The notes under the pieces were generated by a model. The model was not told the DNA's origin, searched no databases, and saw only the letters and a list, made by a program, of their open reading frames with translations. A stretch of 64,000 nt of DNA from Cantharellus purpuraceus (lineage: Eukaryota > Basidiomycota > Agaricomycetes > Cantharellales > Hydnaceae). Where the stretch lies: positions 1,572,501-1,636,500 of the forward strand of contig JALBUN010000003.1 in NCBI GenBank assembly GCA_025174535.1, written 5' to 3'. Below are positions 1 to 64,000 of this stretch, piece by piece. Position 1 is the first letter of the stretch; the number at the start of each line of letters is the position of its first letter. The position numbers were made by a program, and so were the translations under genes.

Positions 1-2414
1 TTTTGTATCTACCGACAATCAATGCGATGATTGCGATGCTCTGTAATGGACGTTAGCAGAAGACATTTGCCCCACACATGAATACCTGCCTCTGTTTCAG
101 AAAATCTGAGATGGATCAAGAACTGCTTGTCAGTAAAATTACCCAGAGGATCCAGCTACATGAAACACACCGTCGTCCAAGACATGCCCTCGCCCCTAGT
201 AAACACGATAGATTTAGCCCTCGATCTTAGTAGAAAGGAATAATTAACCACACCGCTTGAAAATGGTATGAATGCATCTTTTGGCCAGTCTCCTATGAAT
301 CGAGAAGGTTTGTACGCCAACGGTTCTGGCCAATACCGAGCTATCATATGCACGTTAGTACATGATGATTGCCGCGTTTATTGAGTGTTCACGGTTATAA
401 TGAAGTCCTGTCGCGTTTAGGACTAATGGCACGCCCTTGCGTACGGCAATGGTACCAATAGAGCCGTCGGGTCGTGTAACGGGAAGTGTTGTATCTTCCG
501 CAGCAAACTTGGGGATATGTGGCACCTACGAGGCAGCGCAATGAGTGGTTGCGGACTTTGTGTTGGGAACAGTGCAAGACGTACAGGTGGGAAGAGTCGC
601 AGTGTCTCGTACAGCACAGCCATCGTATAAGTGAAAGAGTTGATCTGATCATAGGTCTAACACGTTTATTTCAGGATCATCTGTGGGAATAGAGTAGGCA
701 ATATCTTGAACGTACGGGTGTTTGGCCCTTGGGGACCAGAGATACGATCTCTTGGTAGAGTTTTTCTTGTTCTTCTTGCTCGATCGCCAAAAGGCCAAAC
801 ACAAAGCATAATGTGTGTGCTGTTGTCTATGGCGCAGCACAATCGGCAATAAAAATACGAGCCCACTCTGGTGAAAACATACACACCTCGTGACCAGCAA
901 CGAGGAAAATGAATACATTTCCTATGCACAACGAAATAAATAGGTAAATTCCACAAGATGACAGTTGATGTATGTACCAATGAGTTCTGCGTCTGACAGA
1001 GTCCTCTCTTCTCCGTCTTGGTCGTTTGCATCGAGAAGGGCATTGAACAGATCATACCGCTCTTCCTTCACCTCAGTCGCCCTGCGATCGACAATCATCT
1101 CCTGCATATACAGCTATTCCAAGTCTTAGTTAAGTCTGGTGATCAACATCGGTGCCTCAAGACGCACTCCAAGTTCATCCAAACAGTCCTGAAGGTGGCG
1201 CAGAGATTTTGAAAGGCTGAATGCCCAGGCGGGTGCTACGAGTTTGAGGAAGACTTGTAGTGATACTGTATGCAATGCATCTCTGAATGAGATCCGGTGG
1301 CCGGAAGGGATGCTTTTGTCTCCTCCCCAGGGGATCCGCCGGCCGAAACCTAACAGGATTGAGAGCCTGGAGATGGATAGCAGACCCGAGACTTACCAGC
1401 CACACTTATGATGAGAAGAGCGAGCTGGACAATATAAGACGGAGAAGACGCTTTAGTTACACAGCACTGTACTCACTGCCACCGTGATGTCCTCACAGCG
1501 ATCAATGACCACTTCTGACTTGTCTGGGCCCCAAGCCTCAAACATTTCCATTGTGATACGGATCGACTCGTCCCACACGAGTTTGTTGTTTCTCTACATC
1601 TGCATCAATATGAAAAGTAGAAGGGAGGCAATATCTGTCGGACCTCTGAAAAAGAGGGCGCACAGATCTTGCGGTGTTTCTTCCATTCTTCTTCTTCAGT
1701 GACGACGATATTCTCACCAAATAATGCGAGAACGATGTACTGTTCAATAGGCTTTGGAAAGCGAGCGCGGTGGAGTGCGATTTCCTGTAGGCGGCGTTTG
1801 TCAGCCATACAAACTACCAGGGATAGGGAACCAGACTCCAACTTTTATGGGCACGGGATCTGCGAGAAAGTAGCCAGTCTGTATTGAAGGTAACAACCAA
1901 ACCTAAAAGCAAAGTTTATAGTGTATTTCATGAAATGTCGTATTTGTAGAGCAGCCGGGACTTACAACACTTATTACATCCCACCCTTTCCTAGCAAACA
2001 CTGTACAAGAAGCCTGCGATTAAAGAAACATCCTGAAATCCAATGACGGCTGCATACGCACGTTCATGTTTGCGAACCATCGCCCAATGCCTTCCAAGTG
2101 ATACGCCAGGGATAGCGGGCAACATCTACGCAGTCATACCAGTAAGTCCCTACATCCAGAGATGGCTGATAGACTCGAGTTACACTGCCTATAAGGTCAT
2201 TAGGAAAAAGCAGTATACGCAATCCAGGATGGTTTCTGAATAAATAAGGCCAATAGCAGCCGGGCTCGGTGAATACAGCCGTTATATAGACTCACTGTAC
2301 TGAGCTGACTGCGGCACGATACTTAAGAAAACTATTCAAACCAACAAGGAGGAGCACACTGCAGCTCAAAATCTGCAGTGTGTCTCTACTGGGGAGGGCG
2401 TCGAGAAGTGACAT
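1..2414 (-). CDS. Cytochrome P450 monooxygenase, C-terminus beyond window
   Basis: Multi-exon gene read on the minus strand. It starts with ATG at 2414; exon 1 (2296-2414) encodes a hydrophobic N-terminal anchor typical of ER-bound fungal P450s. In order I can see the helix-C segment WKKHRKICAPSF (about 1650-1700), the I-helix FLVAGHE (about 890-920), the ExxR segment YETLRLFPP (about 580-610), the YKPSRF segment (about 300-320) and the haem loop. The haem loop FSSGARACLGRR, with its thiolate cysteine, only appears after an intron at about 195-251 is removed. Another intron (about 303-388 region) has a TACTAAC branch-point-like sequence. P450s of this type oxidise lipophilic substrates using a reductase partner; the substrate cannot be told. 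The last residues lie beyond position 1, so the gene is incomplete only because of the window edge. Subfamily not assigned. Confidence 0.88.
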
Positions 2415-2828
2415 GATGGTGAAGGACGAATGACCGAGGCCGTAGACACATTCGAAACTTACAGCACATTGGCTGAGCCACCGGCGGAAGACTAGTCCCG
2501 AAACAACTTACCCGACGGATGTTATAGTAACCGTTCATGGAGCCTTGTGTGCCAAACCTGCGCTCAAAGTTACCGAAAGATAGAATGCTACATGCGCGAC
2601 ATGGCGCGCGCAATTGTGAACTTCACACACCTTGCTCGTATGTGAATGCAGACACTGTTAATCCACATACCAGTGCCGTGTGCCCAGAGCGATAGCCCAT
2701 GATGCGAACGCATTTGCCCGCCTGCTTGCCCAAAAAAAAACACAAGCTTATTTACTTGCCTATATAAGGAGAACACGCTGGTTTGAATGAGCTTGTCTAA
2801 ATGGAGGTTAGCTTGGTGGTTAGGTGCA
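2415..2828. other. Intergenic stretch upstream of the P450
   Basis: About 400 bases with no open frame that looks coding. It probably holds the promoter of the P450, whose start codon lies at its left edge. A run of ten T on the minus strand (2731-2740 as A on plus) is the only low-complexity feature I notice. Confidence 0.4.
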
Positions 2829-3480
2829 CTAGGTCCCATACGATATACTGTTGTATTGGTAACTAGTATTTATATACGGCATTCCATTGCCAGATGCATG
2901 CTGGGTGAGGAGCCTAATAACTGCTATACACATCTGAATTCTTCTCTTTTGTACCCACTCCCGACATGCCTCCATAAGGTCTGTGGTACTCCTCTGCATA
3001 CTGTGTCTCCAGGGCCCCGAGATCCCCTGGCCTCTGTGGGAGCTGAGCATTGGGGGCTATCGGAGGGGGTGGCCTAGGGATTGGCAAGTGAGTAAGAGCG
3101 TACATGTGGCAGATTGCTTATTGCCAAACTGCGTGTTGTCTTTGACTTATGAGGTTCACAATATATCTACAGAAATAGTCAGAATACAGCATGCAAAGAG
3201 GATTAGTGCACACCCTTTGTAACCTTCCAGGTTGCTGGCATATTCATTATTAACCTTCCTCAGCTCAGCCTTGAGGCCCCTACAGAACTTCACATCAATA
3301 GATTCAGATGGTCCATCATCTGTAACAGTTTTAGTTGTTCATCCTTTCTTCTGGGTGTGCCCAGGTGTATCTGGCAACATGTCATTGCTGGCTGCCTCTT
3401 CATCTGCATCACCAAATGCATATAGAGCATGGAATCTTGCTGTTGCCTTGGGATTCTGGTGTGATATGGTGTAAGAGTGC
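2829..3480 (-). pseudogene. Decayed unidentified coding relic
   Basis: Minus-strand reading from about 3480 to 2900 gives protein-like stretches broken by stops and frame changes, for example ALYAFGDADEEAASND (about 3400-3440) followed by KFCRGLKAELRKVNNEYAS (about 3240-3300) and, nearer 2950-3050, a Pro-rich segment. The codon choices look coding but the frame is interrupted several times, so I treat it as a relic. I do not recognise the family. Its position directly before a retroelement fragment suggests it is also repeat-derived, but that is inference. Confidence 0.35.
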
Positions 3481-4790
3481 TAGTTGGTGGACCCACTCAG
3501 CACCATGCTACACAATAATGCATATGCTCACCAGTACTACACAACACATGCACATTCAGCGGTATTTGAATGGGCACACTTTTGATTCTCCAATTAGTGA
3601 GGAGCATATGCTCAAACTCACTGAGTGAATATGTGTTTGGCCCCAGTCTGACACTCTTCATGAGCTGGGAGTATGTGTGAGGGACTAGGTAGGGTTGCAA
3701 GAGACTTCACCATGTGATGTAGATTCTCATGTTGTATAGTACTCTTCCTCCTTGTAAGTACCCAAGGTACTTACTTACTATAACATATAAGTACAATTAA
3801 TATATGCAGTATTCCCTTAAGGAATGCTGCCCTCTTGATAGATATATGCACCCATAGGGTGTATATGTATAGTTATTATGTAAGCCAGTGGACCCAGTAC
3901 ACATGTGGGTCCACATGTAGTAGACAGATCTTAGACACTACCACACTGTACAACACATCACCCAACCAATACACTTGGTTGAGTTCTGTGCAATGGTGTG
4001 AACTAAGACACCCATTAACACTTTTTTGAACTTCCAAAGGAAGAATCAATTGATTCTTCCTCATTATTGAAGTTTTCTAGTCAATACTAGAAAACTGGCT
4101 GTTGCTGGCATACAGATGTATACCAACCCCCCCAGTTGCTCATATAAGTGAGCAACTAGTAGACTAACTTAATTAGCCTACAAAGATAAAAGAAAGAAAG
4201 GAGTCATCATAATGATGACTTGCAGTAGAGTGAGTTGTGCTGGCAGCACACAGGACATCATAAATGATGAATGGCAGCACATAGCCAGCAGCAGAAGCTC
4301 CCAGGAAGGGGAACTAGACCCTAGAGAAGTCACAGGGACTTCTTGTAAGGAAGACTCTAGAAGAGAGTCACCACGATTGCAAGACTGCACAGATGATCAC
4401 ACAATAGATCATCTGTCAAACAAGAACCCTTCATTGAGTGGTTCTTTGATTAGAGAAGAAAGGAGGAGACAGTCATCCACTGTCTCCAATGCTCCTAAAG
4501 GAAAGGAATGTGCTCAATATATGAGCACAAGTAGAAGTAGCAATAGCAATACTTCTACTAGGGAATCATGCAGCATGGAGCAGTGTGAAACCCACAGGTC
4601 AATTGCAAGATTGACTGAACAACTCATGCATAATCAACATGAGATGAAGAGCATTAGTGAAGCTAGTGCTCAGGCAGCTAAGATGGCTGCTGAAGCAGGG
4701 CATGCTGCCACTACTATGGGGCAGCAAATAGCAGAGCTAGGAACGATGTTAAAATCACTCCAAGAGAACTCTGAGTGATGCAAGTTGTGT
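3481..4790 (+). mobile_element. Palindrome-tiled LTR retroelement, 5' part (family B type)
   Basis: The interval has the same unusual texture as the gypsy element at 26.7-32.8 kb: consecutive short perfect inverted repeats, such as 9-bp arms at 3888-3914, a 22-bp perfect palindrome at 4039-4060, 10-bp arms at 4071-4096 and 9-bp arms at 4134-4157. A C-tract near 4125 precedes a Gag-like ORF (4212-4778), as a C-tract also precedes the ORF near 31.76 kb. I therefore read it as LTR/leader plus the start of gag, cut off at about 4790 where a host-gene fragment begins. No LTR ends or target duplication were located, so the element limits are approximate. Confidence 0.5.
4212..4778 (+). CDS. Hydrophilic Gag-like ORF of the palindrome-tiled element
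   Basis: Uninterrupted 188-codon ORF starting MMTCSRVSCAG. It is rich in Ser, Glu, Arg and Gln. The C-terminal third (from about residue 125) is Ala/Met/Gln-rich with heptad-like spacing and could form a helix or coiled coil, as in the N-terminal part of many gypsy Gag proteins. No zinc knuckle is present, so if it is Gag it is the N-terminal half only, the rest having been lost at about 4790. Nearly the whole coding sequence is covered by short inverted repeats (for example arms at 4389-4416, 4465-4487, 4509-4529 and 4530-4559). The assignment rests on context; an accessory protein is equally possible. Confidence 0.4.
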   Translation: MMTCSRVSCAGSTQDIINDEWQHIASSRSSQEGELDPREVTGTSCKEDSRRESPRLQDCTDDHTIDHLSNKNPSLSGSLIREERRRQSSTVSNAPKGKECAQYMSTSRSSNSNTSTRESCSMEQCETHRSIARLTEQLMHNQHEMKSISEASAQAAKMAAEAGHAATTMGQQIAELGTMLKSLQENSE

Positions 4791-4854
4791 CGCCGAAGAT
4801 CGGATTCTTGACAAGAATCTGAATCTGGAGAGTCTGGACCTCCCCAGGGTTATC

Positions 4855-5022
4855 ACTCCATGGCAGGGCGTTCACGAGGATGCTGCCCAGTATATTTGGA
4901 ATAAAGTAGAGTATGGACACATAAGCTCTTGAGTTTTTGTACCGAGCCACTAGAGCAACGCTGGTCCAAATTGTGATGACTATAATAACAGTGGACCGAG
5001 GCATCACAAATGTGCGCATCAA
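4855..5022 (-). pseudogene. MFS transporter fragment (middle segment)
   Basis: Minus-strand reading gives a hydrophobic segment, ALVARYKNSRAYVSIL followed by FIPNILGSILVNALPWSDN, that resembles the late transmembrane region of fungal anion:cation symporter (Dal5/allantoate-permease type) MFS proteins. Similarity stops near 4855 and the frame continues into unrelated sequence, with the palindrome-tiled element ending at about 4790. Upstream it runs straight into the truncated F-box gene. Notably, this segment is what would be expected just before the MFS piece that begins at about 8460, so both may come from one broken gene or from paralogues. Confidence 0.5.
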
Positions 5023-5687
5023 ATCACATGCACGGTGTACTTTAGGTCAGCAAAGAAATTGCGGAAGCGATGTATTTCGCCATTGAGTAGTTTCATGGTA
5101 CCCTGAATGGCTTCTGATGGCATACGCCAGGAGCGTGGAACGATGACCACGTTCAGGAGGTGGTTTTTCGAGTTTCGAAGGAACGTTTGAACCATCGAGA
5201 GATAGTCTTCTGGAAAGCCGTGGTTGAGAATGAGGGACGTCCACATGGAAGGTGTATCATATATGATATTCCGCCATCTACGGGAGACCTGGGTAAGCCG
5301 GAGGCGGATAAAAGTGGGATGTCGGGAACGAGCGAGATCGTGAATACCAGTCATACGTTCTGGGTCAAATTCGGCATCATTCACATCCAGAGGCAACTGC
5401 ACAGCTGGTATGCATTGGACGAATATCTCCGCTAGGATCTCTGGAGGAAGCTTTCGTATTGGAGCCAATAGACTCTGTCCAACAGCATTCGTGAGTTGCA
5501 GCGCGTCCCTTTGTGCGCAAAGCTCCTGGATTGTCTGTTCCAATGCTTCAATCTTTTCAGTTCGAACTTTAAGGCGCGAACTAATGCCCTGAGCCTCTCC
5601 ATTATCGGGATAATAGGGAGTTGACAAAATTGAGATATCATTCTCCACAGGTGGCAGTACATCTGAATGATTGTGGAGCTGGTTCAC
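5019..5687 (-). CDS. F-box protein, C-terminally truncated
   Basis: The open frame begins in an exon without its own ATG. A likely first exon lies at about 5738-5863 (ATG at 5863) and ends at a GTGAGT donor, although I could not make the phases agree by eye. The protein has a predicted coiled coil (EALEQTIQELCAQRDALQL), then an F-box with IRKLPPEILAEIFVQCIP and a downstream LTQVSRRWRNII / TPSMWTSL segment typical of agaricomycete F-box proteins, which are substrate receptors of SCF ubiquitin ligases. Family members continue with several hundred residues of leucine-rich repeats; here they are missing, because the frame ends where an MFS fragment begins. It is probably a rearrangement product or pseudogene. 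Confidence 0.7.
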   Translation of the reverse strand: MNQLHNHSDVLPPVENDISILSTPYYPDNGEAQGISSRLKVRTEKIEALEQTIQELCAQRDALQLTNAVGQSLLAPIRKLPPEILAEIFVQCIPAVQLPLDVNDAEFDPERMTGIHDLARSRHPTFIRLRLTQVSRRWRNIIYDTPSMWTSLILNHGFPEDYLSMVQTFLRNSKNHLLNVVIVPRSWRMPSEAIQGTMKLLNGEIHRFRNFFADLKYTVHVI

Positions 5688-5863
5688 TTGACCTCAGTCA
5701 GTAAGGAGTGTTCATGCGTTGAGACAACTATAAAAGTACTCACTGGCTCTGTAATATGGTAAGACTGGTATGTGCTCTGGTGTTCGAGACCAGGTACTGG
5801 CGAGCGTGCGACACTTGGTGCGGTCCCGGGGGCGCCGGGTGTCGGGGTAGACGCCATGGTCAT

Positions 5864-6401
5864 GCTCTATATAGAGTCTATCTCGTGTCGTGGTCTTCCG
5901 GTATGTATGGATGTTTGCTTAGCACATAAGCTATGGATCCTCGCTGGGTTAGGTACCATGGTCTGCCCCTCGAAAAGGCACCCATCACAATTCTGAGCGA
6001 ATTTCGGGTCAAGGGCCTCTTTTTTATCGGTGACAATGGAACGTCAAGGTGGCAATATGACTAGCAAGTATGAAGGAGTTCTTCAAGCCAAAGTGTGCAA
6101 GAGTTACGGAAAATCTCACCGAGAAGAGTAACCATCTACCACATGATCAGATTTAATCTCGAAATGCTTAAAGGGATATCATGGGCATAGAAGCGAAGGA
6201 GAATCGAGGTTTCCGAGCACATGAGTAGGGTTTTGACATGTATAGAATGCAGCCATTATTATTCTAATATGGCTTGTAGCGAGGTTCTGGATATAGACGT
6301 TCTCATACAACACATGACATGCACGCTGTGTACGCAAGTACAAGCACGTCAGTTGATATCAACACATATCGTTTGAACAAATATAGTAAGAATAGCAAGG
6401 C
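5864..6401. other. Intergenic stretch between F-box gene and hem13
   Basis: About 540 bases with no convincing coding frame, RNA gene or repeat. It should contain the F-box promoter (near 5864) and the 3' untranslated region of the coproporphyrinogen oxidase gene (near 6401). Confidence 0.4.
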
Positions 6402-7478
6402 TCAGGCCCACTCTCTAGGGGTCTTCAATACATCGATCAGCTCCTTTTCGCTTGTGCCTTCCTCGTCACCAAGATCAGAACAGTACTCCCAACGTGCAGT
6501 TTCAGGCAAACTCATCAGAATACTCTCGATCCGCGCACCAGGTGTCATCAACCCGAATTTTGTCCCGCGATCGTAAACGAGATTGAACTCAACATACCGC
6601 CCACGACGTAGGAGCTGCCATCGCCTCTTGCGCTCCTCGCTCTCTTCCAATGGTTTCTCTATTCCTTCCCCAGGGGCAATGCGCCGTTTGAGAATCGGAA
6701 GATACGATGGCACAAAGGCATTTCCGCAGGAACGGACGAATTCCCATATCTCATCCCGCTTCTTCGGACGACCACCCTTCAGGCGCTTGTGCTCATTCTC
6801 GCTGAGATCGTCGAAAAAGATGCCTCCAATCCCTCTCGACTCTTTCCGATGAGGTATATAAAAGTATTCGTCGCACCATTTTTTGAACGAGGGATACAAG
6901 GCGTCACCATAGGGGTCGCATGCGGCTTTTAACGCCCCGTGAAAGTGCTTTGCATCCGAAGGAAAGAGATACGAAGGAGTAAGATCTGAACCACCTCCAA
7001 ACCACCATGCGAGAATCTTGGGCGGCTCCTTCTCCTCTCCTGCCTCTGCCTCGCCTGTCTCTGCCTCTTCCGTAATCTCGAAGTAACGATAATTGGCATG
7101 CACAGTAGATGCTTCCGGCCTACGCGGGTGGATGACTAGGCTGAGGCCGGCAGCGAAGAAGGGAAGGGAGGCCGTGCTTCCTTCTGACCATGGTAGGCCT
7201 TCATGATCTGCTCGCATCTGCTTGATAGCGGCAGGAGGAAGCTTGCCATGCACCACAGATATATTGACACCGGCTTTTTCGATATGTGTCCCTCCTGATA
7301 GTACAGAGGACTGTCCGTAACCGCCCTCGGCACGCTGCCATGCGTCGTTTAAGAAACGCGCCGCGTCTGGAGTTGTATCAAGCGATTCAAGAGCTGAGAT
7401 GATGATTGACTGAAGATTAGAAATATACGCTTTTACTTGTTCTTGCATTGGGGCATTTGGAGGTACAGCGGTGGACAT
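6402..7478 (-). CDS. HEM13: Coproporphyrinogen III oxidase (oxygen-dependent)
   Basis: Single-exon gene of 358 codons starting at ATG 7478; the open frame extends a little further upstream but without an ATG. It converts coproporphyrinogen III to protoporphyrinogen IX by oxidative decarboxylation of two propionate groups in haem synthesis; the yeast enzyme is a cytosolic homodimer. Family hallmarks in order: ANYRYFEI, WWFGGGSDLTPSYLF, HFHGALKAACDPYG, CDEYFYIPHRKESRGIGGIFFDDL-type signature (about residues 185-215), FVPSYLPILKRR and the C-terminal GRYVEFNLVYDRGTKFGL. Length matches the family and no disruption is visible, so it should be functional. It is an essential housekeeping gene sitting between two broken genes. 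Confidence 0.95.
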   Translation of the reverse strand: MSTAVPPNAPMQEQVKAYISNLQSIIISALESLDTTPDAARFLNDAWQRAEGGYGQSSVLSGGTHIEKAGVNISVVHGKLPPAAIKQMRADHEGLPWSEGSTASLPFFAAGLSLVIHPRRPEASTVHANYRYFEITEEAETGEAEAGEEKEPPKILAWWFGGGSDLTPSYLFPSDAKHFHGALKAACDPYGDALYPSFKKWCDEYFYIPHRKESRGIGGIFFDDLSENEHKRLKGGRPKKRDEIWEFVRSCGNAFVPSYLPILKRRIAPGEGIEKPLEESEERKRRWQLLRRGRYVEFNLVYDRGTKFGLMTPGARIESILMSLPETARWEYCSDLGDEEGTSEKELIDVLKTPREWA

Positions 7479-7763
7479 AGTAGCTGGTAAGAGGACGCGC
7501 TTGGATGTAAACTTCGTTACCCACACGTCTCTTCAGCATTACCTATCGCCCGGAGGTATGGGAATCGGCTAACCGGCGAAGTCCGAATGGTAATGGGTCC
7601 CTATATACGGTTCGGATATATCCACATCAAGAAATGGCCAGGTTTAATTTCGACGAAATGGCTGCGCTGCGGTGCTTGCACACAAGGTGGGTCAGTTCTG
7701 ACCCACACATCAATCATTGCACGGTCCTAAAGTAGTATATACAAAAAATTATAAGATGGCAAC

Positions 7764-8465
7764 TCAAAGAACATATCGGAAGTCTTTGTTTTGGACATCC
7801 GTCAGATCCAGAAAAGACTGCAATAGTCTTATAAGCTACATTCGATTACTGGCGCACAGTGAATTTGATTTACCTTGTCGACCTTGCGTTCCACTTTTGT
7901 GCCATCTTGTAGGATTTCTTCAATGTATACTTCATCAGTGTCGGTCGATCGCGCTTCAGCTTCTGCATCTCTTCGTTTGTTCTCGTTAGACAGTATGATA
8001 CGGATCCACTGGTGAAGGAAAGAGGCAGGAAGACTGATATCAGAGGGTGCATGTAACATGACTGAAATTGTGAACCAGAAGCTTACCCAAATTAAGAAAG
8101 GGCATACAAAGTAGCAGACAGCTATGATAGCCCACGGCACACGGTTTCGTGGCACATACCGCGCTTGCCACACTGAGGATTAAACACTTCGGTTAGTTGG
8201 TGCCCAACCTAAATTGTAGGCCGCACGCACTTTGTGGTCCGACAATGTTCCCAATGCAGTACGCAGACAACATGATGGCGTTCATGGTTATGCGCTTAGT
8301 ATGTCCGGCAGTTACTGAAGTGACCCAACCCAGACTAAGCACAAAACCGGCGGTGCCTGCCAATACCATGGCATGGTCCTTCAGCGGATTTATCTGGACA
8401 GAGGAAACCACCAATAGACTCACCTACGCCGGTAATCCAAACACTGAATAATAGCCCTACGGGTT
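7764..8465 (-). pseudogene. MFS transporter (Dal5/allantoate-permease type), 3' half only
   Basis: Minus strand. After removing short introns the reading is a late MFS segment: LLFSVWITGV, a GT-AG intron, then LGWVTSVTAGHTKRIT and YCIGNIVGPQ, an intron, MWQARYVPRNRVPWAII, an intron, and WIRIILSNENKRR. The end reads EEILQDGTKVERKVDK, a last intron (about 7815-7874), and SFLDLTDVQNKDFRYVL with stop at 7764-7766. This is the typical C-terminus of the fungal anion:cation symporter family, plasma-membrane importers of small organic anions. The 5' half is missing: at about 8466 the sequence becomes an LTR-element fragment. Donor and acceptor sites are intact, so the break looks recent relative to coding decay. 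Confidence 0.75.
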
Positions 8466-8976
8466 GGCAATGGCGACTGAAATTCTACCTCACGTTCGAC
8501 TCTTTTATCTGTGTTACAATATAGAGGCGAAATGCTGAGGAATGTATATGGTTCAATGGAATTGTGAAAGAATATAGGATCGCCAATGGCATAGGAGAGA
8601 CATGGTGGGGATCTTGGATGTTGAAAGAGTTTGGGAAGTATTTGGACACATGGAGGTGGCTTAACATGCCCATGGAGCTTGGCGTATTTTTGATAGTCCT
8701 CTGTGTCCAGAGACCAGTGTGATGTATTATTAGAAGTGATGTTGGAGAGGGGAATAGAATGGGAAGCCATGTGAATGATGATGAAAGGATCAGGGTGAAT
8801 AGAAGGCTGATAATGATCGATGGCGATGAAACACAAGTGACAATCGATGGCTAGAATTAGAGACTGAGGTGGAGAGGGAGTTGCGGTGCTATTTAAAAGT
8901 TGATACAAAAAGACACTGGCAGAGTTGGACTGTCGGGGTGGTTCGATATACGTCCTCGATGCGTCCTAGCTCGTCA
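8466..8976 (-). mobile_element. Fragment of D-type LTR (copia-related)
   Basis: Minus-strand copy of the 5' third of the repeat that is complete at 15900-17301 and 60497-61920. It contains the same internal frame beginning MASHSIPLSNITSNN. Its outer end (CTCGTCA at 8970-8976) corresponds to the TGACGAG start of the complete copies, while the other end is cut where the MFS gene begins. Confidence 0.7.
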
Positions 8977-9269
8977 TCGGGCAGCTTAAATACATATTTG
9001 AAATCTAATAATAATTACTCCGGTGATGGGTCTCCAAGGCCGACAGCCTTACATGAGTATGTCCGAGTCTGACGGGGATGGATGTCTGGGTTCCTATGGT
9101 GATGCTGATGCATCAATCAGAACTGGAGACAGATGGGCGAGATTCGGCAGTGACAATTGGACAGGTAAATGGAGATGTGATGGTTTCCAAATGGAGTATA
9201 GATTTCATATGCGCAGGGATCTGAGTGGATCGGATGGGGATCTGGGCGTTAATGAATATAGTCATAACA
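8977..9269 (-). repeat. Family A LTR, truncated (3' LTR of left A fragment)
   Basis: Homologous to the family A LTRs at 21504-22039 and 26188-26726 in reverse orientation, including the conserved block with GATGCTGATGCATCA. It ends with the family terminus CATAACA at 9263-9269; the other half is lost next to the D fragment. Confidence 0.8.
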
Positions 9270-9370
9270 GTATCTCTCCATTTAAGGCCGAGCCCCTGAG
9301 GCCTCATGTCCATAGATTGAATAGGTGAGACAGTTGGGTGCAGCCAGAGTTATACTGGGGGTCTGGAGAC

Positions 9371-9380
9371 ATATAAAAGG
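9371..9380 (+). promoter_or_regulatory. TATA box of the antisense gene (A3 copy)
   Basis: ATATAAAAGG, just upstream of the antisense-gene frame and conserved at the same place in A1 (21393-21402). Its orientation is opposite to the retroelement. The ATG at 9387 is too close to be the first translated codon, so MSNPLA (about 9411) is a better start. Confidence 0.55.
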
Positions 9381-10314
9381 AGGGGCATGATTGAGGTCTT
9401 ATCCTCAACAATGTCAAACCCTTTGGCAAACATGAGCATGGCTGAGCTTGAGCAGTTGCTCTTGGCCTGATGGAAGGAAGAGGAAGTGGAGCAGAGACAG
9501 AAAGAGGAGGAGGAGGCAGAACAGGGACGGAAGGAGGAGGAGGAGGCAGAACGGAGACAGAAGGAGGAGGAGGAGGAGCAGAGATGAAAGGAGGAGGAGG
9601 AGGAGGAGCAGAGACGGAAGGAGGAGGAGGAGGAGCGGAGATGGAAGGAGGAGGTGGAGATGGAATGGAGAAGGAAGGAGGAAGAAGTGAAAGCTGAGTG
9701 AGCCCGCAGGGTCAAGGAACTTGTGGCCATGATGGAGGCCGTGAGACTGAAGGAAGTGGAAGAGCAGGTGCACAAGCTGGAAGCTGCCATGGAGGTAGAG
9801 GAGGAGGTGACCAGGGCAGGGGCAACCAGTCACTCAGGGAGTCCAAGTGTGCCAATATGGGCAGGGACCCCTGAGGTCACCATCATTCAATTATGTGGAC
9901 AGAGTCAACCTGTCCGACAACTGTCCCTGTTACGCCTGCGGTCATGGCCATTATTTGCGGTGGGTGCAGCTGAGGAAGATGATGCAGCAGAGGTGGAGAG
10001 GGCGGAGGTGGAGGCAGATCCCAATGCCAATATGGAGCTTGACACAAATGCGGAGCCCAAGGCAGGTGTGGATGTTGGGATGGATGCAGAGCCAGATCTG
10101 ACCTTGAATTGCTACAAGGAGATGGCTTGGGTAGCCACGGTCGAAGCTCACAAAAGGGCGGAGCTCTATGCTGCTACCACCAAGAAGAACCTCAAGGTCA
10201 CGGTTTTTTCATTGAAGGTGCACCTGAGTGCTGATATGGAGAAGTGGGAGGCGAACCAGAGGGTCATATGGTGCAAAGCGGAGAATCGCATGTTGGTGAC
10301 CCATAAGAAGGAGC

Positions 10315-11769
10315 TGTATGGGAACTGGTTTTCCCTTAAAAAAGATCTTGTTTAAAGTCCCAAAGCTGTACAATTTCGCTTCATGGCCTTAAAATATCAG
10401 CATATATCTGCTGCTTTCTCTTGATTCAGGGCCATTCAAATATTCTCTATTTTTTCATAATTTTTTGGGAATTTTCCATGCAGAAATGAGTCTACAAACT
10501 TATTGTTCTGCTGGGCGAAGTTTTGGGACCCACATGGACCCACAAACCTTCGCAGATGTCAGCAGCCCCAAAGTCAGCCGGAGTCACCCGGACAACTGAC
10601 TCATTTTCGATCACATGACTCATTTTAATCTCCGACTCAATCTGGTCACCACTGCCAGTAAATGCTCAATATCTTCGCAACCACTGCACCTCCTGACTCC
10701 ATTTTCAGTGGAGAGTTCAATAGAAGCTGTGCCTACCCATAGCTGTGCTAATCAGCCTGGGAAACGAAGTATTGACCAAGTTATTTGAGTAATGGTGACT
10801 CATGCAATGACTCCTGCCATGACTCATGCTATGACTCCTTCCATGACTCATACCATGACTCCTGTGATTACTCATACTATGACTCCTGCTCTGAGTCACA
10901 CTATGACTCCATCCATGACTCATGCCATGAGTCAGAGCAAATCCAAGCAGCTCATTGGCTAGGAAACTTCCACCCCCTTCTCACATATTCCACTAGCTTC
11001 CAGTAGTTTCCATTTATTAATAGGTAGAAGTTTCCAGTAGTATTAGTCAGCTCCTGTAAATACAATATAAAAGGAGCCCATTCTGCCTCTGAATAAATAA
11101 CCATTTTCTACCCCATCATTTGCACATCAGTGTGACTAGAGTGACATACAGTGTCATCCTCTATATCTCAGTAACTGTTGATTGTCCAGTTCAAGGGTCG
11201 CTTACAGTTGTGTAACTGTATTCGATTGCACTCGAAGTAGTGATTGTCCTGCTTTGGGCGTGAGTGTAGTATCTACCTTGCGTGACTACGAATCTACAGG
11301 GTGAGATTGTCTGTCGATAGTCCTGCTATTAGTGCTCTTGTTTAAGTTACTAGTGTGTACTGCCTTTGCAGAGCATTAGGATCTTGAACTCGTGTGAAGC
11401 AGTTGCTAGACTACTTCACACATCGCTGTTACCCGCTTCAGAGTGTCACTGGTTGGACGGTCGGATTCATCCACCTACTTCCTCTAGCCTCTAAGTGCAT
11501 TCCCCTCTTTTTGGAATATCTGGACCCCTAAGCGTCCATGAACTCTAGACTCTGGAAGTCTTATTCATTCCCTACTGCTAAGAAACGTATTACCTTCCTG
11601 CGTATCGTCTGCATTGACCATTACAACGGATTGTAACCAAAGTACAAACGTTAAATCGTTTCTGGAGTTGTGCTGCAGTAGGATTTGATATTCTTCTCAG
11701 CTGTTCATTCACGGAATTGTGGTGATTTAGAGTTTGCCCTAACACCATAATTTTGCGGGTTCCAAAACA
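10315..11769 (+). mobile_element. E-type solo LTR (1455 bp) with 5-bp target duplication
   Basis: Begins TGTATGGGAAC and ends GGTTCCAAAACA (imperfect inverted ends, TG...CA). It is flanked by GGAGC on both sides (10310-10314 and 11770-11774), and the antisense gene reads through when it is removed. Related copies lie at 32804-34798 and 59384-60270. A probable promoter (TATAAAAGGAGC at about 11068-11079) is followed by the region that would start the transcript. Confidence 0.88.
10796..10934. repeat. 12/24-bp tandem repeat of TGACTCA/TGACTCC
   Basis: TGACTCA occurs at 10796, 10820, 10844 and 10916 and its complement TGAGTCA at 10892 and 10928. TGACTCC lies midway between them (10808, 10832, 10856, 10880, 10904), giving a 24-bp period made of two 12-bp units. 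TGA(C/G)TCA is the Gcn4/AP-1 bZIP site. Confidence 0.85.
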
Positions 11770-12745
11770 GGAGCTGTGTGTTGCTAGGTCAGTGATCCAG
11801 CTTCGCAAGCACGAGATGGAGAAGGCAGCAGCTGAACAGCAGGACAAGGAGGAGGAGAGGGAGCACTTGGAGGCCACATTGAGAAGGAGTGGACCACCCA
11901 AGGCTCTGGCTCCGATGGAGCCATTTGGCGGGCCCGGTGTAATTTGTGCCTTGTGTCGTGATGCAGGCGTGGAGTGTGTGTGGCCTACCGGCCCAACTCG
12001 CCACCTTTGGTCCTGCAATTGTTGTTGGGGTCGGAAAGGAGGATGTAGGATCGATGGCAAGTTTGATCCCCAGAGTTGGAGTGTCAAGCCCTGACTAGTG
12101 GTACAAGGAGGGGCGGAGAAAGAATTGAAAGGTTGTTCAACCAAAAAGCAGCAGACAGAGATGGGTGCTGTGGCAGCTGGGGGTAGCAGTGTCGGATCGA
12201 GGGGCAATGACCGGTGCAGGTATGGGGCGCATCTCTGTGCCCAACAGTACTGTGGGCCAGCTTATCTGGCTGGTTAACCTGCAGTTGGAGCACCTCCGGC
12301 AGACAGAGGGGTTGTTAGTGGACTTGGTGAAGACAATGAAATGGAAGGAGGTTCTTGAGGGTCGGCGGACTGCTGAGTTGTGTCAGCTGCGGAAGTTCAT
12401 GGCCCCTTTGGAAGAGGATTCAGATATGGGGGATGAGAAAGATTGGGTGTTGGATGTAGAGAGTGATGATGAGTCGGAGACAGAGCCTGAGGTAGACAAG
12501 GGGAAGGGAAATGCAATGTATAACATAAAAAATGAAAATGATTTTGATTGTAATATTTCGGAGTGGAGAAAAATGGGACGGAGTGAGATTCCTTTGGAGT
12601 TTGGGGTAGACTTGTAATTCCTTTTGTGACTTGTAATAAAATGATGATGCAAAATAATAGAATTAGCATTAGTAATGGAACTTAAAGATTCATAAGAGGG
12701 CCAGGTTTGTCTGGATAAGCAGAGTGAAGATTGGAGATGGATTTG

Positions 12746-13262
12746 TGTTATGACTATATTCATTAACGTCCAGATCCCCATCCAATCCACTCAGATCCCC
12801 GTGCATATGAAATCTATACTCCATTTGGAAACCGCCGTCTCCATCTACCTGTCCAATTGTCACCACTGATTCCACCCATCCATCTCTGGTTCTGATTGAT
12901 GCATCAGCATCACCATAGGAACCTGGACATCTGTCCCCATTGGACTCAGACATACTCATGTAAGGCTGTCAGCCTCGGAGACCCATCACCGGAGTAGATT
13001 TCAAAATATGTATTTAAGTTGCCCGACTGGGGACTTCATTCCCCAGTTTGAATATTGAATCACGCCTAGTTCCTAAGTCTGACCCTAACTCTCTAAGTCA
13101 TACTCCGTCTCCGAAATCTCAGACACCGGTATTAGTGAGGGTGCAGCACATAAGCTGAAGCCAAGGCCGTTCCAACCCCCACGACATGCTCCGACTCCAA
13201 CCTGACCTCCGACCTGACCTCCGACCCAATCTCTGACCCCCAATCGGACCTAGTGCGTAATA
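12746..13262 (+). repeat. 5' LTR of gypsy A1
   Basis: 517 bp. Starts TGTTATGAC and ends CGTAATA, a mutated form of the CATAACA terminus. It differs from the 3' LTR by many transitions and a few indels, which indicates that the insertion is not recent. Confidence 0.85.
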
Positions 13263-13294
13263 GTATATTTGAACTGCCATACTCACTCCTACCA

Positions 13295-14437
13295 ATGCCA
13301 CGATCCACCGCCAATTCCAAATGCGCACGAACTGTCAAGGTGCCCGCTCCCAGCATCGACACCATCCCCGAGATTGTCAAGGAACCGACGGACCACATAG
13401 AGGCTGTCAATGAAGAAGACGACACCCTGCCCTCTCCAAATCTGGTGCAAGCCATCTCCCTGCTCACCAGCAGCATCCATAACCCACAAGCCCCTAAGTC
13501 CCGGACCAAGGTCCAAGAACCTGACCCCTTCGATGGCTCTGATCTGCAAAAGCTCCAGCTGTTCTTGGTGCAATGCCGGTTGAATTTCCGCGACCACCCC
13601 AACGCATTCACATCCGATCAGGCAAAGGTCACCTTCACCATGTCCTATCTCAAGGGCACTGCACTGGACTACTTTGAGCCAGTGCTCATGGATGACTCCG
13701 ATGACCTGATATGGTCAGAGGACTACTCCAACTTCATCTCCAAACTTCGGACCAATTTTGGTCCTTACAACCCTGAGGCCGATGCTGAGAATGAACTTGA
13801 TTGACTTCAGATGAAGGAAAATCACAAAATTGCAAAATACATTGTGAGTTTCCAGCAGCTAGCTCCGAAAGTCCAATGGGGCGACACCGCACTCTGATGC
13901 CAATCTTATGTTGGACTCCCATCCCACATCAAGGACGAGATATCATGCGTTGGTAAGCCGGATACATTGGTTAACCTCCACAAACTCACCCAATCCATCG
14001 ACGCCTGTCATTGGGAATGTCAATCCGAGGTCTCCTGCGAAAATTTGGCTAACAACAAATTGGACAAATCATCGGACAAGACCCCAAAGTCCAACAAGGG
14101 GTCTGATAAGAGGACCACCGCCAACTCAGGCCAGAAGTCAAACACTGGTAATGCTGCCGGTTCTGGTTCTGGTCAGAACAATTCCAGTACCAGCAATAAC
14201 TCCGGAGCTCGCAAGAGTACTCCGGACCTCTCCACCAAGCTGGGGAAGGATGGAAAACTTACCCAGCAGGAACACCAGCGCCGCATGGACAACAACCTCT
14301 GTCTGTTCTGCAGAAAGCCTGGCCACCAAGCCAAGGATTGCAACAAGGCAACCTTGTCCACAGCAAAGGCAAAGGGCCGTGCCGCCAATGTCACAACGGA
14401 CAAGTCCGACGCAAAAGCGATGGACCCAAAAAAATAG
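13295..14437 (+). pseudogene. Gag polyprotein of gypsy A1
   Basis: Single frame from MPRSTANSK (ATG 13295) to TAG at 14435-14437, interrupted by two TGA codons (13802-13804, 13895-13897). It contains the retrotransposon Gag capsid-like region (SYLKGTALDYFEP and FGPYNPEADAENEL at about residues 125-170), a Ser/Asn/Lys-rich linker and a zinc knuckle CLFCRKPGHQAKDC (CX2CX4HX4C, about 14300-14341) that binds element RNA. In the A2 copy both TGA positions read CAA, pointing to an ancestral CGA (Arg). Capsid proteins of this family form cytoplasmic virus-like particles; this copy cannot encode a full one. Confidence 0.85.
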
Positions 14438-14464
14438 TAAGCAGTCCTATAGCCTCCGTATGGG

Positions 14465-17400
14465 CTGAGGGCTGCATTGGTACTCCCCGTACGACAAATG
14501 AGGTCCGCCTGAATGCATCCACTCTTTCCCACTCCGACCCCCTTACCCTCTCACTCCATTCCCGATACCGCTATTCAAGCATTAATTGACTCTGGTTCTA
14601 CTCACTGTTTCCTCGATTCCTCTTTTTCCAATTTACATAAACTCCATACATACACCATAGCTCCAATATCACTCCAATTATTTGATGGCACTACTAATGC
14701 TGTTATTTCACGAGCTATAGATCTGTCTATCCATTTTTCTGTCAGAGAAATCCAGAACCTTACATTCTATGTTACTCTGCTTGACTCCAGCTGTTCTGTG
14801 GTTCTCAGACATAACTGGCTCACCCGCTACAATCCGTTGATTGACTGGGCATTGGGCCATATCACATTCCATTCCCCAGTACAGGCTGTGTCATCCCCAA
14901 TGTCACCAGCAACTTTAGGTGCAAAATTATCTTCTGCCTCCGCTGACTCTGCTCCCATAGATACTCCATCTGCCCTGCTGTTTATATCACTGGTGGACAC
15001 TATGGTCTTTGCCAGACTAAGCAAACTGGATGGCTCTCACACATTCCAGGTCCACCTCTCCGATCCGATATTCCTCGCCGCTTGTTCCGCCTGATCAACT
15101 CCACCGGACCTATCTATGGTTCCTAAGGAGTATCATGAGTTCGCCGATGTGTTCAGCAAGTCTAAAGCTGACTCCCTAGCAGAACACCGACCATATGATC
15201 TCAAGATCAAACTGGATGACAACTCCACCCCTCCGCTTGGCCCTATCTACTCGCTATCCCAAAAAGAGCTACTGGCTCTCTGAACATTCATAGATGAGAA
15301 CTTGGCCACGGGCTTCATCTGCCCATCCCTATCTCCCCATGGAGCTCTGGTCCTATTTGTCCACAAAAAGGATGGATCACTCCGTCTATGTGTCGACTTC
15401 CATGGACTCAACAAGATCACCAAGAAAGACTGATACCCGATACCCCACACCGCAGACCTACTCGAAAGTCCTCGAAAGGCTAAAATCTATTCCAAAATAG
15501 ATCTCTGACATGCCTACCATCTATTCCGCATCCAAGAAGGCGATGAATGGAAAATGACCTTCCACACTCGATATGGATCTTTCGAGTGGTGTGTCATGCC
15601 CTTTGGACTAACCAATGCTCCAGCCGCCTTCCAGAGGTTCATGAATGATACCTTTGCCGACCTCCTCGATGTGACCGTCCTCGTTTACTTAGATGACATT
15701 TTGGTATATTCAGACAATGAAGAAGAACATCAGACACATGTCTGAGATGTACTCCGACGTCTCTGAAAACATGGCCTCTTTGCCCGCACTGACAAATGCG
15801 AATTCCACTCCGACTCGGTCGAATACCTAGGTTATATCCTCTCCCTGGCAGGATTGACAATGTCCAATGACAAAATCAAAGCCATACAGGAATGGCCGGT
15901 GACGAGCCAGGACGCATATCAAACCACTCTGACAGTCCAACTCCACCAGCGTCTTTTCATATCAACTTTTAAATAGCGCTGCAACTCCCTCTCCACCTCA
16001 GTCTCTAATTCTAGCCATCGATCATCACTCATGTTTCATTGCCATCAATCATTATCAGCCTTCTATTCACACTGATCCTTTCATCATCATTCACATGGCT
16101 TCCCATTCTATTCCCCTCTCCAACATCACTTCTAATAATATGTCACACTGGTCTCTGGACACAGAGGACTATCAAAAATATGCCGAGCTCCACGGGCATG
16201 TTAAGCCACCTCCACGTGTCAAAATACTTCCAAAACTCTTTCAACGTCCAAGATCCCCACCATGTCTCTCTTATGCCATTGGCGATCCCATATTCTTTCA
16301 CAATTCTGTTGAACCATATACATTCCTCGACATTTCGCCTCTATATTGTAACACGGATAGAAGAGTCGAACGTGAGGTAGAATTTCAGTCGCCATTGCTG
16401 ACCTATCCTCCCACTTCAATCCGACTCAGGTTACATCATGTCAGGCAAAGGGACTGAATACTCTTGGAACGGGATACCATATGGAGATGGATCACTAAGA
16501 CAATAAGGAGTATTTGTTGTGGATGCTGACTGAAGTCCTCATGTGACTCAGGGTCAATTTACCTTTGGAGCTGTAGGGAAGATGGTATTGGTGGATGTTT
16601 CTATTGTTCTTTTATATGACTCACCCCTGTTTCATCTTTAATTCATTCATACACGACTTACTCATCCTTGTTCTATTTTTGGTTCTTTTATTACTCATCA
16701 CCCCCTATTCTTACAAAGATTACCCCTATCTGTCGTTTCATTTCTCCATGATTTCCCCATTAGTAGTTCAACTTCACATGCTTCGTCAGCTGCTTGATCA
16801 GCATTTCTTGCATCATATCGCATCATTTGCTCTTCATATTGTGTCGTTGTGCCCTGGGGATTTGTATATAAAAGGGCGCTAGTTTTTGCCTTTGGAATCA
16901 ATCAACAAGTTTTCAGCCAACGCTCTAAAGTCAAAGTCCACGCTCTAAGTCTATGCTCTATGCTCTACATCACAATCCATCATCTCTACACTGAGGTAAA
17001 ACACCTTGGTTCAACGATCAGATTTCCCTCCGCCACCGAGAGGTTGATTCTCCTGAAACCAGCTTTCACGTACCTCCCAACCGGGCTCCGCATTGTCATC
17101 CAGTCACAGAGCACGATCAGCCATCGGGACCGACCTTTAGCTCCCATCCCCATCCAACCACAGAGCACTATCCCACTTCCCTGTTACGTACCCCTTGCCC
17201 TGATTGATCTTTGGAGTGCTGAACAACTGCATTACACACCGTCTGTTTGCTAGGACCGTTGCGCGCAGGCTTATAGGATCTATTCCATAAGCGAACCGAC
17301 ACCGGAACCCCAGAAAGTCAAGGACGTACAGTCCTTCCTAGGGTTCACCAACTTCTACTGCTGCTTCATTCACGGCTACTCTGATATCACCGTTCTGCTC

Positions 17401-19490
17401 ACCCGACTTACTAGGAAGGGTATCCAATGGAATTTCACTGATGAATGTAGACAGAGCTTTGAGACCTTGAAAAAGGCCTTTACTTCTGCTCCGATACTGA
17501 CTCATTGGGTTCCAGACATTCCTATCCTATTAGAGACCAACACCTCTGACTATGCACTCACCATGATCCTGTCCATCATCTCTCCGGATGACGGACAAGT
17601 CCATCCAATTGCTTTTCACTCACATACATTTACACCCCCCGAACTGATGTCCATGACAAAGAGCTCCTTGCCATATATGAAGCCTTCCGGATATGGAGAC
17701 ATTACCTTGGGGGCCCCTCTGATCCAGTGGACGTCATAACTGACCACAAGAACTTGGAATACTTCTCCACAATGAAATTGCTCACCCGGAGACAAGTCCA
17801 ATGGTCCGAATACCTATCTCAGTTCAATCTCGTTATCCGTTTCTGCCCAGGTCAACTCAGAGCAAAGCCCGACGCTTTAACTAGACGATGGGACGTCTAC
17901 CCTAAAGAGGGGAATAGTGACTATGCCACTGTAAACCCACACAACTTTCATCCTGTGTTTACTAACGAGCAGCTGGCATCGTCCCTACAAGCATCCACCC
18001 TCATGACTCCCACCCTCCGAGCTGTCACCATGATGGACATCAACCAACTCCGCTCCGACATCCACTCATCACTCCGATCCGATCCAGTTGTAGTTAAACA
18101 CTTGGACAACCCTTCCAATCCGAAATGCTCACTTGACCCCAAAGGACACCTCCGACACAACAACCAGATATACGTCCCCAACACCAACAGTCTCTGACTC
18201 CGAGTTTTGCAGTATTATCATGATCACCTGATCTTGGGCCATTTTGGGCAAAATCACACACCAGGAATAATCCGATGAGACTATGTATGGCCAAAAATGT
18301 GAGAATGCATTCAACACTACTGTAACTCCTGCACCACGTGTATGCACTCAAAATCGCAAAGGCACAAACCCTACAGAACGCTTAAGCAACTTCCAGTCCT
18401 GGAGCAACCATGGAACTCCATCTCCATGGATTTCATAGAGAAGCTCCCCCATTGCTCAGATATGACACCATACTTGTGATTGTCGACAGGTTCACTAAAC
18501 AGTTACTATTCATTCTGACACATGACACCATCACCTCCACCTCACTAGCTAAATTGTTCGTTCTCCACGTATTCTCTAAACATGGAGTCCCATCGCATGT
18601 CACATCCGATCAAGGCTCGGAGTTCGTGTCCTCCTTCTTCTGCACATTAGGAAAGGCTCTTGACATGAAGCTTCATTTCACCTCCAGATACCACCCTGAA
18701 GGAGATGGACAAATGGAATGAATGAATCAGTCCCTGGAACAATACCTCCGAATCTATTGTAACTATCAACAAGACAACTGGGCTGATCTACTTCCGATCG
18801 CAGAGTTTGCCTACAACAACGCTCCGAACATGACTACTGGCATCTCTCTGTTTTTTGCTAATAAAGGCTATCATCCGAACATCTCCATCCACCCTGAGAA
18901 AGAACTTGCCTCCACCAAAGCCCACCAATTCATAACCGATCTCAATCAACTACACCAACATCTCTGATGCCCAGAAACAATATCAAGTCTCCACAGACCG
19001 ACGCTGCATTCCAGCTCTGGACCTGCAAATTGGAGACAAAGTATTTGTTAAGGCCGATCACTTCCGGACCACCCACCCATTGAAGAAACTCTCTGAGAAA
19101 TACTTAGGTCCTTATGAGGTCATTGCTCGCGCAGGCAGCAGGTCCTTCACCCTCTGCCTCCCGGACCACTTCCAAGCAGTTCATCTGGTCTTCCATATAT
19201 CAATACTCAAACCCGCTACTACGAATGAGATCTCTGGTCGCATGCAACCTCCACCTCCCCCGATCATCATCGAAGGAGATAATGGATATGAGATATCTGA
19301 GATCCTGGACTCAAAGATCGATTGTCGATACAAGTGCAAGCTCCAGTACTTAGTCAAATGGACTGGATATGAAGGCACCAATGAAGAGTCTTCATGGATC
19401 TCCACATCCGAACTTGATCATGCATCCGAATCTGTCTCCAACTTTCACTCCGCTTATCCAGACAAACCTGGCCCCCTTATGAATCTTTAA
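14465..19490 (+). pseudogene. Pol polyprotein of gypsy A1 (PR-RT-RH-IN-chromodomain)
   Basis: Protease with active-site ALIDSGSTHCF (about 14573-14605). Reverse transcriptase from about 15120, with [16 protein letters not shown] and the catalytic [10 protein letters not shown] (about 15685-15715). A D LTR then splits the frame. RNase H starts after 17302 ([19 protein letters not shown] at about 17740). Integrase has an HHCC region (about 18210-18370), a catalytic-core segment with VTSDQGSEFVSSFF and a YHPEGDGQ motif (about 18600-18715). A canonical chromodomain (LQYLVKWTGYE, about 19340-19370) ends the protein at 19490. At least eight TGA codons interrupt it, among them 15281, 15431, 15506, 15743 and 15764, together with a frameshift near 14550. 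Chromodomains direct such elements to heterochromatin. Confidence 0.88.
15900..17301 (+). mobile_element. D-type solo LTR (1402 bp) inside A1 reverse transcriptase
   Basis: Begins TGACGAGCCAGG and ends AAGCGAACCGACA, flanked by CCGG on both sides (15896-15899 and 17302-17305). Removing it and one CCGG restores the pol frame (...AIQEWP / EPQKVKDVQSF...). A second complete copy lies inside a copia element at 60497-61920. TATA-like boxes occur at about 15970 and 16866-16873 (TATATAAAAGG). It contains a 120-codon frame (16095-16457) starting MASHSIPLSNITSNN that recurs in all three copies; whether it is translated is unknown. Confidence 0.82.
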
Positions 19491-19644
19491 GTTCAATTAC
19501 TAATGCTAATTCTATTATTTTGCATCATCATTTTATTACAAGTCACAAGGGAAATTACCAGCCTGCCCAAAAAACTCCAAAGGAATATCACTCCAACTCA
19601 GTTTTCTCTGCTCTGAAATTTATAATCATTTTCATTTTTTATTT

Positions 19645-21386
19645 TTATACATCGCGTTTCCTTTTACCCTTCCCCTTATCTACCTCAGGCTCCATCTCCG
19701 ACTCATCATCACTCTCTACATCCGACACCCAATCTTTCTCACCCCCATGTCCGAATCCTCGTCCAAAGGGGCCATGAACTTCCACAACCGACGTAACTTG
19801 GCTGTCCGCCAACCCTCCAGAACCTCCTTCCATTTCATCATCTTCACCAAGTCCACTAGCAACCCCTCCGTCCACCAGAGGTGCTCCGACTGCAGGTTAA
19901 CTAGCCAGATAAGCTGGCCCATGGTACTATTGGGTGCAGAGACGCGCCCCGTACCTGCACTGGTCGTTGCCCCTTCTGATCTAACACCGCTACCCCTGGC
20001 TGCCACAGCACCTGTCTCTGTCCGCCACTTTTTGGTCGGACGACCTCCTGATTCTTTCTCTGCCCCTCCTTGTACCACTAGTTGGGGCTTGATGCTCCAG
20101 CTCTGGGGATTGAACTTTCCATTGATCCTACACCCTCCTTTCCAACCCTGACAACCGAAGGCGGCAAGTTGGGCCAGTAGGCCACACGCACTCCACACCC
20201 GCATCATGACACAAGTCGCAAGTTACGCCGGGCCTGCCAAATGGCTCCATTGGAGCCAGAGCCTTGGGTGGTCCGCCCCTTCTCGCTGCGGCCTCCAAGT
20301 GTTCCCTCTCCTCCTCCTTGTCCTGCTGCTCTGCTGCTGCCTTCTCCATCTCACGCTTGCAAAGCTGGATCGCCAACCTCATGACACGCAGCTCCTTCTT
20401 ACGGGTTGCCAACGCGCGACTCTCCGCCTTACACCATATGACCCTCCAGTCCACCTCCTGCTTCTCCATTCAGCACTTGGGTATGCCTTCAATGAAAAGA
20501 CCACGACGTCGAGATTCTTCTTGGTGGTCACGGCATAGAGCTCCGCCCTTTTGCGAGCCTCAACTGTGGCTACCCAAGCCATCTCCTCATAACAATTTGA
20601 AGTTGGATCCAGCTCCGCATCCGTCCCGACATCCACACCCGCCTTGGGTTCCACATTTGTGTCGAGCTCCATATTGGCATTGGGATCTGCCTCCACCTCC
20701 ACCCTCTCCACCTCCATCGCTTCATCTTCCTCAGCCGCACCCAACCCAAACAATGGCCGTACCTGCAGACGTAATGGCGAGTCCTCCGCAGTGACAGTTT
20801 TCGGATGAGTTGTCTCCGTCCATGTAACAGAAATGATGGCGACTTCAGGGGTCCCTGTCTGTATTGGCACACTTGGGTCTCCTGGACTGGTCACCCCTGC
20901 CCCGGTCACCTCCTCCTCCACCTCCATGGCAGCTTCTAGCTCGTGTGCCTGCTCCTCCACTTCCTTCAGTCTCGCAGCCTCCATCGTGGCCGCAAGTTCC
21001 TTGACCCTCTGGGCTCTCTCAGCCTTTGCTTCCTCCTCTTTCCTTCTCCATTCCATCTCCACGGCCTCTTTCCACCTCTGCTCCTCCTCCTCCTTGCGTC
21101 TCTGTTCCGCCTCCTCCTCCTCCTTGCATCTCCATTCTGCCTCCTCCTCCTCCTTGCATCTCTGTTCCGCCTCCTCCTCCTCCTTCCGTCTCCATTCTGC
21201 CTCCTCCTCCTTCCATCTCCATTCTGCCTCCTCCTCCTCCTTCCGTCTCCATTCTGCTTCCTCCTCCTCTTTCCATTTCTGCTCCTCTTCCTCTTCCTTC
21301 CGTCGGGCCAAGAGCAACTGCTCAAGCTCAGCCACACTCATGCTTGCCAAAGGGTTTGACATCGTTGAGGATGGGACCTCAATCAT
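19645..21386 (-). pseudogene. Antisense gene of gypsy family A (A1 copy)
   Basis: Minus-strand gene convergent to pol, its stop about 150 bp from the pol stop. The 5' part (20379-21386) is one long frame: MSNPLASMSVAELEQLLLA, then about 110 residues of Glu/Arg/Lys/Trp repeats predicted to form a coiled coil, then AAMEVEEEVTGAGVTSP and an acidic segment. After a frameshift near 20470 it continues with QLCKREMEKAAAEQQDKEE (about 20350-20400), CDLCHDAGVECVWPTG, a second frameshift that destroys the other half of the cysteine cluster, then NSTMGQLIWLVNLQ, KDWVSDVESDDESEMEPE and a basic end. A TATA box lies at 21393-21402. The family A3 copy has the intact cluster. Not found in standard gypsy elements known to me; the role is unknown, possibly regulatory. 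Confidence 0.7.
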
Positions 21387-21392
21387 GCCCCT

Positions 21393-21402
21393 CCTTTTAT
21401 AT
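21393..21402 (-). promoter_or_regulatory. TATA box of the antisense gene (A1 copy)
   Basis: Minus-strand ATATAAAAGG located 100 bp inside the 3' LTR boundary and just before the antisense frame; conserved in sequence and position with 9371-9380. Confidence 0.55.
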
Positions 21403-21503
21403 GTCTCCAGACTCCCAGTATAACTCCAACTGTGCCCAACCGTCTCACCTATTCAATCCATGGACATGAGGCCTCAGGGGCTTGGCCTTAAATGGGGAGA
21501 TAC

Positions 21504-22039
21504 TGTTATGACTATATTCATTAATGTCCAGATCCCTGTCTGATCCACTCAGATCCCCGTGCATATGAAATCTATACTCCATTTGGAAACCGCTGTCTCC
21601 ATCTACCTGTCCGATTGTCACCGCTGATTCCGCCCATCCATCTCTGGTTCTGATTGATGCATCAGCATCACCATAGGAACCTGGACATCTGTCCCCGTTG
21701 GACTCAGACATACTCATGTAAGGCTGTCAGCCTCGGAGACCCATCACCGGAGTAATTATTAGATTTCAAATATGTATTTAAGTTGCCTGACTGGGGACTT
21801 CATTCCCCAGTTTGAATGTTGAATCACACCTAGTTCCTAAGTCTGATCCTAACTATCTAAGTCGTACCCCATCTCTGAAATCTCAGACACCAGTATTAGT
21901 GAGGGCGCAGCACATAAGCTGAAGCCAAGTCTGTTCTGACCCTTATGATGTACCCTGACTCCCTCTCCAACTCCGACCAAACCTCCAACCCGACCTCTGA
22001 CCCAATCTCTGACCCCCTATTTGGACCTAGTGCATAACA
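21504..22039 (+). repeat. 3' LTR of gypsy A1
   Basis: 536 bp, TGTTATGAC...GCATAACA, full length. Its right edge falls within the integrase region of the oppositely oriented A2 copy. Confidence 0.88.
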
Positions 22040-24960
22040 GTTGTTGTAGGCAAACTCTGCTATCAGAAGTAGATCAGCCCAGTTGTCCTGTTGATAGTTA
22101 CAATAGACTCAGAGATATTGTTCCAGGGACTGATTCATTTGTTCCGTTTGTCCGTCTCCTTCAGGATGGTATCTGGAGGTGAAATGAGGCTTCATGTTGA
22201 GAGCCTTTCCTAATGTGCGGAAGGAGGACACAAACTCCGAGCCCCGATCGGACGTGACATGCGATGGGACTCCATGTTTAGAGAATACGTGGAGAATGAA
22301 CAACTTAGCTAGTGAGGCGGAGGTGATGGTGTCATGTGTCGGAATGAATAGTGACTGTTTAGTGAACCTGTCGACAATCACAAGTATGGTGTCATGTCCG
22401 AGCGATGGGGGGAGCTTCTCTATGAAATCCATGGAGATGGAGTTCCATGGTTGCTCTGGGACTGGAAGTTGTTTAAGCATTCTGTAGGGTTTGTGCCTTT
22501 GCGATTTTGAGTGCATACATGTGGTGCAGGAGTTACAGTAGTGTTGAATGTATTCTTGCATTTTTGGCCATATGTAGTCTTGCTGGATTAATCCTTGTGT
22601 GCGATTTTGCCCAAAATGGCTGGAGATTGGGTGATCATGATAATACTGCAAAACTCGGAGTCGGAGACCATTGGCGTCAGGGACATATATCCAGTTGTTG
22701 TGTCAGAGGTGTTCTTCAGGGTCAAATGACTATTTTAGATCGGAAGGGTTGTCCAAGTGTTTAACTGCAACAGGATTGGATTGGAGTGATGAGCAGATGT
22801 TGGAGCGGAGTTGGTCGATGTCCATAATGGTAACAGCTTGGAGGGTGGGAGTCATGAGGGTGGATGCCCATAGGGACAATGCCAGCTGCTCATTAGTGAA
22901 CACAGGATGAAAGTTGTGTGGGTTTACAGTGGCATAGTTGCTACTCCCCTCTTTAGGGTAGACGTCCCAGCATCTAGTCACTGCATCGGGCTTTGCTCCG
23001 AGTTGACCAGGATGGAAACGGATGACGAGATTGAACTGAGACAGGTATTCAGACCATCAGACTTGTCTCCGGGTGAGTAGTTTCGTTGTGGAGAAGTATT
23101 CCAAGTTCTTGTGGTCCATTATGATGTCCACCAGATTGGAGGGGCCTTCAAGGTAGTGTCTTCATATCTGGAAGGCTTCATATATGGCAAGGAGCTCTTT
23201 GTCATGGACATCATAGTTCAGTTTGGGGGGTGTAAATGTATGTGAGTGAAAAGCGATCAGATGGACTTGTCCATCATCTCTCTGGATGATGGACAGGATT
23301 GTGGCAAGTGCATAGTTGGAGTCATTGGTTTCTAATAGGATAGGAATGTCTGGAACCCAATGAGTCAGTATCGGAGCAGAAGTAAAGGCCTTTTTCAAGG
23401 TCTCAAAGCTCTGTCTACATTTGTCAGTGAAATTCCATTGGGTACCCTTCCTAGTAAGTCGGGTGAGTGGAATGGTGATATTGGAGTAGCCATAAATGAA
23501 GTGGCGGTAGAAGTTGGTGAACCCCAGGAAGGACTGTACATCTTTGACTTTCTGTGGTTCCAGCCATTCCTGTATGCTTTGATTTTGTCATCGGACATTG
23601 TCAGTCCTGCCAGGGAGAGGATATAGCCTTGATACTCGACCGAGTCGGAGTGGAATTCACATTTGTTGGCGGAGGCGAAGAGGCCATGTTTTCGGAGACA
23701 TTGGAGTACCTCTCAGACATGTGTCTGATGCTCTTCTTCATTATCCGAATATACTAAAATGTCATCTAAGTAAACGAGGACGGTCACATCGAGGAGGTTG
23801 GCGAAGGTATCATTCATGAACCTCTGGAAGGTGGCCGGAGCATTGGTTAGTCTGAAGGGCATGACACACCACTTGAAAGATCCATATCGAGTGCGGAAAG
23901 TCATTTCCACTTGTCACCTTCTCAGATGCAGACTAGATGGTAGGCATGTCGGAGATCTATTTTGGAATAGATCTTAGCCTTTCGTGGGCTCTCGAGTAGG
24001 TCCGCGGTGTGGGGTATTGGGTATTGGTCTTTCTTGGTGAAGTCAACGCATAGACAGAGTGATCCGTCCTTTTTGCGGACAAATAGGACCAGAGCTCCAT
24101 GGGGAGATAGGGATGGGCAGATGAAGCCCATGGCCAAGTTCTCATCTATGAATGTTTGGAGGGCCAGTAGCTCTTTTTGGGATAGCAAGTAGATAGGGCC
24201 AAGTGGAGGGGTGGAGTTGTCATCCAACTCAATCTTGAGATCGTATGGTCGGTGTTCTGCTAGGGAGTTGGCTTTAGACTTGCTGAACATGTCGGCGAAC
24301 TCATGATACTCCTTAGGAACCATAGATAAGTCTGGTGGAGTTGATTGGGCAGAACAAGCAGCGAGGAATATCGGATTGGAGAGGTGAACCTGGAATGTGT
24401 GAGAGCCATCCAGTTTGCTTAGTCTGGTGAAGACCATAGCATCCACCATTGATATAGATGGAGGGGTAGATGGAGTATCTATGGGAGCAGAGTCAGCGGA
24501 GGCAGAAGATAATTTTGCACCTAAAGTTGCTGGTGACATTGGGGATGACACAGCCTGTACTGGGGAATGGAATGTGATATGGCCCAATGCCCAGTCAATC
24601 AACGGATTGTAGCGGGTGAGCCAGTTATGTCTGAGAACCACAGAACAGCTGGAGTCAAGCAGAGTAACATAGAATGTAAGGTTCTGGATTTCTCCAACAG
24701 AAAAATGGATAGACAGATCTATGGCTTGTGAAATAACAGCATTAGTAGTGCCATCAAATAATCAGAGTGATATTGGAGCTATGGTGTATGTATGGAGTTT
24801 ATGTAAATTGGAAAAAGAGGAATCAAGGAAACAGTGAGTAGAACCGGAGTCAATTAATGCCTGGATAGTGGTATTGGGAATGGAGTCGGAGTAGATGAGG
24901 AGGGTAAGGGAGTCAGAGTGGGAAAGAGTGGATGCATTCAGGCGGACCTCGTTTGTCATA
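22040..24960 (-). pseudogene. Pol of gypsy A2, 3'-truncated
   Basis: Minus strand. Protease ALIDSGSTHCF (about 24830-24870); a 239-codon frame (23922-24641) holds VVLRHNWLTRYNPLIDW and the N-terminal RT with KKDQYPIPH and KIDLRHAYHLV. Then [10 protein letters not shown] (about 23755-23785), RNase H (about 22980-23400), the HHCC segment and integrase core (22109-22651, 180 codons open) with VTSDRGSEFVSSF and YHPEGDGQ. It is less damaged than A1: several sites that are TGA in A1 are CGA or CAA here. The frame ends at the A1 LTR junction in the integrase segment reading EFAYNN. Confidence 0.83.
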
Positions 24961-25012
24961 CAGGGAGTACCAACACAGCCCTCAGCCCGTACGGAGGCTA
25001 TAGGACTGCTTA

Positions 25013-26155
25013 CTATTTTTTTTGGTCCATCGCTTTAGTGTCAGACTTATCCATTGTGGCATTGGTGGCACGGCCCTTTGCCTTTGCTGCAGAAGAGGTT
25101 GCCTTGTTGCAATCCTTGGCTTGGTGGCCAGGTTTTCCACAGAACAGACAGAGGTTGTTGTCCATGCAGCGCTGGTGTTCCTGCTGGGTAAGTTTTCCAT
25201 CTTTCCCCAGCTTGGTGGAGAGGTCCAGAGTGCTCTTGCAAGCTCTGGAGTTATTGCTGGTTCCAGAGTTGTTCTGACTGGAACTGGAAGTGGTGGCATT
25301 ACCAGTGTTTGACTTCTGGCCTGAGTTGGCAGTAGTCTTCTTATCGGACCCCTTGTTGGACTTTGGGGTCTTGTCCAATGATTTGTCTGATTTGTTGTTA
25401 GCCAAATTTTTGCGGGAGACCTCAGATTGACGTTCTCAATAACAGGTGTCGATGGATTGGGCAAGTTTGTGAAGGTTAACCAATGTATCTGGCTTACCGA
25501 CACATGATATCTCATCCTTGATGTGGGATGGAAGACCAACGTAAAATTGGCATTGGAGTGTGGTGTCACCCCATTGGACTTTCAGAGCTAGCTGCTGGAA
25601 ACTCACAATGTATTTTGCAATTTTGTGATTTTCCTTCATCCAAAGTTGGTTGAGTTCATTCTCAGCATCGGCCTCGGGGTTGTAAGGACCAAAATTGGTC
25701 CGAAGTTTGGAGATGAAGTTGGAGTAGTCTTCTGACCATAATGGATCATTGGAGTCATCCATGAGTGCTGGCTTGAAGTAGTCCAGCGCAGTGCCCTTGA
25801 GATAGGACATGGTGAAGGTGACCTTCACCTGATTGGATGTGAACATGTCAGGGCGGTCATGGAAATTCAGCCGGCATTGCACCAAGAATGGCTGGAGTTT
25901 TCATGGATTGGAGCCATCAAATGGGTCGGGCTCCCAGACCTTGGTCCAGGACTTAGGGGCTTGTGGGTTACAGATGCTGCTGGCAAGCAGGGAGATGGCT
26001 TGCACCAGATTTGGGGAGGGTGGGGTGTCATCCTCTTCATTGACAGCCTCTATGTGGTCCATCGGTTCTTCGATGACCTCGGGGATGGTGTCTATGCTGG
26101 GAGCAGGCACCTCAACAGTTTGTGCGCATTTGGAATTGGCGGTGGATCGTGGCAT
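25013..26155 (-). pseudogene. Gag of gypsy A2
   Basis: Same layout as A1 Gag: MPRSTANSK at 26155, capsid-like SYLKGTALDYFKP, zinc knuckle CLFCGKPGHQAKDC (about 25110-25155), end at 25013. Interrupted near 25893 and 25438. The two positions that are TGA in A1 Gag are CAA (Gln) here. Confidence 0.83.
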
Positions 26156-26187
26156 TGGTAGGAGTGAGTATGGCAGTTTGAATATAC

Positions 26188-26726
26188 TGTTACACACTAG
26201 GTCTGATTGGGGGTCAGAGATTGTGTCAGAGGTTGGGTCAGAGGTTTGGTTGGAGTTGGAGAGGGAGTGGGGACATTGTGGAGGTCAGAACAGACTTGGC
26301 TTCAGCTTATGTGCTGCACCCTCACTAATACCGGTGTCTGAGATTTCAGAGATGGGGTACGACTTAGAGAGTTAGGATCGGACTTAGGAACTAGGTGTGA
26401 TTCAACATTCAAACTGGGGAATGAAGTCCCCAGTCAGGCAGCTTAAATACATATTTGAAATCTAATAATAATTACTCCAGTGATGGGTCTCCAAGGCTGA
26501 CAGCCTTACATGAGTATGTCTGAGTCCGATGGGGACAGATGTCCAGGTTCCTATGGTGATGCTGATGCATCAATCAGAACCAGAGATGGATGGGCAAGAT
26601 TCAGCAGTGACAATCAGACAGGTAAATGGAGACGTGACAGTTTCCAAATGGAGTATAGATTTCATATGCGCAGGGATCTGAGTGGATCAGACAGGGATCT
26701 GGGCATTAATGAATATAGTCATAACA
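26188..26726 (-). repeat. 5' LTR of gypsy A2
   Basis: Reverse orientation, TGTTACACACTAGG at its left end and GTCATAACA at its right end. About 539 bp and clearly alignable with 21504-22039 and 27179-27717. Confidence 0.85.
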
Positions 26727-27178
26727 GGTAGTTGGAACATTGAAGAATATTTCGATGTCACCAACATTGAGTATTATGATGTAATACTTGGTACCCCATT
26801 CCTACAAAAGCTAGGAATATGCCTGGACTTTAATGGCCCAGCCCAAATCATGATGGGAACTGAAGAAGTCCCCACCAATGGAGAGCATAATACTGATGCT
26901 CTTCATACCCCATCATGGGGTATAAACTCAACAAAGAAAGAGTGTTGGAACGAATAAATGATGCCAAGGGGGTAACTCTAAACACGAGCTACCCACAATG
27001 CAGTCCTTCCTAAAAGAAGGACTAGACTCAGTAAAGGACCCCCCAGTGGAGGATTCAAATAAGAGCATGACATGAATAGCTTCGTCTTGTGAAGGATCAA
27101 CCACTTACACAGCTGGTCAGATCCCTCAGTTGAGGGATCAATGGAAAGAAAAGTACGCTGACCTATTCAGCAGCATAC

Positions 27179-27717
27179 TGTTATGCACTGAGTCCAATTG
27201 GGGGTTGGAGATTGGGTCAGAGGTTGGGTCGGAGGTTTGGTTGGAGTCGGGGAGGGAGTCAGGGTATGTCGTGGGGGTCGGAATGGACTTGGCTTCAGCT
27301 TATGTGCTGCGCCCTCACTAATACTGGTGTCCAAGATTTCAGAGACGGAGTATGACTTAGATAGTTAGGATCGGACTTAGGAACTAGGCGTGATTCAACA
27401 TTCAAACTGGGGAATGAAGTCCCCAGTCAGGCAACTTAAATACATATTTGAAATCTAATAATAATTACTCCAGTGATGGGTCTCCAAGGCCGACGGCCTT
27501 ACAAGTATGTCCGAGTCCGATGGGGACGGATGTCTGGGTTCCTATGGTGATGCTGATGCATCAATTGGAACCGGACACGGATGGGTGAGATTTGGCAGTG
27601 ACAATTGGACAGATAAATGGAAACGTGACGGTTCCCAAATGGAGTATAGATTTCATATGCATGGGGATCTGAGTGGATTGGATGGGGATCTGGGTGTTAA
27701 TGAATATAGTCATAACA
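27179..27717 (-). mobile_element. Family A solo LTR with CATAC target duplication
   Basis: 539 bp, TGTTATGCACTG...GTCATAACA, flanked by CATAC at 27174-27178 and 27718-27722. Element B coding sequence is continuous when it is excised, so it entered B after B had fixed. No internal element sequence remains, as after LTR-LTR recombination. Confidence 0.93.
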
Positions 27718-28969
27718 CATACCCTTAGAACTTCCCCCATTTAGGGAAGTTAACCACAAGATTAATCTCGTGGATCCTGACAAGTGAATACATTATCACT
27801 TGCCTAAGTGTCCAGAGCACTACCGAGCAGAACTTTCAGAGAAAGTCCTGCGATACACCACTGCTAAATGGTGGGTATTGGCTACAGCCCAGCAGGCCAT
27901 ACCAATGCTATGCATTCCCAAAAAAAATGGGAAGCTCCACACCGTGTTCAACTTGTGCAAACAGAATGATAATACGGTGAAGGACGTAACACCCTTCCCT
28001 GATCAGGACAACATTAGACATGATGTTGCCTGCTGTACATATTGATCTAAACTCAATATGTCTGAGGTGTATGAACAGATACACGTCAGACTGACAGATA
28101 TACCCAAGACAGCGTTTGCAACCATCTTGGGGACATTTGTCAGTCAAGTCATGCAGCAAGGGGACTGCAATGCCCCCTTGACATTTCAGTGGCTCATGAC
28201 TGCCATCTTCTGAGAATATATCAATAGATTCATCCATGTATATCTGGATGACATATTTGTGTACTCTCATACTATATGAGAGCACAAACACCACCTAGAG
28301 ATGGTGTTCACCAAGCTCAGGAAAGCACATATGTTCCTGAGCAAGGATAAGATCAATCTATACTCAACAAGTATGGATTGCCTTGGTCACCTAATAGATG
28401 ACCAAGGTGTGCATGCAGACACTGATAAAATGCAGTGAATATGAGAATGGAGACAACCTAGGTCATACCATAAAGTCCAACATTTTCTTGGACTAGTGCA
28501 GTATCTGGTGCACTATATGCCAGACATAACTGCATACACAACCCTGTTATCAGGTTGTGCTTGTAATAATCATCCATTCTTATGGATGCCGCTGCTGGAG
28601 AAATGCTTTGAAAGCATCAAGCTCCTAGCATGTAGGGTTCCAATATTGAAGCCCATTGATGTCAATAACCCCAATACTCCAAAACTGGAGTCAGAGCCAT
28701 CTATGGACAAGGAAAAGATTGGCAGACCTGTCAGCCTGCCAGATTCCTATCCAAGAAATTTAGTGCTGCACAACAGCACTATAAGACCCATGAGCACAAG
28801 ACTATAGCTGTGCTCAAAGCCCTAATGAGATGGGAAGATAAGCTACTAGGACAAAAGTTTGTCCTAGTAACTGACCACAAGGGTCTCAAATACTTCAAGA
28901 CCTAAAAGAACCTGTCTCCTAGACAGATTAGGTGGTGGGAATTCTTATCCTGTTTCAACTTCACTGTCA

Positions 28970-29360
28970 GGGCAACCTAAGCAGATGCTCTACCAGAGGT
29001 GGTGAACTGACAAAGGGGGATCCAAAGAGAAAACTCTGAGGAGCACTTCACCAGTCTGGGACTAAATATATAGCTTGGAGAATGAAAGCTGAATGATCCG
29101 AACTATGTATGAGGTAAGCAAAGATGAATAAGCAGGGAGATGAAGTGAATGGGTGCTTCGCTTAGACAGAGGATGTGGAGGGAATAGAAAACATAAAGAA
29201 AGCAAGGGAGAAGAGATGGAAAGGGAATCTGGAGTGTCCAGGCAGTCGTGAGCACTGTTTGTCTGTGTAGCAGGCTTCAGACTTGTTTGCTGCACTTCAG
29301 ATCATGCTCGCTGGATTCAGAGTGTGGGAAAATGGTGGGCGACCTCTAAGAGTTCCCCTT
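28970..29360. other. Unexplained segment within element B RNase H/integrase linker
   Basis: Between FLSCFNFTV and TLHIDGVENKVADCLSRYY about 390 bases do not fit the expected continuous pol frame. The first part still reads like a second version of the same motif (ADALPEV); the middle (about 29080-29280) is AG-rich without the palindrome texture. An insertion or a recombination patch is likely; the source is not identified. Confidence 0.4.
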
Positions 29361-29972
29361 ACATTCACCACCCTGCATATAGATGGGGTAGAGAACAAAG
29401 TAGCAGATTGTCTATCACGCTACTATGCTGATGACTCCCCAACAGAGAGTCATCCCAACTACATCTACATGAGTGCAGATGTACGTCTTGACCCTGAAGG
29501 AGAACTGCTCCCCACGGAACAGTTCATTGAGATCAGGACAGCAGCAGTCACCTGAAGGTGACTGCTCGAGAAAAAAGAAAACAGAGTGCTAGAAGCTGAA
29601 GCACTCAATGTTCAAACAGAATCATTGAATGATGATTCTAATTCCTCTAAAGAAATAGAGGGTGTTGGAGTGATGTCATCAGATGATGACGGAACACCAT
29701 TGCAATCCCATGTTGAGCATGGGATCAACCTCATGCAGATTGTATGAAGCACATATAGAAAGGATACTGTCCTTTCTAAGGTGCTGGAAGCACCTAAAGA
29801 GCATGCATGATTTGGTGTGCGTGATGGTCTAATATGGACCAAAAATATGTACAAATGTGATGTCATCTGTATACTCTGCTCAGCATTCCTGAAGGGGAGG
29901 AGGCTGGTTGAGATAATAATTGACCATGCACACCAAGTAGTTGGCCATTTTGGTCAACTAAAAACCACACGC

Positions 29973-30493
29973 GATTGAACTGAGACAGGTATTCAGACCA
30001 TCAGACTTGTCTCCGGGTGAGTAGTTTCGTTGTGGAGAAGTATTCCAAGTTTTTGTGGTCAGTTATGACATCCACCGGATTGGAGGGGCCTTCAAGGTAA
30101 TGTCTCCATATCCGGAAGGCTTCATATATGGCAAGGAGCTCTTTGTCATGGACATCATAGTTCAGTTCAGGGGGTGTAAATGTACGCGAGTGAAAAGCGA
30201 TTGGATGGACTTGTCCGTCATCCAGAGAGATGATGGACAGGATCGCAGCGAGTGCATAGTCGGAGGCATCGGTCTCTAATAGAATAGGAATGTCTGGAAC
30301 CCAATGAGTCAGTATCGGAGCAGAAGTAAAGGCCTTTTTCAAGGTCTGAAAGCTCTGTCTACATTCATCAGTGAAATTCCATTGGATACCCTTCCTAGTG
30401 AGTCGGGTGAGCAGAACGGTGATATCAAAGTAGCCGTGAATGAAGCAGCGGTAGAAGTTGGCGAACCCTAGGAAGGACTGTACGTCCTTGACT
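29973..30493 (-). mobile_element. Internal fragment of gypsy family A (RT/RNase H) without LTRs
   Basis: Minus-strand 520-bp piece encoding MKKAFTSAPILTHWVPDIP through [19 protein letters not shown], closely matching A2 at 23010-23540. It sits inside the integrase core of element B in place of B's own sequence. There are no LTR ends or target duplication, so it did not arrive by normal integration. Confidence 0.8.
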
Positions 30494-31323
30494 CACATCT
30501 ATCTTTTGGCATGAACTACAGCAGATAATGGGAGTGAAACTCCTCATGTCCACAGTGTTCCATCTGCAAACAGATGGAGCGATGGAATGAGTGAATCGTT
30601 CCATTGGCCAAATACTTTGTACCATTGTACAAAGTGATCAGAAAGATTGGGCACACAAGTGTCCAATGGTGGAGTTTGCACTAAACTCCAACATAAGCTC
30701 AACAACAGGGTTTACTCCATTTGAGCTTAACCACAGGTATATGCCTAGAATAGGCATGCCCATTAACAATGATACCAAGTTCAAGGGTGTCAAACGATTT
30801 GCACAGCAGGCTCAAATGAACCTGCTAGCGGTGCATGATGCAATTATAGAAAGTCACATCATTCAGACGTTTCATGCCAATAAGAAACATCGGGAAGGTC
30901 CAACCTTCCAGAGAGGTGACAAAGTCTACCTTTCAATGAAAAACTTGACTCTACCTAAGGGTAGAACCAGCAAAATAGTGCCCAGGTATTGGACCATATA
31001 AAATAATCAAAGCCCATAATAAAGCTTCAATGGTGACACTGGAACTGCCACCAGAACTGACTAGTAGGCATATTACACCTATGTTCCACATCAGTCTCAT
31101 TTGACCATATGTGCTGAATGGTGAGATGATGGGAAGCAAAGTCATTTTATGACTTTGGGAACAACAATGAGCAGGAGTGGCTCATCGATGAAATCATCGC
31201 TCATCAATGGATAAGTGATAAAGAACTTGAATTTCAAGTTCTATGGATGTTGGGAGACATCACCTGGGAACCTTACACATCATGTAAGGACCTAGAAGCT
31301 CTAGACAATTATTTAGAGCTTTG

Positions 31324-31754
31324 AGGGGTGATTCGAGTGTGAGAACTACCTCATAGACAGTAGTTCTCAGAGACAGAGCCCCAAAGATCTAATGGGGCTC
31401 AAGGGGGGGAAGTGGAACTACCAAGAATAAAGGTAGCTCCTAGCAGGATGTGACAAGAGCTACCATCAATGATGGTAGCTCAATGAGGGGAGGAGGAACC
31501 ACCTTGACTAATGGTAGTTCCTAGATAAGGATAGAGCTACCATAACAACAGGTAGCTCAATGGCAGAAAAAACTGCTCCCATAGGGAGCAGTTCACTGTT
31601 GTGCTACTCATAGTAGCACAAAGGGGTAAGCGATAATTAATTGTGTTACACCCATGTGACGTAGTCACTGGAAAATTCTCAATAAAGAATTTTTGAGCTC
31701 AGCCATAAAAGGCTAGTGGTGTTTCTTTGAACCACCACAACCCCCCCCCCTCCA
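31324..31754. other. Non-coding part of element B after pol
   Basis: About 430 bases with repeated short words such as GGTAGCTC / GAGCTACC and inverted repeats around 31580-31620, ending in a run of C (31741-31750). No frame. It may be an untranslated region or LTR of an element B copy. Confidence 0.4.
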
Positions 31755-31778
31755 TCAAAATGTCATCTCAGAAGGGAG

Positions 31779-32820
31779 ATGATGGATGCTCAGGATGAGC
31801 ATCCAATGGAAGTTGAACAAACTTCCACAGCTGCAGCACTGGTAACTAGTGCTGCAGATATGATCAGGAGTCATCAAGATGAGATGACCTGGAAAATTGG
31901 TGGATGGCATGGTGGCGCTGCCATCCATCACCCTCATGGGTGCAACAAGTGCGACGCATGTGTTGCACTTAATCAAGGCCCAAAATGGAGGCTGACTATA
32001 TCTTTCCACTGCTTTGGTGGAAAGGGCATTAAGAGTCACGTGGCTGCAACTTATATGTGACATCAAAGATGATGTCACAACACCTTATCATGAAGACTAC
32101 GATAAGATGTACAAGGACAACTTGGACCTGTTTGTGCAGGTCCAAGAACTTGAAGGACTTCTTGACAATGAGAAGTCCAAAGTAACTCGTCTCAGAGACA
32201 AGTTAAAAACACTGAAGGAGGCTGCTGACAGAGCACCTACGTTCAAGACCAAGCTCACAATGGTGCGCTTGGCCCCAGTAGCATCGCTATCGCGTGCTAC
32301 AGCAGGCAAATCATTGCCTGCCATTATGTTGTCATAGCCTGTGGCTTCATTGTCATGGGAAACAATCGATCTCACCAAAGAGGACAATCGCCTGAGCAAA
32401 TTGCCTTGGGTCAACCCTTGAGGGTTCAAAGGTCAAGATTGGGACAATACCAACCCAATCTGGGAAGGATATGACCATGATCATGGTCTCCTCCTGGCTA
32501 ATATCCCCAAGGGTGCTAAGCAACTGGGCAAACTCAAAGAGTTTGCCCTATCAGAAATTGAAGCTGAGATTGATCAGCTTTGAAAGGAGTATATGGCTGG
32601 TGACACCAGCTGTACCTTAAAAGACCCAGCATTGAAGATGCTGGAGGAAGACCAGCATATGAATTATTGCAAATGCTGGGATGATTTTGGGCATGCCCTC
32701 AAGCATACCAATGCAGGGAAATCATTCCCCAAATGGGCACCATGGTTCATGACTGCGGCTGACTCTCCCAGAGCAGTCACTGGCCACCTGCCACAACCTC
32801 TGGTGTATGGGAACCACCTT
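31779..32820 (+). pseudogene. Unidentified ORF region of palindrome-tiled element
   Basis: Starts MMDAQDEHPMEVEQTSTAAA (93 codons open), with a CNKCDAC cysteine motif at about 31950. A frame change leads to a coiled-coil stretch (VQVQELEGLLDNEKSKVTRL, about 32128-32190) and then another open frame to about 32990 containing YCKCWDDFGHAL. It lies downstream of pol in the same orientation and has the strongest inverted-repeat tiling of the window. It could be gag of a second element copy or an extra ORF after pol; I cannot tell. Confidence 0.45.
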
Positions 32821-34798
32821 TTCCCTATGACGCTTGTTCAGAATCATGTCAGTATACAATATTCTGATGTATATGAGATATACATCAGAATTTCAATGAT
32901 ACATAAAGCCAGGGAGTTACAATTTGGATATCTTAAAAGATTTTGGATGTGTGAAATTTTCATAAATATAAACATATATTCTATATTTTAATAAACTTTA
33001 AAAGATGAGATATTTGGTTGAGATGAACATAATCATTTACATGGATATAATAGGAATGTCTGGATTAATATAATTGGTATTATATAGGGTATTTAGATAC
33101 ACAAATGCCAGGTGGGGATTAAAGATAGTTCAAATTATGTTACAAGTATTGTATAAGAAAGAATCAATGATATTTGGATGTTCCCTCAACAGAGTTGCCA
33201 CCACTAAATGGGGAAAAAACAATTATTTTTGAGAATTATGCCAAAATATCAAAATATGTTTTAATCTAGTATATTGTGTAAAATTTGAGAATCATGTTGA
33301 AATATGAAAATAAGTTTGAATTGAAGTGTATTGTGTAAAATTTGAGGAAAATAGGTTGTATATATGTATTTGTTGTATTTCTGAACAAGCATCTATCAAA
33401 TTCCATTTATACAGCACCAATGTGCTCTATTTCACTTTTCCATTCCTAAATATCAGCATATACATGGTGCTTATACTTGGAATGGATTATTCAAATATTC
33501 TCTAATTTTCCATATTTTTTTTGGGAATATTCCATGCAGAACTTGGCCCAGAATGCTCTTATTCTGCTGTGCTACAGTTGTGGACCCATAGGCACCCACA
33601 AACCTTCACACAGTCAGCTCTCCACCTTTGGACCAGGCATTCGGCCTGAATTCAAGCTCAGATGTCTCTGATCAATAAATATTCTGTAACTTGACAACCA
33701 CAGCCTCTCAGGGCACAATTTTCCATGGAGATCATCATCTGAGATGTGGCTATCCATGGCTGTGCAAACCAGTGCAGAAAACAGGGTGGATACCCTCCTT
33801 TTTGCCTGATCAGTGCCTATTTTAGGGATCAGAGCAGGTGATTGATGATCAGATCAGGTGATTGCCTTGGAATATTCTACCCCTTTCCATAACATTCTAG
33901 CTGTTTCCTTCTATTATTAGATAGAATATTCCAGAACCATTATTCAGCTCCTGATCAGTGTTAATGCAGTGATCAGAACCTGTGATTGGCTTGGAATATT
34001 CTACCCCTTTCTTCCACCTTCCACTACCTTCCAGTAGTTTCCATCTATTAATAGGTAGAATATTCCAGAAGCATTACTCAGCCCCTGTAAATACAATATA
34101 TAAGGAGGTCATTCTGCCTCTGAAATAATAACATATTCTACCACTTCTACCCATCTTCTGCACACCAGTGTGACTAGAGTGACATACAGTGTCATCCTCT
34201 CTCTCAGTAACTGTTGATTACCAGTTCAAGGATCTTTTACAGTTGTGTAACTGTACTTGATTGCACTCAAAGTAGTGATATTCTTGGGTGTGAGTGTAGT
34301 ATCTGCATCATGTGACTACGAATCTACAGGGTGAGATTGTCTGTCAATAGTCCTGCCATTAGTGCTCTTGTTTAGGTTACTAGTGTGTACTGCCTTTGCA
34401 GAGCATTAGAAGCTTGAACTCGTGTGAAGCAGTTGCTAGACTACTTCACACATCGCTGTTACCCACTTCAGAGTGCCACTGGTTGGACAGTTGGATTCAT
34501 CCACCTACTTCCTTTAGCCTCTAAGTGCATTCCCCTCTTTTTGGAATATCTGGACCCCTAAGCATCTGTGAACTCTAGACTCTGGAAGTCTTATTCATTT
34601 CTTGCTGCTAAGAAATGTATTACCTTTCTGCGTATAGTCTGCATTGACCAATACAAAGGATTGTAACCAAAGTATGAACATTAAATCTTTCTGGAGTTGT
34701 GCTGCAGCAGGGTTTGATATTCTTCTCAGCTGTTCATTCACAGAATTGTGGTGATTTAGAGTTTGCCCTAACACCATAATTTTGCGGGTTCCAAAACA
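32804..34798 (+). mobile_element. E-type LTR, long variant, with mismatched flanks
   Basis: Starts TGTATGGGAACC and ends GGTTCCAAAACA like the solo LTR at 10315-11769, but is 540 bp longer because of an AT-rich stretch (about 32830-33390). TATAAGGAGG (about 34101) marks the promoter region. Flanking pentamers are TCTGG and ATCTG, so there is no target duplication. The left flank is element B and the right flank is a copia pol in the other orientation. Confidence 0.75.
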
Positions 34799-35905
34799 AT
34801 CTGTGAGACATCCTATGCTGATAAGGTTGTTTGGTGCATTGGGTGCATGCTTGACATCTCATAAGGTAACAATGTAAACCTTGTCTTTGACCTTGAATTC
34901 AATAGGGACAGACCCACATCCATGAGTCCAGAGCATAGCACCTGGTGTGATCCCTTCAATTTCAGAAGGGTTATCGGAGTAGCTTGTGAAGTTGCCTTTG
35001 TTTCGAGCGATATGAGTTGTTGCTGCCGAGTCAGCAAGCCAGTCTGAAGCCAAGATGGATGTATATGTGACCTCATTAGTTATGAATGCAAAGTCATTTT
35101 CATTGGACTGCTTAGCAGAATCCTTGTCCTTTGGTTCCTTAAACCACTTCGGTGCCTGGCCTTCTTTGCCACCACCTTTAGCCCAACAGTCCTTTACATA
35201 GTGACCTTTCTTGCCACAGTTTTGGCACTTGCCCTTCCTTGCACCTGACTGCTCTGGCTTGGGCTTTGTGTGTTGGGCTTTGAGTGCTGTTTGCTGTGCC
35301 GAGCCAGTACACCAAGTATGATCTTCATCTAAGATCCATGCAATCAGAATTTCTGATGTGATTTCAGCTCCTCCTGCATTGATAGTCGTTATGAACGATG
35401 ACCAGGAGTCTGGTAATGATGTGAGCAGTGTGTTTGAGAAATCAGCATCATTGATCTCCTGCCCCCAAGCATTTAGTTGCTGGTGCAATCCACAAAGTTT
35501 GTGAATGTGTTCTTCCATGTTCATACCATCCTCAGCAAAGGTCTGGAAGAACTCTCAGTGTATGTTTATGATACTGACCACTGCCCTGGACTCAAATATC
35601 CCCTGCAGCCTATTCCAAATATCTGGTGCGGTCATGTTTTGATCAATGTACACAAGGTACTCATTGGAGATCCTTAGGCAAACTTCCTTTCTAGCTTTCT
35701 TCTCTCTTCTTCTCCATGCAGTAATTGCTAGACCTTCTTTGGGTGTGACAGCTTCCTTATCAGCTGGAACTGGTTCTGTGTCCGTGCCAGTGGTAATATC
35801 CCAAAGTTCTTGGTCATCTAGAATCCATTCGAGATGTCTCTGTCATGTAGTGTAGTTGTCCCCATTCAATGGGTCAACCTTGTACGAGTTATTGATGTTT
35901 GACAT
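34799..35905 (-). pseudogene. Ty1/copia Gag and protease start (element F)
   Basis: Minus strand from ATG 35905 (MSNINNSYKVDPLNGDNY). It contains a UBN2/gag-type region (GLHQQLNAWGQEINDADFSN, LLTSLPDSWSSF), a zinc knuckle CQNCGKKGHYVKDCW (CX2CX4HX4C, about 35190-35235) and the protease active-site stretch DWLADSAATTHIA (about 35000-35040). The protein continues to about 34799 (APNNLISIGCL) where the E LTR cuts it. Stops occur near 35845 and 35555, so it is inactive. Confidence 0.82.
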
Positions 35906-35989
35906 GGTGATGTTTAGCAAGTGGTTTCAATGTGGAGAGGTATGTAGTAACTTCAGTTGTTTTTAGTTAAGGCCGGGGCCCATAACCTA

Positions 35990-36189
35990 TAGATCGAAGG
36001 TAAAGAGTAGAGGGGAATCATGTGTAATTCCTTGTCCAACAACAACAACTGAAGTCGCTGTCTTATATACAAGTCTTTAGAGAAAAAATACAATCCCATT
36101 TGTTAATCCCCTTGTCCCCTTTATTCCCTTTGTCTCAAGCTAGTCCCCTTATCCCTTTAACGCAGCGCCAAATTGATGCTTATCCAACA
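35990..36189 (-). repeat. 5' LTR of copia element F (approximate)
   Basis: In minus orientation it starts TGTTGGATAAGC at 36189, contains a TATATAAG box and ends near a GGTTATGGGCCC sequence (about 35971-35990) that looks like the primer-binding site complementary to initiator-tRNA used by copia elements. The inner edge is uncertain by about 20 bp. Confidence 0.55.
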
Positions 36190-37041
36190 TCCTGAATATC
36201 ACCATTGTAGTCTTCATCCATCTCATTGTCCATTGCCTCTGTGTCATCACCACTCATACAATTTGCCCAACATGGCCATGGTAACCATGAGATGTCAGTG
36301 CATCCAGCTGGGCTTGAAAGTGTCAGTTGTCACATGTGATTCTTGAGCTAGCACCCATGGAATGGTCCTAACACAAAGTGAGTAAGGGTGATGATGAGTA
36401 AGCAGGGATTGCAAAGTGGCTTTGGAATTCCATGCTGGGAAGTTCAGGCATCACCTGAGTTTGCAGCTGGCACTAACTGCGCATCAGGAGACAATTTTAA
36501 ACCAAAGGGTGGAAAACACAGATTTTATCATAGCTTAATACGCCGTGCGAGGTAAGCTGACAGTGACCCGCAAGTGCCATGCGTGTGTCAAGCGCTAAAC
36601 CCAATCCCCGGGTGTGTAGGTACCTATCAGGAGAGGGCGTGTGGACATTACTTGCCGGACTCAGCCGCGTCTAAGTGTACAGATACTGCTGTTTACACCG
36701 TGGGTTAGATCAGCCCGCTCGATTTATTAGTGCGTTGGCTTCAAAAATCTGGCATGGCCGCCGCAGCGGCATTCACCTCCAAATCCGACTCCTTCCTCCC
36801 CGTCTTTGAATCGATGATGCACACAGACCAAGAATCGTATATCGCACCCGTAAAGATGCAACAGAATATTTGGCTTGAAAAAGCGCGATACTGCTGACGT
36901 CACCACACTCCTCCGGCTATTGGGAAAGTCACCGTTTTATAGGGGCAGGAACACATCGCATTAAAGAACCTCATTCTACGACATCGATACAGTACAATAC
37001 TCTGTACAATAGCTACAACAAACGACAGCACTCATAAATAA
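36190..37041. other. Intergenic stretch with one small ORF
   Basis: No identifiable gene. One 47-codon ORF (36754-36897, plus), starting MAAAAAFTSKSDSFLPVFES, sits in locally GC-rich codons after a long repeat-like upstream stretch, and may be a small protein or a first exon; unproven. The 3' end of RPB11 lies at 37042. Confidence 0.35.
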
Positions 37042-37595
37042 TTAGTAGTCCGCATAATCTCTAGCAACCCAGTCTGTTGGGGCACCCATACCCCTTTGTA
37101 TCGTCCCATACGCATCCTCTACCACACCATCAGCACCCTCGACGTCCTTGAAGGAGAATTCTGCCTTGAATTTGACTTGCAAGTCGCTCATCAGTTTGAG
37201 CAACGAATTACCGGCTTGTTCAAGAGCCTCGGTTGGTGTGATAGAACCATCGGTTTGTATTTTCAATACAAAATATGGCTCGAGAGGATGAGGGACTTTA
37301 TAGCCCGCGAACAAGATCGAAGGGGTCGCTAGCAATTGTCTGTGGGACATGTTAGGCAAAACGGAAAGAAAGGAGAAGAAAGAACATACGAGCGAATCAT
37401 ATTGGCAAGGGTATGGTCTTGCTTAAAGATTTTAATCGTGGCTGCATTGGGGATCTTTGTATCTTCTAACACTTCTACGCTGAACACGGTAGGAAACCGC
37501 GTCAGCTGGGTGACTAACCATCAAAGTTAAGTCGCGACATACCCTCTTTCCCCGTCCTCTAGAACGAACAATTCATGACGATTTGGGGCGTTCAT
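37042..37595 (-). CDS. RPB11: RNA polymerase II subunit RPB11
   Basis: Three exons (37543-37595, 37390-37479, 37042-37339) joined by GT-AG introns of 63 and 50 bp give 146 residues, with all phases consistent. The protein starts MNAPNRHELFVLEDGE, has the alpha-motif-like DHTLANMIRS (about residues 40-50) and the highly conserved FAGYKVPHPLEPYFVLKIQT block (about residues 60-80), then VKFKAEF. Rpb11 dimerises with Rpb3 and forms the alpha-like assembly platform of nuclear RNA polymerase II. Yeast Rpb11 is about 120 residues; the extra 25 here are a C-terminal tail ending WVARDYADY. Intact housekeeping gene, divergent from the uL15 gene. Confidence 0.93.
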
Positions 37596-38236
37596 AGCTC
37601 ACCAAAAGGACCACCCCTACATAGAGGAAAGATTCAATACCACTGCCAGATGACTTGTAAGAAAAGAAGTTCATAACGCCGGTGAAAGGCAATCTTGTTC
37701 TCTCCATTGTGCAGAGCACTCGGAGGATTGACAGATATGGGAAGAATAGGTTTTAATCCTGTTGAAAAATCGGATCGCGGTAGTTACCTGAATGACGTCC
37801 CTAGGTCGTGGAGCAAGGGTGTCAGCCAAGTGTATGTTTCTCAAAGCAGCAAAAAAGAAATCAGTAAGATAAAATATTGTGATCATGTGTGTTCACCGAC
37901 AATAAATAGAAAACATCATGTGGATACAAGCAAAAGAAATGAGCTCACAATGTAGAGGAGGGTGACAACAAAACCCTGTCGAATTAGATCAGCAGACTCC
38001 GCTCCAAATCTTGGGCGCCAAAATCTTGTACGGGTCTCAACATCGTCTTCAACCCCCTCAAGGCAAGTGTTCTACACCATAGCATTCCCTAGTTGTCTGT
38101 CACTGCATTATTATGGTCATTGGCAAATGATGACGTGGTTGCGGAGTCAGCAGTGGACGCGAAATATGATGGATGCATTATGTTGTTCGTGGATGGAGGC
38201 TGACACTAGTTGGCATGTTGCAGGACTTAATTAACC
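37596..38236. other. Divergent intergenic region between RPB11 and uL15
   Basis: 640 bp that should contain both promoters. On minus, short protein-like stretches occur (about 37960-38060, with RFGAESADLIRQGFVVTLLY, followed by a GTGAGC donor, and at about 37650-37690). They could be exons of an unrecognised small gene, but I could not build a consistent model. Confidence 0.35.
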
Positions 38237-38916
38237 ATGCCGACCCGTTTCTCGAATACCCGTAAGCACCGGGGCCACGTATCTGCTGGACACGGTCGTG
38301 TGGGCAAGCACCGGAAGCACCCCGGTGGTAGGGGTCTTGCTGGTGGTCTACACCACCACCGGTGCGGACGATTTGCTCTCGAAATAGATCTTTCGAGTGT
38401 ATTAACGTCTTCCACAGAACAAACTTTGACAAATACCACCCTGGGTATGTCCGAAGCGACATCCTGCGTTGGTGTATAACATGAATTTAACTCGTGCTGC
38501 AGATACTTTGGAAAAGTCGGTATGCGGCGGTTCCACTTGACCCGCAACTCACAATGGCGCCCAATCATCAACGTTGAGCAACTCTGGACACTCGTTCCCC
38601 AGGAGGAGAGGAAAGGCCTAAAGGAGGATTCGGAAGTTGTTCCTGTAATTGACACTTTGCACCACGGGTACGGCAAGGTGTTAGGGAAGGGACAGTGAGT
38701 GACACGAGCTTTCTCTGCATCCCATCGCTCTTCAATGACGCTGATATGCTGCTGTGTTCAGCCTGCCCAAACTACCGTTCATAGTCAAGGCACGTTTCGT
38801 GTCTGCAAAAGCCGAGTCAGTCCCACTTGCCTACATATGCACGTGTAATGTTCTCATCGTACTTGTGCAGGGCAAAAATCAAGGAGGCGGGCGGAGTAGT
38901 ATCGTTGGTTGCATGA
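38237..38916 (+). CDS. RPL28: 60S ribosomal protein uL15 (L28/L27a)
   Basis: Five exons (38237-38361, 38418-38444, 38503-38694, 38762-38815, 38871-38916) with GT-AG introns of 54-67 bp; all phases agree and the product is 147 residues, the usual length. It starts [20 protein letters not shown], continues [16 protein letters not shown], then [28 protein letters not shown] and the C-terminal [12 protein letters not shown]. It is a structural protein of the large ribosomal subunit near the exit side of the peptidyl-transferase region. The second exon is only 27 bp. Residue HHHR before intron 1 matches the family (QHHHR). No defect seen. Confidence 0.95.
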
Positions 38917-41109
38917 TCCAGATCGTCCTTTCACACTTTCCTATTCACTATGACATGATGCAGCTTCAAATGAACTATGTATCCATGCCCCCTGTTTCAG
39001 CACCATGACCCTGCCTGTCATACCTTCACGGCAACCAAGCCGCTCGACTGTAGTTGGGCCTGAAGATTGCAAGACTGGCTAGTTTCGCTCCCGTGTATGG
39101 ACATGAGAGCAATGACTAAGCAGCCACTCAAAGAACAGTCTACCAACGACGAGCAGACTACTATTCCTGTTTGCGTCATGACTTCCCTTGCGCCTGAGAG
39201 GACCGCATCGGCCAAAGCATGATGTCAACGATATCAATAAGCTCTTCTCAAGCGACTTCAGATCATTTTGGCTTGGACTTTTGGGGATACCGCATGAAAT
39301 TGTGTCTATATCACGACCCTCCACGCATTCTAGCAACACGTGGAACATGCAAGGCTGGAAACTAAAATCAACATTTAAGAAAACAAGTCGAGAACAAATG
39401 TAGCGAAGCCGTGTTCCTGGTTGTCGGTCAAGAGCAAAGTCCGTTGTACGCGCTAACATAAATGTTCCCTTTCGGAACCGCCCCAGGTGATAAAATTACC
39501 ATTTGTAAGGGCTCACGACACTCAAACGCAGCTAGGACGTTGGGAAGCAATATTTCTAGTATAGCATGGCATCTGAGCATTGCAGTCGTTACAAGGAGGT
39601 TCACACTCCTGATGCCTGATAATATTGAGCCCTTTCACCCTGCATCACGAGGTAGAACAAGACGTGTACAGAAATTCATCGCTTCAGAATTTTATCTGAA
39701 TGGACTCAGCGCAGTCAAACGCTGTGCTAGACTAAGGATCAGTACAATGTGTGGTTCATCACAGTCGTAGAAAGTGACATTGCAATGACACATTTCGATG
39801 AAGCAGCGAGCGTATCAGACAAAGAATGTCGAAGAAGAGGAAACATTCGGACGAACTAGCACCTGTTGCTTCTCTGGATTCAAGCCCTTGATTAAATTTG
39901 TTACCGCCATGTCACTCCAAGGAGACATGTGAATGTTCTGAATCGGTATAGCAGGTTGGTGAACATTAAATGATAAGGTGTCTAACAGCACTCACCACAC
40001 GTTAAACGAGGGAAATAACGCATTACAGTAAGCCAGGGCAAGTAATCTAGGGTATCGGCCAAACTTCCTGGGACGCGTTTAAGCCAATAAACAGCGCAGA
40101 GAGATGATGAGTCCCAAAACGCAGTCTAGAATTGCTTAGTGTCTTGCTGACTGATATTCACGTTGGCAGGCGATAACCATTTGTACAGACGATCATGTCG
40201 CGCTAGCAAAGTGGTTCGTGAGAGTGCCGCCGCAAGCCGAATCCCCTGTTTGCTTACCGTTTAACAGCCCTCCTTGACTATTTTATACATACACGCCTCG
40301 CCACCTAGGACGCCACCCCCTTCGGATCCGGCCAGAAGCCACCCCATGTAGATCTCAACCGTCCCTCGGTCACTAGTTGCCTCCGCTGATCTGACTGCCT
40401 ATTCAAAAGCACGATATCTATGTCTCACCGCGTGTACCCTGGAATTTTATGTTTCAAGTGTTATTGAGTTGACGCCAGTTGACACGTGTCCCAGCCATCG
40501 CAAGACTCATGATCGAGCTCAAACTTGGCTTTAAGATAGTTGTCCCCCACATCACAAGAGGGGGCGGTATTGGAGCCAATATTGCACGTGGTCTTTTTAT
40601 AGTCGGAGTTTTGGAAATCCTCCTTGCCACTAGCGCCCAAATGACACACGTCCTGTTGGCGGCTTCCGACGTCTATCCATATTCGTCTTGACGGCACAGA
40701 TTGACAGGTGGCCTTTCAGTTCATTTCAAGACATGCCCGTTCAAGTTGTGTTTCACCCACCTACAATTGCATGACCCTCGAAGAACTAGAATGCATTTGT
40801 TATCAAATGCTTCGCAGTGGCAGCTTCAGAGCGGAGTCTAAACAAGAAGCTCTGGCATGGAATCAGGTCTTCCACACCTGGAATTTACCAATAGCGGCGG
40901 TTCCATCAACAATATGTTAAACCATTGCGGTGCATATCATCCTGCGTTCATTTCGGGAGTTTTCATCAAATGGCTGTCCGAGCGTTGTCTGTGATCCATC
41001 TGCTTCGAAACGTCGCTTCCCGTATGAGGACGCCATCATACTAGCTTATATAATATTTCCCGTGAAGAGCCTCACCGTTCCCTCAGGCTCCCCCTTTCAA
41101 CGCTAATCC
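38917..41109. other. 2.2 kb without an identifiable gene
   Basis: Several short open frames exist (39079-39459 minus, 126 codons; 39462-39770 plus, 102 codons; 40461-40697 minus and 40479-40691 plus, overlapping), but none has a recognisable domain and overlapping frames on both strands argue against most. A plus-strand 39-codon frame at 39104-39223 starting MRAMTKQPLKEQSTND has plausible codon use. TATA-like TATATAATA at 41047-41055 precedes the next gene. Confidence 0.35.
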
Positions 41110-42550
41110 ATGGATTCCGACATGATGGACGGGCACGTCCTCCCGTTGCGAATAACGGTACTCGTCGTCAATGTCTTGGGCTGCACGCTCCTTTCTACGC
41201 TCGTTATCTCTGTCTCACTGTCAGAGCGGCTGCACAGACGAGATCCGGTGGTTAACAACTTTTTGTATACATGGATTTTGCGCTCGGGGCTAGCGAGCTT
41301 TGAGTGAGCGGTTCTTATGGGTTCGAAGATGTGAGGGTGGTCGTTGAGCGGGGAATTTTTTTTTTTTCAAAGTGAATTGGCTGTTCTTGCTAAGAGGAAC
41401 CTGGGGGATATCACGTTGGTGCGGGAAGCGGTGCTTCAACTGATGTACGTGTCGAATCTTTGTTGGGATGCAGTGTTTCCTGTGATGAAACACGTCACTG
41501 GTAGAACCATGGTCGCAACCCTCAACCTATCCATTCACGTACGCGTGCAGCCCTTGGAGTTTATTGCTAAGTTTACACACAAACTTCATAAATTCAGCTT
41601 TGGTACATTATGCGGACGCCCTACCATCCAAGCTCAACAAAGGCAAAAAAGCTACGCACGTTGGCGGTGGGAGCTTTTCAAAGAAATATCGTGGATGACC
41701 ATTGATCCATCTCGCATGAAGCTTGTGATTACCCCGTACATATTTGGTCTATTACCTATAGTATGTGAAGCATTCTGTGCCCGATTGATGATCACCTTGA
41801 CACCAATACTACTTTCTATAGTTGCAGCTGTACTCCCCATATGCAGGAAACATTGTTCTCGGCTTGGTTGCATTGCTCATCTCAGTCCTGACGCCTATCA
41901 CCGATGGTGCTTTATGTTCATTAGGAGTACCAGCTCATGATGACTTATGCTATCCCAACAGCTATATTGTTGTTTTACTACTGGAGGTGGTATTGGCTAA
42001 CGAGAAATGTCAACGTAGCCGGCGTCATGTCCTTGTCGTTCTTCTTCAGGCTGCTGGCATTTAGTCTGTATCAACTCTGGTATACCATGTAAGTTGGATG
42101 GCCTTCCAACTTTTGTCCTTCCTTTGACTTCTTTGTAGACTACTGATTCTAAATTCGGCATCTGGAGCCCTTTCAGTTTGGTCCGTAGCATTCAAGATTT
42201 TACAAAACATGTGTAAGCGTGTTCGACTTCTAATGTCATTCCAACCTGTTGAGTATGCACATCATGCAACCTTGAAGTCCCGTTACTTGCTTTTTGTGTT
42301 GTTGGCCTTCACACGGTAAGCCCTGCTGCTGTGCATTAGACATATCAACAACTCGCAGGCCATGTAGGACATTTTACAATTATGGTTCCCCTGCCTTTGG
42401 AAGAGGACGCAAGGTGAAGTCATCGACGCTCCATCAAACAAAGCTGGCATCCTCCCCAACGAGATGAATTTTGACCATCGGCATCTGCTGGAGAGGGAGG
42501 TTGTGGTAGATCATGAGGATGCTTTGGACTTGACCGCGACTTCTCCATAA
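41110..42550 (+). CDS. Multi-pass membrane protein, seven-transmembrane type
   Basis: Begins MDSDMMDGHVLPLR with a strong hydrophobic helix (ITVLVVNVLGCTLLSTLVIS), then SERLHRRDPVVNNFLYTWIL, which parallels RRVRRDPTFINFCITWII of the genes at 51.8-54 kb, so both belong to the same broad agaricomycete seven-helix membrane family. Further hydrophobic exons are at about 41715-41820 (VITPYIFGLLPIVCEAFCA), 41840-41900 (NIVLGLVALLISVLT) and 42010-42090. The last exon region ends with a polar tail (ERE VVVDHEDALDLTATSP) and stop at about 42550. Exon borders between 41300 and 41700 are unclear and a T-run (41357-41368) lies there. No Cys-rich ectodomain is visible. Possibly a receptor; function not known. 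Confidence 0.55.
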
Positions 42551-44606
42551 GATATCTTGAGGACTTACGAATACCGTAGACAGACATATTGTACTCAGCA
42601 TATATATATGTAAGCAGTTTATTCTTTACGTTTTCTTCTATCCATGCGGAGGTTCTGTCTGGTGTCGATTGGCTGTCTCGATACGCTGAGCTTGCATTTC
42701 CGCGTGCTTTCTGGACATTGGATGTGGCTTGCTCGCGTTTTCATCGTCCCTGTCTTGGTCAATCTGGCAAGCTGCGGCGGTAGATGGGGATCTGATGATT
42801 CCCGTGCGCACGTGCCTAAGCGACACTGCGGGCTCAATCAAAAGCCCACTGCTTCCGGCGCTTTTCCGGTATCGGGCGCAGGGATCTTTTGGATTGCTTC
42901 GGCAATGTCAAGATCGACCGGCTTGGTGTTCTTGAACCGTCCAAGAACATATCCAGTCTGGTGACCCCCCCCTTTCCCGCGTCTGCTGTTCTTCAAAGTG
43001 GCCTCGTTAACCCACTGTGATACTGGAGGTAATCTTCGAGCCCAAGGATGTTACTGATCAGTCAAAAACCCAGTAAATTCATCTTGATCTTGTTTGTGTG
43101 TCACTTATTTTCGAGTGCGGCGCCGAGCGTAATCGCACGCGTACCTTTGTTCTACTCCGTTTTCTGTGGCATATCCGGCGGTTACTACTGCCCTCGTTGC
43201 CAGAGCAAGAACGACCGTAGAGGAGCAGGCGTCAGGGAAATTACCATCAGGTCTCGCAGAGCAATATGAACCCCAGCTTGAAGCACTCAAAGACGTCAAT
43301 GTCCATGACATGCAAATCGTATTATGAGCAGGTACCATTACCTGATACTTGGCGGATGCAGAATATGTCAAGAACACGCTACGCTCATTCTGGTGAATGG
43401 CTCAGGAGCTACTTTTATCAGAAGGCCCACACCTTACTGTAGGCGCACTGGAGCATGTTTGAAACCAATATATATTAGCAAGCTGAATTGAAATTATTAG
43501 GCACAGAATTCAGTCTTACTAATATTTACCGACTCCAAACCTGCTCCACTCTTGGATCCTGCTCCATGATGCCTCGCGGCAAGCAGGGGGTTGCTGACCG
43601 TGAATTGAAGATCACCTCTGGAGTTGGGGGGTCCATTGAGAAGTCGTTTACGATCAGGTATAATAGTGCCCAGAACCTGGGCATTTCAATTATGCCCCTT
43701 TATCTGGCGACCTATCCACAAGGTACGTGTGGCCTGTCTATCATTTCAATTTACGTGCCATCCTTAAGCCGCAGCGTATGTTATTGAAGAGAAGGCAGCC
43801 GATAACATTCGTGGAATACACCGATAGTAGATGGCCACCAGCGTGCTTGCCTCGATTCCTGCACGCTAGAGACTACGATGAGTACACAGTATGCTATGTG
43901 ATGGTTGTGCTGGCCAAATACTCACGTCAAGCACACATTAGCGACGGAAACTGAAGTGGACCGCGTCTTCAGAGGCCCAGCGCCAACGCAGCCGCATTCC
44001 GGCCGTACGTACCTGCGCGTGAACTTTGCATAAGGGTCCGGGATATGAGAACCCGTGAGGTAATTGTCCGAGCCTTCCGGCATACAAGCATACTGCACGC
44101 ATCCGTGGGCATTTGGGGCCTGTGTCCAATGCGCTGACGAGCACGGAGCCTGCCGCACAGCGGCCGGTCTGGTTACATAATGCTATTAGAATAAGCTTTA
44201 ACTTGGAATCAAATCTTACAAGCCATTAAATCTCGGGCCCGGCGCGCCCTCCATTTGTCTCGTCTGAGTCGGGCTGCCTTACCGATGTGTGTCCAGAGGG
44301 GCACTTAATTGATTGACGCCATTTGGGAGAAGTAGCTATGTAAATCCTAGGAGGCGAGGCATAACCGTAGACCTATGAATAGATAGGTTGAAGAGACTGG
44401 GTGCTCCGTTGCGGGTAGGGACGGGCAAGTGTTAGGGGAAAGGTATAATCGGGTGGACAGCAATTCGAGTTATTTTGACGGCGCAGTCAGTGCTGGTGTA
44501 GTGCAATGCTGCGTTGATGGCAGTCGTGAGAAGCCCCGCTAATTATACGAACTCGGCATCTTCCGCAGGTTTGAGGGCCAGCCACCAAAGCTTGACTACT
44601 CCCTCC
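42551..44606. other. 2 kb with unassigned coding-like pieces
   Basis: No gene could be modelled. Protein-like pieces: minus 42840-42960 (GRFKNTKPVDLDIAEAIQKI, then a stop); plus about 43165-43330 (ALVARARTTVEEQASGK, then EQYEPQLEALKDVNVHDM); plus 43560-43725 (SAQNLGISIMPLYLATYPQ then a GTACGT donor); minus about 43985-44150 (MPEGSDNYLTGSHIPDPYA). They may be exons of one or two genes on opposite strands or relics. Dedicated gene prediction with RNA evidence would decide. Confidence 0.35.
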
Positions 44607-46806
44607 ATGGCCAGCACTATCTCAGCCTGGTGTACGTTTCTTCCTCTTTCCTCTATTCATTGCTAACAGCTTCACATAGACCATAACCAGTATTCAACTT
44701 GGAATCGCACTCGACGCATGCAGGCCCCACCCTATCTTGCCCGCCCAGAAACTCAGACTTCCCGTGTGACTCGTGCTGCCTCGCGGGGAGACGGAAATCC
44801 AGGTGACGCCGTCATTAATATGGGCGACCTTCTTCCACCTCCATCCTCCCAAGCAATCGACAAGAAGAAGCATGACACCCTCTTCGGTCCCAGTATCGGC
44901 GTCGTCAATCCCGGTCCCGAATGGGCCGACCAGAAACTGGAGCAGAGCGAGAAGTCGCAGCTACAGGATGTCCTCACATCGGAGCTGGTCAATAGCTGGG
45001 TTGAGAAGAGTAAGGAGGTATGCCCCATTATATGGCATGCCAGCGACTCCACCACATGACGGTATATCTTGCAGGCATCGCAACCTACAACAACTCTCCA
45101 GGCCCTCGTTAACCTGAAACGACCCTCTCTCCGTCTCTCCCCCATCTCTCATGATGACTCTGACGAGTCCACTCAACCCCAACAGCACGGTTTGGAATTT
45201 CAGTTTGATTGCGATGCACCCAAGTGCGGCATCTCCCTTCACATCATCACCACACAGCCCTCCAAAGATGCGCCCTCCTCCTCCTCGTCAACAAAGCTCG
45301 TCGAGGTCTTCCACACGGCCGTCGACGGTGGCTTTGGCCGCGTGCTGAAGCTGGAGGAAGGCGCCGTGTTGGAGCTTGATAAATATGACACATTGTTGCA
45401 GCCTGCGCCATTTTCGACCCCTGCTCCTGTTGCACCCACACTCACGCCTTCACCTGCACCCGCAGGACCCGCGGGACCTGCGGCTGAGACACATAGGAAA
45501 CGCTTCACGCTGCGGGTCAGGAAGCGAACACACCCACATGCAGCCGAGAACACGACCAGTGTGAGCGTCGCGGGACCAGCACTGCAGGTGGTGGACGCTG
45601 AGACGCCGTCGCAAGCTGCCAGTGGGGGTGCCGGTGGGGGTGGCGCTGAGGAGGCGAAGGAGGCGAAGGAGAAGGATGAGGGAGGGGTGAGGGTACTGAT
45701 TAAGCTTGAGGCGCTTGATTCCAATGGTGAGTGGGCAGATAGACGTAGGAGACCCCACTGACGACGTTGCGTGGCGTGAAGAACACACGCTAGTCTCGTC
45801 CAACTCGCAGGCAACTTACCTACATATTGTGCGCCTGGGGCCTGCACCTGCGGCGTCGGCGCCGGACACGAGGCCGTGGGTGGTGCGCGTGGTGAAGCGC
45901 GAGGCGACGATTGGGCCGCACACGTTCCACTTGCATGAGATATATGGGCTGACGTCGCACTCTGCGCCAACGCATGCGTCCGAGAGTCACCTGCCATCGA
46001 CGGAGACGGGGGAGCACACGTATCCGCCCACTACAGCTGGAGCTGGGGTGGGACTGGGAGTGGGAGAAGACGACCCGACGAGCGAATGCCTGTTGTGCTT
46101 GTCGAGTCCGAGAGAAGTGGTGTTGTTGCCGTGTCGGCATTTGGTGGCATGTAAGGAGTGTGCGGTGAATATGGTGGAGTTTGGTGCAGGGGGGCAGTTG
46201 GTGCATGGGGATGATGGGACGGGGATGGGGGCTGGGGATGGAACGGGTGCGGGTTCGGGTGCGGGTGCGGGGGAAACGCAGGGCGAAGGGAGTGCCGGGA
46301 ACAATGAACGCGAGGCGGGACAGGCGAGTACGCTGCCTGCGCCGCGGGTGCCGGCTACCAGACGAAAGCGAAAGGCCAAGGGGTGGTTCTGCCCCGTGTG
46401 TCGGCAGCCGTACACGTCGTTGTTGAGGATTTCGACGGTGGCGCCTGGGAAGGTGAAGGTGGAGGTGCCTGTGAGTGTGCCTGTGAATGTGCCTGTGAGT
46501 GCACCGGTGGTGGAGACGCTGCCTGTGAGCGTGGCTGCGCCGGGGAGTGCCACTGCGCTAGTTGCGGCACAGGAGGAGGAGCTGGTGGCGGAATCGGGGT
46601 CGGGGTCGGGATCATCGGGATCATCGGGATCGGGAGTGGATGTGGAGGCTGGGAGTGGAACCGGGAAGGCGACGGGGGTGAAGACGACGGAGACGAAGAA
46701 AGCTGAGGAGGTGGATGATGGGGAGGAGGATGTTGTTGCTGATGCTGCTGCTGCCGCCGCCGTGATGGGGGTGGCGAGCGCGGATGCGGAGACGGGTGGG
46801 ATTTGA
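44607..46806 (+). CDS. RING-type E3 ubiquitin ligase, Mahogunin/MGRN1-like
   Basis: Four exons (44607-44631, 44680-45017, 45075-45726, 45794-46806) give 675 residues with consistent phases. The N-terminal domain typical of the MGRN1/LOG2 family is visible: FEFQFDCDAPKC-like strand (about residue 165), VEVFHTAVDGGFGRVLKL, and ATIGPHTFHLHEIYGLT before the RING, split by Pro/Ala-rich inserts. The RING is C3HC4: ECLLCLSS, LPCRHLVACKEC (about residues 437-462) and, far downstream, WFCPVCRQPY (about residue 537). About 75 Gly-rich low-complexity residues separate the sixth and seventh zinc ligands, where 10-20 is usual. A Val/Pro/Thr-rich acidic tail follows. MGRN1-type ligases ubiquitylate trafficking and receptor proteins. 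Pieces of this gene are duplicated at 50690 and 54390. Confidence 0.85.
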
Positions 46807-47631
46807 GATTGGGATGGGATGGGAGTGTGGGGTTGATCAAGGTTTGGGGAGAAGTGATGGGGTGATTGATATATGTGCGCGGTCATTGACGCCTCTATGA
46901 TGTGACCCTACCCTCTCTGTTCATTGTCCTTCACTGTGTCCTTTTATTTTAAAATTTCTTTCCTCGTCATCTCACCTCTCGCTTCTTTTCTTTCATAACT
47001 TTTTTTTTTCTTTATTTATCACTTCCCACTGCCCCTCACCCCACTCCCCCCTTTAACCATAGGACTTGTGTGCTTGATATACATATATATGTATGCGGAA
47101 AGCGTGCATGTGTACTGATGGTTTTTTCTGTTTTTTTTTTTGGTTGTTCGTTATTTCTCACTTTGTTTTGTTTTTTTCCGTGCGTTGCATGTAATTCCTT
47201 GGTGGTTTTTTTATGTTTGGTGTGTGTGATGCGTGCAGGGGGTGCCGGATCTAGGTGTTGTAATCGATGGTGTCAATCCCACCCCTGTAACTCTGTTTTT
47301 ACTACCTTGTTTATTTTAGCAGTGGGAATAGAAAGTTATTGTTGGGTCGCCACATGCCCACAGTATTCCCACCAGGACTACTCGTGCACCATGAAAATAA
47401 TCTGGCTCCAGGCCTGTCTTAACGTGCGGCCAGGAGCTTGAGCCTCTAGTACGAAATGCAGTGAGCGTTGAGCCTGCGAGAAACTGTCAGCAGTGCCTCT
47501 GGCATAAAGCGTCGCGGGACGTCATACATATTGGGTACAATAAAATAAAACTGCACCGGACAAGTCGAGCCCCTCCTTTTTGTTGTATGAAATAACTTAA
47601 TGCCATGGGTATGAAAGGAAACTCAAAACGC
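46807..47631. other. 3' region of the RING gene, T-rich
   Basis: Non-coding, with long T-rich runs (46990-47010, 47130-47220) and microsatellite-like TATATATG (about 47080). It is shared with 50800-51700, so it is part of the duplicated unit. It lies between convergent genes. Confidence 0.6.
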
Positions 47632-48203
47632 TTAAAACATATGTGAAACGTTGACTGGGTGTCTACGCTGCTGCTTAAGGGGTGGGGGCGGCGGTCGCGG
47701 GGGTCCATCTGGATCAGCTGAAACCCCAGAGTCCGCTTCGAGGCTTGCCGTCTCATCGACATCCCCTGTGCTGATCACCCTGCTGACCGGCTTGACGGAC
47801 TGTGCCGATGCATCATTGCTGGTACCTGCCCTCCGCCAGAACATGCAAGATTGAATCAGCTCCTGTGATACGAGCACATCAATATATTGTCAGAATTTCA
47901 TAGCTACGTCGCTTACTCTGTTAACACCAAAGATGGTGGCTGCGACCAGGGGGACTATAAAACGCTTGTCACTGCAGAATGAGGATGCGTCGATGGAAGG
48001 ACGTACGCGCCGCTTGCAGCATTTCACTCCAGATCGGGATCCAGTCCGGGAGACCCACACTGCTTACCAAATATGCTGTGCTTGATGGAAGAATGAATAT
48101 TCAAGTTCGTTGAAAGCAGGGGATGGAATTGCTCAGCACATACATGACGACCACAACGCGGTATAGAGTGACCACGATCGCAATAGGACAGAAAGCAGGG
48201 TGC
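47632..48203 (-). pseudogene. Seven-transmembrane-type gene, 3' fragment (copy 1)
   Basis: Minus strand. C-terminal exons only: SQELIQSCMFWRRAGTSN followed by a polar tail with PPRPPPPP, plus part of the preceding exon (LSTNLNIHSSIKHSIFGKQ). It is very similar to 51784-52330 but stops at about 48203, where the sequence switches to the upstream region of an oppositely oriented copy. It cannot encode a membrane protein by itself. Confidence 0.75.
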
Positions 48204-48369
48204 TAGGTATGTAGATGCCATTAGCTGAGGTCACATCGCTCGATCTCAATCAAGTTCTCAGAGCGCCTTTGGATTGCAAATGTCTTCCGACTGAGCTCTC
48301 AACGTCAACCCTCAAGCTCTTCCTCACCCCCACCATTACCACCATTATCCAACTTATCGCTAGACAGCC

Positions 48370-50544
48370 ATGTATTTCTTCAATTTTCTTACCTAGTGCA
48401 TAACACTATTTTCAGGTAGTGGTGAGTGGCTGTGAACTCACGCGTCGTTTGTGTATTTGCGAACCTCAAGGTCAGTAGTTACTGCACAGTCAGATCTGGG
48501 TGACACCTTCATTTCATCACGTACGCTGAGGGAAGCAGGTTCCTTGATGGCCGATGTGAGTCATTTTTTTGCATGGTCACTTTCTACATTCTTACCCTCG
48601 TTGTATAGTGCAATGCGACTTGCAACGAACTGGCGGACAAGTGCGTTACTCCACAGTGTGAATGTAGGGTTCCCTATCTCCAGGCCCAGGGAGACTGTCT
48701 GCTGTGTCAAGCTATATCACCTGGGAATGCTGCCTCTGCCCAGATGATTGTAAATAGTATGTTTGACAGAAACGCATGATTCCGGAAGTTTAATTATGTG
48801 TTGCAGTGGAGAGCAATCGGTGTCACTTTGAAGGGATCGACATTGCCAAGGTTCAACTCGATCTCCCGCCCGCGGCTGCGAAAATTATCCAGCAGGTCGA
48901 TTGGGATGGCGCATGTATGTACTAGTGACATAATATCGCTACGGTATCATCCACTGATCGTTTGACAGATCTCAGAAGAATGCAGGCCGTCTTTTTGGCC
49001 CTACAGATTGCAGGCGGGCACATCGGATTGGTTGTTGTTCTCCTCTTTGCGAAGAGTTCGTCGCGACCCCACATTCATCAACTTTTGCATCACTTGGATC
49101 ATTTCCAGCGTTGTGTTCTCAATGTTGTCAGTATTTTTTCTATTGGTCGTGAATTCGAGGTTATCTGACGCTTTCATCCTCTGAGGCTTTATCGTGGTAC
49201 TGACGGAAATACTATCTTCACACCACTTGCATCTGTACTTGCATCCAAACATGCATGCCACGCATAGGCTGCACTCACCGGGGGTGCACAAGTGATGACT
49301 GCCGGATCTACGTTAGCGCTGATCGTCCAGGTACATGTTGTCTCATGTCATTGTCACTAGTTAATAAGTCACCTTCGATGTTTCTAAGCTCTGGCTCAGT
49401 ACACGGGCAGCACTCTATAAGGAACCCACTAATGGAGTCGAGCAGAAGCAGATCACTCGGACTACATACGCGGTGCCTTTGATCTCCACCCTCTGTAACA
49501 TTTTCACTGATATTTTAACAGCTTCTTGTAACCCCATACATTCCTTTCATCACCTTCACACTTCCTGCCTTATTTGTGCATTCAAACGTGATAATCACGA
49601 TGCCTTGCTTACCGATGATGTAGGCTGGCTTGTACTGGAACCAAAATCGTCAAATTCTGGCTGAGATGATACCATTGCCGACGAACTTCTATTCCATGAT
49701 TATTGGAATTAATATAAGTGCATTGTGAGCAACCAATCTCACTTCATTTCACAAGAGGGCCTAAAGATTATTCACTTCACAGTCGAGAAGCCGTCTACAG
49801 TGTAACCCTTGGGCTCCTGGCTCTCACTGTCATCTTTGACTGTAAGCCTTCTATTTATCCAAAGGAACCCCGACAGATTCTCATGCAATTTTTATCCTAC
49901 CAATCATTTCACATTAAGGTCTCATCATCAGGATAGTGTCCAAACATTGGTGGTATTTCCGACGCATGCAGGCACAGGGAGCTGTCATGCCTTCCACCCT
50001 TTTGCGTGTGATCGTGTTCACAATATATCGTACCATGGTCGTCATGTACGTGCTAAGCAAGATTACCTCCTACTTTTCATATGTGAATCCTAATTCTTCC
50101 ATCAAGCACGTATGGATCTGCCTTGATAAGTCCACCGGAACGGCATCCATTCACTACAGACGGGGAATCCCTTAACTTTTACGAACCCGGTCTCCCGATT
50201 TGGGTAGATATGCTACAAGCTGCACGTACGTCCACTATTGACGCATCCTCTTCTGAAGTGACAAGAGTTATGTAGTCCCCCTGGTGGCAGCCATTATCTT
50301 TGGCCTTAACAGAGTCAGTGATGTAGCTATAATACTCTCACATATATTAATATGCTTATCACAGGAGCTCATTCAATCTTGCATGTTCTGGCGGAGGACC
50401 GGTACCAGCAATCACGCCTCGGCACAGCCCGTGAAGCCGGTTAGTATCAGCACAGAGGGTGGATTGGTGATCCTCGAGACGGACTCTAAGGTTGGAGACA
50501 ATCCAGCTGAATCCCACGCGATCGCCACCCCTCAGGATGTATAG
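48370..50544 (+). pseudogene. Seven-transmembrane-type gene with Cys-rich ectodomain (copy 2)
   Basis: Plus strand, same exon order as copy 3. Signal-peptide exon (ATG 48370) carries TAG at 48394-48396 where copy 3 has Trp. Cys-rich exon CNATCNELADKCVTPQCECR at about 48610-48670, then LDLPPAAAKIIQQVDWDGA, a transmembrane exon MQAVFLALQIAGGHIGLVV (about 48975-49035) followed by a frameshift from a deletion relative to copy 3, further membrane exons (AVMPSTLLRVIVFTIYRTMV at about 49975) and the C-terminus SQELIQSCMFWRRTGTSN to a stop at 50544. The nonsense codon plus frameshift make it a probable pseudogene unless another start is used. Confidence 0.7.
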
Positions 50545-50689
50545 AGCCCACATTCGTTCAGTAAATATCTGACATATGTCTTGAGGTTCCCACATACGCA
50601 TATTTATTCGTCAGCATTGTATTATATGTAACAAAATGTCTGGCCCGACCTGCCTGGTATAGTTTATTTTAGTTTGTCCAATATGACAT

Positions 50690-51783
50690 CCGTGATTGAG
50701 GAGGTGAATGATGGGGAGGAGGATGTTGCTGCTGCTGCCGCCGCCGCCGTGATGGGGGTGGCGAGTGCAGATGTGGAGACGGGTGGGATTTGAGATCGGG
50801 AAGGGATAAGAGCACGGGGGTGATCAAGGTCTGGGAAGAAGTGATGAGGTGATTGATATAGATGTGTGCGGTCATTGACGCCTCTATGCTGTGATCCTAC
50901 CTTCTCTGTTCATTGTCCTTCATTGTGTGTCCTTTTATTTTAAAATTCTTTCCCTGTCTCACTTCACTTCTCGTTTCCTTTCCTTCATAATTTTTTTTTC
51001 CTTATTTATCACTTCCCACTGCCCCTGAATCCCTTATATATGTCCGCGGAAAAGCGTGCATGTGTACTGATGGTTTTTACTTTTTTTTATTTTTGGTTAT
51101 TTCGTTATTTCTCACCTTTCTTTACTTTATTATTATTATTATTATTACCGTGATGCTTTGCATGAATTCCTTGGTGAGAATTTTTTTTATGTGTGGTGTG
51201 TGAGCTGCGTGCAGGGGTGCCGGATCTAGGTGTTGTGATACTGTCAATCCTAATCCCCCCCCTCTAACTCTGTTTTTACTACCTTGTGTATATTAGCTTT
51301 GTGGGAATAGAAGCTTATTGTTGGGTGGGAGATGGTACCGTGGGCATGTGCATGTGGTGGCCAGGACTACTTATTCACTATGAACGCACAGCTCGAAATT
51401 CAATCAATGCGCTAACCCGCTCGCCCAATACAGAGGACATGAGGTTCAACTGTAAATGGTAAAATATAATAACGTTCTACCCATTCATGTGAGAACGTAC
51501 TCTCAGTCCAGGGCAGCAGCGTATATGATGTTTTGTGCGGCGAGGCGCTAGCGTTTCTCGTACGAAATACAATGAGCGTCGAGCCCATGCAATTAAATAG
51601 TACTTCTCGCATAAAGCGTCGCGGGACGTCATACATATTGGATAAAATAAAATCAAACTGCACCGGACGAGTCGAGACCCCTCCTTTTGGTTGTATGAAA
51701 TAACTTATGCCATGGGTATGAATAAATACTCGTATCCAGGAAACTTAGCACGCTCAAGACGTATGTGAACCGTTGACTGGGTT
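50690..51783 (+). repeat. Duplicate of the RING-gene 3' end and intergenic region
   Basis: 50690-51700 aligns with about 46705-47620: it repeats the last coding stretch (Asp/Ala-rich, ending GDGGI-type before the TGA), the T-rich 3' region and the junction to the seven-transmembrane gene. It carries a (TTA)n microsatellite at 51127-51148. The coding part is only the last 35 codons and has no start, so it is non-functional. Confidence 0.8.
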
Positions 51784-54042
51784 CTATGCCGCTGCTTGAG
51801 GGGTGGGGGCGGCGGTCGCGGGGGGTCCATCTGGGCCAGCTGTAACCCCAGAGTCCGCCTCGAGGCTTGCCGTCTCATCGACATCCCCTGTGCTGATCAT
51901 CTTGCTGACCGGCTTGACGGACCGTGCCGAGACGTCATTGTTATTGCTAGTACCTGCCCTCCGCCAGAACATGCAAGATTGAATCAGCTCCTGTGATACG
52001 AGCACGTCAATACATTGTCAGAATTTCATAGCTACGTCGCTTACTCTGTTAACACCAAAGATGGTGGCTGCGACCAGGGGGACTACGAAACGCTTGTCAC
52101 TGCAGAAAGAGGATGCGTCGATGGAAGGACGTACGCGCCGCTTGCAGCATGTCACTCCAGATCGGAATCCAGTCCGGGAGACCCACACTGCTTACCAAAT
52201 ACGCTGTGCTTGATGGAAGAATGAATATTCAAGTTCGTTGAAAGCAGGGGATGGAATTGCTCAGCACATACATGACGACCACAACACGGTATAGAGTGAA
52301 CACGATCACACGCAATAGGACGGAAAGCGGGACAGCCCCCTGTGCCTGCACGTGTCGGAAATACCACCAACGTCTGAACACTATCCTGATGATGAGAACT
52401 TGATTCGTAACCCGAGAAGTTGCATGAGAATCTGTCAATGTTTCTTTGCATGAATATAGGGCTTACGGTCAAAGATGACAGTGAGGGTCAGGAGCGCAAG
52501 TTTTGCGCCATAGGCGACATGCCGACTATGAAATCAACGATCGTAAGTCCCTCCTTTTAAATAATTTGTGAGGTTTGGTTGCTCACAATGATTCCATTCG
52601 GGGTTTATCTCCAAACATGGAGAATAGAACCTCGTCGGCAGGGCCATTGTCGCATTGTATATAAATTGATGAATATGATACCAGTACCACCCAATCTACA
52701 ACATCGGTGAGTAGGACATCATGATTATCGTGTTTGAACGCACGAAGAAAGGTGTAAGTGTGAAGGTGATGAAAAGTATGTACGGGATCACAAGAAGCTG
52801 TTCAAATATCAGTGAGATTACCAATGGAGGCTGGAGACCAAAATGTACCATGCATGTTGTCCAACGAGTGATCCGCTTCTGCTTGACTCCGTTATTAGGG
52901 CCATTATCAATTGCTGCCCGTGTACTGAGCCAGAGCTGGGAAACATCAAAGGAGAGTTGTAAGCTACAGTGACAATGGCATGAGACAACACGTACCTGGA
53001 CGATCAGAGCTAACGTAGATCCAACCGTCATCACCTGTACACCCTCGGTAAGTGCAGCTTGTCCCAGACATATTTGATCGGATGCATGTGCAAGTGGTGT
53101 GATGGTAGTGTTGCCGTCAGTACCACGATAAAGCCTCAAAGGTTGAAAGCGTGAGATAAGTCTTCGAGGTCACGACCTATCGAAAAGATACTGACAACAT
53201 TGAGAACACAACACTGGAAATGATCCAAGTGATGCAAAAGTTGATGAATGTGGGGTCGCGACGAACTCTTCGAGAAAATATAGCAAACAGGAGAACGACG
53301 ACCAATCCGATGTGCCCGCCTGCAATCTGTAAAGCCAAGAAGACGGTCTGCATTCTTCTGAGAACTGTCAAACGATCAGTGGATGATGCCATAGCGATAT
53401 CATGTCACTAGTGCATACATGCATTATCACGGTAGTATTGCTGTACAATTGCCACAGCCTCAGGTGGGAGATCGAGTTGAAAATCAACGTAGATTTTTTC
53501 TTTGTGACACTTACTGATTTCCTCTGCTACATGTCAAATTCTCAAGTTCAAACATTATTTTGTTAATCATACCATCTAAAGATATCTGAACACCGGCAGA
53601 ACTGTGAGGAGGGGAACTATTAACTTGACCCAAAGTGCAGGCTGTGCAGAATCCTTGATTCGAGGCACCCATCCCAACGGTACTAGTACACAAACTGCAG
53701 TTTGCTTTGGCCTGAAGATAGATAACCGTACAGTCGCAGTGTGGAGTTGTGCACTTGAATGTCAGTTCACCGTAACCTCTGCAAGGAGCATCACACTAAA
53801 CAATGAGGCTGAGAGTGCCAGTGAGTGACCATGCGGAAAATCACTCACATCGGTGATTGAGGAATCTGCCTGACTGAACGCAAGCGTTGAAATGAAGTGG
53901 TCATCCGGGTCTGACTGAGCAGTAGCTGCTGATATCCAGGTTAGCGATTGGGTAATTGTAAGTGAGACGACGCCTCACCACAGCCTCCAAACAGTACAAG
54001 GCACCAAGTGATCCTGAGAAGGCCTATGGGTCCGACGTCCAT
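51784..54042 (-). CDS. Seven-transmembrane-type protein with Cys-rich ectodomain (copy 3)
   Basis: Minus strand, the best-preserved copy. ATG at 54042 gives a signal peptide (MDVGPIGLLRITWCLVLFGG), an exon with ATAQSDPDDHFISTLAFSQ, then an extracellular Cys-rich exon CDAPCRGYGELTFKC, TTPHCDC, ANCSLC (about 53670-53800). FQLDLPPEAVAIVQQYYRD (about 53440-53490) leads into the helices MQTVFLALQIAGGHIGLVVV (about 53330-53385) and FINFCITWIISSVVF. Next come TDGNTTITPLAHASDQ, VMTVGSTLALIVQV, PLVISLIFEQLLVIPYILFI, VLLRVIVFTLYRVVVVMYVL, and the tail SQELIQSCMFWRRAGTSN ending at 51784. The topology fits an agaricomycete plasma-membrane protein of unknown function. Exon edges were not all fixed. Confidence 0.65.
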
Positions 54043-54122
54043 GGCCTTCCAGCCAGAGTTTGTAGAGCGGTGGTGATGGTGGTAATGAGAAAAGCTTGAG
54101 GGTTGCGAGCTGAGTCCAAAGA

Positions 54123-54389
54123 TCATGAATTTGTCACCAATTTGCAATCTGGCAGAGGCGCTCTGAGAGCCAGATTGAGCGACATCATCTCAGTTGGTGG
54201 TTGTAGCAGGTATAGCACTGCAGTGGGAAGTAGAATCATCGAGAACCTCAAGTATTTGATGTGATTCAATTCAATAGTGGGATTCCATGAGAACTCACTG
54301 GCGTCAAAATATTTAAATCGATCAGATAGATCAGATCTGTTGGCCCCTAATTGAGTCTTCAAGTTGGTTTGCTTGAAGACGTCTGACCA
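54123..54389 (-). other. Upstream region of copy 3, shared with copy 2
   Basis: 54123-54200 is similar in reverse orientation to 48225-48310 (conserved CTCAGAGCGCCT and CCTCAAGCT words), so the duplicates share promoter-proximal DNA upstream of their signal-peptide exons. Confidence 0.5.
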
Positions 54390-55110
54390 TCGCGGAATCG
54401 GCATTGCAGGTGGTGGACATTGAAATGCCTTTGCAAAGTGCAATGGGTATGCCGGCGGCAGGGCGGGTGCTGTGAGGATGGCATTGAGCAAGGGGTGAGG
54501 GAGGAGGATGAGAGAGAGATTGGGTACTTATTTAGGCACGAAGAATATGGCGCTAACAACGCGCAGGCAACGTACCGGCAAAAATGTGTGCTCGACATCT
54601 GATATGTGACCGTGGGTGGTGCATGTGATGAAGCGCGAGCCTGTATGTGATGTTCTGCGCAGCCAGAAGAGCCTCTGAGATGAAACGAGTGTCGAGCAGC
54701 GAGAGCTTGCGGTGAAATACAGCAGTGCCTCTCGTATTATCATATAGCATCACAGGATGTCATATCAGATAAAATAAAATACACCATGTGAGTCGGGCTG
54801 CAAGTATGAACACAACAAATGATACCACGGTCATGCGTATCTGGCAGTTGGAAATTAGAAACACTGAGGACATGGGCGAAAGATTTACTCTGTACAAATG
54901 TGCGGCTCTACACAGCCTAAGGAGTGGCGGTCCCAAGAGATCCGGTTGTGTTGGCTATAAACCTGTCCACTTCGCGGATCGCCATTTTATCCCCCGTGCT
55001 GATAGCTGTGCTGACTGGCTTGAAGGACTGTGCCGATGCGACATTGCTGGTACCGGTCATGTAGGTACATATCAAGAACCTGATTGAGCGATATGATATC
55101 AACTGGTGGT
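54390..55110. pseudogene. Third, decayed copy of the RING/seven-transmembrane unit
   Basis: 54390-54650 on plus resembles the RING gene around its third intron (GCAGGTGGTGGAC, then GGGTGGTGC and GAAGCGCGAG words matching 45580-45905) but is full of stops. 54650-54800 matches the 3' junction region. 54917-55075 on minus encodes only the membrane-protein tail (GTSNVASAQSFKPVS). Same order as the other units, so it is an older tandem duplicate. Confidence 0.6.
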
Positions 55111-55484
55111 ATTTAGAGACCTAGCTTGTGGGAAGCAGAGCCACCGCGTGATTAGATATCTATTGGTGGAGTCTACGAGGACTACCAGCCTAGGTTATCT
55201 AAAGAGTTACGGAGTTTCTCAGATGAGGTCACTAGAAGTACTTCTCCCAGTTGAGTCTTGATTTTCTGGAGGATACGTCCATGTCGACAATTGAAGGGCG
55301 TCTAGCGAGTAATGAGATACCTCATCGAGAATTTAGGAAGAGCTGATCGATCATCATGTTTGTACGCTGGATAGTGGAGGGAAAAAATTATAGTATATAG
55401 TTATTGTCACATCTATCTAGGTACGGACAGCGTTCTGGAATTCGTCTCTTTGAATCTTTTCCCTTCTCTCCCCATGTGTTGAAG

Positions 55485-55611
55485 ACGGAAAAACCTCTTT
55501 CCAATACATTCCGACCTCTGACATGCCTGCCGACATCATGACGAAGGCACTTCCCCGCTCTAAACATGAAAAATTCACTCAAATGCTCGGCCTACGTGCC
55601 TGCAGCTGATA
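55485..55611 (+). pseudogene. 3' end of a Ty1/copia pol (RNase H)
   Basis: Plus-strand reading VEDGKTSFQYIPTSDMPA, DIMTKALPRSKHEKF, TQMLGLRACS, then stop at 55609-55611, the standard RNase H C-terminus of copia elements. Upstream pol is not recognisable, so it is truncated at about 55480. A purine-rich tract (GCGAGGGGGAC, 55696-55706) follows before the LTR. Confidence 0.85.
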
Positions 55612-55706
55612 CCACCACTGCGATCTCTACCGGCATCCCAGTGAGGGGGAGTGCCGACGCCGCTTTTTCACTGCGCTACGCGTACCGCTATCACAGCGAG
55701 GGGGAC

Positions 55707-56250
55707 TGTTGAAGGCATTAATATTCTTTCCTACACAGGAAATGACCACTCACTCATATATCACCGTATCCATGTTTCAAGTTGTCGATTGTCTCACCTT
55801 TTTATAGTGAGGTTTCACAGCTGCGTCTATATACACACTGAGGTGAGGAGTCCATTCGCTCGTCGAGCATATTTCGTTGCATCTAACGTAGCATTGTTAG
55901 ATTCCACTGTTGCGATATGGAACATATCTGCGTCTGTGGCTTACATGCGCTGTGTGATTTATCCACATTAATGACCATCACGGTGTGTCATACCCCAACA
56001 GTGCCGTTGTTTCATGCGTTGTCACACCTACACGTTACATAACATAGTTTTCGCCACTGCAGATGTATATAACATGTCTGCAGCTGGTCACTCATCCTCA
56101 GCCGTATCCACAATATACGGACTGAGGTGAGAGACATCAGTTCACATTTTCTCCAGTCCGTATTTATATTTATGTCTGTAGATTATCCTGTTCAGGTAAC
56201 TACACTAAGCCGTATCCACAATATACGGACTGAGATTATCCTGTTCAGAT
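55707..56250 (+). repeat. 3' LTR of the truncated copia element (right end approximate)
   Basis: Starts TGTTGAAGGCATT directly after the polypurine tract. It contains the word CCGTATCCACAATATACGG twice (about 56102-56120 and 56209-56227), each itself containing an inverted repeat (CCGTAT/ATACGG), and a TATATAACATG box (about 56067). The right end was not fixed. Confidence 0.65.
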
Positions 56251-56478
56251 TACAACATCCACCTGTACAGATTACAAGATATGTTTATTCTTGGGAAAGA
56301 TGTACAGACAATAGGGAGAACCCATGACGACAGCGGTGGCTGCTATGGCATACATGGTGTATGTATATAGCATGGAAACTTGACGGATGTTCAACTTGTG
56401 GGAAAAGTAATAACTGGAGAGTGGCGTTGGTCAAAAGTGCATGATTTGTTACGTCGTTATCACCTCATGGTTTGGGAT

Positions 56479-56673
56479 TTACAAGCAATCAATACCGTCT
56501 TCACCTAAAGCGGCGGCCTCTATTAGAACTATGGTGTCAGAGAATAGCTTCGCGGGGATTATCCGGAGGCACTTACTGTTTATGGGACATGACGGGCTCT
56601 CTTCCGGGTGCGGGATTGCATTGCCAGCGAGCGCACAAGTGAGGAGGGTAATAATCACCCTGGTGAATTTCAT
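56479..56673 (-). CDS. Small putative secreted protein
   Basis: ATG at 56673 starts a clear signal peptide (MKFTRVIITLLTCALAGNA) followed by IPHPEESPSCPIN. A GTAAGT donor and a CACCATAG acceptor define a likely intron (about 56535-56580), after which the frame reads LIEAAALGEDGIDCL and stops at 56479, giving about 50 residues; without splicing the frame is 64 codons. Two cysteines remain in the mature part. No family recognised; size and signal fit the small secreted proteins common in agaricomycetes. It is isolated, so the neighbourhood gives no hint. Confidence 0.5.
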   Translation of the reverse strand: MKFTRVIITLLTCALAGNAIPHPEESPSCPINSKCLRIIPAKLFSDTIVLIEAAALGEDGIDCL

Positions 56674-58886
56674 AATCGACAGGTGTGTATGCTTGCGATG
56701 GGATGCTACCTTTGTCTCAAGCTTTCGCTCTTAAATACATGAATTCGGCGCTATCGTTGACTCCTCGTGGTCACAATCGCATGGGCGAACAAACTACTCT
56801 AGGCTACCTAGACCATCAAGTAGTTCTTTTCGTAGGTTTTCGGCTCGTGCAAAGTCGTTGTTCACAACGAGTTGGGCCAGACCTGTGTCCGAATAGAATC
56901 GGTGGCTTTTTACCCAACGCGGAGGGGAGGTGTGTCAATTAGTGGCTACGGATGGAGGAGCACATTGTACATACTCATCTGAGAACGGTTCGAAGATGGT
57001 ATTGTCGGTGGACGCCTTAGCCTGTTATCTCCATCACGCGTCATGTGCATGAAACTCGGAGCACCTCCCGGCAAGAGCAGGACTAGTGGTCATAACCGCC
57101 AGCCCGTGCATTTGCGATGGTCTCATCCTTCAATCTCTCCAATGCGAATGGAGACGATAAAGCAATTGAGTCACCCTAACATGGGCCGTGCTTCATCAGA
57201 AGGACATAAAATGTAGATGAACATGACTCAGGATTGGGTTCTTCCGAGTTGGACGGCAGCGAAGACAGGGCCAAGTGAGACAGATTGCACATGTAGTCTT
57301 GCCTAGCTTGTCCAGCCTCCAGACTGCTCAACGCACAGCAAACTGGAACTGCATCACGAGCCCTGACGACGACGATCAAGCTCTCCGCAAGACTTCCGGT
57401 TCTCTTCCAGTTCTGAGAATCTTTGTTGATGAAGCCAGACACGTTAGGGTCACGGCGTGATAAAGTTTCCGCGACAAAAGGTTTAGAGCTTTCTAGCACT
57501 TCAAAAAAAAAGAAAGGAAGACCTGAAGTGCTACTGTACCGGTAGCATTTCAGGTGATGTCGGGATGGGTAGCCAACGTCTCAGGCATGTGGATGATTCT
57601 TTTGGACAAACTTCTCCCCTCCCCCAATTCCTCCACAGAGGCAATGTCTGTCCTCAGTTTCGTCTTCTATCACTGTTCAATACTCAGACCCGCCTCAGGA
57701 AATGAGAGAACACTTCAGCTCGTGGGGCGGTCCTGGCCGGATTTACGGTTCTGCCATCATAAGCGAATTTGGTGGCCTAGAGAGGGAAGTCTGAAACCAT
57801 CAGAGTGCGTGGCACGTGAGTCATTCAGAGCGACAATTCTGAGGTACCATCTTCAGGAATGACATCCAGGGATCCATGACGTGATCCTCTCCCCGATTAT
57901 GCAGCTCGTCGCTGAACTGCGCGATCGTCTTGTGCGACCTCTTAAGTACCAGTGGAGTGTTTAAAGCGGTGTATTCATGATGGAACAATTTGATGAACTA
58001 CTAGGGCGTTACATCTGTCATCTGCCTTGTGGACGAGTCATCTACCATCATTTATGGGTTCCACTATAAGGATTTTTCCATCAGTCCTCCGATTGTTACA
58101 TTCACTGTAGGAGATCCTTTCGTTGTGAACTCGCAATATTTCTAATCACCTTCTCAAGGCTCGTTGGCTGATCTGGACTCTCCACCGAGAATATCATCTA
58201 TGCTTTCTGAGCTCCCAATCTCGCTTGGAATCATGATGCCAAAGCACGTGCCGTTTTTCAGTGACTTATCCCCCATCATTGTTTTCCACCACCCTGCCAT
58301 ACCCAACTCACAAGAAGTGGTTTATGAACGTCCAACGAATGGGATCTTTTGCACCATCCTGGCCACATATCTCAAGGTGTTTTCATATAGCAGCCAACAC
58401 GTTGTGGAGTAACCGATTTCATTTGACCGGACGGAGCCCCCCATCGATCCCATACGCCCATGCGATCCGATAGGGTCTTCGCCACTCATCATCGTTATCC
58501 AGATGTTGACTTTTACACCCTCACTCAAGGCCGCGAGCGAGCACTACAGTTCGTCCGGCGGAAACCGTACATACGGGACAAGATGAAGATTGCATATCGC
58601 TTGTATTCCTGATGCCGTCCTAGAGGTTTGGTATCGGACTGGTACTGGTTTTTTCCAAAAGAATATCAGGTCAATCCTTGACTCTACACTTGATTGTTCC
58701 AGAAAGGACTAAGGTGGAAACGGCTGTGAGCGGAGAGCGCCGCGCGATCCAAGCATCCTGCGTAGTCGTTCCCCCAATATGCAATTTCAGAATTTGGTAT
58801 TTGGGTGGTTGGCACACACACATTATTGCTGGATTTCATTTGTCATTAATGGACAAGCAAATCAAGGTGCTTTTAATGCAGCCTCC
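56674..58886. other. 2.2 kb without an identifiable gene
   Basis: Open frames at 57176-57499 (minus, 107 codons), 57554-57862 (plus, 102 codons) and 58164-58412 (plus, 82 codons) show no known domain and have no clear splice partners. A run of A (57506-57514) is the only low-complexity feature. I cannot support a gene here. Confidence 0.35.
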
Positions 58887-59383
58887 TGTTATGCACTAGG
58901 TCTGATGGGGGGTCAGTAACTGGATCAGAGTTTGGGGTTGGAGTTTGGGGTGGGTGTCAGGGTGCATCGTGGGGGTCAGAACAGACTTGGCTTCAGCTTG
59001 TGTGCTGCACCCTCACTAATACCTGTGTCTGAGATTTCAGAGACAGAGTATGACTTAAATAGTTTGGATCAGACTGAGGAGCTAGGCATGGTTCAATATT
59101 TGAACTGGGGAATGAAGTCCCCAGTAGCATGACTTAAATACATATTTGAAATCTAATAATAACTACTCCAGTGATGGATCTCTAAGGCCAATGGCCTTAT
59201 GTGAATATGTCTGAGTCTGACAGGGATGGATGTCCAGTTCCTATGGTGATGCTGATGCATCAGTGGAACTGGGGACAGATGGGTAGAGCCACAATGATGA
59301 TTGGATGGACTACAGGAGGTGTACAGTTTCCAAATGGAGTATAGATTTCATATGCATGGGGGTCTGAGGGATTGGATGGGGAT
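58887..59383 (-). repeat. Family A LTR, interrupted at its right end
   Basis: Reverse orientation, TGTTATGCACTAGG at 58887, alignable with the other A LTRs up to GATGGGGAT at 59383, where an E-type LTR begins; the last 20-50 bp with CATAACA are missing. It is more diverged than the other copies (mostly transitions). Confidence 0.8.
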
Positions 59384-60270
59384 TGTTTTGGAACCTGCAA
59401 AATTATGGTGTTAGGGAAAACTCTAAATCACCACAATTCCGTGAATGAACAGCTGAGAAGAATATCAAACCCTGCTGCAGCACAACTCCAGAAATGATTT
59501 AACATTTGTACTTTGGTTACAATCCTTTGTATTGGTCAATGCAGACTATACGCAGAAAGGTAATACATTTCTTAGCAGCAAGAAATGAATAAGACTTCCA
59601 GAGTCTAGAGTTCATGGACGCTTAGGGGTCCAGATATTCCAAAAAGAGGGGAATGCACTTAGAGGCTAAAGGAAGTAGGTGGATGAATCCAACTGTCCAA
59701 CCAGTGGCACTCTGAAGTGGGTAACAGCAATGTGTGAAGTAGTCTAGCAACTGCTTCACACGAGTTCAAGATTCTAATGCTCTGCAAAGGCAGTACACAC
59801 TAGTAACTTAAACAAGAGCACTAATGGCAGGACTATTGACAGACAATCTCACCCTGTAGATTTGTAGCCACGTGAGGCAGATACTACACTCACACCCAAA
59901 GCAGGAATATCACTACTTTGAGTGCAATCAAGTACAGTTACACAACTGTAAAAGATCCTTGAACTGGTAATCAACAGTTACTGAGATAGAGGATGACACT
60001 GTATGTCACTCTAGTCACACTGGTGTGCAGAAGATGGGTAGAATATGTTGCTATTTCAGAGGCAGAATGACCTCCTTATATATTGTATTTACAGGGGCTG
60101 AGTAATGCTTCTGGAATATTCTACCTATTAATAGATGGAAACTACTGGAAGGTTGTGGAAGGTGGAAGAAAGGGGTAGAATATTCCAAGCCAATCACAGG
60201 ATCTGATCACAGCACTAACACTGATCAGGAGCTGAATAATGGTTCTGGAAAGTTCTGGCTGGTGTATTCT
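59384..60270 (-). mobile_element. E-type LTR fragment (E3)
   Basis: Starts TGTTTTGGAACCTGC, the reverse complement of the E 3' end, and follows the E LTR backwards through the promoter region (TATATAAGGAGG complement at about 60070) to about 60250-60270, where copia coding sequence begins. The outer 5' part of the LTR is absent. Confidence 0.75.
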
Positions 60271-63200
60271 GCTGCATCTAGTCACTTATCTGGAAACTTA
60301 CCGTTTTGACATGAATAACATCCCACCCATCACAATTCAAACTGCCGGTGGGGAATCATTCACTGCAAATCAGAGTGAATCTATACATATAAAGATCATA
60401 TCCAACCCTTCATTCCAACTACCTGACCTTCACATCATGCTCACCAACATCATATACACATCTAAACTACGTGCCAATTTACTACCAGTTGGACGTTGAC
60501 AAGCCAGGATGCATTGAGGACATATATTGAACCACTCTGACAGTCCAACTCCACCAGCATCTTTTCATATCAAACTTTTAAATAGTGCCACAACTCCCTC
60601 TCCACCTCAGTCTCTAATTCTAGCCATCAATTGTCACTCATGTTTCATCACCATCAATCATTATCAGCCTTCTATTCACATCGATCCTTTCATCATCATT
60701 CACATGGCTTCCAATCCTATTCCCCTCTCCAACATCTCTTCTAATAATATGTCACACTGGTCTCTGGACACAGAGGACTATCAAAAATATGCTGAGCTCC
60801 ACAGGCATGTTAAGCCACCTCCATGCATCAAAATACTTCCAAAACTCTTTCAACGTCCAAGGTCCCCACCATGTCTCTCTTATGCCATTGGCGATCCTAT
60901 ATTCTCGATTCCATTGAACCATATACATTCCTCAGCATTTCGCCTCTATATCATAACACAGATAGAAGAGTTGAATGTGAGGTAGAGTTTCAGTCGCCAT
61001 TGCCGACCTATCCTCCTACTTCAATCCAACTCAGGTTACATTGTGTCAGGCAAAGGGACTGAATACCCTTGGAACAGGATACCATATGGAGACAGATCAC
61101 TAAGACAATAAGGAGTATTTGTTGTGGATGCTGACTGAAGTCCTCATGTGACTCAGGGTATTTACCTTCAGAGCCATAGGGAAGATGGCATTGGTGGACA
61201 TTTCTATTGTTCTTTTATATCACTCACCCCTGTTTCATCTTTTAATTCATTCATACACAACTTACTCATCCTTGTTCTATTATTGGTTCTTTTATTACTC
61301 ATCACCCCCTATTCTTACAAAGATGACCCCTATCTGTCGCTTCATTTCTCTATGATTTCCCCATTAGTAGTTCAACTTCACACGCTTCATCAGCTGGCTT
61401 GATCAGCATTTCTTGCATCATATCACATCATTTGCTCCTCATATTGTGTCGTTGTGCCCTGGGGATTTGTATATAAAAGGGCACTAGTTTTCACCTTTGG
61501 AATCAATCAACAAGTTTTCAGCCAATGCTCTAAAGTCAAAATCCATGCTCTAAGTCTACACTCTATGCTCTATATCACACTCCATCATCTCTACACTGAG
61601 GCAAAGCACCTTGGTTCAACAATCAGATTTCCCTCTGCCACTGAGAGGCTGCATCTCCTGAAACCAGCTTTCACATACCTCCCAACTGGGCTCTCCATTG
61701 TCATCCAGTCACAGAGCATGATCAACCATCTGGACCATCCTTTTTGCTCTCCATCCTCCTCCAACCACAGAGCACTATTCCACTTTCCTGTTACTCAGTG
61801 CTGTCCCTACCCCTTGACCCAATTGTTCTTTGGTGTGCTGAACAACTGTATTACACACCATCTGTTTGCTAGGATCGTTGCACACAGGCTTATAGGATCT
61901 ATTCCATAAGCGAACCGACAACATATGACAAATGCCAATGTCAATGTACTATTCAGCAAAAACCAATCCACATTGTCACACAATGGACAGATCCTGGCAT
62001 GAGGACCAAAGATTGACAATCTATTCACATATACTGTGGTATCTCTACCCAAGGATACACCTGAAATTGCATATTATTCTGTTGAACCCACAGAGATCAT
62101 CCTATGGCACCACAGACTAGCTCACACCAGATACTCTACTCTAGAAGCAATGAAGAGGCTTCATACAGCCAATGGATTCACTCCAAATGTCCACCACAGC
62201 CCTATCACACAATGCAATAACTGCCCATATGGGAAACAGACTTGTGCTCCATTTCAAATATCCAAAACCACACATCTAACATCAGTGATATCATTGTTTC
62301 TGATATTTGTGGACTATTTGAGTTATCTGTTGGTGGTTACAAATACTTCATTACCTGGATTGATCTGGCGATGCATATGGCTAGTATTGAATTTCTCAAG
62401 GATAAGGAATCCAAGACAATTATGGAGTCATTCAAGAGATACATGGCTTGGCTACTACATCAGAAGAAAGCTGATGTCAAGAAGGTCAGAACGGATAATG
62501 GAGGGGAATATATTGGAAAGGACTTTGAAGAGATGTGCCGTAAGCTTGGGATTATCCACAAGATGACCTCACTGTACACCCCAGAACATAACAGAATCAC
62601 AGAACATTATAATAGAACATTACAGGAAGGGGCCTTGACCTTATAACATGAGGCCAATCTTCCCAGTAAGTTCTGGGTATCTGCGATCCACACTGTCGGT
62701 TTCATCAGAAACTGTATACTTCACCATCGTCTCAGAATATCCCCTTACAAAGCCTTCTGGGAAAAGAAGCCAAGCATTGACTGGTTATGCACATACAGAT
62801 GTAAATGCTGGGCCCTCATCCCCAAAGCTGTCAGGAGGAAAGGTGAGTACAGATCAGTGGAAGGAATATTCATTGGATACTTCGATGATTCAAAGGCATA
62901 CAAGGTATAGATTCTGTGAACTCACACTCTTATCAAAGCAAGAGATGTCATATTTGACAAGTCAAATCACATTGAAAGAATCACCATACATGCTACTGAC
63001 AACAATGATCTCCCTAGCCTATGGACCACAGATTTACCCATCTCTACAAATACATCTACCCCACCAATCATCACACACGAATGGACCAATGACCGCGAAC
63101 TTCCACACCATATTGGAATTGTGGATAGTCCTCTCACAGATATCATGGATATGGATACCAGAAATGAGATAGAAGGAACTGAATCTGACAAAGTTGGTCA

Positions 63201-64000
63201 ATCAGATAAGGTGGATGCTACATTACAGCATGCACCCAAGGATTTCAAACAAGGACCATGGCTCAATCCTGAGAACCAGACGTATGGATGTGGAAAATGT
63301 CAACACAGTTTTTATGCAGCTATTGACACCATCACGCAGGGCCTCACAGACTTTAAACACATCAAGTTGGCACTTGTTGTTCTCACTAAAGATGAACCAA
63401 TGAACTATAGGGAGGCAAAAGGATCAGTTAACACTATCAAATGGCAGGAGAGCATGAATAGGGAAATGGAGACACTGAGAGGCTATCATACCTGGGATCT
63501 CATCAAAAAACCACCCAATATGAATATCATAGGATGCAAGTGGATATATCGCATCAAGATAACCTAGGACTTGTTAACAGATTCAAGGCCCAACTCGTAG
63601 TGCAAGGATTCTCACAAGTTCCAGGACTCAATTTCAATGAGACTTATTCCCCTACAATTTGATTTACTTCTATCTGACTAATCCTCACACTCGCATGTCA
63701 CTACAACCTCAAGCTCCATCATATTGATGTCAAAGGAGCTTATCTCAACGGATCCCTTCAGGATGATGTTTATATGAAACAACCTGAGGGATTCATTGAA
63801 TCAGGAAAAGAACATTTGGTCTGCAAATTAAATAAAGGGCTGTAGGGACTCAAGCAATCAGGACACATCTGGCATCAGACTCTCAAGAAGGAGATGGAGA
63901 GATTAGGTTTTAAATCTGGTGAAGCCAATACCACAATCTTTTTCCACTTTGAAAAAGATGATTCTGTCAAGATTGCAGGGTGGTATGTCAATGATGGACT
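60271..64000 (+). pseudogene. Ty1/copia Pol (element G), interrupted, runs off the window
   Basis: Protease-end segment SFQLPDLHIMLTNIIYTS and LRANLLPVGR (60410-60499), then a D solo LTR (60497-61920). It continues with the GAG-pre-integrase domain (ILWHHRLAHTRYSTLEAMKR, about 62100-62160; CNNCPYGKQ) and an integrase with VSDICGLFELSVGGYKYF and VRTDNGGEYIG (about 62490-62515). A long linker follows, then RT from about 63430 (NREMETLRGYHTWDLIKKP, GCKWIYRIK, and after frame changes HIDVKGAYLNGSL and VYMKQPEGFIE). Stops and frameshifts near 62010, 62240, 62646 and 63567 show that it is inactive. The RT catalytic YVDD region is at or beyond the window edge. Confidence 0.85.
60497..61920 (+). mobile_element. 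D-type solo LTR inside copia element G
   Basis: Starts TGACAAGCCAGGATGC and ends AAGCGAACCGACA. Flanking tetramers are ACGT (60493-60496) and ACAT (61921-61924), one transition apart. It aligns over its full length with 15900-17301; most differences are C/T or G/A. Copia coding sequence resumes right after it. Confidence 0.82.

Follow-up and report, generated by a model that had tools for sequence, protein, structure and literature searches.

Ordered RNA structure on the scale of a whole genome is found in some RNA viruses. Template-switch mutation, or quasipalindrome correction, has been described for yeast coding genes (PMC8604942), for RNA genes (PMC8794818) and for transcribed yeast DNA (PMC3820800). 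The available text of PMC8604942 treats loop inversion between the arms of a perfect inverted repeat as a footprint of template switching, and the available text of PMC8794818 describes it likewise. Template switching is already known to make scattered perfect hairpins; the new part presented here is the apparent saturation of a whole element. No mobile element with coding sequence saturated by hairpins throughout was found in the open-access literature searched, which does not contradict the statement of the first-pass annotation that no retroelement of this texture has been described. The element, designated B, was identified in a window of 64,000 nucleotides of Cantharellus purpuraceus DNA (contig JALBUN010000003.1).

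Element B represents a multi-copy, decayed retroelement family with a length of about 9 kb, in a genome of 40 Mb. Pfam searches on pieces of locus L036, together with the arrangement in the fetched loci, revealed domains in the usual order, with a Ty3-type capsid, a CCHC knuckle, an aspartic protease, reverse transcriptase (RT), RNase H, an H2C2 integrase (IN) and an SH3_Tf2-1 domain. For L036, the matches to zf-CCHC, RVP_2 (3405-4067, E 5.3e-5), RVT_1 (E 7.6e-20), Integrase_H2C2 and SH3_Tf2-1 (6983-7372, E 6.1e-12) were above the curated cut-off, and those to Ty3_capsid, Retrotrans_gag and RT_RNaseH_2 (E 9.9e-6) were below it. In the piece 6983-7372, SH3_Tf2-1 was the sole match, and a chromodomain was not found there. 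The order of gag, protease, RT, RNase H and integrase identifies element B as a Ty3/gypsy-type retrotransposon. In L033 and L036 its 5'-end unit was seen a second time at the 3' side, some 9.1 kb further on, with both loci stopping inside the unit, and the start common to the fragment at 3753, L022 and L029 is probably the start of the LTR. For two L036 pieces of the third ORF region, no Pfam family was identified, and Rfam gave no match across the window at gathering scores. The B pieces of the window are strongly depleted in CpG (observed/expected 0.10-0.23).

The pieces of B and the elements adjoining or interrupting them are listed in Table 1. The first-pass annotation had assigned the texture to the whole of 26727-32891, which holds for the B pieces and not for the three inserts between them; its repeat with 14-bp arms was wrongly counted as part of B, which stops near 32828. 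Copies of the MITE-like element carrying that repeat, 76-98% identical, were identified in L027, L029, L032, L034 and L040, and in L029 and L032 it also lies inside B copies. The solo-LTR-like insert shares the repeats D2, D3 and D14 with 26184-26727 and 58883-59201. A second B stretch with the same texture, outside the annotated span, is present upstream in the window; 18 repeats with arms of at least 7 bp were counted in 3500-5000 against 1.15 expected, and the fragment has at least 46 matches in the genome (40 of 476 candidates scored).

Table 1. Pieces of element B and associated elements in the window (repeats are counted with arms of at least 7 bp unless given otherwise).
Feature	Position	Strand	Observation
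B-family fragment, 5' end and open frame 4212-4778 (runs on into gag in L029, frame 1597-2172)	3753-4850	+	hairpin-dense
B piece with aspartic protease region	26727-27178	+	B-like stretch; L036 RVP_2 match
Solo-LTR-like insert of another element	27179-27717		not hairpin-dense; 1 repeat vs 0.22 in 27160-27720
B RT and RNase H region	27718-29005	+	hairpin-dense; 16 repeats vs 1.2 expected
Insert, kind not assigned	29006-29353		0 repeats in 29000-29400; no match among fetched loci
B between RNase H and integrase	29354-29969	+	9 vs 0.54 in 29400-29960; contains hairpin 29543-29566
Insert related to element A (23025-23324; repeat D9)	29970-30492		texture absent; 0 repeats
B, C-terminal portion of integrase with the SH3 (Tf2-1-like) domain	30493-31334	+	11.7 repeats/kb over 12 copies (30500-31330)
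B spacer taken as non-coding	31335-31760	+	longest hairpins; 15.5/kb, 6.4/kb with arms of at least 10 bp; mean arm 9.1; 9 copies
B third ORF region downstream of pol, decayed	31760-32828	+	hairpin-dense; 14.4/kb over 6 copies (scan 31760-32890, includes a little of adjoining insert)
Separate AT-rich MITE-like element of about 566 bp, outside B	32829-33394		carries 14-bp-arm repeat 32861-32891; short inverted termini visible

Hairpins were defined as perfect inverted repeats with arms of at least 7 bp and a spacer of 2-12. All 11 repeats named in the first-pass annotation are present, several with longer arms than given there (10 bp at 31783-31805 and 32056-32079, 8 bp at 28264-28282 and 31807-31827). 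In 26727-32891, 65 repeats were counted against 4.1 expected and a maximum of 9 in 100 dinucleotide shuffles, an excess of about 16-fold; with arms of at least 8 bp the numbers were 42 against 1.1, and with arms of at least 10 bp 12 against 0.05. The claimed density far above chance was borne out, and the rough estimate of one 8-bp-arm repeat per 6.5 kb or so matches the shuffles. Element A and the nearby DNA, said to be free of the texture, do not equal B in density but show a mild excess at most (24 repeats against 11.8 in the element-A stretch, 26 against 18.5 in 34000-64000; 20 shuffles each). Over 264 kb, consisting of the window and 20 fetched loci, B-like DNA contained 11.5 repeats per kb and the rest 1.17, an approximately 10-fold difference. 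When 400-bp bins were scored, 20% hairpin coverage was seen in 1 of 552 background bins, and B bins averaged 25% (n=581). The hairpin texture of element B is real and, within the DNA sampled, confined to the B family; the inserts nested in B lack it. The hairpins have arms mostly of 7-11 bp, loops of at most 12 nt and a span of 21.6 nt (sd 3.7).

That coding and hairpins have been reconciled, as proposed earlier, was supported, with 39 repeats in the B coding pieces against 3.4-3.8 in protein-keeping controls and with arm codons about as conserved among relatives as the remaining codons. Among the arm registers, the one in which codon positions 1-2, 2-1 and 3-3 face each other is under-used (13 of 63, versus 35% in shuffles). 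In 21 distinct copies of the RT/RNase H region, 59% of the columns lie within a perfect hairpin (arms of at least 7 bp) of some copy, compared to 8% in column-permuted controls; 27 of the 34 RT hairpin centres recur in at least three copies, and B copies are spread over many contigs. Relatives were identified with up to 79% identity for RT and 82% for IN, the nearest from environmental contigs and more distant ones in named basidiomycetes. Hairpin tiling is absent from five sampled cousins of the same genome with 40-50% amino-acid identity (L041-L044, L048). A search for related DNA in a genome contig collection gave a single relative, the lichen-derived cousin L049, in which the texture is weak (8 repeats against 3.2 with arms of at least 7 bp; 25 against 12.2 with arms of at least 6 bp, above all 100 shuffles), and a viral contig collection gave none.

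The texture is strand-symmetric. A sense-strand G.U preference was absent from B stems in all four tests, with G.T and A.C at 16 and 14 among unique one-mismatch stems (n=39), 46 and 81 cells in RT stems, 130 and 134 among non-CpG single-copy arm variants (n=435), and 7 and 9, with 15 others, among majority-state interior mismatches outside CpG sites. For the B pieces tested, folding z values of -3.5 to -5.4 were obtained on both strands, the sense strand folding no better than the antisense strand. After insertion, the arms decay passively like other DNA: with hairpins taken from a third copy, divergence was much the same in arms, in loops and in outside sequence, and single-copy variants are equal in all three. 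In the first RT alignment the arms had looked conserved, with a minority fraction of 0.022-0.031 compared to 0.075-0.081 at other sites; in view of these two results, this was rejected as ascertainment. Variants common to at least three copies occur at 0.0073 per site in arms versus 0.0145 outside. Left and right arms, compared for the direction of copying, showed no clear difference in conservation.

The explanation which we tentatively prefer is that the arms arose by template switching in an active B lineage and were filtered by selection on the proteins. During reverse transcription, the growing strand would fold back or change strand at a short inverted repeat, copy one arm into the other and return to the template, every such event yielding strictly complementary arms. 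Events tolerable to the codons would be retained, so that an active Ty3/gypsy-type lineage could gather short perfect hairpins over about 9 kb; a master element would then have spread, its copies being CpG-mutated and its hairpins now decaying passively. Direct support for this cause, one of those offered in the first-pass annotation, is given by loop inversions. In a transversion-only scan, inverted loops were identified in some copies at four hairpins (13 raw, partly redundant calls in 3861 copy-loops), and none was called in 131,562 control segments. The inversion at 29543-29566 is carried by L024, L031 and L032, which lie on different contigs, and it therefore probably goes back to the active lineage; each of the remaining three was found in a single copy (L025, L034, L023). 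Three strict calls were kept, and the transversion-only scan supplied the fourth; two of the five strict calls and the TGAAAGTTTG-type calls proved on reading the alignments to be differing CpG decay states.

Also in favour of template switching are the Watson-Crick arms lacking a wobble preference, the folding of both strands, the under-used register and the arm lengths, which average 8.8 and 9.1 in two non-coding regions but only 7.5-8.7 in seven pieces from gag to integrase. However, loop inversions are rare in comparison with point changes, and the apparent gains listed include no clean case of multi-base arm homogenisation, nearly all of them being TG/CA states of former CpGs. The scarcity of shared variants in arms is also expected from selection. 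In a crude copying simulation at a rate matching the density, the arms became too long, with 5.1 per kb of coding sequence reaching at least 10 bp, where the pieces from gag to integrase have 0-2.6; without constraint, the two highest rates gave a mean arm of 14.6-18, the observed one being about 9, and the register deficit was not reproduced (14 of 40). Since the cousins in the same genome lack the texture, the switching process must be B-specific, and arm writing would have occurred much more often in B than in these cousins.

Because the arms are shorter than the crude copying model gives, selection for a compact fold in each of the two strands, as two RNA strands or as single-stranded cDNA, is a serious rival, possible although on the whole doubtful. 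It would act mainly via point mutation and synonymous choice, and could serve to hide from siRNA pairing, to limit long dsRNA or to organise packaging or cDNA. The bounded hairpin size, also in non-coding DNA, the low folding energy of either strand and the scarcity of shared variants in arms, with single-copy variants equal everywhere, are consistent with it. Substitutions of relatives in arm codons likewise looked pairing-compatible when compared to position shifts, none of 40 reaching the same value for RT or for IN, or to right-arm slides (0 of 20 in RT, 1 of 21 in IN). Against the fairer control of protein-permitted pseudo-hairpins, however, this signal was not significant (0.05-0.11 for RT, 0.07-0.26 for IN), and distant cousins gave no such signal. 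In aligned B copies, where the first-pass annotation proposed to look for arm co-variation, no clear compensatory changes were seen other than CpG effects, the copies being very similar and CpG-confounded. Furthermore, antisense folding serves no known need, and B did not escape CpG mutation. An extended form, rather unlikely, is that a fungal retrotransposon clade carries a selected hairpin code, in which synonymous choice would set hairpins of about 22 nt end to end on both strands, maintained by selection in related elements of other fungi, either to shield them from RNA silencing or to serve as a packaging or replication architecture.

Selection on the sense genomic RNA alone, for an ordered structure as in some RNA viruses, would fit the very low folding energy of all B pieces tested and the presence of hairpins in coding and non-coding RNA. 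It is disfavoured and improbable, since the G.U preference is absent and the antisense strand folds as well; the stems are moreover local and perfect. A silencing-related origin, with the hairpins as present or past small-RNA precursors or as marks of host defence, is very improbable: the span is near small-RNA size and the window B pieces are CpG-depleted, but usual Dicer substrates have far longer arms and other repeats in the sampled DNA lack the texture. Chance, composition or an assembly artefact, to which only the unusual, CpG-depleted composition lends anything, is refuted by the dinucleotide, codon and synonymous controls and by the recurrence of the same hairpins in distinct copies on many contigs.

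If switching wrote B, the element is a natural record of runaway hairpin copying under protein constraint; if selection did, it is a mobile element encoding both-strand structure atop its proteins. Either way, its many copies offer a couple of hundred hairpins for testing the origin, size bounds and decay of stems. Compared to the Ty3/gypsy (Metaviridae) LTR retrotransposons with a Tf2-1-like integrase tail, B shares the domain set and its order, but has an additional third ORF region with no assigned function and differs in its dense tiling, which the sampled same-genome cousins lack and the lichen-derived one shows weakly. With the ordered structure of RNA viruses it shares pervasive folding compatible with coding; unlike there, the stems of B are short and perfect, form locally and do not differ between the strands, with no wobble preference. 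The template-switch systems, as far as the available text of their reports extends (PMC8604942, PMC8794818, PMC3820800), resemble B in their short perfect inverted repeats, strict complementarity and loop inversion. Arm homogenisation was not caught in B, and whereas those reports deal with scattered events, B is a mobile element of about 9 kb that is apparently saturated with hairpins.

Element B, described in the first-pass annotation as tiled with short perfect inverted repeats over 26727..32891 of the window, is a decayed, multi-copy Ty3/gypsy-type retroelement family. This texture was recovered, with 65 repeats (arms of at least 7, spacers of 2-12) compared to 4.1 in shuffled sequence. 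In the window and 20 fetched loci, 1433 repeats were counted in 124,131 bases of B and 164 in the remaining 139,869 bases. In the reverse transcriptase (RT) region of 21 distinct copies, 58% of the 917 columns lie in 26 hairpins (arms of at least 4) that pair in 60% or more of the copies, compared to 30% in column-permuted controls, and 59% of the columns lie in a perfect hairpin (arms of at least 7) of any copy, compared to 8%. In relative terms, arms of 4-5 bp are slightly in excess and arms of 6 bp or more strongly so; the excess count above 5 bp peaks at 7-bp arms. Loops range from 0 to 12, with the background level reached at 13, and the mean span was 21.6 (sd 3.7, n=272, arms of at least 6) in partly overlapping pieces from the window and the fetched loci L029 and L036. 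By region, density is lowest in the integrase zinc-finger piece (5.3 per kb) and highest at the 5' end (17.7 per kb).

One hairpin originally assigned to B, with 14-bp arms (32861-32891), sits instead in a MITE-like insert. This AT-rich element of about 566 bp (32829-33394) has short inverted termini and the hairpin near one end, and looks like a MITE; copies 76-98% identical were identified in five fetched loci, lying within B in L029 and L032. Inserts nested within B were without the texture in the inverted-repeat scan.

In the genome (40.15 Mb, 50 contigs), the RT piece of B occupies at least about 40 places, the window counted; this is a lower bound from 48 match rows (40 of 141 candidates scored), several of which are very short or pieces of one place. 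Where a match spans most of the query, its identity to the window copy is 85-92%. A protein search gave at least 150 rows among 888 candidates, including distant Ty3 relatives. Named cousins occur in Ganoderma, Ceratobasidium, Trametes, Coprinellus and others, which points to a basidiomycete host. The domain order of B is a Ty3-type capsid, CCHC knuckle, aspartic protease (PR), RT, RNase H, H2C2 integrase (IN) and SH3_Tf2-1, followed by a spacer and a third ORF region (31760-32828), which had no Pfam match and contains a coiled-coil-like stretch. The 5'-end unit is found again about 9.1 kb downstream. The locus L023 (G000:C17:606000-615999) contains a pair of B copies, 4.82 kb from each other, whose match statistics are the same for PR and RT; this suggests that the segment was recently duplicated or that the assembly repeats it. 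In another locus (L028, 7408-8841), the spacer and third-ORF region form a head-to-head inverted pair with arms of about 0.6-0.8 kb and almost no gap. Elsewhere in the window, two related stretches of CTCCT/AGGAGG-rich tandem repeats of 27-30 bp (20999-21328 and 9473-9690) lie in opposite orientations, and are perhaps a charged repeat in an ORF of element A.

Stretches of element B and loops found inverted between its copies
Feature	Position or loop	Location
B stretch	3753-4850	window
B stretch	26727-27178	window
B stretch	27718-29005	window
B stretch	29354-29969	window
B stretch	30493 to about 32828	window
Inverted loop	AGA/TCT	L025
Inverted loop	GAA/TTC	L034
Inverted loop	AAA/TTT	L023
Four-base inverted loop	TGAA/TTCA	TGAA in window; TTCA in L024, L031, L032

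Seven open coding pieces contain 39 repeats (arms of at least 7), compared to 2.1 in codon-shuffled and 2.4 in dinucleotide-shuffled controls. Since this also exceeds two protein-keeping controls (3.4 and 3.8, maximum 9 across 200 each), the texture is carried by synonymous choice. Residues in arms match cousins about as well as those outside, and slightly better in close relatives for RT (0.65 and 0.64, compared to 0.55 outside); for IN, the values were 0.68 and 0.59, compared to 0.56. The register pairing constrained codon positions together is under-used (13 of 63, hairpins common to L029 and L036 included, compared to 35% in shuffles), and arms are longer in two non-coding regions than in the gag-to-integrase pieces. 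Amino-acid changes in relatives that keep pairing possible were in excess compared to shifted positions, and not significantly so compared to feasible pseudo-hairpins.

Among eight RT loci chosen from the protein search, three at 57-68% (in the fragment) carry B-like hairpins (18, 12 and 17 repeats, about 1.1 expected) and are decayed B copies. The five farther loci, at 40-50%, had 1, 1, 1, 3 and 2 repeats, with 0.7-1.1 expected. A lichen-derived cousin, L049, contains 8 repeats with arms of at least 7 (3.2 expected, maximum 9 in 100 shuffles) and 25 with arms of at least 6 (12.2 expected), the latter exceeding all 100 shuffles. This weak excess, about twofold, may be a mild form of the B texture.

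For the origin of the hairpins, template switching with filtering at the protein level is placed first, as a tentative preference held at somewhat less than even confidence. In a crude arm-copying simulation (started from a cousin piece, one extension setting, three seeds per condition), reaching 12 repeats per kb with coding constrained required the highest of the copying rates tried, and the arms then exceeded the observed length and the register deficit was absent; without the constraint, mean arms were 14.6-18 at the two highest rates. The simulated arms being too long, copying in B would be limited to a neighbourhood of about 25 nt, or hairpin size bounded by selection, or both.

Selection for folding of both strands ranks second, as a serious though less likely rival. 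In 150-nt windows, the mean folding z of six B pieces was -3.7 to -4.2 for the sense and -3.5 to -5.4 for the antisense strand, with no consistent sense-strand advantage; it was -1.0 to +0.2 for four cousins, host DNA and element A. Selection on the sense RNA alone predicts that G.U is tolerated and A.C is not, and no such preference was found in imperfect stems (G.T 16, A.C 14; 39 unique stems), RT cells (46 and 81), single-copy non-CpG variants (130 and 134 of 435) or majority-state interior mismatches outside CpG (7 and 9, 15 other).

Differences between B copies lie mostly at CpG-derived sites, and CpG o/e is 0.10-0.23 in B pieces of the window compared to 0.48-0.73 in neighbouring stretches. 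In the RT region, C>T and G>A differences cluster at CpG and CpA/TpG, and B is more strongly CpG-depleted than the other stretches of the window. The base-change pattern and the depletion constitute a methylation or RIP-like signature. Given the decay of former CpGs within arms, the original hairpin density was probably higher than present counts show. Single-copy non-CpG variants are equally frequent in arms, loops and outside (0.114, 0.112 and 0.113 per site), which suggests that the hairpins are no longer being maintained. Variants common to at least three copies are rarer in arms (0.0073 per site) than outside (0.0145) or in loops (0.0188), a comparison involving about 10 arm sites in partly overlapping chunks, for which the arm definition itself predicts some deficit; this is weak evidence for hairpin maintenance in the active lineage.

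No retroelement with such a texture turned up in the open-access library searched. Since transversions are raised in loops, inverted loops were searched for, a loop being counted when it showed two or more transversions relative to the commonest loop and no transversion relative to the reverse complement of that loop. This gave 13 raw, partly redundant calls in 3861 copy-loops, on four hairpins, and 0 in 131,562 segments outside loops. The loci L024, L031 and L032 are on different contigs, and L024 and L031, being about 91% identical over 2.3 kb, are not recent duplicates. Two reports (PMC8604942; PMC8794818) describe the inversion of loops between perfectly matching arms as a footprint of template switching, and a third (PMC3820800) ties yeast quasipalindrome mutations to RNA-DNA hybrids. 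The inversions in B agree with this footprint, so that template switching appears to operate at the hairpins of B, and may also have written them.
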